36,289 bases of DNA. Source: Bacteroidales bacterium. GTDB lineage: Bacteria; Bacteroidota; Bacteroidia; Bacteroidales; WCHB1-69. This document shows, piece after piece, positions 1 through 36,289 of this stretch. The translations under genes and the position numbers were made by a program. The notes beneath the pieces are model-generated. The model was given only the letters and a program-made list of their open reading frames with translations. It ran no database searches and had not been told where the DNA came from. Numbering within the stretch: the stretch's first letter is position 1; each line of letters begins with the position of its first letter. The stretch is from NCBI GenBank assembly GCA_012522535.1, contig JAAYKF010000081.1, positions 1 to 36,289 on the forward strand, read 5' to 3'.

Positions 1-673
1 AATTATCATAAATCAAGTTTAAAACGGTTTTTTCTATTGATTTTATTAGCGATTCATCAATACTGCTTCCACTCATGTATCTATTAAAATTTGTTTGTGA
101 TTGTTCCACATTGAGAATTTCACAAAATGATTCCTTTAGCTCTTTATTAGTAACCTTTTCTAAATATGTTTTTTCAAGTAACACTAATATCAAGTGACTC
201 ATCGTTTTTGGTTCACAATTTGAATATTTTTCTTTGAGTAAATCAATGAATTTAGCTTTATTCATATCATTAAAAGTTAGATAATCTTTTGCGTTTTTTA
301 CTTCTACTTTTTTACGTCCTATTTTATTCTTTGATTCGGATTGCTCTTGTTTATCGGATTCCGTTCCCTCGCTCAATAATAATTCAATATGTTTTCTGTA
401 TTTTTCTAACTGTAATTTATTAGAAATTGAAACATCTTTTATTTTCTCATCAATCAAAGAAAGTTCATTTTTCAAAAATTCTATTTCAAAAAAATCAAAG
501 TCGGATTGTGTGGGTTCGTTTCCGTTATTTTTCATTTCTTGAAAAAATTCAATCGCTTTTCTTTTTCCAATTTCTTTCAATCGGTATTCTTTCATTTCCT
601 CAAAATTATGAGTAGGGAAAAAATCAATCTTTGTAAAAAATTCCCTTAGCTTTTTCCATTGTTCGTTATCCAT
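1..673 (-). CDS. hypothetical protein next to integrase, 3' end off window
   Basis: An open frame of 224 codons begins with ATG at 673 and runs off the left edge without a stop, so the C-terminus is missing. The product is strongly charged and helical. It starts MDNEQWKKLREFF, has a Glu/Lys-rich middle with a polar linker (about residues 115-130), and then a compact C-terminal part containing AKDYLTFNDMNKAKFIDLLK and a motif QTNFNRYMSG. I infer a relation to uncharacterised Bacteroidota proteins found just downstream of element integrases, which share an N-x-N-[RK]-Y-[MF] pattern near their ends; this rests on memory of such proteins, not on a search. It lies 7 bp after the integrase stop and is probably co-transcribed with it. 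There is no signal peptide or membrane segment. Function unknown; a DNA-binding or excision accessory role is possible but only inferred. Confidence 0.8.
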   Translation of the reverse strand, partial: MDNEQWKKLREFFTKIDFFPTHNFEEMKEYRLKEIGKRKAIEFFQEMKNNGNEPTQSDFDFFEIEFLKNELSLIDEKIKDVSISNKLQLEKYRKHIELLLSEGTESDKQEQSESKNKIGRKKVEVKNAKDYLTFNDMNKAKFIDLLKEKYSNCEPKTMSHLILVLLEKTYLEKVTNKELKESFCEILNVEQSQTNFNRYMSGSSIDESLIKSIEKTVLNLIYDN

Positions 674-680
674 AATCGTA

Positions 681-1949
681 TTATTTAGAATTTATACTTT
701 TCATTAAAATATCGTAGGATTCAATCGCTGTATCTTTGGAAGTCTTTCCAATATAATTTAATAGCATTGATTCCGTGCTGTGTGCCGTAATATCTTTTAA
801 AAATGAAGTTGGAAGTTTACCATAAAAATTAGTTGCAAATGAACGCCTGCCAGTGTGTGAAGTGATAAGTTCATATTTAGGATAAAATCCAATTTCTTTA
901 CGCCTGTTCCCCTTGTCTGTTTTGATTTCTTTTTTTCCCTCAATAACCTCATCAATTTCAGCCAATTTACATACTTCTTTTATGTACTCATTATATTTCT
1001 CGTGTGATATTGCACGGGGAAAATTTCCGTTCCTTTTATCTAATATTTTTTGAACGGTTGGAAGTAGTGGAATAGATACGCTTTTTCCTGTTTTCTCTTG
1101 CGTTATATCAATGAATTTACGTTTTTGCTCCGTTCGTATCATATCAGGATTGAAACGCATAAAATCGCTTATTCTTTGCCCTGTGTAGCATGATATTAGT
1201 AGCCAGTCTTTTGCGTTGTCTAAATAATTAGGTAAACCATTCATGCGGTGGATTCGCTCCAGTTCATCAATGGATAATGTGATAATGAATTTCTTTTCTT
1301 TTTTTAGATTAGATTTCAAATAATCTAATTCATTGCTTACTTCAATCCCTCGTGTGCGAGCATGAACGCATACGGCTTTCACATCTCTAAAATTACGGTT
1401 TGTAGTTGAATTTTCATATTCGTTTTTTATACTCCATTCTTGGAACGATTCCAAAAATTTAGAATTTACATCTTTGATGAAATACTTCTTTCTTTTGTCT
1501 TTTTCAAAACGTGCTATTTTATTCCTTACTACTTTCCACTTTCGTAATGTTCCAGTTTTTACCTCCCTTTCTTTCAATGATAAAAAATAATCAAAGTATG
1601 GAAGTAGCTTTGTAGGAAGTTCATTTTCTTTTTTTGGTGGATTGTAGTATTCATCTACTACGTTCTTTAACCAATCTTTAGTGATTGATTCATTAGCATT
1701 ATTATAAGCATTCTGAATAAAAGTATTCAGTTCATTATAAAGATTGTCAATTTCAGTTTTTAGATTCTTTTTGTCCGTATCTCTAAAATCTGTCTTTTTT
1801 TGATAATCATTAAAAAACTCCTTACTAACTTCTAATTGTGTGCGTGTGTAGTAAGATTTAAACACTCCGTTCTCATCTTTGAACGTGAAACGGATTTCAA
1901 TTTGTGCATTATCTTTCTTGGAACGATATTGAAATTTCACATTTGCCAT
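681..1949 (-). CDS. tyrosine recombinase / site-specific integrase
   Basis: This 422-residue protein has the three-part layout of Bacteroidota element integrases: an N-terminal arm-binding domain (about 1-95), a SAM-like core-binding domain (about 110-215) and a catalytic domain (about 225-415). The expected active-site residues are visible: Arg259 in SCYTGQR, a Lys in QEKTGK (286 or 289), His365 and Arg368 in SHTGRR, His390 in TAHST, and the nucleophile Tyr399 in LLNYIGK. I start it at the ATG at 1949 (MANVKFQYRS); the frame stays open upstream to 2078, but that extension is a hydrophobic, AT-rich translation unlike the family. A promoter match lies 24 bp upstream. The protein should catalyse integration and excision of the element whose end is in this window. 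Family assignment is firm; the element type (ICE, mobilisable element or island) cannot be told from one end. Confidence 0.95.
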   Translation of the reverse strand: MANVKFQYRSKKDNAQIEIRFTFKDENGVFKSYYTRTQLEVSKEFFNDYQKKTDFRDTDKKNLKTEIDNLYNELNTFIQNAYNNANESITKDWLKNVVDEYYNPPKKENELPTKLLPYFDYFLSLKEREVKTGTLRKWKVVRNKIARFEKDKRKKYFIKDVNSKFLESFQEWSIKNEYENSTTNRNFRDVKAVCVHARTRGIEVSNELDYLKSNLKKEKKFIITLSIDELERIHRMNGLPNYLDNAKDWLLISCYTGQRISDFMRFNPDMIRTEQKRKFIDITQEKTGKSVSIPLLPTVQKILDKRNGNFPRAISHEKYNEYIKEVCKLAEIDEVIEGKKEIKTDKGNRRKEIGFYPKYELITSHTGRRSFATNFYGKLPTSFLKDITAHSTESMLLNYIGKTSKDTAIESYDILMKSINSK

Positions 1950-1972
1950 AATTTTAATATTTAGAATTTCAT

Positions 1973-2006
1973 CAAAGATAATAAAAATGAACAAAAAATG
2001 AACAAA
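1973..2006 (-). promoter_or_regulatory. promoter of the integrase gene
   Basis: Reading the minus strand, TATCTTTG (1973-1980) matches the Bacteroidota -7 element TAnnTTTG, and TTTG (2003-2006) lies 22 bp upstream as a -33 element. The start would be near 1966, giving a leader of about 17 nt before the ATG at 1949. The -33 box lies inside one of two ATGAACAAA direct repeats (1987-1995 and 1998-2006). Confidence 0.55.
1987..2006. repeat. two direct repeats ATGAACAAA upstream of integrase
   Basis: ATGAACAAA occurs at 1987-1995 and again at 1998-2006, an 11-bp period that places both copies on one face of the helix. The spacing and position over the promoter suggest a binding site for the integrase (arm-type site) or for a regulator; that role is inferred. 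Confidence 0.5.
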
Positions 2007-2046
2007 TAAAGTGAAGTTAATTAAATTGCTTTTAAAGGTGGTAAAA

Positions 2047-2090
2047 AATATAAGCCCTTGTAAAGCCCGTAAATACATGGGTTTAATATT
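2047..2090. repeat. imperfect inverted repeat near the element end
   Basis: AATATAAGCCC (2047-2057) is mirrored by GGGTTTAATATT (2079-2090), with one G-T wobble and one unpaired base, around a 21-nt centre. It sits between the integrase promoter and the presumed chromosome junction. It could be a recombinase core-type site or an RNA hairpin; there is no direct evidence for either. Confidence 0.35.
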
Positions 2091-2155
2091 GATTTGGATT
2101 TATAGCGTTTTATTTTGATTTACATTATATTAGTCCTGACGGAGTCACAGAATCA

Positions 2156-2188
2156 CAAACGCCTAAATCTTGTAGATTTAGGCGTTTG
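2156..2188 (+). terminator. intrinsic-type hairpin, orphan, plus strand
   Basis: A perfect 14-bp inverted repeat (CAAACGCCTAAATC, 2156-2169, against 2175-2188) surrounds the loop TTGTA and is followed by TCTTTTT. The T-rich side faces the plus strand, so it would end transcription coming from the left, yet no plus-strand gene is present there. It may be the terminator of a gene displaced by insertion of the element. Confidence 0.6.
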
Positions 2189-2214
2189 TCTTTTTCCACC
2201 AATCGGTATAAAAC

Positions 2215-2245
2215 AAAAAAGTGCAAGCTAAGCCTGCACTTTTTT
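2215..2245 (-). terminator. terminator of the lptE-secG operon
   Basis: AAAAAAGTGCA (2215-2225) pairs with TGCACTTTTTT (2235-2245), extended by an inner GC/GC pairing after one mismatch. Read on the minus strand it ends in TTTTTTGTTTT, 15 bp after the secG stop, so it is a good intrinsic terminator for that operon. The A/T symmetry may make it work in both directions. Confidence 0.8.
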
Positions 2246-2259
2246 CAATGTTTTCTGAT

Positions 2260-2541
2260 TTATTCTATGGGCATCTCGGTTTGCTGTTGTGGCATATTGT
2301 AGTCGTCAACAACATTTGCACGAGGCACCGAAAAAGCTGCCAAGAAGCTAATTACAACAATTGCAATTGCTAAGCCCCAAGTGGCTTTTTCTAAAATATC
2401 AGCGGTTTTTCTAACACCCATATATTGGTTTTGAGATGAAAAGTTTGAAGCCAAACCACCACCTTTTGGATTTTGAACCAATACAATTAATATCAGTAAT
2501 ATACAGGCGATAATTGCCAAAATCATTAGGAATACAAACAT
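2260..2541 (-). CDS. secG: preprotein translocase subunit SecG
   Basis: This 93-residue protein has the SecG layout: a first transmembrane helix (about 3-23), a conserved cytoplasmic turn with VLVQNPKGGGLASNFS and the tail of that loop (NQYMGVRKTADILEKATW), a second helix (about 54-73) and a short polar tail. SecG is the small non-essential subunit of the SecYEG channel and stimulates export driven by SecA. It is the last gene of the sigma-54 activator - lptE - TPR - secG cluster, starting 4 bp after the previous stop, and is followed directly by a terminator. In many Bacteroidales groES-groEL comes next; here an integrase-bearing element lies there instead. Confidence 0.95.
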   Translation of the reverse strand: MFVFLMILAIIACILLILIVLVQNPKGGGLASNFSSQNQYMGVRKTADILEKATWGLAIAIVVISFLAAFSVPRANVVDDYNMPQQQTEMPIE

Positions 2542-2545
2542 ACTA

Positions 2546-3283
2546 TTACTTTTTTGATTTGTTTTTTAATCGATTAATTTCTTCAATTTGGAGTGCAAAG
2601 TAAGTACTTTTTTCTGGATTTTTCAAACTTAATCCATTATATATTTTCAAAGCCTTATCAAAATGCCCCTGACGCACATACACTTTCGCCAAAGTTTCGC
2701 TGGAAAGGTCTTCCGGCTCAACAAGACTTTTCTCCGCCAAATTCTTCATATTTTCGCTCTCTTCGGCGGTCTGTTTTAAAACTATTTTTGGAGTTCCACT
2801 ACTAAAAGTGTTCACCAAATCATCAATATCTTGCTTTTGGGTAGCTGGTTTCTCTTCACTTTGTTCTTCTTTTTTATTGGCTATCTCTTTTAGTCTCGCT
2901 TCCAAAATCTTCCTTGCATCTTCAATGTCGTCCGAGCGGCTTTCTGTATGTTTCACCTCTTTTTCCACTTCTTTTTCTGCAATAATTTCGGGAATAGTTT
3001 CTGATTTGACCTCTACTTCATCTTCCATTTTTTCTTCAATCACAACAATATACTCTGGAAAAAGCAGTTGAAAAAGCACGTCAGAATTGTAGCAACTAAA
3101 GGAGGCTTGCTGAGCAATATCTCGTCTTAAATTTGGATTTTGCTTAGATTTTGCCAATGCCTTTAGCATTTGAGCCGATGCAAAATATGGATATTTTTCA
3201 CAAACATTATCCAAAATGTTTATATGAAACTCTGTTGTTTTTTGAGGTTCTTTTAAAAGCGACAAAAATTCTGTTTTCAACAT
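2546..3283 (-). CDS. TPR-type protein between lptE and secG
   Basis: This 245-residue soluble protein has an N-terminal helical part (1-80; [18 protein letters not shown] resembles a TPR-like helix pair), a long low-complexity Glu/Lys/Val linker (about 85-175), and a C-terminal pair of helices matching a single TPR ([20 protein letters not shown], about 200-235). There is no signal peptide, so it is probably cytoplasmic. Bacteroidota genomes carry a similar gene at this place between lptE and secG, which suggests an envelope-related role, but no activity is known to me. The start at ATG 3283 is 16 bp after the lptE stop and fits an operon. Confidence 0.8.
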
Positions 3284-3299
3284 TTTTCTATTTTTTATA

Positions 3300-3809
3300 T
3301 CACCAATTAACTACTGCTTTGTTAAATATATCTTCTACAATAACTTCATTTATCTGCTTTACCAATTCGGATTCTATTTCGGAAAGATTTCTGTTGCTGT
3401 CATAATCTACATATCTTCCAAATCTTTGCTCAAAATTTTCATCTTCATTGAAGCGATTGCTAAATCGAACATTTACCGTTATTGTAAGCCTATTCATTGC
3501 TGCTGTTTCATCACCCTGAATTGCCACTGGCGACGTTGAGTATCCTACAATTTCACCTTCAAACTCATAATCGGCAGAACCATCGACCAAGATCAAACTT
3601 GTTTGTCTCTGAAATTTCTCTTGTAGAGCCTCCGTAAACTCTTGGCTCAACGAGGGATTGACCATTGGTGCCATATTGGGAAATCTTTTAATATTCACAG
3701 TTTTTGCCTCAGGGTGTATTGATGCACCCGTAAATGAGTATATCCCGCATGAGCTGATGCCAAGCAAGCTCACATAAAGGACCAAAATTACTAAAACTCT
3801 TTTTTTCAT
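3300..3809 (-). CDS. lptE: LPS assembly lipoprotein LptE
   Basis: The 169-residue product has a lipoprotein signal (basic MKKR, hydrophobic core, lipobox LGISSC with the modified Cys near residue 22), followed by [10 protein letters not shown] and a repeated pattern of beta strands such as [16 protein letters not shown]. This matches the Bacteroidota LptE family, in which LptE plugs the LptD barrel and helps deliver LPS to the outer surface. I begin at the ATG at 3809; the frame extends three codons further to a TTG, which is less likely. It follows the sigma-54 activator gene by 27 bp and precedes the TPR gene. Confidence 0.9.
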
Positions 3810-3836
3810 TTCCAACAACTCAATTGTGATAAAAAC

Positions 3837-5084
3837 TTATGTAATATTATACTCTTTAATTTTTCTATACAGCGTTCTTTCTGAGAAACCTAACTCTTGG
3901 GCTGCCATTTTTCGTTTGCCATCATGTTTCTCTAACGCCCTGATTATTAAATCTTTTTCGGCTTTTTGCACCGATAAACTCTGATCCAATGCCACCGTTT
4001 CTTCATAATCATGTTCTTCGAAATCATAATTTTCTATCTCTTGGCTTGGCGTGGGAATAATTGTAGCATCGTATGCATCTGAAAAACGTTGACTGGGAAC
4101 ATCGCTATGGGTTAAGTCTGAAGCCTTGCGAATAAATTCTGGACTAATATTTCCATGCTTTATAATTTCAGAAACTAAGCCTTTTAGATCGTTTACATCT
4201 CTTTTTAAATCCGATAAGAAATTATAAATCAATTCTCTTTCAAAATTTTCCGAAACATTTTTTGAATGACCTCTATAAATGACAGGCAAGTCAGACGACA
4301 TGGCATCATTGGGCAAGTATTTCAAAAGCGTGTCTCTATCTATCATTCTATCTTTTTCGATTATGGACATCTGCTCTGCAACATTTTTTAGTTGACGAAT
4401 ATTTCCGGGCCAACGATAATTTACCAAAACTCTTTCAGCATCCTCACTTAGCTCAATTACTGGTATTCTAAATTTTTCTGAAAAACTCACACAGAACCTT
4501 CTAAATAGTAATAGAATATCCTCTTTTCTTTGTCTGAGAGGCAATACTTTTATGGGAACTGTGTTGAGTCTGTAATATAAATCTTCTCTAAATTTTCCTG
4601 CATAAACAGCCTCTTGCACATCCACATTTGTAGCTGCCACAACCCTTACATTTGTTTTTTGAGTTTTGGAAGAGCCTACTCTAATGAACTCTCCCGACTC
4701 TAAAACCCTCAAAAGTCGTGCTTGAGTTGCCAAGGGCATTTCGGCAACCTCGTCGAGAAAAATTGTGCCACCATCAGCAACTTCAAAATATCCTTTTCGG
4801 GCTTCGTGGGCACCTGTAAAAGAACCTTTTTCGTGTCCAAAAAGCTCGGAGTCTATTGTCCCCTCAGGAATAGCGCCACAGTTTACAGCTATATATGCTC
4901 CATGTTTCCGACTTCCAAACTGATGAATTATCTGAGGAAAAACCTCCTTGCCCACTCCACTTTCACCAGTTATCAAAACAGATAAATCCGTTGGTGCAAC
5001 CTGCAAAGCTATATTTATTGCCTGCTCCAGCTGCTTAGAATTTCCAACTATATCAAATCGTAATTTTACACTCTGTATGTCCAT
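3837..5084 (-). CDS. sigma-54-dependent transcriptional activator
   Basis: This 415-residue protein has no receiver or other sensor domain: the AAA+ domain begins almost at once. Walker A is GESGVGKE (40-47), the sigma-54 contact loop is GSFTGA (87-92, the Ser variant of GAFTGA), Walker B is GGTIFLDE (105-112), and the arginine-finger region FREDLYYRLN follows. After a linker of about 110 residues, a Fis-type helix-turn-helix ends the protein (KRKMAAQELGFSERTLYRKI). I choose ATG 5084 (MDIQSVK) over a TTG seven codons upstream because the family starts with MDIQ. It drives open-complex formation by RNA polymerase with RpoN at unknown targets. Being first in the lptE-secG operon suggests an envelope link. 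Lack of a sensor domain implies control by expression level or by a partner. Confidence 0.93.
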   Translation of the reverse strand: MDIQSVKLRFDIVGNSKQLEQAINIALQVAPTDLSVLITGESGVGKEVFPQIIHQFGSRKHGAYIAVNCGAIPEGTIDSELFGHEKGSFTGAHEARKGYFEVADGGTIFLDEVAEMPLATQARLLRVLESGEFIRVGSSKTQKTNVRVVAATNVDVQEAVYAGKFREDLYYRLNTVPIKVLPLRQRKEDILLLFRRFCVSFSEKFRIPVIELSEDAERVLVNYRWPGNIRQLKNVAEQMSIIEKDRMIDRDTLLKYLPNDAMSSDLPVIYRGHSKNVSENFERELIYNFLSDLKRDVNDLKGLVSEIIKHGNISPEFIRKASDLTHSDVPSQRFSDAYDATIIPTPSQEIENYDFEEHDYEETVALDQSLSVQKAEKDLIIRALEKHDGKRKMAAQELGFSERTLYRKIKEYNIT

Positions 5085-5097
5085 CTCAAAAAGTTTG

Positions 5098-5155
5098 ACT
5101 GACAAAATTAATAAATTAAACTGACAAAATTAATAAATTAAACTGACAAAATGGC
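5098..5155. repeat. 22-bp tandem repeat, about 2.6 copies, upstream of the activator
   Basis: A 22-bp unit beginning ACTGACAAAATTAATAAA repeats at 5098-5119 and 5120-5141, and a third partial copy starts at 5142 and diverges after ACTGACAAAAT. Read on the minus strand, each full copy carries TAATTTTG, a perfect match to the -7 promoter element. The repeat therefore duplicates a promoter element next to the start of the sigma-54 activator gene. Confidence 0.85.
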
Positions 5156-5158
5156 AAA
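5125..5158 (-). promoter_or_regulatory. promoter of the sigma-54 activator - lptE - secG operon
   Basis: On the minus strand TAATTTTG (5125-5132) is the -7 element and TTTTG (5155-5159) gives a -33 element 22 bp upstream. The start would be near 5118, 34 nt before the ATG at 5084. A second TAATTTTG (5103-5110) in the neighbouring repeat copy lacks a well-spaced -33 box. Confidence 0.5.
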
Positions 5159-5331
5159 ACATCAATCTTATACTGATTAAAAAAGCACTTTTTTATCTAA
5201 TTCATATTGCAACAATAAGTTCCAAAGAAAGAAAACACCCAGCATTTTAACATTTAACATTCCTTAACCCAAAATTAGACATAAAAGGCAAGTTTTTTGC
5301 GTTATTATTTAGCATTAAAAACGATAGAAAA

Positions 5332-6696
5332 ATGAGAGAGATTTTTAATTCATTTATTTTTATTTTTTTTATTTCAAATGTGCAAGCTCAAGCGGTTAGA
5401 CAATTAGACTTTACCGAAGCTGCCGAAAGAACTGTACACTCGGTTGTGCATATAAAAACCGAATTTGAAAGAAAAAGTAGTGTCTATGATGATTTCTTTG
5501 GTTTTAGCGATCCATTTTTAGACTTTTTTGGCTTACGAAGTCCAAGCAAATCATATCCAATTGTAGCCACTGGCTCTGGCGTGATTATTTCTGAGGATGG
5601 ATATATTGTTACCAACAACCATGTTGTGCAAGATGCAGCGGTGATAAGCATCACTTTGAATGATAAAAGAGAATTTTTAGGCGAAATTGTTGGCACCGAT
5701 CCCTCCACAGATTTAGCTTTGGTGAAAATAGAAGCCAATAATCTACCCAATATTAATTTTGCAAATTCAGATGATGTAAAAATTGGGGAGTGGGTTTTGG
5801 CTGTGGGTAATCCTTTTAATTTAACCTCCACCGTTACCGCTGGAATTGTCAGTGCCAAGGCTCGAAACTTGAACATTTTGGGCAAAAATAGCAATATTGA
5901 CACTTTTATTCAAACCGATGCAGCTGTAAACCAAGGCAACAGCGGTGGGGCATTGGTAAACACCAAGGGTGAACTTATTGGGATAAATGCAGCAATAGCC
6001 TCAAACACAGGTTCATATACTGGCTACTCCTTTGCTATACCTTCCAATATTGTGAAAAAAGTGAGTGAAGATTTAATAAGTTGTGGCATAGTTCAGCAGG
6101 CATTTTTGGGGGCATCTTTTTCGGAAATAAACGGAAAGCTAGCCAACGAGCTACAATTGGACGAAATAAAAGGAATTTACATAATATACATCGACCCTCG
6201 GGGTGGTGCCTACGAAGCTGGCATTGAAACTGGTGGCATACTTCTTTCCATCGATAAGCACGAAATAAATTCTTTTGCCGAACTAAAAGAGATACTTAAC
6301 CAGCATCGTCCGGGCGATGAAGTTGTTTTGAAAATAAAAGAGGGAAAAAGGATAAAAAGCTACAAAGTGGAACTAAAAAACATGTATGGAAACATTGAAA
6401 CCATTAAAAAAGCTCAAAGCGATGCTGTAAGTTCCCTTGGTGCTAGTTTTTCGGAAGTGAGCCAACAAACCAAACAAAGTTTGAGAATCAAAAATGGTAT
6501 TCAGGTGAGCAAACTAAGCGACGGTTTGCTTAAAGATGCTGGAATAAAAGAGGGTTTTATTATTATTTCCATTAACAAAACAGAGATATACAAAACTGAA
6601 CAAATTGACGAAATTTTGAAATACAAAAACAGCACATTGAACATTATTGGCATCTATCCCAACGGTATGAAAGTTTATTATACCATTGGAGTGTAG
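5332..6696 (+). CDS. DegP/HtrA family periplasmic serine protease
   Basis: This 454-residue protein has a Sec signal peptide (about 1-20, cleavage after VQAQ), a trypsin-like protease domain with the triad His97 (TNNHVV), Asp127 (STDLAL) and Ser204 (GNSGGAL), and two PDZ domains (about 255-350 and 365-454). A Phe-rich stretch near 51-67 matches the LA-loop region of Do-type proteases. It should degrade or refold misfolded envelope proteins in the periplasm. It is divergent from the sigma-54 activator gene and followed after 156 bp by rpoD, an order common in Bacteroidota. No clear promoter consensus is visible in the 180 bp upstream. Whether it is the DegP or DegQ type cannot be decided from the sequence. 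Confidence 0.95.
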   Translation: MREIFNSFIFIFFISNVQAQAVRQLDFTEAAERTVHSVVHIKTEFERKSSVYDDFFGFSDPFLDFFGLRSPSKSYPIVATGSGVIISEDGYIVTNNHVVQDAAVISITLNDKREFLGEIVGTDPSTDLALVKIEANNLPNINFANSDDVKIGEWVLAVGNPFNLTSTVTAGIVSAKARNLNILGKNSNIDTFIQTDAAVNQGNSGGALVNTKGELIGINAAIASNTGSYTGYSFAIPSNIVKKVSEDLISCGIVQQAFLGASFSEINGKLANELQLDEIKGIYIIYIDPRGGAYEAGIETGGILLSIDKHEINSFAELKEILNQHRPGDEVVLKIKEGKRIKSYKVELKNMYGNIETIKKAQSDAVSSLGASFSEVSQQTKQSLRIKNGIQVSKLSDGLLKDAGIKEGFIIISINKTEIYKTEQIDEILKYKNSTLNIIGIYPNGMKVYYTIGV

Positions 6697-6852
6697 TATG
6701 TTTTTGTTTAGTAATAAAATTCAACACTTTTAAAGTACAAAACTAATTTTATATTTTTTAATTATGAATTTTTGTTGTAATTTCGTTGAACATAAAACCC
6801 TCTTAAAGGTTTTATTTATTAGAACATATTTTCACCATAATTCTACTATATA

Positions 6853-7713
6853 ATGAGACAGCTAAAAATATCAAAATCAATTACTAACAGAAAATCTGGA
6901 GCCTTAGACAAATATTTGCAAGATATTAGTCGCGAGGAGATGGTTACTGCTGAAGAAGAGGTGGAATTAGCAAAACGAATAAAAGCTGGTGATCAGCAAG
7001 CCTTAGAGAAACTTACAACTGCCAATTTGCGATTTGTAGTTTCGGTGGCAAAACAGTATCAAAATCAGGGTTTAAGCCTGCCCGACCTTATAAATGAAGG
7101 CAATTTGGGTTTGATAAAAGCTGCCAAGCGATTTGATGAAACAAGGGGTTTTAAGTTTATTTCATACGCTGTTTGGTGGATTCGTCAATCTATTTTACAA
7201 GCTATTGCCGAACAATCTAGGATAGTGAGAATACCTTTAAACCAAGTTGGTTCGCTAAATAGAGTAAAAAAGGAAATAGCTCGATTGGAGCAAATACTTG
7301 AGCGTCAGCCAAGCATAGAAGAAATTGCACATGCCTTAGATATTCCTGAGTACAAAATTAATGATGTATTGAAAATTAGCTCAAAATATGTATCAATGGA
7401 TGCACCTGTTGTTCCAGATGACGATTTGAAATTTGTTGACACATTTGTTCCAGATGACGCACCAAATACCGATTCATCTCTTATTCAAGAATCACTATTT
7501 TCTGAAATACAACGCACTCTTTCAACCTTGAGTGATAAAGAAAAAGAGATAGTTAATCTATATTATGGCATTGGTCAGTCGCACGAACTGACATTGGAAG
7601 AGATTGGTGCAAAATTTGATTTAACGCGCGAAAGAGTTCGACAAATCAAAGAGAGAGCCATCAGAAGACTAAAGCAAAACTCCAAAAACACTAACCTGAA
7701 GCAGTATCTTTAG
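6853..7713 (+). CDS. rpoD: primary sigma factor RpoD (short Bacteroidota type)
   Basis: The 286-residue protein contains sigma regions 1.2 (about 14-46, [12 protein letters not shown]), 2 (about 50-120, with [19 protein letters not shown] and [10 protein letters not shown]), 3 (about 135-205) and 4 (about 215-275, with [20 protein letters not shown]). It lacks the long region 1.1 and non-conserved insert of enteric sigma-70, as is normal for the Bacteroidota housekeeping sigma, whose promoters read TTG...TAnnTTTG. Several such promoters are visible in this window. The gene stands alone between the HtrA gene and pyrG. No anti-sigma gene is adjacent, which fits a primary rather than an alternative factor. 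Confidence 0.97.
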
Positions 7714-7852
7714 TATTTAATTGTACCATTAACAAATAATAAAAAGGCTAAAAGTTTTATTTCTGTCTAAGTTTTTCGATATTTGCAACGGAATACGGAA
7801 TATAGTTCTGTATTTCATTTTTATTTAAAGAAACATCAAAATTAAAAAAATT

Positions 7853-9463
7853 ATGGATCGGACTCCAAGATATATTTTTGTTACTGGAGGTGTGGCCTCC
7901 TCATTGGGAAAAGGAATTATTTCATCTTCTTTGGCTAAGCTTTTGCTGGCTCGCGGATTTTCGGTAACAATTCAAAAATTAGATCCATATATTAATATCG
8001 ACCCAGGCACACTAAACCCATATGAACACGGCGAATGCTATGTTACAGAAGATGGTGCCGAAACCGATTTAGACCTTGGACACTACGAAAGATTTTCTAA
8101 CGTCCCCACATCGCAAGCCAACAATGTTACCACCGGAAAAATATACCAATCGGTTATAAACAAAGAGCGTAAGGGCGAATATTTGGGACAAACAGTGCAG
8201 GTTGTGCCACATATAACAGACGAAATTATAACCAGTATCAAAACCCTTTCTGAAGGCGATAAGTACGATTTTATTATTACAGAAATTGGTGGAACTGTTG
8301 GCGATATTGAATCGTTTCCATTTATAGAAGCCATTCGTCAAATGAAATGGGAGCTGGGCAAAGATGCACTAACCATTCACCTTACATTGGTGCCATATTT
8401 GGCTGCCGCTGGCGAACTTAAAACCAAACCAACTCAGCACTCTGTGAAAACAATGTTGGAGCAAGGAGTTCAGCCCGATATTATTATCTGTAGAACCGAG
8501 AAGCACCTAAACGAGGCAATGAGAAATAAGATAGCTCTGTTTTGCAATGTTGAACCCAGTTCTGTGATTGAATCCATAGACGCAGAGTCTATTTACGAAG
8601 TTCCTATTTTGATGCACAAAGAACTTCTTGATGTGGAGGTGCTTCGAAAAATGGAAGTGAAAAGTTTTCCAGAACCAGACCTAAACGACTGGAACGACTT
8701 TTTGGACAAACTTCAAAACCCACAAAAAGAGGTAAACATAGCCCTTGTGGGTAAATATGTTGAGCTTAAGGATGCATATAAATCCATTTGCGAAGCCTTT
8801 GTTCACGCTGGTGTTTCCAACAATGTGGACGTTAAACTGAAAATGATTCAATCAGAAAATATCAACAATAAGAATGTTGAAGAGAAGCTGAGTAATTGTA
8901 GTGGTATATTAGTTGCACCCGGTTTTGGTGAGCGTGGTATAGAGGGCAAAATAACAGCCGTGAAATATGCCCGCGAAAACAAAATACCTTTTCTTGGTAT
9001 CTGCTTGGGAATGCAATGTGCAGCCATAGAATTTGCCCGAAATGTTCTCAATATAGAAGATGCACACACTTTTGAAATTGACAAGAACACCCAAAACCCT
9101 GTTATAGATATTATGGAAAAACAAAAGAGTTTGACCAAAATTGGGGGAACAATGCGTTTGGGCTCATACCCTTGTCAGATTTCCAAAGGCACTAAAGCTT
9201 TTGATATATATGGCAGTGAACTTATCCACGAAAGACATCGTCACAGATATGAGTTTAATATTGACTACAAAGAACAATTTGAGGAAAAAGGAATGGTTTT
9301 CTCGGGTATCAACCCCAACTCTGAACTTATTGAAATTATAGAGCTTCCATCTCATCCTTGGTATGTGGGAGTGCAGTTTCACCCAGAGTATAAAAGCACA
9401 GTAGCAAATCATCACCCTCTGTTTGTTCACTTTGTTAAAGCTGCAATAGAGTATAGCAAATAA
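7853..9463 (+). CDS. pyrG: CTP synthase
   Basis: This 536-residue enzyme converts UTP to CTP using ATP and glutamine-derived ammonia. The N-terminal synthetase domain opens with [14 protein letters not shown], which binds ATP and carries the CTP feedback site, and includes HYERF and [11 protein letters not shown]. The C-terminal class I glutaminase domain shows the nucleophile Cys in FLGICLGMQ and the His/Glu pair in [10 protein letters not shown]. Length and motifs are complete. It is monocistronic by appearance: rpoD ends 139 bp upstream and a strong terminator follows. A near-consensus -7 box, GATATTTG (7778-7785), lies 68 bp upstream but has no good -33 partner. Confidence 0.98.
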
Positions 9464-9482
9464 AAAACTCATTATGATATAC

Positions 9483-9513
9483 AAAAAAGGCTTCCCGAGT
9501 GGAAGCCTTTTTT
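9483..9513. terminator. bidirectional terminator between pyrG and exbD
   Basis: AAAAAAGGCTTCC (9483-9495) pairs perfectly with GGAAGCCTTTTTT (9501-9513) around the loop CGAGT. The T-run on each strand makes it a terminator both for pyrG and for the convergent exbB-exbD operon, whose last stop is at 9531. Confidence 0.9.
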
Positions 9514-9530
9514 GTATTGAACTAATATTC

Positions 9531-9992
9531 TTAGTTTACTTTCTTTTTTGTTGCGTAGTTAATTCTTCTTGAGTCAGCTCTACGTAATTCTTGTTTGATA
9601 TCCGTAACTATACCCATTTTAACTTCGCTGTGCACTTTAAGAGAGTTTATAATTTGCCCTCTATCCACTTCGTTACGTGCCATTTTTTCGGCAGCAACAA
9701 ATTCTGGAACATTATGAGGTTCTGCAAATTGGTCGTTGAGTTGTATCCTTGGCTCGGTTCCATACATTTCGCTTTTTATGGGTGGTCCAACATATATACT
9801 ACTCACTAAACTTTTCTTCTCTAATTTTTGGATTTCGCTTGCTCCTGGTGGTTCTACTCTAACGAACAAAGTGCTTTCACGCATCTTTGTAATTACCATA
9901 AAGAAGAACAGGAACATAAAAATAATATCAGACATTGAGCCAGTGTTAATGGCTGGTGTTTCTTTTTTCCCTGCTTTTGTAAATCTTCCCAT
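9531..9992 (-). CDS. exbD: ExbD/TolR family protein (second copy)
   Basis: The 153-residue protein has the ExbD pattern: a short basic cytoplasmic N-terminus (MGRFTKAGKK), the conserved INTGSMSDI preceding one transmembrane helix (about 22-41) with the proton-pathway Asp22, and a periplasmic domain. I start at ATG 9992 because the frame upstream begins with TTG; the ATG lies one base after the stop of the first exbD, and the end of that gene supplies a GGAGG sequence at good distance, rare in this genome. With ExbB it should couple the proton gradient to an outer-membrane transporter through TonB. Its periplasmic domain differs from that of the first copy, so the two may form a heteromer or serve different partners. 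Confidence 0.92.
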   Translation of the reverse strand: MGRFTKAGKKETPAINTGSMSDIIFMFLFFFMVITKMRESTLFVRVEPPGASEIQKLEKKSLVSSIYVGPPIKSEMYGTEPRIQLNDQFAEPHNVPEFVAAEKMARNEVDRGQIINSLKVHSEVKMGIVTDIKQELRRADSRRINYATKKKVN

Positions 9993-9993
9993 A

Positions 9994-10566
9994 CTATTTA
10001 CCTCCAATATTTTTAGGTTCAGCTTCTGAAATACTTTGTGGTACTGCTCTACCTACGGCTTTACGATGGTCCTCGTCTTCGAGGTCAACATATCTTTTGC
10101 CAAAGGCTTGCATTGCCACTTTATCACGCATTTCGTTAAAAGCTTTTGTAAGTTCATTTTGTACTTGAATATACATATCATAGGAAGTACCTCTGTCATT
10201 TTGTAGCGAAATTACTCCCTCACTAATACGCACAGAACCGATATAATCAACTTCTCTGATTCTATGTCCTGATAAATTTTCATCATCAGCTGGGTTTTCA
10301 ATAAAACGAACCACCTCATCTTTCAGTTCTGATATATCGCCGGGTTCACCGTTAACCATCAACTGGTCGTATTGATTTAACAACACTTCCATTACGTTTC
10401 TACGGTTGATGTCTGGAGTTTCAGCATCTGGCGGAATTGGAGGCGGAAGTACACGTGAAATACCCTGATCTGTATTGATTGAAGAGGTCAATAAGAAGAA
10501 GGTTAAGAGTAGAAAAGAAATATCGGCCATCGATCCGGTGTTCAATTCTGGTGTTTTCTTAGCCAT
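9994..10566 (-). CDS. exbD: ExbD/TolR family protein (first copy)
   Basis: This 190-residue protein begins MAKKTPELNTGSMADISF, with the essential Asp at 15 within the single transmembrane helix (about 13-31). The periplasmic domain includes the proline-rich segment VLPPPIPPDAE and is longer than usual for ExbD (about 140 residues). It carries an extra polar tail after residue 165 that ends NIGGK. It is a subunit of the ExbB/ExbD proton channel. The gene follows the four-helix protein by 16 bp and abuts the second exbD, so all four genes form one unit. The long tail and the pairing of two unlike ExbDs are typical of Bacteroidota clusters rather than of enteric ones. Confidence 0.92.
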   Translation of the reverse strand: MAKKTPELNTGSMADISFLLLTFFLLTSSINTDQGISRVLPPPIPPDAETPDINRRNVMEVLLNQYDQLMVNGEPGDISELKDEVVRFIENPADDENLSGHRIREVDYIGSVRISEGVISLQNDRGTSYDMYIQVQNELTKAFNEMRDKVAMQAFGKRYVDLEDEDHRKAVGRAVPQSISEAEPKNIGGK

Positions 10567-10582
10567 ATTAATATCCTTTTTT

Positions 10583-11017
10583 TTAGTTTTTAAATCTTCC
10601 TGAAATTATTGTCCACACAATAGCTAAGAATGCTATTACAAACAGTAGGTATGTGGATAAAAGTCCGGCACTAACTGTTTTTGAAAGTTGGCTTGTAATT
10701 TCAAATTTTTGCTCTACTGCTGAATTTGAAGCACCAGAGAGCATGTATGTTATTACGAATAGAATAACTATCCCTGCAATTCCCAATAGCCCAATTTTTG
10801 CTTGTTTAAAGTTGCTTATAATTTGGTAGATTGCAAAACCTGCCATAAACAACAGAGCTAGGAAAAACATTACATAGGTAGTGTACATGGCAAAGTTTTG
10901 GAATAGAGACCCAGAGCCTTCTTCAAGGGCGTTGTATTTCATTGCAAACATGATAGTTGCAATACTAGCCAGCACTCCCAATGCAAATATTACTATGTTT
11001 ATTATCTTGTTTCTCAT
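10583..11017 (-). CDS. four-helix membrane protein of the ExbBD operon
   Basis: The 144-residue product is almost entirely membrane: helices at about 4-26, 43-66, 74-94 and 114-140, with short loops. The second loop is basic (SNFKQAK) and the third polar. I do not recognise a named domain. Its fixed place between exbB and exbD suggests that it is an accessory membrane subunit of the energising complex, and similar genes occur at this position in other Bacteroidota as far as I recall. It begins 44 bp after the exbB stop and ends 16 bp before exbD. Function is inferred from context only. Confidence 0.8.
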   Translation of the reverse strand: MRNKIINIVIFALGVLASIATIMFAMKYNALEEGSGSLFQNFAMYTTYVMFFLALLFMAGFAIYQIISNFKQAKIGLLGIAGIVILFVITYMLSGASNSAVEQKFEITSQLSKTVSAGLLSTYLLFVIAFLAIVWTIISGRFKN

Positions 11018-11061
11018 AATCTATAATTATAGGTTTTTAAAAGTTTTTTGTGATTCTAATA

Positions 11062-11874
11062 TTATCTTTTGTTTTTTACGATAATATCCATGAAAGTGAT
11101 TGTAGCATCTTCCATAGTGTCAACTAAACTTTCAATTTTTGAAACCAAGTAGTTATAGAAAACTTGTAGGATAATAGCAACTATAAGACCAAATACGGTT
11201 GTAAGAAGAGCAACTTTCATACCTCCAGCAACAACTGTTGGAGAAATATCACCTGCAACTTCAATGGCGTCAAAAGCTTGAACCATACCAATTACCGTAC
11301 CTAAGAAACCAAGCATGGGTGCCAATGCAATAAATAGACCTACCCAAACTAGGTTGCTCTCTAAACGTCCCATTTGAACTCCACCGTAAGAAACTACTGA
11401 TTTTTCGATAATATCAATATCTTCTTCGTAGCGGTCAAGACCTTGATAGAACACGCTTGCCAATGGTCCGCGAGTATCTCTACAGATTTCTTTAGCTTTT
11501 TCAGCACCACCGTTTTTCATTGCGTCATCGATGCTCATTAAAAGCTTCTTAGAGTTAGTAGTTGAAAGGTTAAGGTAAATAATTCTTTCGATAACGAATG
11601 CTAAACCTAAGATTAAACAAATTAGAATTGGAGCCATCCATCCAGCACCACCTTCAATAAATTTATCTTTTAGTACTTGGTGGAAGCCTCTCTCTTGCTC
11701 AACTGGAACTGCTGTATCAGTTTCTAAATCAGCTGCTTCTTCAACAACTTCCTCAACTGCATCTTCAGTTGCCTCTACATTTTCAGCGTTAGCATCTTCT
11801 TGTGCCATAACTTGCGTTGAAATTCCGAATGTTAGAATTCCTGTGATAGCTAATAAAGCAAATAATTTTTTCAT
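11062..11874 (-). CDS. exbB: MotA/TolQ/ExbB proton channel protein
   Basis: The 270-residue protein starts with a Sec-type signal (MKKLFALLAITGILTFG, cleavage after VMAQ near 25), followed by a very acidic segment (about 26-62, rich in Glu, Asp and Val). Then come three transmembrane helices: about 79-97, 172-195 (LGFLGTVIGMVQAF motif nearby) and 215-240. The conserved Thr/Gly pattern of the ExbB channel lining is present. It should form the pentamer that conducts protons with the two ExbD proteins encoded downstream. The signal peptide plus acidic periplasmic extension is absent from enteric ExbB but seen in Bacteroidota. It is first in the operon; no consensus promoter is visible, and transcription might read through from tRNA-Ser 77 bp upstream. 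Confidence 0.95.
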   Translation of the reverse strand: MKKLFALLAITGILTFGISTQVMAQEDANAENVEATEDAVEEVVEEAADLETDTAVPVEQERGFHQVLKDKFIEGGAGWMAPILICLILGLAFVIERIIYLNLSTTNSKKLLMSIDDAMKNGGAEKAKEICRDTRGPLASVFYQGLDRYEEDIDIIEKSVVSYGGVQMGRLESNLVWVGLFIALAPMLGFLGTVIGMVQAFDAIEVAGDISPTVVAGGMKVALLTTVFGLIVAIILQVFYNYLVSKIESLVDTMEDATITFMDIIVKNKR

Positions 11875-11951
11875 AGTTTTTTTACTTATTGATGATTACG
11901 TTTTAATTTAACTTTTTATTTTTATTTTTATTGTGTTTTCTATATGTTTTG

Positions 11952-12039
11952 CGGAGAGAATGGGATTCGAACCCATGAAACGCTTTCAACGTTTACACGC
12001 TTTCCAAGCGTGCGCCTTCAGCCACTCGGCCATCTCTCC
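11952..12039 (-). tRNA. tRNA-Ser (GGA anticodon)
   Basis: Reading the minus strand, an 88-nt cloverleaf is complete: acceptor GGAGAGA / TCTCTCC with discriminator G, D arm GGCCGAGTGGCTGAAGGC, anticodon stem CACGC / GCGTG with loop TTGGAAA (anticodon GGA, reading UCC and UCU), a long class II variable arm, and T arm GGGTTCGAATCCC. The 3' CCA is not encoded. No integrated element is attached to it. Confidence 0.98.
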
Positions 12040-12167
12040 TAAGAACGTTTGTCGAAATTATATTATATTTCAAGGTGCTAATGTACAAAAAATTTTTATT
12101 ACAAATAATTTTTGGGCTTTTCTTTTCAATTTTATAACTGCATTTTGCCGAAAAACTTAAAAAATTG

Positions 12168-13193
12168 CTATTCTAAAGTGATTTCTCCCCTTAATGTTTG
12201 AGGAAAAATCGTTCTTACATCATCTTTATTATCCAATTGACCCAATAGACACATCAATTTTGTAACTGCCGACTCTGTGGTCATATCCCAAGCCCCAATA
12301 ATACCAATTTCCTCCAACTGCTTACCTGTTTCGTACTTCCCCATCTGAACACTGCCCTTGGTGCATTGAGTTACATTTACAATAATTATCCCCTTTTCGA
12401 TGCCAGATTTCAACACTTCTAAAAACTCTCTGGTTGTGGGTGCATTACCCGAGCCATAGGTCTCTAAGATAACCGCCTGAATGCCATCAACCTCCAAAAC
12501 TGCCTCTATAATTTTGGACGAAATTCCAGGGAAAAGTTTTATAACAGCAATACGCTCATCTATGTTTTTGTTTACCGAAAAATTGCTCTCATTATTATAA
12601 TGTATAAATTCACGATTGTATTTTATATTTACCCCAACCTCAGCCAAGGGCGGATAATTGGGCGAAATAAAAGCTTCAAAATTTTCAGCATTGTTTTTTA
12701 AGGTTCTATTTCCTCTTAATATTTTATTTTCGAAACAGATAGAAACCTCCGGAACCATGGGTATATCTCCTTTATATGCAGCCGCTACTTCAATGGCGTT
12801 TATAATATTGTCTCGCCCGTCGCTCCTAATTTCTGCCAACGAAAGTTGAGAACCCGTTAGCACAACTGGCTTGTTTAAATTATTAAACATAAAACTCAAT
12901 GCAGAGGCTGTGTACGACATTGTGTCGGAGCCATGAAGAACAACAAACCCATCATATTTATCGTAATTGTCCTCAATTTTGGTGGCAAGTTCAATCCAAA
13001 AAGCTTTGTCGGCATCCGATGAATCTATCAAATTTTCGAAAGTGAGAAAATCTATTTTGTAGTTAAACTGCCTCAACATGGGCAATTGCTCATATATATT
13101 CTTAAAATTAAAAGGCTTCAAAACTCCACTATCAGCATCTTTTATCATTCCAATAGTTCCGCCTGTGTAGATTACTAAAATTTGCTTCTCCAT
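12168..13193 (-). CDS. ansA: type I L-asparaginase
   Basis: The 341-residue protein belongs to the asparaginase/glutaminase family that hydrolyses asparagine to aspartate and ammonia. Both signature blocks are visible: YTGGTIGM (9-16), with the nucleophilic Thr at 10 or 13, and LHGSDTM (86-92), with Asp90 and Thr91, where most members read HGTDTM. No signal peptide is present, which fits the cytoplasmic type I enzyme. It starts 12 bp after tatD and is transcribed with it. The same gene pair is, as far as I recall, common in Bacteroidota. Confidence 0.93.
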   Translation of the reverse strand: MEKQILVIYTGGTIGMIKDADSGVLKPFNFKNIYEQLPMLRQFNYKIDFLTFENLIDSSDADKAFWIELATKIEDNYDKYDGFVVLHGSDTMSYTASALSFMFNNLNKPVVLTGSQLSLAEIRSDGRDNIINAIEVAAAYKGDIPMVPEVSICFENKILRGNRTLKNNAENFEAFISPNYPPLAEVGVNIKYNREFIHYNNESNFSVNKNIDERIAVIKLFPGISSKIIEAVLEVDGIQAVILETYGSGNAPTTREFLEVLKSGIEKGIIIVNVTQCTKGSVQMGKYETGKQLEEIGIIGAWDMTTESAVTKLMCLLGQLDNKDDVRTIFPQTLRGEITLE

Positions 13194-13205
13194 ATTTTAA
13201 GACCC

Positions 13206-13979
13206 CTATTTTATATTAAATAATGTTAGTGTGTTATTGGTTGTATGCTCTGCCACTTCTTCCAATGGTACATTAATATATTTAGAAATATATTCTGCAA
13301 TTATGGGTATATAACTACTTTCATTTTTTTTGCCCCTATATGGAACGGGTGGCAACCATGGTGCATCGGTTTCTAAAACAACTTTTTCAAGTCCAGTTTT
13401 TTTAACAACTTCGGCTAAGTTACTGTTTTTGTATGTAACAACACCTGAGATACCCAAATAAAAGCCCAAATCTAAAACCTCAACCGCCTCTTGATACCCT
13501 TCTGAAAAACAGTGGAATACCCCTCTTAGCTTACCCTTATATTTACCCAAGACATCCATGATTTCTCTATGCGATTTTCGGCTATGAATTATTATGGGCA
13601 AATTATTTTCTATTGCCCAATTTGCCTGCATTTCCAACGCCTCTTGCTGCTGCTTTATAAACGTAGTGTCCCAGTGCAAATCAATTCCCACTTCGCCAAC
13701 GGCATATATAATTTCTCTGTTTTGTGTCAATTCTTTTTCCATTACACCCAAAACCTCTTTCCAATCTTCTTTAACGCTGGTTGGATGCAAACCCATGGTG
13801 GCAAAACAATTGTCTTTATACCTCCTACTAAGCTCAAAAACTGCTTTAATACTCTTTAGGTCAATATTGGGTAAAACCATATATTTTACACCTGCATCAA
13901 GGGCTCTTTCAATGGCACTATCTCCTTTAGAATTAAACTTAGAAAGATAGATGTGTGTGTGACTGTCTGCAAATATCAT
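13206..13979 (-). CDS. tatD: TatD family deoxyribonuclease / metal-dependent hydrolase
   Basis: The 257-residue TIM-barrel protein shows the family's metal ligands in order: DSHTHIYL (5-12), GEVGIDLHWD, the His in PIIIHSRKS, FHCFSEG and LETDAPWL. TatD proteins are Mg-dependent 3'-5' exonucleases acting on single-stranded DNA and RNA, with a proposed role in repair of oxidative damage. The start cannot lie further downstream because DSHTH follows immediately. It is the first gene of a two-gene unit with ansA. The -7 promoter element ends only 4 bp before its ATG, so the message may have almost no leader. Confidence 0.93.
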   Translation of the reverse strand: MIFADSHTHIYLSKFNSKGDSAIERALDAGVKYMVLPNIDLKSIKAVFELSRRYKDNCFATMGLHPTSVKEDWKEVLGVMEKELTQNREIIYAVGEVGIDLHWDTTFIKQQQEALEMQANWAIENNLPIIIHSRKSHREIMDVLGKYKGKLRGVFHCFSEGYQEAVEVLDLGFYLGISGVVTYKNSNLAEVVKKTGLEKVVLETDAPWLPPVPYRGKKNESSYIPIIAEYISKYINVPLEEVAEHTTNNTLTLFNIK

Positions 13980-13983
13980 ATTG

Positions 13984-14012
13984 CAAAAATAAGGCTTTTT
14001 TTATACTATCAA
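13984..14012 (-). promoter_or_regulatory. promoter of tatD-ansA, possibly leaderless
   Basis: On the minus strand TATTTTTG (13984-13991) matches TAnnTTTG, and TTG (14010-14012) is 18 bp upstream. Transcription should begin within a few bases of 13979-13982, which is the tatD start codon itself. Confidence 0.5.
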
Positions 14013-14104
14013 GCATTTCATAAGATATAAATCTAAAACTTATGGATAATGATAATTTTTGTAAAAAAGTTACGTTATCCTTTCATTGGAACAATAAATT
14101 CTTG

Positions 14105-14112
14105 TATCTTTG
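14105..14112 (+). promoter_or_regulatory. promoter of the lipoprotein-sprT-manC unit
   Basis: TATCTTTG is a full match to the -7 element; a TTG at 14086-14088, 16 bp upstream, is a slightly close -33 partner. The transcript would start near 14117, about 23 nt before the ATG at 14140. It is divergent from the tatD promoter about 90 bp away. Confidence 0.5.
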
Positions 14113-14139
14113 AAAAATAATGTAATTTTAAAGCAGTAT

Positions 14140-14322
14140 ATGCGTAAACAAAACTTATTATTCTTTTTATGCTTGCTAATTATTTGCAGCACCTTGGTTT
14201 CATGTAACAGCAGAAGGCACAACAATAGTGCTCGCAAAAGGTACAAACGCGTTAGAGATTGCGGTTGTGCAACATTTTCTCAAAACTCAAGCTTGCATAT
14301 AGATGAACACTACACAATATAA
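14140..14322 (+). CDS. small Cys-containing lipoprotein
   Basis: A 60-residue lipoprotein precursor: MRKQ, a hydrophobic core, and lipobox LVSC near residue 22, leaving a mature peptide of about 39 residues. The mature part is very basic (RRHNNSARKRYKRVRD), followed by CGCATF and a polar end. I start at ATG 14140 rather than the TTG at 14110, which falls inside the -7 promoter element. Its 3' end overlaps the start of the SprT-like gene by 20 bp in another frame, so translation may be coupled. I do not recognise a named family. The CGC motif could bind metal or form disulphides, which is a guess. Confidence 0.75.
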   Translation: MRKQNLLFFLCLLIICSTLVSCNSRRHNNSARKRYKRVRDCGCATFSQNSSLHIDEHYTI

Positions 14323-14950
14323 AAATATATTAGAAGAATATACCACCAAAAAAATTGCTTCCTACATCGCCGATGTGGTTGCAAAAGGTAGCTTTCAATT
14401 TAAAATTGCAGCACACAGAGTGAGCAAGTTAGGAGACTTTTCGCCCAAGCAAGGCAATAGAAATTATCACAGAATTTCAGTAAATGGCTCACTAAACCCT
14501 TATGCTTTTTTTATAACTTTCATACACGAATTGGCACATTTGAAGGTGTGGGACAAGTACCAAAATAAAGTAAAATCTCACGGAGATGAATGGAAAAACG
14601 AATATGCCAAACTTTTAATTCCTCTCATAAATAAAAACTACTTTCCCAGCGACATAAGTAGTGCGTTGATTTCGCATGTGAACAATATAAAATCAGCAAC
14701 ACAATACGACACAGTACTTTCACAAACCTTAGACAAATACAACGAAAATCCGGCATCGGAAGATGATGAAAGCATATATATTACCAATTTAAAAATTGGA
14801 GATGTCTTTGTTTTTCGTGGCAGAAAATTTTGCATTAAAGAACAAAAACGCAAATTAATCTATTGCGAAACAATTCCAAAAAGTAGAATTTACGCCTTTA
14901 ATCCCATAGCAAAAGTAAAACCAATAAATATAAAAAATGAAATCAGATAA
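14303..14950 (+). CDS. SprT-like zinc metalloprotein
   Basis: The 215-residue protein carries the SprT-like zinc-metalloprotease signature: FIHELAHLKVW with His75, Glu76 and His79, and KSHGDEWK with the third ligand His93. The C-terminal part (about 160-215) has a small beta-rich region (GDVFVFRGRKFCIKEQKRKLIYCE) where SprT proteins carry a zinc ribbon, but only two Cys residues are visible, so the ribbon is not classical. Bacterial SprT-like proteins are poorly known; eukaryotic relatives (Spartan) cleave DNA-protein crosslinks. The gene overlaps the lipoprotein gene by 20 bp and manC by 14 bp. Confidence 0.85.
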   Translation: MNTTQYKNILEEYTTKKIASYIADVVAKGSFQFKIAAHRVSKLGDFSPKQGNRNYHRISVNGSLNPYAFFITFIHELAHLKVWDKYQNKVKSHGDEWKNEYAKLLIPLINKNYFPSDISSALISHVNNIKSATQYDTVLSQTLDKYNENPASEDDESIYITNLKIGDVFVFRGRKFCIKEQKRKLIYCETIPKSRIYAFNPIAKVKPINIKNEIR

Positions 14951-16028
14951 CTATTGTCTTATAATGGCTGGTGGAGTTGGAGCCCGATTTTGGCCCATGA
15001 GTAAAACTGCACGTCCAAAACAATTTATCGACATTCTCGGAACTGGAGAAACCTTAATTCAAAAAACTTTCCGCCGATTGGAAAGAGTTTGCGACACAGC
15101 AAATATTTATATTGCCACCAACGAACAATATAAAGAACTAATATTAGAACAACTTCCAGAAATCACTGAAAACCAAATAATCACAGAACCATTCCGAAGA
15201 AATACAGCACCTTGCATTGCCCTTGCAAACTATAAAATCAGAAAAATAAATCCCAATGCTAATATCGTTGTAGCACCATCAGACCATATTATTCTTAACG
15301 AAGATGAGTTTGTGAGAGTTGTGAAAATTGCCTTGGAAGCAGCCTCTAAAAACGACTATATTTTTACTTTGGGAATAAAACCAAGTCGCCCCGACACCGG
15401 CTACGGATACATACAATATAATGATGAGCAGAGTTTGGACGGTGGTGAAAAAATATATAAAGTGAAAACTTTTACAGAAAAACCAGAATTAGAAATGGCA
15501 ATACATTTTCTACAAAGTGGCGATTTTCTGTGGAACTCCGGACTTTTTATCTGGAACCTAAAAACGATTGATACAGCATTTAGAGAGTTCTTGCCCGATA
15601 TGTACGAGCTCTTTGACGAAGGTGCAGACCTTTTCAACACCAGAGCTGAAGAGGGCTTTATTAGAAAATCGTACGAAGTGTGCCGAAACATCTCCATAGA
15701 CTATGGCGTGATGGAAAAAGCTCCCAATGTTTATGTTTTAGCAGCCGATTTTGGATGGTCAGACCTTGGAACTTGGGGTTCTCTTTTCGAAATTAGAGAA
15801 AAAGATGAAAGCAATAATGTTGTAAGTGGGAAAAATGTTAGAATATACAACACCAAAGATTCCATAATTTCTATGCCTAAGGACAAACTTGTGGTGGTTC
15901 AAGGATTGGAAGATTATATTATTGTGGAAAACGACAACTCTCTGCTAATTTGCAAAAAAGAAGATGAACAGATGATTCGTCAATTTGTAAATGATATTCA
16001 AGCCGAAATGGGTGATAAATACACCTAA
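14937..16028 (+). CDS. manC: mannose-1-phosphate guanylyltransferase
   Basis: The 363-residue protein makes GDP-mannose from GTP and mannose 1-phosphate, the precursor of many surface polysaccharides. The nucleotide-binding signature CLIMAGGVGARFWPMSKTAR is at 7-26 with PKQF directly after, ITEPFRRNTAPCIALA follows, and APSDH is near 115. FTEKPE and FLWNSGLFIW mark the sugar-binding half. It lacks the C-terminal isomerase domain of bifunctional ManC/AlgA, so it is a single-function enzyme. The start overlaps the sprT-like gene by 14 bp, and a terminator follows the stop by about 20 bp. Confidence 0.94.
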   Translation: MKSDNYCLIMAGGVGARFWPMSKTARPKQFIDILGTGETLIQKTFRRLERVCDTANIYIATNEQYKELILEQLPEITENQIITEPFRRNTAPCIALANYKIRKINPNANIVVAPSDHIILNEDEFVRVVKIALEAASKNDYIFTLGIKPSRPDTGYGYIQYNDEQSLDGGEKIYKVKTFTEKPELEMAIHFLQSGDFLWNSGLFIWNLKTIDTAFREFLPDMYELFDEGADLFNTRAEEGFIRKSYEVCRNISIDYGVMEKAPNVYVLAADFGWSDLGTWGSLFEIREKDESNNVVSGKNVRIYNTKDSIISMPKDKLVVVQGLEDYIIVENDNSLLICKKEDEQMIRQFVNDIQAEMGDKYT

Positions 16029-16046
16029 GATTTTTATAGCTAACGC

Positions 16047-16077
16047 AAAGGTGGACTGATTTTGGTTCACCTTTTTT
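16047..16077 (+). terminator. terminator after manC
   Basis: AAAGGTG (16047-16053) pairs with CACCTTT (16068-16074), with inner AC/GT pairing and a T-run to 16077. It ends the lipoprotein-sprT-manC unit 19 bp after the stop. Confidence 0.75.
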
Positions 16078-16130
16078 ATTTCAACTGCTGTTTTCGAGAA
16101 GAATTTTGTAATTTAGCACAAATTTGATTT

Positions 16131-16700
16131 ATGGAACACAATGGCAAACTAATCATAATTTCGGCACCATCGGGTGCTGGCAAAACATCAATAGTTAAAA
16201 GCATTTTATCGTCAGACTTGCCTTTAGACTTTTCAATTTCGGCCTGCAGCAGACCCAAACGCGAAGGCGAAATAGACGGAAAAGATTACTACTTTTTAGA
16301 CCTCAACGATTTTAAAAAAATGATTCAAGACGAACTTTTTGTTGAGTGGGAAGAGGTTTATGAAAACAATTTTTATGGCACATTAAAATCCGAAGTTTCC
16401 AGAATTTGGAAAAATGCAAAAGATGTGGTTTTTGATATTGATGTGAAAGGTGGCATAAATATTAAAAAGCAGTTTCCTGAACAAAGTTTGTCCATTTTCA
16501 TAATGCCACCAAGCATTCAAGAGTTAGAAAACAGATTGAGAAAAAGAGGCACAGAAACCGACGAAACCATCCAAAAACGGATTTCAAAAGCCAATTACGA
16601 AATATCTTTCAGCTCGCAGTTCGACAAAATTATAGTAAATGATGTCTTAGAAGACGCCATAGAAGAGACATACAACACCATAAAAAATTTTATAAAATGA
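16131..16700 (+). CDS. gmk: guanylate kinase
   Basis: This 189-residue enzyme phosphorylates GMP to GDP with ATP. The P-loop ISAPSGAGKTS is at 8-18; the GMP-binding segment follows with SRPKREGEIDGKDYYF, then a conserved FDIDVKGG and the lid region RLRKRGTETDE. Length is normal for bacterial Gmk. Its last four bases overlap the start of nadD (ATGA), so the two are translationally coupled. A weak -7-like box, TAATTTAG (16109-16116), is the only promoter candidate upstream. Confidence 0.96.
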   Translation: MEHNGKLIIISAPSGAGKTSIVKSILSSDLPLDFSISACSRPKREGEIDGKDYYFLDLNDFKKMIQDELFVEWEEVYENNFYGTLKSEVSRIWKNAKDVVFDIDVKGGINIKKQFPEQSLSIFIMPPSIQELENRLRKRGTETDETIQKRISKANYEISFSSQFDKIIVNDVLEDAIEETYNTIKNFIK

Positions 16701-17281
16701 AGCCCAAACGAAAGATAGGACTCTTTTTTGGTTCTTTCAACCCAATTCATATCGGACATCTTATAATTGCAAATTATATTAAAGAACACAGCGATTTATT
16801 TCAAATTTGGTTCGTTGTTTCACCGCGAAATCCTCTCAAAGAAAAGCCCACACTTTTGGACGAACGACAAAGATTATATATGGTAAAACTCGCCATTGAC
16901 GATAATGCGAATTTTAGAGGTTCGGATATAGAATTTGATATGCCACAACCTTCGTACACAACAGTTACGTTGGCATATTTAAGCGACAATTATCCCAATT
17001 ATGAATTTTGCTTAATAATGGGTGCCGACAATTTGCAAAATATTCGCAAGTGGAAAAACTATCAAGTTATTCTCGACAATTATAAAATATATGTTTATCC
17101 ACGTAGTAATATACAGCTTACTGAAACTGACTTGTACGGCAATGTTGAAATTGTTGATGCACCACAAATTGAAATCTCTGCTTCAAAAATCAGAAAAATG
17201 ATTCAAAACGATAAAAGCATTAAATATATTGTTCCTGAAGCTGTAATAAAAGTGATTGATGAGATGATGTTTTATAAATAA
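16697..17281 (+). CDS. nadD: nicotinate-nucleotide adenylyltransferase
   Basis: The 194-residue nucleotidyltransferase joins nicotinate mononucleotide and ATP to form deamido-NAD. GLFFGSFNPIHIGHL (8-22) carries the HxGH ATP-binding motif, and ISASKIRKMI near residue 160 is the second signature (ISxSxIR). It overlaps gmk by 4 bp, a pairing common in Bacteroidota, and ends 6 bp before the convergent recJ. With nadK at 33287 the window carries two separated steps of NAD(P) synthesis. Confidence 0.95.
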   Translation: MKPKRKIGLFFGSFNPIHIGHLIIANYIKEHSDLFQIWFVVSPRNPLKEKPTLLDERQRLYMVKLAIDDNANFRGSDIEFDMPQPSYTTVTLAYLSDNYPNYEFCLIMGADNLQNIRKWKNYQVILDNYKIYVYPRSNIQLTETDLYGNVEIVDAPQIEISASKIRKMIQNDKSIKYIVPEAVIKVIDEMMFYK

Positions 17282-17287
17282 AACAGA

Positions 17288-19060
17288 TTATTTCGTATTA
17301 TCTCTTATTCCTTTAATGTTGAATTGCAGAGTTTTACGCTCGTTCCAAACATTTTCTTCCACATGATAGCATATGCTAAATTTTTGGGAATTTCGGACAA
17401 GATTTATTTTGTGTCCCAAACCAAAAGCTATTGCCGAAATGGGGTAAGTTGCCACTTTTTGATGTACAATTCCCATTTTTAGGTGTGTAACATCGCCACT
17501 GCCAAGAACTCGGGCATTTCCAGAATCATAAAGTCCATTGGTATAAAAAATTGGACTCATGTTCTCTGGACCAAAGGGCTCAAAAAGTTTTAGCTTATCA
17601 TAGAAATCAGGATTTGAAGCATCACTAAAATCTAATTCGCTATCTATTTCTATTTCAGGAGTTTTCATTTCCTCTTCTATGGTATTACCCACTACTTTCT
17701 CAAATTCTTCAATAAAGGCATCTAAATTTTCGGGCAAAATTGACATTCCAGCAGCATATTTATGCCCTCCAAAGTGCTCTAAAAGATGCTTACAGCTTTC
17801 GATGGCATCATAAATATCGAAATTTTTCACCGAACGTGCCGAGCCAGTTACCATTCCATCCGAACCTGTGAGAACTATTGTGGGTTTATAATATTTCTCT
17901 ACCAATCGAGAAGCCACTATTCCGATAACACCTTTGTGCCACTGTGGATTGTAAACTACTAGAGAATTTTTTGTTTTAAACTTCAAACTATCTTCCACCT
18001 GCTCCATGGCTTCTGTGAAGGTTTTTTTGTCTTCCTCTTTTCTTTGTTCGTTATACTCTTTTATGGTATTTCCGATTTGGAGAGTATCTTTTAACGACTT
18101 GGATATGAGCAATTTAACGGAATTTCTACCAGTATCCATTCTTCCTGCGGCATTAATTCGTGGACCCACAGTAAAAACCAAATCACTGATTTTAATCTCT
18201 TTGCTAAAGATTGAGTTGTGTGGTATTTTGGATAAATCAGTCTTCTTTAATGAAATATTTTGAAGTATGGTAGCCTCTATTCCAGGGCGTGGATGGGTGT
18301 TTATTATCTTCAGTCCAAAATAGGCCATAACTCTGTTTTCGCCAACTATTGGCACAATATCAGATGCTATACTTATTGTAACTAAGTCTAAATATTTGGT
18401 GATTTCTTGAATTGGAATATCAAATTTTTGAGCATAAGCCTGTACCAATTTAAAGCCTACTCCACAAGCTGAAAGCTCTTTAAAGGGGTAATTACAATCT
18501 TCTCGTTTGGGGTCGAGAACAGCACATGCTCTGGGCAGTTCCGTTCCGGGGCGGTGATGGTCGCAAATTATCACATCAATTCCATACTCTTTTGCCCTAT
18601 CAACCATTTCCACCGCTTTTATGCCACAGTCTAGAGCTATTATAAGCTTAAAGTTATTTTCGTGGGCATAATCTATTCCCTGTTCCGAAAGCCCATAACC
18701 CTCATTATACCTATCAGGAATATAATATTCTATGTTTTTATTGTGAGGTCTAATAAAGGAATAAACCAAAGCTACCGACGAAGTTCCGTCGACATCATAG
18801 TCGCCATAAACCAAAATTTTCTCTTGTTTTACAATGGCTTCCGAAAGACGCAAAACAGCCTTGTCCATGTCTTTCATCAAAAATGGGTCGTGAAGATGAC
18901 TAAGTTGAGGTTTGAAAAAACGTACTGCTTTTTCGCGAGTATTAATTCCTCTTTGTAATAGAAGTTTGGTTAAAATAGGGTGTAAATTATTTATCTGTCG
19001 AGAAAAATTTTCAATCTCGGCATCGGTAAATTGTTCCTTAAATATCCATCGTTTTTCCAT
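17288..19060 (-). CDS. recJ: single-stranded-DNA-specific exonuclease RecJ
   Basis: The 590-residue protein is a 5'-3' exonuclease of the DHH superfamily used in recombination and mismatch repair. Metal-binding motifs are visible: VYGDYDVDGTSS (84-95), ALDCG (142-146), CDHHRPG (166-172) and, in the DHHA1 domain, GGHKYAAGM. An OB-like C-terminal domain follows. All catalytic Asp and His residues expected for the family are present. It ends 6 bp from nadD on the other strand. No promoter consensus is seen in the roughly 100 bp upstream. Confidence 0.96.
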   Translation of the reverse strand: MEKRWIFKEQFTDAEIENFSRQINNLHPILTKLLLQRGINTREKAVRFFKPQLSHLHDPFLMKDMDKAVLRLSEAIVKQEKILVYGDYDVDGTSSVALVYSFIRPHNKNIEYYIPDRYNEGYGLSEQGIDYAHENNFKLIIALDCGIKAVEMVDRAKEYGIDVIICDHHRPGTELPRACAVLDPKREDCNYPFKELSACGVGFKLVQAYAQKFDIPIQEITKYLDLVTISIASDIVPIVGENRVMAYFGLKIINTHPRPGIEATILQNISLKKTDLSKIPHNSIFSKEIKISDLVFTVGPRINAAGRMDTGRNSVKLLISKSLKDTLQIGNTIKEYNEQRKEEDKKTFTEAMEQVEDSLKFKTKNSLVVYNPQWHKGVIGIVASRLVEKYYKPTIVLTGSDGMVTGSARSVKNFDIYDAIESCKHLLEHFGGHKYAAGMSILPENLDAFIEEFEKVVGNTIEEEMKTPEIEIDSELDFSDASNPDFYDKLKLFEPFGPENMSPIFYTNGLYDSGNARVLGSGDVTHLKMGIVHQKVATYPISAIAFGLGHKINLVRNSQKFSICYHVEENVWNERKTLQFNIKGIRDNTK

Positions 19061-19166
19061 TACAAAACCATTGCAAGGTAAAGGTAAAAAATATTAATCA
19101 TCAAAAGGAATGCTTTTAGTGTTTTAACAATTTTAAAACATTAAACAATGACTAAAGTTTATTTTA

Positions 19167-20102
19167 CTAATTTATTGCAAAGCGTGTTTTAATCCACTCT
19201 AACACATCGTTATAAACCTCTTTTTTGTTTATTTCGTTAAGCATTTCATGACGACCCTCGGTGTATAACTTTAGATTTATATCAGAAACTCCTAAGTTTT
19301 TATACATTTCATAAACTTTTTCAATCCCCTTACCATAATCGCCCACTGGGTCGGCATCGCCAGAAAAAATATAAATAGGAGTCTCTTTATTTATCTTTTG
19401 CAAGTTATTTTCGTTGTGTATAAAATCTAAACCATAAATTAAATCACTAAAAAATGAATTGGAACAAACAAAGCCACAAAGTGGATCTTCCAGATATTTT
19501 TTCACCACCTCTTCGTCCCTTGAAAGAAAATCGAATTTTGTTTTTTTATTCTCATAAGTTTTATTGTACGAGCCAAAAGTTAGATAATTCAACAGTGCAC
19601 TGCTGGAATGTGGCTTGAATAAAACTCTTTGAATATTAGCTAAAAGCTTACCCATTATAGCCTTAGAACCAGGGTGATAACCACTTCCTGACAAAATAAG
19701 TCCATCAATATCATTGGGGTATTTTATGGCAAAAGTTCGGGACAGAAATGAACCCATACTATGCCCCAACATTATATATGGTATATCTGGATACTCTTCT
19801 TTTATCACTTCGTGAACACTTTTTATATCTCTTACCACAATTTCCCAGCCATCAGTTTTGTCAAAAAAACCAAGTTTGCCATCGGTTTGCGTATATCCAT
19901 GTCCGCGATGATCATGAGCAAAAACCACAATATTATTCTCACACAAAAACCTTGCAAAATGGTCGTAACGTTCCACATATTCAGCCATTCCGTGATTTAT
20001 ATGAAGTGCCAATTTAGGTTTTCCGTTGACGTTGAGCCACCTCATAAGATGTATGCTTTTTCCATCAAAAGCTTTAACACTACTCGATTTTTTTGTAATC
20101 AT
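19167..20102 (-). CDS. alpha/beta hydrolase, monoacylglycerol-lipase-like
   Basis: The 311-residue protein has the alpha/beta-hydrolase fold: an oxyanion region HINHGMAEYVERYDHF (34-49), HDHRGHGYT, the nucleophile elbow GHSMGS with Ser115, an acid in SGDADPVGDYG and the catalytic His in EGRHEMLNE. The pattern matches serine aminopeptidase S33 / monoacylglycerol lipases (Hydrolase_4), which cleave glycerol esters; the true substrate is not known. There is no signal peptide. Its ATG overlaps the stop of the upstream histidine kinase gene by 4 bp, so both are made from one message, although no functional link between the two is established. Confidence 0.9.
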   Translation of the reverse strand: MITKKSSSVKAFDGKSIHLMRWLNVNGKPKLALHINHGMAEYVERYDHFARFLCENNIVVFAHDHRGHGYTQTDGKLGFFDKTDGWEIVVRDIKSVHEVIKEEYPDIPYIMLGHSMGSFLSRTFAIKYPNDIDGLILSGSGYHPGSKAIMGKLLANIQRVLFKPHSSSALLNYLTFGSYNKTYENKKTKFDFLSRDEEVVKKYLEDPLCGFVCSNSFFSDLIYGLDFIHNENNLQKINKETPIYIFSGDADPVGDYGKGIEKVYEMYKNLGVSDINLKLYTEGRHEMLNEINKKEVYNDVLEWIKTRFAIN

Positions 20103-21613
20103 TTTTTCGGTTTTTTTAAGATTATTCTGATACTTGTGCCTTTGCCAATTTGCGAGGTTTTTACAAAAATATCGCCTTTATGATATTTTCTAACTATTCT
20201 ATAAACAAGGGTCAAGCCCAAACCCCAACCCCTAAGTTTTGTAGTGTAGCCAGGCTTGAAAATTGTTTTATACTCTTTTTTGGTAATTCCTTTTCCAGTG
20301 TCGCTTACATCTATAAATACTTTAGATTTTTCAGACATCATTTCAATGGTAATATTTCCTTCACCAGACATTGCATCTATGGAGTTTTTGCACAAATTTT
20401 CAATTACCCACTCAAAAAGATATTTGTTTATAGGTACAATAATTTCTTTATCATCAAGATTTATAACAAAAATATTTACCTTTTTGGAAGTCCTTGCCCT
20501 CAAGTAATCCACAAAACCTTCAATGACTTCATATAGGTTTTCATCTTTAAGTTCAGGGTCGGAGCCTATTTTGGAAAATCTTTGCGTTATAATATCCAAT
20601 CTGTCCACATCTTTTTTCAGCTCTTGAATTACAGACTGATCTACATTTTGAGATTTCAGAATTTCAATCCAACCCAATAGCGACGACAGTGGCGTACCCA
20701 GCTGATGTGCTGTCTCTTTGGACATTCCAACCCAAACCTGATCTTGCTCCGATTTTCGAGCTATACTAAAAAGCAAGTACGAAACCAAGAGAAAAACGGC
20801 AATGGCAGCAAACTGTATGTAGGGAAAAAGACGTAACTGCGACAAAAGCTTCGACTCCTTATAAAAGACATAACTTGTGCCAACCCCAGAAATATAAATT
20901 TCGATGGGATTGTTGTATAACGACATATCAAATATCAAAGAATCTGTTTGATGAGAGCTGAAGTTATCGTCCAATTTTATATTTCCTGATAAAATAATTT
21001 TGGTCTTTGTGCTATCGGTTATAATAACTGGCACAGAGGCAGAATTATCGGCCACTTCATTGAAAAACGACTCTATTAAATCCTCCAAAACATCCCTTAA
21101 ATCGGTATAAATTCTCGATTCTTTGTAATATAAATATGAATACTTATTTCCATAGTAATTTATGGCTATGGGAGAATATTGCGAAAACTCTTCTAAAAGC
21201 TCTCCTTCTAAATATTTCACCGTATCGGTGCTAAATTCTACATTTATAGCACCATTAATCTTCCTATTTTCATCAGTCAAAATTATTGGAATAGTCTTAT
21301 TATTGGAAATAATATCCAAATAAAATCCAATATCCTCGTGGTCGCCAGCTTTTGCTAATTTATTATAAGCCTTGGCCAAAAGATTGGCTCTGCGTCTCTC
21401 TTCGGCTCTTATACTTTCGAAAAACTCTTCGGTATAATTTACCAAAGCAGCCTTTCGCTGAATGGCATCTGCCCAAATAGTTATTTTGTGTCGTTCCTCG
21501 TCGGCAATGCGTTTTACAACAACATTAGAGTAGATAAAGGTAACTACAAAAATTGCAATTACCACCACAAACAAAAACCATTTCCACCTCTGTTTTGAGC
21601 TATAAATATTCAA
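20099..21613 (-). CDS. membrane sensor histidine kinase
   Basis: The 504-residue kinase has transmembrane helices at about 11-30 and 264-284 around a periplasmic sensor of some 235 residues. The kinase core has the phosphorylated His303 in the H box (KETAHQLGTPLSSLLGW), N box ENLCKNSIDAM (405-415), G1 DTGKG (438-442) and GWGLGLTL near 462. The sensor contains two similar halves: IPIILTD...YKES...LR (about 108-173) and VPVIITD...YKES...LR (about 194-261), which suggests an internal duplication. There is no HAMP domain and no adjacent response regulator, so it is an orphan sensor. The first half is preceded by an Arg/Glu-rich helix. Confidence 0.93.
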   Translation of the reverse strand: MNIYSSKQRWKWFLFVVVIAIFVVTFIYSNVVVKRIADEERHKITIWADAIQRKAALVNYTEEFFESIRAEERRRANLLAKAYNKLAKAGDHEDIGFYLDIISNNKTIPIILTDENRKINGAINVEFSTDTVKYLEGELLEEFSQYSPIAINYYGNKYSYLYYKESRIYTDLRDVLEDLIESFFNEVADNSASVPVIITDSTKTKIILSGNIKLDDNFSSHQTDSLIFDMSLYNNPIEIYISGVGTSYVFYKESKLLSQLRLFPYIQFAAIAVFLLVSYLLFSIARKSEQDQVWVGMSKETAHQLGTPLSSLLGWIEILKSQNVDQSVIQELKKDVDRLDIITQRFSKIGSDPELKDENLYEVIEGFVDYLRARTSKKVNIFVINLDDKEIIVPINKYLFEWVIENLCKNSIDAMSGEGNITIEMMSEKSKVFIDVSDTGKGITKKEYKTIFKPGYTTKLRGWGLGLTLVYRIVRKYHKGDIFVKTSQIGKGTSIRIILKKPKK

Positions 21614-21693
21614 ATCTTATCTTTTTTTAGAAGCACTAAGTTAATACAAATTGGTATAACAAAAATAATTAATAATTTTATCGAAAAAATATT

Positions 21694-22188
21694 ATGTCAG
21701 TTTTAAAGAGAATTATTTTTATTGCATTGCTGTTTTCAATCTTCTCGTGCAAGCCCAAAGACCGACTACATGAGCAATTGAGCGAAAGTATAAACCTATA
21801 TTTGAAAGAAAACTTACCTATTGGAAGTGTGGTTGATAGCGTTGTTATTTTGAATATAGACAGCCTAAACGAATACACATTTTTGTATTTTTACAAGGAT
21901 TTTGTGGAAAATAGCATCGAAATTTTAAATATGGAGATGAATTATGCAAATTTTCATGGAGATGAAGATCTGGCAAACGAAAAACTTGAAGAGATTGGAA
22001 AAGCCATAAGTTTATCCAACTCATATGATCAAAAAATCGCCAACTATTCAGACCCTAAATCTGCACCTTTTAAAATGTTTTTTGTTGTAACGAAAACTTA
22101 TTACAGAGACGAAAATGGTAAAATCCACGCCGAAGATATTGGTTATCCCATTAGTAATGGTATGAAAGTTGTAGAGATGAAACTATAA
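21694..22188 (+). CDS. hypothetical lipoprotein
   Basis: The 164-residue product has a lipoprotein signal (MSVLKRIIFIALLFSIFSC, modified Cys at 19). The mature part is mainly helical, with a conserved-looking start (PKDRLHEQLSESINLYLKE) and an Asp/Glu-rich middle. It ends in beta-like strands (TYYRDENGKIHAEDIGYPI). I do not recognise the family. It is divergent from the histidine kinase gene with 80 bp between them, which could hint at a shared signal, and 125 bp upstream of the TPR pair. No firm promoter match is visible. Confidence 0.75.
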   Translation: MSVLKRIIFIALLFSIFSCKPKDRLHEQLSESINLYLKENLPIGSVVDSVVILNIDSLNEYTFLYFYKDFVENSIEILNMEMNYANFHGDEDLANEKLEEIGKAISLSNSYDQKIANYSDPKSAPFKMFFVVTKTYYRDENGKIHAEDIGYPISNGMKVVEMKL

Positions 22189-22238
22189 TTTAGCTTTATT
22201 TACGAGCTAATATTTGTACTATTGAAAAAAATAGGTAA

Positions 22239-22275
22239 TTTTGAGACGTTTAAAACGTTATATTTAATAACTTTG
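22239..22275 (+). promoter_or_regulatory. promoter of the TPR gene pair
   Basis: TAACTTTG (22268-22275) is an exact -7 match; TTTTG (22239-22243) lies 24 bp upstream, slightly further than usual. The start would be near 22280, about 33 nt before the ATG at 22313. Confidence 0.5.
22246..22258. promoter_or_regulatory. palindrome ACGTTT-A-AAACGT upstream of the TPR genes
   Basis: A perfect 6-bp inverted repeat with a single central A. It sits between the -33 and -7 elements of the TPR promoter, where a bound protein would block RNA polymerase, so it is a candidate operator. No cognate regulator is identified. Confidence 0.4.
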
Positions 22276-22312
22276 ACAAATTATTTCTAATGTAAGAACA
22301 AAATAATACAAA

Positions 22313-22732
22313 ATGAAAAGAATAATTTTAATTTCAATTATTGCTTTAATGGGTTTCTCTATCTACGCACAACAAGAGACAACTACGCAACTATTAGATC
22401 AAGGCATAAACCAGATTACTCGAAAAAACTATAGAAAAGCCATTGAGCTGTTTGACAAAGCCATTGCAATGGATAACGGCGACCAAGAGCTGTATGCTCA
22501 CAGAGGTCAAGCAAAACATTATTTAAACATGTATAGAGAGGCCATTGAAGACTACAACAAAGCCATCTCTCTTGAGCCCGATTATTCGGAAGTTTATCAC
22601 CTTAGAGGGCTGGCAAAAGCCGAACTAAAAGATATGGAAGGAGCTTGCGAAGATTGGGAAAAATCTTATGAAAAGGGTGAGCGTAGGGTTTTGGAACTTA
22701 TTATTGAGTTTTGTAAAGATTATATAGAATAA
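22313..22732 (+). CDS. exported TPR protein, copy A
   Basis: A 139-residue protein with a signal peptide (MKRIILISIIALMGFSIYAQ, cleavage after residue 20) and three TPR-like units: about 26-59 (GINQITRKNYRKAIELFDKA), 60-93 (AHRGQAKHYLNMYREAIEDY) and 94-127 (YHLRGLAKAELKDMEGACED). The last repeat ends with a conserved Cys and Trp (GACEDWEKS). It should be a small periplasmic scaffold for protein-protein contacts. Copy B follows after 10 bp with the same length and motifs, so the pair arose by duplication. The partner and role are unknown. Confidence 0.85.
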   Translation: MKRIILISIIALMGFSIYAQQETTTQLLDQGINQITRKNYRKAIELFDKAIAMDNGDQELYAHRGQAKHYLNMYREAIEDYNKAISLEPDYSEVYHLRGLAKAELKDMEGACEDWEKSYEKGERRVLELIIEFCKDYIE

Positions 22733-22742
22733 TAAAACTGCC

Positions 22743-23168
22743 ATGAAAAGAACATTAAAATATTTATTTGTAATTCTACTGCTATCATCTTTTTCAGTGG
22801 TTTCGGCACAAAGTGCCACCGAATTCCTCAACAAGGGAATAAAATTGATGAGCAAACAGCAGTTTGAAAATGCTTTAGAAAATTTTGAAAAAGCATATAA
22901 GTTAAAATCAAACGACCCCAATATTTTAGCCTTTAGAGGTCAAGCTAAACACAGCTTAAATCAATATAAAGAAGCCATTGCAGATTATGACAAAGCCTTG
23001 CAACTGCAATCCAACTATGCTGAAGTTTATCATCTTCGAGGCTTGGCTAAATATGAATTGAAAGATTATGAAGGAGCTTGTTCAGACTGGGAGAAGGCTA
23101 ATCAGCTCAACTATTCGGGCGTTATTGATTTGATTATTGAATTTTGCATGGAAAAAGGTAAGAACTAA
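22743..23168 (+). CDS. exported TPR protein, copy B
   Basis: A 141-residue paralogue of copy A: signal peptide (about 1-22, ending VVSAQ), three TPR-like units, and the shared landmarks RGQAKHSLNQYKEAI, YAEVYHLRGLAKYELKD and EGACSDWEKA, then a matching ending (IDLIIEFCMEK). The similarity is strongest in repeats two and three and weaker in repeat one and the signal, which suggests an old duplication with a fixed surface. It lies between copy A and ssb, 10 bp after copy A, and is probably co-transcribed with it. Confidence 0.85.
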   Translation: MKRTLKYLFVILLLSSFSVVSAQSATEFLNKGIKLMSKQQFENALENFEKAYKLKSNDPNILAFRGQAKHSLNQYKEAIADYDKALQLQSNYAEVYHLRGLAKYELKDYEGACSDWEKANQLNYSGVIDLIIEFCMEKGKN

Positions 23169-23220
23169 AGCCTTTTTCTTGAATTTACCATTATTACATT
23201 CACATTTAAAAGATAAAACT

Positions 23221-23670
23221 ATGGGCGTTAACAAAGCAATTTTAATTGGCAACTTAGGAAAAGATCCAGAAATATATACCTTTGAGGGTGGCAACAAAAA
23301 AGCATCATTCTCATTGGCTACAACAGAATATTATAGAGACGCGAACGGCGAAAGACAACAGATTACAGAGTGGCACAATATTGTTTGTTTTCGTGGATTA
23401 GCCGAAATTTCGGAAAAATATCTAAAAAAAGGGATGTCGATATATGTTGAGGGTAGAATCAAAACCCGTTCGTGGGAAGACAATGGTTCTAAAAGATATA
23501 TTACAGAAATAGTTGCCGACAGCATACAAATGCTTACAACTAAAGCCGAACAAGAAAACATTCAAAGATCGGCACCTCAACAAAGTTCATCTCCACAACC
23601 ACCAACAAATATAGAGAGTGCACCCATTCAGCCACAACAAGCTGATGAAGACGACGACCTACCTTTTTAA
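23221..23670 (+). CDS. ssb: single-stranded DNA-binding protein
   Basis: This 149-residue protein has the OB-fold of bacterial SSB (MGVNKAILIGNLGKDPEIYT, then TEWHNIVCFRGLAEISEKYL and VEGRIKTRSW). A disordered Gln/Pro/Ser-rich linker follows (about 112-140), and then the acidic tip DDDLPF, which recruits repair and replication proteins. I start at ATG 23221; the frame is open for 28 more codons upstream, but these overlap the TPR gene and do not resemble SSB. It follows the TPR pair by 52 bp, and the next gene begins 4 bp after its stop. Confidence 0.97.
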   Translation: MGVNKAILIGNLGKDPEIYTFEGGNKKASFSLATTEYYRDANGERQQITEWHNIVCFRGLAEISEKYLKKGMSIYVEGRIKTRSWEDNGSKRYITEIVADSIQMLTTKAEQENIQRSAPQQSSSPQPPTNIESAPIQPQQADEDDDLPF

Positions 23671-23674
23671 TATA

Positions 23675-24445
23675 ATGAAAAAACAGATAAAACTCACACT
23701 GCTTTTTGCAAGTTTAAGCTTTTTCACACTTTGCCACAAAGCCTCAACGGCACAAGCTGTTGACTCCAGCGATGTTGTGCATTTTTTTGGGCTACACACA
23801 GGAGCACATATTCCGCTATCGGATATGAAAACAAGATTTGGCAATAATGCCATAATTGGAGCTTCGTACACCGCAAAACTTAAAAGCAATTGGACTTTCG
23901 ACTTTTCTTACTCCTACTTTTTTGGCAATGAGGTGAAAGATGAAAAAAACTATCTTGAAAACATACTAACCCCCGAAGGAATTTTGATAGACGGAAACGG
24001 AGAGTATGCCGAAGTGAAACTTATGGAAAGGGGTTGGACTTCGCATATTAGTGTTGGGAAGATATTCCCTGTAAGCTCATATAGTCGAAATTCCGGAATT
24101 TGGCTTAAGCTTGGAGCAGGCATTTTGGAGCATAAAATATTTATAAACAACCCTATGAATGTTGCTCCACAAATTGTTGGAGACTATAAAAAAGGATATG
24201 ATAAACTCTCCAATGGCTTTTCGGCAAACTCATTTTTAGGCTATATTTGGCTCAACAAAAGACAAAGAATTAATGGATATGCAGGCATAGATTTTAATAT
24301 GGCTTGGACAAAAAATAGGAGATCCATTGACTTTGTTGCTGCCGAAAAAATTGATGATGAAATGCTGGTTATGATGCTTGGCATCAAAGCTGCATGGATA
24401 ATTCCGGTATATAAGCGTAAGCCCGAAGCCTTTTATTTTAGATAA
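23675..24445 (+). CDS. outer-membrane beta-barrel-like protein
   Basis: The 256-residue product has a signal peptide (about 1-27, MKKQIKLTLLFASLSFFTLC, ending STAQA). The mature part is rich in alternating hydrophobic/aromatic strands typical of an eight- to ten-stranded outer-membrane barrel (GLHTGAHIPLSD, WTFDFSYSYFFGNE, GIWLKLGAGILEHKIF, NGYAGIDFNMAW, LGIKAAWIIPVYKR). I start at ATG 23675, 4 bp after the ssb stop; upstream Met codons in this frame overlap ssb and are rejected. It lies 6 bp before waaA and is probably in one operon with it. Function is unknown, perhaps an envelope structural or assembly protein. Confidence 0.8.
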   Translation: MKKQIKLTLLFASLSFFTLCHKASTAQAVDSSDVVHFFGLHTGAHIPLSDMKTRFGNNAIIGASYTAKLKSNWTFDFSYSYFFGNEVKDEKNYLENILTPEGILIDGNGEYAEVKLMERGWTSHISVGKIFPVSSYSRNSGIWLKLGAGILEHKIFINNPMNVAPQIVGDYKKGYDKLSNGFSANSFLGYIWLNKRQRINGYAGIDFNMAWTKNRRSIDFVAAEKIDDEMLVMMLGIKAAWIIPVYKRKPEAFYFR

Positions 24446-24451
24446 TTAAAT

Positions 24452-25681
24452 ATGCGAACACTCTATAGCTTTGCAATACATATTTACTCATTTCTAATCC
24501 GAATTTATTCCCTCAAAAACAAAAAAGCAAAACTCTGGATAGATGGACGAAAAGAGCTTTTTGATAAAATTGTTGAATTTAAAAAAGATGATAAAAGGGA
24601 AGTTGTTTGGGTACATTGTGCCTCGCTGGGAGAGTTTGAACAAGGCAGAGTCCTTATTGAAAAAATAAAAAATCAGAAACCCCATTATGCCATTGTTTTG
24701 ACCTTCTTTTCGCCTTCGGGCTACGAAGTGAGAAAAAATTACACTTGGGCAGACCTAATAATCTATCTGCCACAAGATACACCCAGAAATGTTCAACGAT
24801 TTATCTATTATTTGAGCCCCAAGAAAGCTTTTTTTGTAAAATATGAATATTGGTACAACTACATTGATTGTTTGAGTAAAAACAAAATTCCTCTATATAT
24901 TGTATCAGCTATTTTTAGACCAAACCAAATATTTTTCAAATTCTATGGCAAATGGTTTGCCCAACAGCTTGCCAAAATTGAACACTTTTTTGTTCAAGAT
25001 GAGTCAAGTGCCAAACTTTTAGAATCCATAAATTTAAAAAACTACACCATTACTGGCGACACACGTTTCGACAGAGTGGCTCAAATTTGCTCTGCACCCA
25101 AAAGAATCCCTCAATTTGAGAATTTAGACAAAAACAAAACTATAATAATTGGCAGTAGTTGGCAAAAAGATGAAGAAGTTTTTGCAAAGCTTCTTGATGA
25201 ATATAGTAATTTAAAATTAATAGTTGTTCCACACGAAATAGACCACGAGAGAATTGCTTCTGTGGAATCTATATTTGAAAAACAGAAGAGCATAAAACTT
25301 TCTAAAACCGATGAAAGCAGTAATCTGTCGGAGTTTAACGTAATCATTGTTGATAGTATTGGACTCTTGAGTAGTATTTATCAATATGGATTTTTTGCCC
25401 ATATTGGTGGTGGATTTGGCAAAGGAATTCACAATGTTTTAGAAGCTGCTTGCTACGGAATGCCCATAATTTTTGGTCCAAATTATGAGAAGTTTGAAGA
25501 GGCAAAAAGCTTAATCAAACTTGGTGGTGCTTTTTGTGTAAAAAATCATGTTGATTTAAAAAACATCTTTGAGAAAAAATTGAACAATGAGATTGAGATA
25601 AGACAAGCTTCGGAAATTTCCAAAAAATTTGTCGAGAACAATATTGGAGCCAGCGACAAAATTTTCGACTCCATCTTTTAA
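24452..25681 (+). CDS. waaA: 3-deoxy-D-manno-octulosonic acid (Kdo) transferase
   Basis: The 409-residue glycosyltransferase adds Kdo from CMP-Kdo to lipid A precursors at the inner membrane. It has an N-terminal membrane-anchor helix (about 3-20), the catalytic base Glu61 in VHCASLGEFEQG, the conserved VKYEYWYNY in the first Rossmann half, and the CMP-binding half with TGDTRFDRV, IIGSSWQKDE, the segment FAHIGGGFGKGIHNVLEAA and FGPNYEKFEEA. Length is normal for the family. It follows the barrel-like gene by 6 bp. Together with lptE it shows that this organism makes LPS or lipooligosaccharide with Kdo. Confidence 0.95.
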   Translation: MRTLYSFAIHIYSFLIRIYSLKNKKAKLWIDGRKELFDKIVEFKKDDKREVVWVHCASLGEFEQGRVLIEKIKNQKPHYAIVLTFFSPSGYEVRKNYTWADLIIYLPQDTPRNVQRFIYYLSPKKAFFVKYEYWYNYIDCLSKNKIPLYIVSAIFRPNQIFFKFYGKWFAQQLAKIEHFFVQDESSAKLLESINLKNYTITGDTRFDRVAQICSAPKRIPQFENLDKNKTIIIGSSWQKDEEVFAKLLDEYSNLKLIVVPHEIDHERIASVESIFEKQKSIKLSKTDESSNLSEFNVIIVDSIGLLSSIYQYGFFAHIGGGFGKGIHNVLEAACYGMPIIFGPNYEKFEEAKSLIKLGGAFCVKNHVDLKNIFEKKLNNEIEIRQASEISKKFVENNIGASDKIFDSIF

Positions 25682-25967
25682 AACTCAAATCTAAATCTAA
25701 ATCGTTTAATGTTTTAGGTTAAAATTTCAAAAGCAATTTTTCGTAGCTCAACAGTTGATAAGCCTTGCCAAATAATGCTTTAAGCCCTCTTTTTTGTTTA
25801 TAAATAATTTCCTAAACAGAGTGCGGTTGCAATACGTTTAAATGTCTGTGTTTTAGCTCATTATGAATTTAACACTATCTTAGCAGCGATTTGTGGAGTT
25901 TTTTACTGATATGGCAAAGCTTTTTTTCTATGTTTGCAAAAATGAAAACATAAAACATAAAACCTCT

Positions 25968-26573
25968 ATGAACGACACATTTGACATTGACATACAGCTT
26001 ACAAGGAAAAATGATATTACCTTGAAAGCTCTTGATTTTTTCACCAAAAACGACAAAGCACAATTCACTATCGAAAATGCGTGTATGGCTATTGAACTTG
26101 GTAAAGAAGATTTTTACACACTCTATCGCAGTATGGACGATTTTTTAATTCAACTAATTGCCTATTACACCAGAACAATTCAAGATTTAACAGACCCAAT
26201 TCTTACAGATATAAAGGTTGACCCACTTAGAAGAATTGAAAATTTGTACTCGCACTACGTTGATTATTACGTCAATAGAAATGCTTTTCCCTTTAGCACC
26301 ATTGCAAGTAGAATTATAAATAGTGCCGAAAGTGAAGAGGTTAGACAAGCTGCCTGTGATGTAATTAATTTGGTAAAACATAGTCATTACAACTGCTTGT
26401 TAGAAGCAAAAAAAATTGGAATGATTGATTTTAAAGTGGATATTGATAAATTATCAGAGTTCATAATTTATGCATGGGAAGGAACATTACACTGTTTTTA
26501 TGCCACTGGTTCCATTAAGTCTCTATTTACATTCAATACAATTTTGAAGAATAACTTACTTAAAACCAAGTAG
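25968..26573 (+). CDS. TetR-like transcriptional regulator
   Basis: A 201-residue helical protein. The N-terminal part (about 15-60: ITLKALDFFTKNDKAQFTIE, then ELGKEDFYTLYRSMDDFL) has the length and pattern of a TetR helix-turn-helix, in which the FY and the following aromatic are typical, but the usual Gly in the turn is shifted and the match is loose. The C-terminal two-thirds is all helix, as in ligand-binding domains. The start is uncertain: ATG 25968 is preferred for the family layout, while ATG 25911 and GTG 25893 are also open. A strong terminator follows. No operator or target is identified. Confidence 0.65.
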   Translation: MNDTFDIDIQLTRKNDITLKALDFFTKNDKAQFTIENACMAIELGKEDFYTLYRSMDDFLIQLIAYYTRTIQDLTDPILTDIKVDPLRRIENLYSHYVDYYVNRNAFPFSTIASRIINSAESEEVRQAACDVINLVKHSHYNCLLEAKKIGMIDFKVDIDKLSEFIIYAWEGTLHCFYATGSIKSLFTFNTILKNNLLKTK

Positions 26574-26593
26574 TTGAGAGAACAACAAATTAT

Positions 26594-26626
26594 AAAGCCA
26601 CAGCTCTATACGACTGTGGCTTTTTT
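26594..26626 (+). terminator. terminator after the TetR-like gene
   Basis: A perfect 10-bp stem, AAAGCCACAG (26594-26603) with CTGTGGCTTT (26614-26623), has a 10-nt loop and a T-run to 26626, 20 bp after the stop. Confidence 0.9.
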
Positions 26627-26702
26627 GTTTTAAAACCAAAAACTTTTTCCCAACTGAAAAACATAAAGGTCAAATTTAGCTTCACAGTTAGCTTTTTTTG
26701 TT

Positions 26703-26710
26703 TACTTTTG
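26703..26710 (+). promoter_or_regulatory. -7 element upstream of the GT-C-like gene
   Basis: TACTTTTG matches TAnnTTTG and lies 20 bp before the ATG at 26731. No well-spaced TTG is seen upstream, so this call is moderate. Confidence 0.4.
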
Positions 26711-26730
26711 AAAATTAATAATTATTATTT

Positions 26731-28512
26731 ATGAATTTCAAAAAATATTTCAATAGCAAAAGTAGTCTAATATTGATTTTCATTGTGTTGATAGTCTCCT
26801 TTTTTCAACGCGATTTTGCTAGGATTCTTACCTGGGACACCATGGGGCAATATTGCTATTTGCCAAATTTCTTTATAGACAAAACCTTCAAACTGCCCCT
26901 TGCACACTATATTGAGCTTAATAGTATTTACAATTTCTCCGATACTTTATATCAATTTAACACCCATTTTAACGAAATTGCTTTCACAAAATATACAGCA
27001 GGTTTGGCTGTGCTACTGACCCCTTTCTTTTTAATTGGACATCTTTTTGCACATATTTTAAACTTCCCTATTGATGGATATTCTCTCCCATACGCAATAA
27101 GTTTTACTGTTGGTTGCTACTTTTATATTGCATTAGCATTTGTAATTCTGAGGAAATTATTAAAACATTTTTTCGACGATAAAATAACAAGCGTGGTGCT
27201 TTTACTTATATTTTTTGGAACAAATTTGATGTACAATTCTATGTATGGCACCACTTTTACACATAATATTTCTTTTATGCTTGTGGCATTGTTAATCCTA
27301 AAAACCATTGAATTTCATAAAGTTCCAAATCTGAAAAATGGGATATATATTGGTGTTAGTTTAGGACTTTTGGGGCTAACACGTATGCCAAATCTTATGT
27401 TTGGACTAATACCACTTCTTTGGACCACAGATGAATATCCAAATATTGTAAGAAAAATAAATTTATTTTTCAAAGAACATCTCAAAGTTACTATAGCTAC
27501 TTTATTGAGCTTCACTCTAATAATTAGCATTCAATTTGTATATTGGAGGCTCACTGCTGGGCAATTCTTTATGAACAGCTATGCCAATAATGCCGGCGAA
27601 GGCTTAGACTGGCTAAGTCCATACACAATTCCGTTTTTGTTTAGCTTTAAAAAAGGCTGGATTATTTATACGCCTCTGGCTATAATAGCCCTTATAGGCT
27701 TTGCAAAAATGCTAAAAGAGGGTAAAAACAACATACTTTTGGCTGTGGTTTTTGTTTTGTTCACCTATATTGTTAGCTGCTGGACCACTTGGTGGTATGC
27801 TCATAGTTTTTCGCAAAGGGCAATGATTGATATATATGCCATTGTGGCTATTGCACTGGGATATGTGTTGATTTCTAAGAAAATCAGAAAGTGGGTTGCA
27901 GTGCCAATTGTTCTTTTTGTTATCCTAAATATTTTCCAAACTTGGCAAATGAAGAATTACATTCTTTCAGGTTCGCTTATGACAAAAAAGTTCTATTTTT
28001 CGACCTTTGGGCAAACCAAACAAACAACGCACGAGCAAAAACAATTATTGGAATTATCTGCTGGCGATTTTATAAATGTTCCCATCGAAAATATGAAGTT
28101 GGAATATAAAACTTCATGGAATTTTGATTTGAATAACGAACAAATAAACAGCGAACATATTTATTCCGAAGGAATTAATGTACATATTAAAGAGTTTTAT
28201 AAACCACGAAAACTGTTTCTATTACAAGCAAAGTGGACATATAATGCAGAATCATATAGCGGGATTGATGGATTGATACCCAACGCTGTTACTTTTTATA
28301 AAAATAAATCTTATACATGGACAGGCGTTGAACCTGGCAACCCACATTTTGAACTGGATACAGCCAACAACTCATTTTCTATGTTATACGTTGTTCCCAA
28401 TTTGCGAAGCAAAAATGATTATATCAGATTTCAGATATGGCGACAAGGCGAAAGAGATATTGAACTTGAAAATATAGAAATAAAACTATTTGAAATTATT
28501 TCTTCGATTTAG
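26731..28512 (+). CDS. polytopic membrane protein, GT-C glycosyltransferase-like
   Basis: The 593-residue protein has about ten or eleven transmembrane helices between residues 12 and 410, and a soluble C-terminal domain (about 440-593) with beta-rich character. The first external loop holds an acidic residue after the first helix (RILTWDTMGQYCYLP), which matches the position of the catalytic Asp in GT-C enzymes that use lipid-linked sugars (PMT/ArnT-like). Another conserved-looking loop reads SCWTTWWYAHSFSQRAMI. If it is GT-C, it would transfer a sugar from a polyprenyl phosphate to a surface acceptor. There is no adjacent polyprenol or sugar-nucleotide gene. It is a single gene with its own promoter and is convergent with the next gene. 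Confidence 0.75.
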   Translation: MNFKKYFNSKSSLILIFIVLIVSFFQRDFARILTWDTMGQYCYLPNFFIDKTFKLPLAHYIELNSIYNFSDTLYQFNTHFNEIAFTKYTAGLAVLLTPFFLIGHLFAHILNFPIDGYSLPYAISFTVGCYFYIALAFVILRKLLKHFFDDKITSVVLLLIFFGTNLMYNSMYGTTFTHNISFMLVALLILKTIEFHKVPNLKNGIYIGVSLGLLGLTRMPNLMFGLIPLLWTTDEYPNIVRKINLFFKEHLKVTIATLLSFTLIISIQFVYWRLTAGQFFMNSYANNAGEGLDWLSPYTIPFLFSFKKGWIIYTPLAIIALIGFAKMLKEGKNNILLAVVFVLFTYIVSCWTTWWYAHSFSQRAMIDIYAIVAIALGYVLISKKIRKWVAVPIVLFVILNIFQTWQMKNYILSGSLMTKKFYFSTFGQTKQTTHEQKQLLELSAGDFINVPIENMKLEYKTSWNFDLNNEQINSEHIYSEGINVHIKEFYKPRKLFLLQAKWTYNAESYSGIDGLIPNAVTFYKNKSYTWTGVEPGNPHFELDTANNSFSMLYVVPNLRSKNDYIRFQIWRQGERDIELENIEIKLFEIISSI

Positions 28513-28544
28513 TGCAATTTTGGAATACAAACGATATAACATTA

Positions 28545-29759
28545 TCACTGCCCATGTTCTTCTAAAAGTTTTTCCATATCAGTTTTTATATCAATAAATT
28601 CATCATCTGCATCCAATGAATCTAATTGATTAACAAAATCAATTAAATCCTCCTCTTTTACAGGTAGAAACTCTTCCTTGGTGTCTTTACCTAAGAATGC
28701 TTTTCTACCCAATCTGATAGCATCATAGGAGGAATATACGGATGATGCATCTACGCCACAACAATCTCTTTTGGGTTTGGGTACCCTATCCTTTCTACAC
28801 CTATGAATTCGCTTGTGCAAATTTTCAAATTTTTTAACAAGTTCGGATTTTGGTTTAACATAGGCTTGATAAAAACTACTCTCTAAAACCACATAAGGCG
28901 AGCATGAATAAATAAGCTTAGAATTTAACTGGTAATTTATACCCATTAAAGTCATTTCTCTAGCACTTTCAACTGCTCTTAATTTATTGGAAACAAAATA
29001 GAAAGCGTATGTGCCACGCCAAAACAAATCACGTATTTTAACTAAAAACTGAATTGTATCACCTCCAAAACTCTCACCTCTTTTGACACTATAAAGTATA
29101 TCTGGCATAGAGAATAGAAGCTTTTTCTTATTTGTAGAAGTACTCCCAATATAAATTATATTTTGTGTGCCACTATAATCTAAACTTTCATTATAACTTA
29201 TCAGTTTTTCCATGATATAATGGACTTGCTTAGTTTTGTTACTGTATGTTGTTTTTTGCAACAAAAACATTTCCATTGCCTTGATAGTATCATCCGTGTG
29301 TACTATTTTATCATGTATCAAATAATAAAAGGTTGTATCTAAATCTTGCACCGTTTCCCTGCTTTGTTCTATAAGTCTTTTAAAATGCTTTTTGGCTTTA
29401 TAATTTCCTTTTATCTCCACTTCATCAAGGATTTTATAACGTGGATTTAGCATAATTTCATCTCCGATGTGATATGCCAAATTCACCAATGTGTCCGAAT
29501 ATCCTGTGTGCAAACAATAGATGGTTTTAGTGTTTTTTGGAACAAAGCATTGACCGTTTTTATCCGTTTTGGTAATAAATTTACTTTTGTCAAAAACCTC
29601 TACATCAGATACAGGATTACCATACATAGCATCTAAAAATATAAATTTTTGATTCTCCTGCGAAAAAAGCTGGGATGACATGAATAGAAATAAGGTTAAG
29701 AGACCTAATCTAAATGATTTGATTGCGTCTAAATTTATATAAACAAAAAATGTACTCAT
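28545..29759 (-). CDS. exported CarboxypepD_reg-like domain protein
   Basis: A 404-residue protein. I choose ATG 29759; a GTG five codons upstream is also open. The N-terminus holds a signal-like segment (LGLLTLFLFMSSQLFSQ, about residues 24-40). Next comes a carboxypeptidase-regulatory-like beta-sandwich (about 42-115: FLDAMYGNPVSDVEVFDK ... YKILDEVEIKGNY), as found at the start of TonB-dependent receptors and many exported Bacteroidota proteins. The rest (about 120-404) is unrecognised, contains a basic Cys-rich stretch (HRCRKDRVPKPKRDCCG) and ends acidic (SLDADDEFIDIKTDMEKL). No barrel or sorting signal is apparent. It may be a periplasmic or outer-membrane-associated protein of unknown role. 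It is monocistronic with a clear promoter. Confidence 0.75.
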   Translation of the reverse strand: MSTFFVYINLDAIKSFRLGLLTLFLFMSSQLFSQENQKFIFLDAMYGNPVSDVEVFDKSKFITKTDKNGQCFVPKNTKTIYCLHTGYSDTLVNLAYHIGDEIMLNPRYKILDEVEIKGNYKAKKHFKRLIEQSRETVQDLDTTFYYLIHDKIVHTDDTIKAMEMFLLQKTTYSNKTKQVHYIMEKLISYNESLDYSGTQNIIYIGSTSTNKKKLLFSMPDILYSVKRGESFGGDTIQFLVKIRDLFWRGTYAFYFVSNKLRAVESAREMTLMGINYQLNSKLIYSCSPYVVLESSFYQAYVKPKSELVKKFENLHKRIHRCRKDRVPKPKRDCCGVDASSVYSSYDAIRLGRKAFLGKDTKEEFLPVKEEDLIDFVNQLDSLDADDEFIDIKTDMEKLLEEHGQ

Positions 29760-29834
29760 ACCTATTTTGGACACTATCCCATTAAGTGTGTAAGTTTACT
29801 CAGAGGGTCTTGCTTTATATCTTGACCCTTTCTG

Positions 29835-29865
29835 CAAAAATAATCAAAAATTGATTTAAAATCAA
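29835..29865 (-). promoter_or_regulatory. promoter of the CarboxypepD_reg-like gene
   Basis: On the minus strand TATTTTTG (29835-29842) is the -7 element and TTG (29863-29865) is the -33 element 20 bp upstream. The transcript would start near 29828, about 70 nt before the ATG at 29759. Confidence 0.6.
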
Positions 29866-29989
29866 CCCCCAGTTTCTAATTGGCTATGGACAAACTTTCA
29901 ATGATTTGAAGAGAGTGTAAGTTGTAGATACTTAGTTTGAATGCCCAATTTATTTAGGTGCATTATTCTTGAGCTTAACTTGTCTTGGT

Positions 29990-30026
29990 CTTCGATGCAT
30001 CCCAATTTCATTGAGATGCATCGAAG
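29990..30026. repeat. long inverted repeat with GATGCATC arms
   Basis: CTTCGATGCATC (29990-30001) and its exact reverse complement (30015-30026) flank a centre that itself pairs (CAAT, TTC loop, ATTG) after one C-A mismatch. Together they make a near-perfect hairpin of 17 positions. No T-run follows on either side, so it is not a simple intrinsic terminator. Each arm also contains the palindrome GATGCATC. It may be a REP-like or small mobile repeat, or a protein-binding site. Confidence 0.7.
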
Positions 30027-30138
30027 TGTGGACAAATGAAACACATATTTAATGGTCATATAATTAATAAGACTTATGCGATTATATCCAATCTTATCCT
30101 AAATTGTAGGTTTTCATTTATAACATCCATTATCATAA

Positions 30139-30831
30139 TCAAAAGTTGAAACCTACTCCAAATCTCCAAGAGAGGTCAAAGCGCACGGGATAGCCATTAA
30201 AGCCATAATCATCTTTTATCAATTTTATTTGTTTTTTGTCATGAACATAGACAAAACCAATAAAATCAAGTTCGGAATATAGGCTTAGCCAATCTAGCGG
30301 AGAATACTCTAGTCCTGACCTAGCATTTATCCCAAAATCGCGAACTTTTCTCGATTCCATAAAAACATTAGGATTTTGCGATTTTTCTAGCGACGGATAA
30401 TTGAAGACAACATCTTCATGTCCCAATCTATAGTTTACTCCTCCTCCATAGCGGTAATTAAATCTATCATTTATCTTTAAACACCTAATAAAACTGGCAT
30501 TTATGGTGTAATATCCACGTGCATAATATGCTTCTTTAAAATCTTGCCCATAAACTTTAGCATAGGTATTGAAATAATAGCTTCCCTCTACAGAAATAGC
30601 ATTAAGTTCTCCAATTTTCCTCTGATATTGTAACTCATAAGAGTTGAAAAAGAAGTTTTTCTGATAAGGAATTTTGCTTTTATCTCTATTTTCTAAATTT
30701 AGAAATGGAGAAGATTTGTCGAAAAAAGTGTGAAACAAGCCTGTTTGGATTGAAATTCTGTTACTAGCTTGTGAAAAACTGATATTAGGACAGGCTAATC
30801 CTAACAATAATAACATAACTAAAGCTCTCAT
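30139..30831 (-). CDS. outer-membrane beta-barrel-like protein coupled to the M4 protease
   Basis: A 230-residue protein with a signal peptide (MRALVMLLLLGLACPNISFSQ, about 1-21) and alternating strands typical of a small outer-membrane barrel (RISIQTGLFHTFFD, NSYELQYQRKIGE, AISVEGSYYFNTYA, RYGGGVNYRLGHE, LSLYSELDFIGFVYV), ending in an aromatic Phe (SWRFGVGFNF), the usual C-terminal residue for barrels inserted by the Bam complex. Its ATG shares a base with the stop of the protease gene (TAATG), so translation is coupled. It may anchor or assist the protease at the surface, but that is inference from context. Confidence 0.75.
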   Translation of the reverse strand: MRALVMLLLLGLACPNISFSQASNRISIQTGLFHTFFDKSSPFLNLENRDKSKIPYQKNFFFNSYELQYQRKIGELNAISVEGSYYFNTYAKVYGQDFKEAYYARGYYTINASFIRCLKINDRFNYRYGGGVNYRLGHEDVVFNYPSLEKSQNPNVFMESRKVRDFGINARSGLEYSPLDWLSLYSELDFIGFVYVHDKKQIKLIKDDYGFNGYPVRFDLSWRFGVGFNF

Positions 30832-32807
30832 TATTCTATAATTAATTTTTTTGTAAAAGATGAATTTTCAAATTCAAATCTAATGATATAAATACCACTA
30901 CGTAGATGGGATACATCATATTCAATTAAATTTTGACTGCTATCAACATTACCTATTAATCGACCCGTAATATCATAAATACTAATCGTAGAAGCGATTA
31001 TGTCTGGCATAGCAATAGTTATTGAATTTTTCGTAGGATTGGGGAAGACTTCAAAATTTAATTCTTTTTCAACGCCTACAGATACGGGCTCACAATCATA
31101 TTGGTTTCCAACACCAACAGCATACCACGCATTAGCTGTAGATATATGCTCATAAGAGCAATCGCCAAAAATCAATCTAGCTGCTTTTATTGTTGCCTCT
31201 CTTGAATCCTTATATTGGGACGAACTTAACAAAAATGAAGTTAGTGCAAGATAGGTTATCTTAATTGACTTATCCATTCCTATTCCAGTAACATCGTAGT
31301 AATCATTATGGTCATTATATCCACTATCACCATCTGTCAATAAATAAAACCATTTGTTTTGTACGCCTGAATTAACATGAACTCCACCTCTATCAAAATT
31401 ATAGTCTCCCATATACCAAAAAGTTCCTCCATATGTGTCTGGCTGCCCAACGTTACCTCCATAATTCTGCCCTCTGCTTTTTGGATCTTTTAAGCTACGA
31501 GACATTAATACAGAGATTGGAACATGATTCCCTAAAATCCAATCTGTATAACCTCCATCCAACATTTTTGCTTGAATTACAGTGCCGAATATATCTGCAA
31601 ACGACTCATTTAAGGCACCCGATTCAAACTCATAAGCTAAATTAGCAGTATGATAAATTACACCGTGTGTATATTCATGCCCAACAACAGATGGTTCTTC
31701 TCCAAAATACCCCCCAAAATCTGTATAACCAAAGGCAAGTTCATTGTAGGAGTTAAAAGGCTGAAAATATGCATTATGTACACTCCATTGTGTTTTAACT
31801 CTTACTTTTTTTCCTGCATTATCCTGCCCATACCTGCCAAAATAGTTATAAAAAAAATCCCAACTGTTGCTTGTATGATAATGCGTAGAAGTTTCTTTCA
31901 TATCAAAATCTCCCCAGACGTCATCAGCATCTGTAACGTCAGATATAGTCCACCAAGCACTATTAATATTATTTGGTTTTTTGGTATGAATATACCTACC
32001 ATTATCATTAGTTTTTAATATATATTTTTGAACAAAACCACCACTCCACTGATTATCAATGGTTTTAACACCATAGTTGTAAATTTTTGCGGGACCATCA
32101 TTATGTAAAGTTGAGCGATGTTTTAAAATACTACCATTATTTGCATCCACATAATAAACAATTGTTTCAAGATTTGGATAGATATAAGTTACTGGTATTT
32201 CATACGCCAATTTATATCTATGGCCTGGAATAATCATTTGTACATCTTTCATTTCATCAATAGCCCAAATTAGCTTAGTGGAGGGGAACAATGCAGTTAC
32301 ATCACCATCGTTATCGAGTTTCATCTGCTGTACCCATTCTCTATCTTCCCAAGCAAACACAACTTCCTTTTCATTTATTTCTTTTGAAAGAAGTTCCAAA
32401 GCTTCCTTACCGCTTAGTCTTGGAATATGACTTTCTTTAATTGAATCTGCAACTTTGGCGTTAATGAAACTTAAAGAGCCATCAGGTGTATAATGCTCAA
32501 TACAACCAGCTCCTTCTATTGGTATGTTCATGTACGTTTGCTGATACTTGTAATGAGAAAATCCAATAATATTATCTTTATGATAATTGGTAACGATCAT
32601 ATTGTTATTTAAATCTGGTGCAGACTGCCTATAAAGCTGATATAGGTAGCCTGGCTGAAGATTATTAGGTGTATTAAAATAAAAAAAACCACTTTCAATT
32701 GGCTCTGACAAATAAGGTTCCACCATTTCTAAATACTGTTCGTATTGTCCATAGGCAGCAGAGCACAAAAAAAACAATATTCCTAAAATGTAAATTCTAA
32801 TTTTCAT
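30831..32807 (-). CDS. M4 (thermolysin-family) metalloprotease with T9SS sorting domain
   Basis: A 658-residue secreted protease precursor. A signal peptide (about 1-20) is followed by a propeptide of FTP/PepSY type (about 35-235), then the M4 catalytic domain: VVGHEYTHGV with zinc ligands His377 and His381 and catalytic Glu378, the third ligand Glu401 in GALNESFADIFG, and the later active-site His in GGVHVNSGVQNKWFYLL. The C-terminus (about 585-658) is a type A T9SS sorting domain (VFPNPTKNSITI, YDITGRLI, HLRSGIYIIRFE, ending KKLIIE), so the enzyme leaves through T9SS and is probably anchored or released at the surface. All catalytic residues are present. The outer-membrane protein gene overlaps its stop. 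Confidence 0.95.
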   Translation of the reverse strand: MKIRIYILGILFFLCSAAYGQYEQYLEMVEPYLSEPIESGFFYFNTPNNLQPGYLYQLYRQSAPDLNNNMIVTNYHKDNIIGFSHYKYQQTYMNIPIEGAGCIEHYTPDGSLSFINAKVADSIKESHIPRLSGKEALELLSKEINEKEVVFAWEDREWVQQMKLDNDGDVTALFPSTKLIWAIDEMKDVQMIIPGHRYKLAYEIPVTYIYPNLETIVYYVDANNGSILKHRSTLHNDGPAKIYNYGVKTIDNQWSGGFVQKYILKTNDNGRYIHTKKPNNINSAWWTISDVTDADDVWGDFDMKETSTHYHTSNSWDFFYNYFGRYGQDNAGKKVRVKTQWSVHNAYFQPFNSYNELAFGYTDFGGYFGEEPSVVGHEYTHGVIYHTANLAYEFESGALNESFADIFGTVIQAKMLDGGYTDWILGNHVPISVLMSRSLKDPKSRGQNYGGNVGQPDTYGGTFWYMGDYNFDRGGVHVNSGVQNKWFYLLTDGDSGYNDHNDYYDVTGIGMDKSIKITYLALTSFLLSSSQYKDSREATIKAARLIFGDCSYEHISTANAWYAVGVGNQYDCEPVSVGVEKELNFEVFPNPTKNSITIAMPDIIASTISIYDITGRLIGNVDSSQNLIEYDVSHLRSGIYIIRFEFENSSFTKKLIIE

Positions 32808-32840
32808 ATCAAATAAATTTTAAATAAAACATTTTTTAAT

Positions 32841-32911
32841 TCTCGTAGCTACTGCTACACAAATACAACATAGTTTATCTCCGCTCCCCCACGGAAGCTA
32901 GGGCGGAATAT
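32841..32911. repeat. REP-like repeat candidate with GC-rich hairpin
   Basis: A GC-rich island in AT-rich DNA. Read on the minus strand, GCTTCC (32893-32898) pairs with GGGAGC (32883-32888) around loop GTGG, allowing one G-T pair. Some 25 bp on, GTAGC (32854-32858) pairs with GCTAC (32845-32849). The form (a short CCGT-centred hairpin followed by a TGTAG-like arm) resembles dispersed repeats seen in other Bacteroidota. Only one copy is in this window, so the repeat nature is inferred. Confidence 0.4.
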
Positions 32912-33021
32912 CATTTATAGTTATGAGATAATTCAAGAACGAAAGCTTACCAAAACAAATATAAATGCTTTGGCAGATGTTAGTATTAAAATTTATATTA
33001 GTCGATAAAGAAGCCGAAACA

Positions 33022-33037
33022 GTGTGTGTGTGTGTGT
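33022..33037. repeat. (GT)8 simple-sequence tract
   Basis: Eight perfect GT units followed by GCGTG. On the minus strand it is an (AC)8 tract inside the predicted leader of the M4 protease message, where slippage during replication could change leader length or folding. Confidence 0.9.
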
Positions 33038-33104
33038 GCGTGAAACACCAACATTTAAAGAAAATAAACCACTTTTTTGCACAAACATGTTTATATGTTT
33101 TTTT

Positions 33105-33134
33105 CAAATATACAAACATATCTAACAAAAACAA
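33105..33134 (-). promoter_or_regulatory. promoter candidate for the M4 protease operon
   Basis: On the minus strand TATATTTG (33105-33112) is a perfect -7 element with TTG (33132-33134) 19 bp upstream. The transcript would start near 33098, leaving a leader of about 290 nt before the ATG at 32807. Other -7 matches occur at 33113-33120 and 32956-32963 but lack a well-placed -33 box. Confidence 0.45.
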
Positions 33135-33286
33135 TGACAGCTCATGTTATTTTTTTGTTAATTGCCTTTGTCGGATTAACGAAGTCCATTCTAAATCATT
33201 TAGAACTATACTGTACATCTTCTAGCAGTCAGATGGAATGCTAAAGTCCTGGTTCTTATAGTCGATAGACGACTATGAAAACTATC

Positions 33287-34174
33287 TTAATTCCTTTTAT
33301 CATATCCCCACATCAATTTACTTCTTATAGTTTCGTAAAATGAATGATGTTCAAAGCGGACTATTGAGAGATAAAAAGGTGCTTTTTGTATAAGTAATTC
33401 TGAGCCTATTTCTACTGTTTCGCTACTGGAATCTACTGAAAGGGAAAAATTCTCCCCTCGCCCACTTACTTTAATTTTTACAATACTTTCATCTGAAATC
33501 ACAATTGGTCTTACCGTTAATGTGTGTGATGCTATTGGCGTGATAATCATAGCTTTAGCATTAGGAGTTAGTATTGGACCACCGCAGCTAAGTGAATATG
33601 CCGTGGAGCCTGTTGGTGTTGAAAAAACAATTCCATCAGCCCAGTAATTATTTAAAAAACAATCATCAACAACTGTTTCAAAGGAGAGCATATTGGCATT
33701 TTCACCTCTGCGAACTGTGATGTCGTTTAGGGCATATAGCTTATATTCTGGCTTGTCAATTTGGGGTGTAATTTGTAAAACTGCACGTTTGTCTAAATTA
33801 TAATTTCCGTTCACGAAATTTTCGAAAGCTTCATCAATATCTTCAATTTGGGTGTTTGCCAAAAAACCCAATCTTCCGCTATTAATGCCCATAACTGGAA
33901 TTTCACTATCGTGAATAAAGGGCAACGTTCCCAAAAAAGTGCCATCGCCACCCACCGAAACCACAACATCTGCTCTATTTTTTAGCAAATCGCCTTCATT
34001 GAAAAATTCTGCTTCAAACTCCACTTTTTGGATCTTGACAAACTCTTTATAAAGCGGTTCATAAATAAGCAGACTCCCTTTATTCTGCTGTACTTTTTTG
34101 CATATCTTTTCCACAGCTTCGAAGGAAACTGCGCTTGAGGGATTACCATAAATTGCAAATATTCTATTTTTCAT
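33287..34174 (-). CDS. nadK: NAD kinase
   Basis: The 295-residue enzyme makes NADP from NAD and ATP. The diagnostic motifs are present: VSVGGDGTFLGT (near 72-83), GINSGRLGFLAN, and the NAD-binding STPTGSTAYSLSCGGPIL. The C-terminal beta-sandwich follows with ITPIASHTLTVRPIVI. Length is normal. It is the last gene of the three-gene unit with the D15-like and CBS genes, starting 6 bp after the D15 stop. A CBS-domain gene near nadK is common in Bacteroidota. Confidence 0.96.
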   Translation of the reverse strand: MKNRIFAIYGNPSSAVSFEAVEKICKKVQQNKGSLLIYEPLYKEFVKIQKVEFEAEFFNEGDLLKNRADVVVSVGGDGTFLGTLPFIHDSEIPVMGINSGRLGFLANTQIEDIDEAFENFVNGNYNLDKRAVLQITPQIDKPEYKLYALNDITVRRGENANMLSFETVVDDCFLNNYWADGIVFSTPTGSTAYSLSCGGPILTPNAKAMIITPIASHTLTVRPIVISDESIVKIKVSGRGENFSLSVDSSSETVEIGSELLIQKAPFYLSIVRFEHHSFYETIRSKLMWGYDKRN

Positions 34175-34180
34175 ATCGGC

Positions 34181-35587
34181 TTAAATTGATGACTTTAAAT
34201 GTACAAAAAATCCCCATTGATTAAATAAGAAATTTTTACTTGCCTCCATTCTAAAGACAATATCGTAGTAGGAAACCATGTCCAGACCAGCACCAAGACT
34301 ATAAATATATTTTGGCGAAATATTCTCACTACTAAAAAACGAACGTCTATAATCATTTTGATAAGTGGCAATATCGGCAAAAAGATTCAAATATGCTGCA
34401 AAATGTATCAAACTTATTTTTTCATATTTTATAAAAGGGAGTTTAAAATTGACTTTGGGTAAAAAGTTCCATTTTAAATTATTTTTCAAAACAGCAAAAT
34501 GAGTGGCAGGTATGCGATAGAGCTCAAAACCTCTGATTTCGTTTCCTGAGCTACCAATTTCTTGACCCAAATAACTCACATAATTTTGATATTTGCTTGT
34601 GCTTAGATTTATACCCGAAGCCCAGTAAAAGTTTTCTGTCAAAGGCTTATAAAACCTAAAATTTGTTTGCAAATAAGCCCCTAAAAAGACCTCATCTTTC
34701 AATAGTTTAAGTCCTGAATATGAAGCCATAAAATCGAAATAAAAACCGTTTAAGGGGTATGATTTATCATCTCGATAATCCACTTTAAATTTGGAAAACA
34801 GATTGATATATTGCATGTTTTTTTGCCTTGAAAAGGCAGGATTATTTGCCAAAAGTGTATCCGAGAAATACAAATTATAGTAAGATACTGAAAATTGTTC
34901 TGTCATTCTAAAGGCTGGACGATAGACCAATGATGCTGACAAATAGCCACTTTTAAGCAAAAAATTATTGTCATTTTTCAGGTATTGATATTTGTAATCT
35001 TGTGTGTGAGAGGCTAAAACTTTTTGCCACGAAAATCGTCCATCAAGCATCAATCCTAAGGTTTTGTTTTCATTTATGTAAGGCACATAATAGGTCAGTC
35101 CTAAACTTCGGTCGTAGCCCAAACTAAAGCGTCCTAAGACTTGCTCTCTTCGTCCTTTGAAATTAAAATCCAACAAATGTCCGTGGATGGCAATATGATT
35201 CATATTTTTCTCTTGCCACCATGTATTTAGGTCGCCCTCCATCAAGCTATATGCTCCAAAAGGCAGTATATACCAGCGTTCCACAAGTTTTACAAAGACA
35301 AACACTTCGCTTTCTGAAATTAAATTATAATCTATGGACACAAAATTGAAAAGTGAAGTATTGGTCAAGTTTTCCTTACTTCTTTCCAGCCTATCCTCAA
35401 AAACTGTCAATAAAATTGTATCTCCTGCGACAAATTCTATTTCTCGGAGAACAATTTCTGTTTTAGTACGATTATTACCTTCAATTTCGATTTTTGAAAC
35501 TAATATTTCCTGATTTTCCTGCGAAAAAAGACTTCCAAAAATGAAAAAAAGAAAAAAGATATTTGAAATATAAAATTTAACCTTCAT
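34181..35587 (-). CDS. Omp85/D15-like outer-membrane protein with one POTRA domain
   Basis: A 468-residue protein: signal peptide (about 1-22, MKVKFYISNIFFLFFIFGSL, ending FSQ), a single POTRA-like domain (about 26-100: ILVSKIEIEGNNRTKTEIVLR ... SIDYNLISESEVFVFVKLVE) and a C-terminal barrel of the surface-antigen type (about 110-468), with SLGYDRSLGLTYYVPYI, FKVDYRDDKSYPLNGFYF and a final strand GFFVHLKSS. I start at ATG 35587, since the open frame upstream overlaps the CBS gene. With one POTRA it is not the main BamA, which has five; it belongs with short Omp85 members of unknown substrate. The unusual ending (SSI rather than an aromatic) is noted. Confidence 0.85.
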   Translation of the reverse strand: MKVKFYISNIFFLFFIFGSLFSQENQEILVSKIEIEGNNRTKTEIVLREIEFVAGDTILLTVFEDRLERSKENLTNTSLFNFVSIDYNLISESEVFVFVKLVERWYILPFGAYSLMEGDLNTWWQEKNMNHIAIHGHLLDFNFKGRREQVLGRFSLGYDRSLGLTYYVPYINENKTLGLMLDGRFSWQKVLASHTQDYKYQYLKNDNNFLLKSGYLSASLVYRPAFRMTEQFSVSYYNLYFSDTLLANNPAFSRQKNMQYINLFSKFKVDYRDDKSYPLNGFYFDFMASYSGLKLLKDEVFLGAYLQTNFRFYKPLTENFYWASGINLSTSKYQNYVSYLGQEIGSSGNEIRGFELYRIPATHFAVLKNNLKWNFLPKVNFKLPFIKYEKISLIHFAAYLNLFADIATYQNDYRRSFFSSENISPKYIYSLGAGLDMVSYYDIVFRMEASKNFLFNQWGFFVHLKSSI

Positions 35588-35592
35588 AGCCT

Positions 35593-36255
35593 TTAAACAT
35601 TGAGCCACGAAATAAATTCATCATAGCGCGAGTTTAGCATTTCATAATAATCGCTTTCGGAGAATGTCTCTTTTATGATGTAGTTGTAGCGATTGAAGGT
35701 GGCAATAATGGATGTAATATCATTTTTATTGATTTTAAGAATCACATCCATTTTTGTAGAATCAGCATGATTACTTACGTACATACTCATTATTTTGGCA
35801 TCGTTGGATTCCACTATTTGAGCTATTTGCGACATAAGATAGTCGTGCACAAATATTTCCAAAACTATCACAGCACCGGGATTGGATACGGCTGTAATTT
35901 TACTAAGCTGATGACAAACAGTTTGTAAACTTATGGCACCAAGATATTGATTTTTACTATCAACTACTGGCAAAAGGGTGATTTTCTCTTCATCAATAAT
36001 TTTTATTACATCATAAAAATGTTGAGAGTCGAAAATAGCAGCTCTGCTCAACGAAAGTGAGTATGTGCCAATGGATTGGGCTGTATCTTCTTGGTTTAAA
36101 ATATCCTCTTCGGAGATAAGTCCTAAAAAATCTTCACTGTTTACAATGGGCAGATGCGACACCTTTAGCTCCTCCATCTGACGCAGGGCAAAATCGCCAC
36201 TATCCGATGTTTTAAGGGGAACTATTTCGTTGGTTATTATATCTACTGCCTTCAT
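35593..36255 (-). CDS. CBS-domain pair with C-terminal ACT-like domain
   Basis: A 220-residue cytoplasmic protein with two CBS motifs (about 1-60: VDIITNEIVPLKTSDSGDFA ... LPIVNSEDFLGLISEEDI; and 72-130: FDSQHFYDVIKIIDEEKITL ... LPVVDSKNQYLGAISL), which bind adenosyl ligands. An ACT-like domain follows (about 138-195: GAVIVLEIFVHDYLMSQIAQ ... DVILKINKNDI). This is the AcuB-like architecture. It is first in the unit leading to nadK, so sensing adenylate or NAD-linked energy state is plausible but not shown. The promoter lies 22 bp upstream. Confidence 0.88.
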   Translation of the reverse strand: MKAVDIITNEIVPLKTSDSGDFALRQMEELKVSHLPIVNSEDFLGLISEEDILNQEDTAQSIGTYSLSLSRAAIFDSQHFYDVIKIIDEEKITLLPVVDSKNQYLGAISLQTVCHQLSKITAVSNPGAVIVLEIFVHDYLMSQIAQIVESNDAKIMSMYVSNHADSTKMDVILKINKNDITSIIATFNRYNYIIKETFSESDYYEMLNSRYDEFISWLNV

Positions 36256-36276
36256 AAATTGCTACTATTGAGCTTA

Positions 36277-36284
36277 CAAATATA
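36277..36284 (-). promoter_or_regulatory. -7 element of the CBS-D15-nadK operon
   Basis: TATATTTG on the minus strand is an exact -7 match, 21 bp before the ATG at 36255, with a start expected near 36270. The -33 box would lie beyond the window edge. Confidence 0.5.
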
Positions 36285-36289
36285 GATAA

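Follow-up and report, generated by a model that had tools for sequence, protein, structure and literature searches.

In passages of PMC12618676, T9SS cargo with a type A tail is described as using PorV. For type B cargo, passages of PMC9143113 and PMC12618676 describe the pairs SprB-SprF and PorP-PG1035, in which a barrel binds the cargo and is proposed to receive and anchor it, PorV and PorP-like barrels both being given as 14-stranded (PMC9143113). M4 proteases also occur among apparent T9SS-secreted proteins, with two entries of 902 and 995 aa in an excerpt on Flavobacterium columnare (PMC9936825).

Here we analyse a stretch of 36,289 nucleotides from a Bacteroidales bacterium (GCA_012522535.1, contig JAAYKF010000081.1; hereafter the window), in which an M4 protease gene is followed by a gene for a predicted outer-membrane barrel protein. 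The reading we prefer, at a probability of roughly 0.4, is that of an acquired two-gene operon of cargo plus partner, placed behind a dispersed folded leader, in which the barrel would act as a dedicated outer-membrane partner.

A T9SS-type M4 protease gene overlaps a barrel gene

The original prediction described two minus-strand genes joined at a TAATG junction, the first encoding a T9SS-exported M4 protease, behind a leader of about 290 nt with an (AC)8 tract and two hairpins. Both open reading frames are present and share a single base (Table 1). The protease matches the FTP (PF07504), M4 (PF01447) and M4_C (PF02868) domains, with 45.9 bits for Peptidase_M4 (cut-off 22.4) and 140.4 bits for Peptidase_M4_C (cut-off 24.4), while a PepSY match falls slightly under its cut-off (22.8 vs 24). 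The type A tail scores above cut-off with both PF18962 (59.1 vs 27 bits) and TIGR04183 (52.2 vs 23). Residues H377, E378, H381, E401 and H477 are invariant in 7 of 7 aligned M4 proteins, and we take their zinc-binding and catalytic roles to be those assigned in thermolysin. Judged by its domain content, the M4 protease is a T9SS cargo, as had been proposed, and its tail is of type A. The T9SS tail profile has 25 matches in the window's genome at E ≤ 0.001, nearly all at the tail, which suggests that a T9SS is present in this organism.

Table 1. Positions of genes, motifs and predicted leader elements in the window.
Feature	Position	Strand	Basis
M4 protease (658 aa) with signal peptide, propeptide of FTP/PepSY type, M4 catalytic domains and a C-terminal T9SS type A signal	30831..32807	-	ORF and profile matches
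Outer-membrane barrel protein, 230 aa, 8 strands predicted, no named family	30139..30831	-	ORF, profile searches, structure model
TAATG stop/start overlap	30829..30833	-	stop TAA 30833-30831 and ATG 30831-30829 have one base in common
HEYTH zinc-binding motif, M4 protease residues 377-381	31665..31679	-	alignment
T9SS type A sorting tail, M4 protease residues 587-657	30837..31049	-	profile matches
TTAACAAAAAAATAACA box (TTAACA box at 33161), 5' edge of conserved leader element	33145..33161	-	copy alignment
Putative promoter TTG-N19-TATATTTG, kept in 3/3 copies	33105..33134	-	motif and copy alignment
Predicted 5' leader RNA, ~291 nt, resembling the C127 copy (L168:2091-2389) over its whole length	32808..33098	-	
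(AC)8 tract; 11 units in each of the two other copies	33022..33037	-	
Predicted closing helix P1, 5' strand (AAAUUUUAA)	32986..32994	-	folding
Predicted closing helix P1, 3' strand (UUAAAAUUU), just 5' of start codon	32815..32823	-	folding
Predicted hairpin P2 (UGCCAAA...UUUUGGUA)	32948..32975	-	folding
Predicted hairpin around GUAGC-AGUA-GCUAC, where the other copy has G-U for A-U	32840..32863	-	folding and alignment
25 nt identical between both full leader copies	32813..32837	-	alignment
Mini-ORF MFYLKFI; a single base separates its end from the M4 ATG	32809..32832	-	read by eye
NAD kinase, closing the conserved native gene block that precedes the pair	33287..34174	-	

The second gene encodes a predicted 8-stranded barrel

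By eye, the barrel protein begins with a signal-peptide-like stretch. It has no match in Pfam or NCBIfam, and none among solved structures by sequence; 14 family members likewise gave no match of note, and none to any PorP/SprF family. An AlphaFold2 model from two sequences (mean pLDDT 60.8) predicts eight strands, connected by short turns on one side and long loops on the other. Structure comparison placed OmpA, NspA, the OprF N-domain and OmpW nearest (Z about 15-16, among the best 50 matches), with a likeness to PagL as well; FadL/PorV-type barrels are absent from those 50 matches, a result that excludes nothing. With modest confidence, the model thus points to an OmpA-like 8-stranded fold of antiparallel strands with short periplasmic turns and long outer loops. 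Given the eight predicted strands and the absence of a family match across the 14 members, we do not assign the barrel to the PorP/SprF family.

Protease and barrel form a conserved pair

Scanning public genomes with the protease yielded one relative, from a Fluviicola MAG, with 49% identity in the best segment. Right behind the M4 stop of this MAG lies a gene for a barrel 40% identical to that of the window, joined by an ATGA overlap. A barrel profile matched 22 of the 240 genomes of the MAG's family. An independent protease-profile search of the same 240 genomes found M4 proteases in 66, including 13 genes of a compact type (defined as E < 1e-140 in this search) in 11 genomes. The barrel gene is located immediately 3' of the compact M4 gene in all 12 cases with sequence beyond the stop; the thirteenth (L124) stops at a contig end and is excluded. 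The L121 barrel was missed with default HMMER filters and found only with these switched off (E 9.3e-7). In contrast, no barrel follows any of the 28 longer M4 genes that were fetched, a subset of the long M4s from the 240-genome search, for all of which 400 nt or more of sequence follow the stop codon. L123, whose protein is identical to that of L122, was omitted from the counts of barrels downstream of M4s.

The spacing within the 12 pairs lies between an overlap of 25 nt and a gap of 6 nt. The TAATG junction recurs in L062, L066 and L119 and an ATGA junction is found in L030, L068, L084 and L120, i.e. 7 of the 12 pairs. A tree of M4 sequences unites the compact type in a single group (support 100/100) and places L134, a 615-aa protein without a barrel, in the long group. 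Barrel distances correlate with those of the catalytic domain (Mantel r 0.91) and of the tail (0.82) across the 12 pairs, as co-inheritance alone would produce. The original prediction had named the lack of a conserved barrel neighbour among its refuting conditions; such a neighbour stands behind 12 of 12 compact M4s with downstream sequence, and the pair is seen in 10 genomes besides the window's. Judged by gene neighbourhood, protease and barrel are a real conserved unit, of which no description was found in abstracts and passages of the literature.

Barrel loci without an intact protease

The search of the Fluviicola MAG's family also returned 17 barrel loci that lack an intact M4 gene. In seven of these (L069, L070, L071, L076, L077, L079 and L081), the adjacent gene on the same strand carries a T9SS tail, although these neighbours do not count as independent events because the loci are partly syntenic. 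Two others (L063 and L065) retain a remnant of the protease tail, which in L065 amounts to ~14 residues by eye, and several hold barrels in tandem. The orphan barrel of L065 is intact and not fast-evolving, with dN well below a saturated dS in comparison to L066 and L068. On the evidence of these loci, the family seems to accompany T9SS cargo at the outer membrane without being strictly tied to this protease.

These loci also bear on what the barrel does. As L065 keeps an intact barrel after the loss of its protease, of which a short M4 remnant is left, the barrel may have a job of its own. It could be an operon passenger, for example a small outer-membrane channel, an adhesin or a lipid-modifying barrel, that profits from the peptides made by the protease with no physical partnership between the two. 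The survival of barrels beyond protease loss (L063, L065), the diverged barrels in tandem arrays without M4 (L072, L074) and a modelled fold like that of OmpA, OmpW and PagL would all fit such a role. Set against this, the barrel lies directly 3' in 12 of 12 compact M4s, and other family members adjoin T9SS cargo genes too, so that we regard a mere passenger as unlikely, if a serious contender.

It is considerably more doubtful that the barrel replaces PorV as a cargo-specific shuttle for this tail, in the way of PorP/SprF for type B cargo. The order of cargo gene then barrel gene is that of the PorP/SprF pairs (passages of PMC12618676), but the type A tail marks a PorV client in the same source, eight strands are predicted vs 14 in PorV and PorP-like proteins (passages of PMC9143113), and the 14 barrel members have no family match of note. 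The use of PorV by type A cargo (PMC12618676, in part) also weighs against the preferred partner role, because export would not require a dedicated partner. The least probable role is that of a surface inhibitor or immunity protein shielding the cell from the protease, which would suit the strict linkage to one protease type and the co-translation, but hardly the family members adjoining T9SS cargo in which no protease domain was found, nor an intact orphan barrel.

The pair was probably acquired

Among 104 genomes of the window's family and 393 of its order, the only convincing barrel copy is that of the window's own genome (G000). Matches in G008 (25% over 115 residues within a 661-aa frame) and in G173 and G433 (E 3e-4) were set aside as weak. 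The barrel matches outside G000 are labelled as the same class, not the same order. In the M4 tree, the window's gene is nested among Crocinitomicaceae and falls inside sets of 6, 7 and 8 rows (starred) from the family of the Fluviicola MAG, while the M4s of the window's own family sit in the long group.

The upstream genes have a different affiliation. Across 46 genomes, the NAD kinase matches best in G014, which belongs to the same family (349.9 bits, against 251.0 or less elsewhere), and the order of the gene at 35593, the BamA-like gene and the NAD kinase gene is syntenic with G014, where a different 590-aa gene is found next to the NAD kinase. The base composition of the pair (0.33-0.34) is unremarkable. 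Acquisition by the window's lineage is the simplest reading and a probable one, given the sole copy in the order, the nesting among Crocinitomicaceae and the native block upstream. We reject a mis-binned contig, as the NAD kinase and two further upstream genes are syntenic with this same-family genome. A chimeric join of the contig near 33,200 may still be an alternative.

A probably folded leader shared with an unrelated gene

TTG-N19-TATATTTG presumably represents a promoter, by the Bacteroidota consensus. It puts the transcript start near 33098 and the leader at ~291 nt, in good agreement with the length expected. The motif is weak by itself (11 occurrences in the window vs 6.05 per shuffle), and as TTG-N19-TA(T/C)ATTTG it is kept in three genomic copies of the leader. 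The C127 copy is 72% identical over 374 columns, from the TTAACA box to the start codon, and the recurrence from promoter to start codon covers ~370 nt. Behind it lies a gene for an unrelated 132-aa protein, membrane-like by eye, that adjoins a pirin gene. The C154 copy is cut by a contig end and has box, promoter and AC tract in common with the others.

A profile search of 898,440 sampled bases of G000 found these three copies only, and a covariance model, run on the first 665,471 sampled G000 bases and on 679,603 bases from relatives, added no convincing copy; matches of 25 bits or less (vs 212) were dismissed. We similarly dismissed L021, an AT-rich match that spans the start of another gene, and L064, a match of 50 nt. 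No match was present in plasmids or viral contigs. In Rfam, the leader has no family at the gathering threshold, and chance-level matches alone at a relaxed one. As abstracts and passages of the literature also gave no description, we consider the leader an undescribed low-copy element.

Each full copy, when folded by itself, forms the helices AAAUUUUAA/UUAAAAUUU (P1) and AACAU/AUGUU (P1b), so that most of the 25 identical nt preceding the start codon lie within helices. The folding energy of the whole leader is ordinary (z -0.63 and -0.68). Only one of the two predicted hairpins stands out: of four segments tried, one of 85 nt that includes 32948-32975 is well folded (z -2.97), whereas the GC hairpin is unremarkable (z -0.85). 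The region 32810-32994 reaches z -3.06, with ends picked after the structure was seen, and the corresponding fold in the C127 copy z -1.32. Of 59 testable pairs in the window, 48 remain pairable in C127. Paired columns differ less often than unpaired ones (21/118 vs 24/66, Fisher 0.005), a value as low as this occurring in 1 of 184 circular shifts. Covariation between the two full copies is no better than in shuffles, with one pair changed on both sides. On these comparisons the leader RNA is likely, but not proven, to be folded. Structural RNA control, one of the two modes originally suggested, is made more plausible by the recurrence of the leader before another gene, with promoter and closing helix kept. 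A leader peptide MFYLKFI is not favoured, as the same frame in the C127 copy reads on into the gene; a role as the 3' strand of P1 appears to account better for the 25 identical nt.

It could be argued that the leader stems from a mobile element, now decayed, with an outward promoter that drives nearby genes by chance and with incidental structure. Dispersed copies, one of them at a contig end, and the ordinary energy of the whole leader are compatible with this. However, similarity in both full copies spans the upstream box and the promoter up to the start codon, there are 3 copies only (898,440 sampled bases and the whole-genome AC scan), and plasmids and viral contigs lack a match. We hold this origin to be unlikely, though a serious contender.

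The predicted (AC)8 tract is present and is no product of chance, with runs of 8 in 0 of 100 dinucleotide shuffles. Only three places in the whole genome have at least 8 AC units, and all are copies of this leader element. These carry 8 (window), 11 and 11 units, a difference that, with the tract lying within the predicted transcript, might hint at slippage turning expression on and off. Nevertheless, the three copies have diverged from each other (window vs C127 by ~28%), and no dinucleotide run reaching 5 units precedes the other paired M4 genes within 500 nt (11 of 11 tested). We regard such a switch as very unlikely, and phase variation by the AC tract, the other suggested mode, is unsupported.

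Proposed mechanism

Transcription would start from the conserved promoter. The leader would then fold such that the AU closing helix covers the stretch before the start codon, and translation of both genes would depend on the opening of this helix. Once the M4 protease is made, ribosomes at the TAATG could restart on the barrel gene, which the conserved overlap suggests would yield a fixed ratio of the two proteins. From its domains, the protease would pass the inner membrane by signal peptide and Sec, and the outer membrane by the T9SS via the type A tail. The barrel would insert in the outer membrane and hold or position the protease at the surface, most likely by docking or retaining the protease or its tail. 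Its part for type A cargo may match that of PorP/SprF-like barrels for type B. We infer the role of the barrel as surface partner by analogy, and that of the leader in translational control from its predicted fold.

A stronger version of this proposal would have a type A cargo protease that owns a dedicated 8-stranded outer-membrane partner, with an undescribed folded leader, spread before unrelated genes and masking the start region by an AU helix, that has captured a horizontally acquired operon. In this full form we think it unlikely.

Comparison with known systems

If the barrel is a cargo-specific partner, PorV would not be the sole handler of type A cargo, and surface retention of secreted enzymes in Bacteroidota could be tested with a two-gene system. 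Should the leader be a regulator, unrelated genes of Bacteroidota would have an undescribed RNA leader in common, and the pair would exemplify an acquired operon brought under host control.

The leader resembles riboswitches and RNA thermometers in its predicted fold, whose closing helix adjoins the start codon, and differs from them in having no Rfam family and few copies. The barrel has the predicted fold of OmpA, the OprF N-domain, NspA and OmpW, but unlike these proteins shares no sequence match with them; to our knowledge, none of the four is a T9SS cargo partner. As in the F. columnare proteins of 902 and 995 aa (excerpt of PMC9936825), the protease is an FTP-M4 peptidase with a T9SS association; unlike them, the compact type ends directly in the tail, and it also differs from the 28 long M4s examined here, which lack a barrel. 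A further parallel is with SprB-SprF and PorP-PG1035, as far as these are described in the cited passages, where a cargo gene is likewise followed directly downstream by an outer-membrane barrel gene. Those pairs have a type B tail and 14 strands, whereas the present one combines a barrel from a different size class, with eight predicted strands and no family match, with a type A tail and a protease as cargo.

Other loci related to the protease–barrel pair

In the Fluviicola MAG, the gene downstream of the barrel (the 230-aa outer-membrane protein of the window, or here its relative) encodes an M4 propeptide and a T9SS tail, and a domain search found no catalytic domain in its product. The 3' end of this gene shares 87.5% DNA identity with the end of the protease gene. 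Its product is possibly a secreted stand-alone propeptide inhibitor. The M4 gene of the same locus is split by a frame break, which lies inside the propeptide region.

The barrel itself also occurs in multiplied forms. In locus L063, a single 447-aa frame consists of two barrels fused head-to-tail and sits downstream of a protease-tail remnant; L072 holds a tandem array of three barrels and L074 one of two.

Diverged barrels adjoin a minus-strand gene that by eye resembles an ECF sigma factor (L069, L070, L071, L073, L077 and L081). In L069, L070, L071, L077 and L081 the barrel also lies next to a protein, 210 to 527 aa long, that carries a T9SS tail and for which a domain search returned nothing beyond that tail. 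A distant barrel in L083 lies 181 nt downstream of the gene for a 922-aa protein; judged by eye, the C-terminal end of this protein resembles a T9SS tail of type B.

Other genes of the window and its genome

A Pfam search with the 409-aa protein of the window returned no families above cut-off. A second M4 gene of the genome, one of the long type, is truncated by the end of its contig. The contig that carries the third leader copy breaks next to the AC tract of that copy.

Coordinates of the features described
Feature	Sequence	Positions	Strand
Propeptide–tail gene, Fluviicola MAG	L030	8732-9655	
Split M4 gene, Fluviicola MAG	L030	6001-7954	
Fused double barrel	L063	5978-7321	
Tandem array, three barrels	L072	5951-8157	
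Tandem array, two barrels	L074	1182-2608	
Distant barrel	L083	5986-6690	
409-aa protein gene, downstream of the pair	window	28545-29774	minus
tRNA gene	window	11952-12039	
Second M4 gene	G000:C67 (locus L002)	2-1399	
Region of the AC tract at the contig break, third leader copy	L169 (G000:C154 contig end)	23-46
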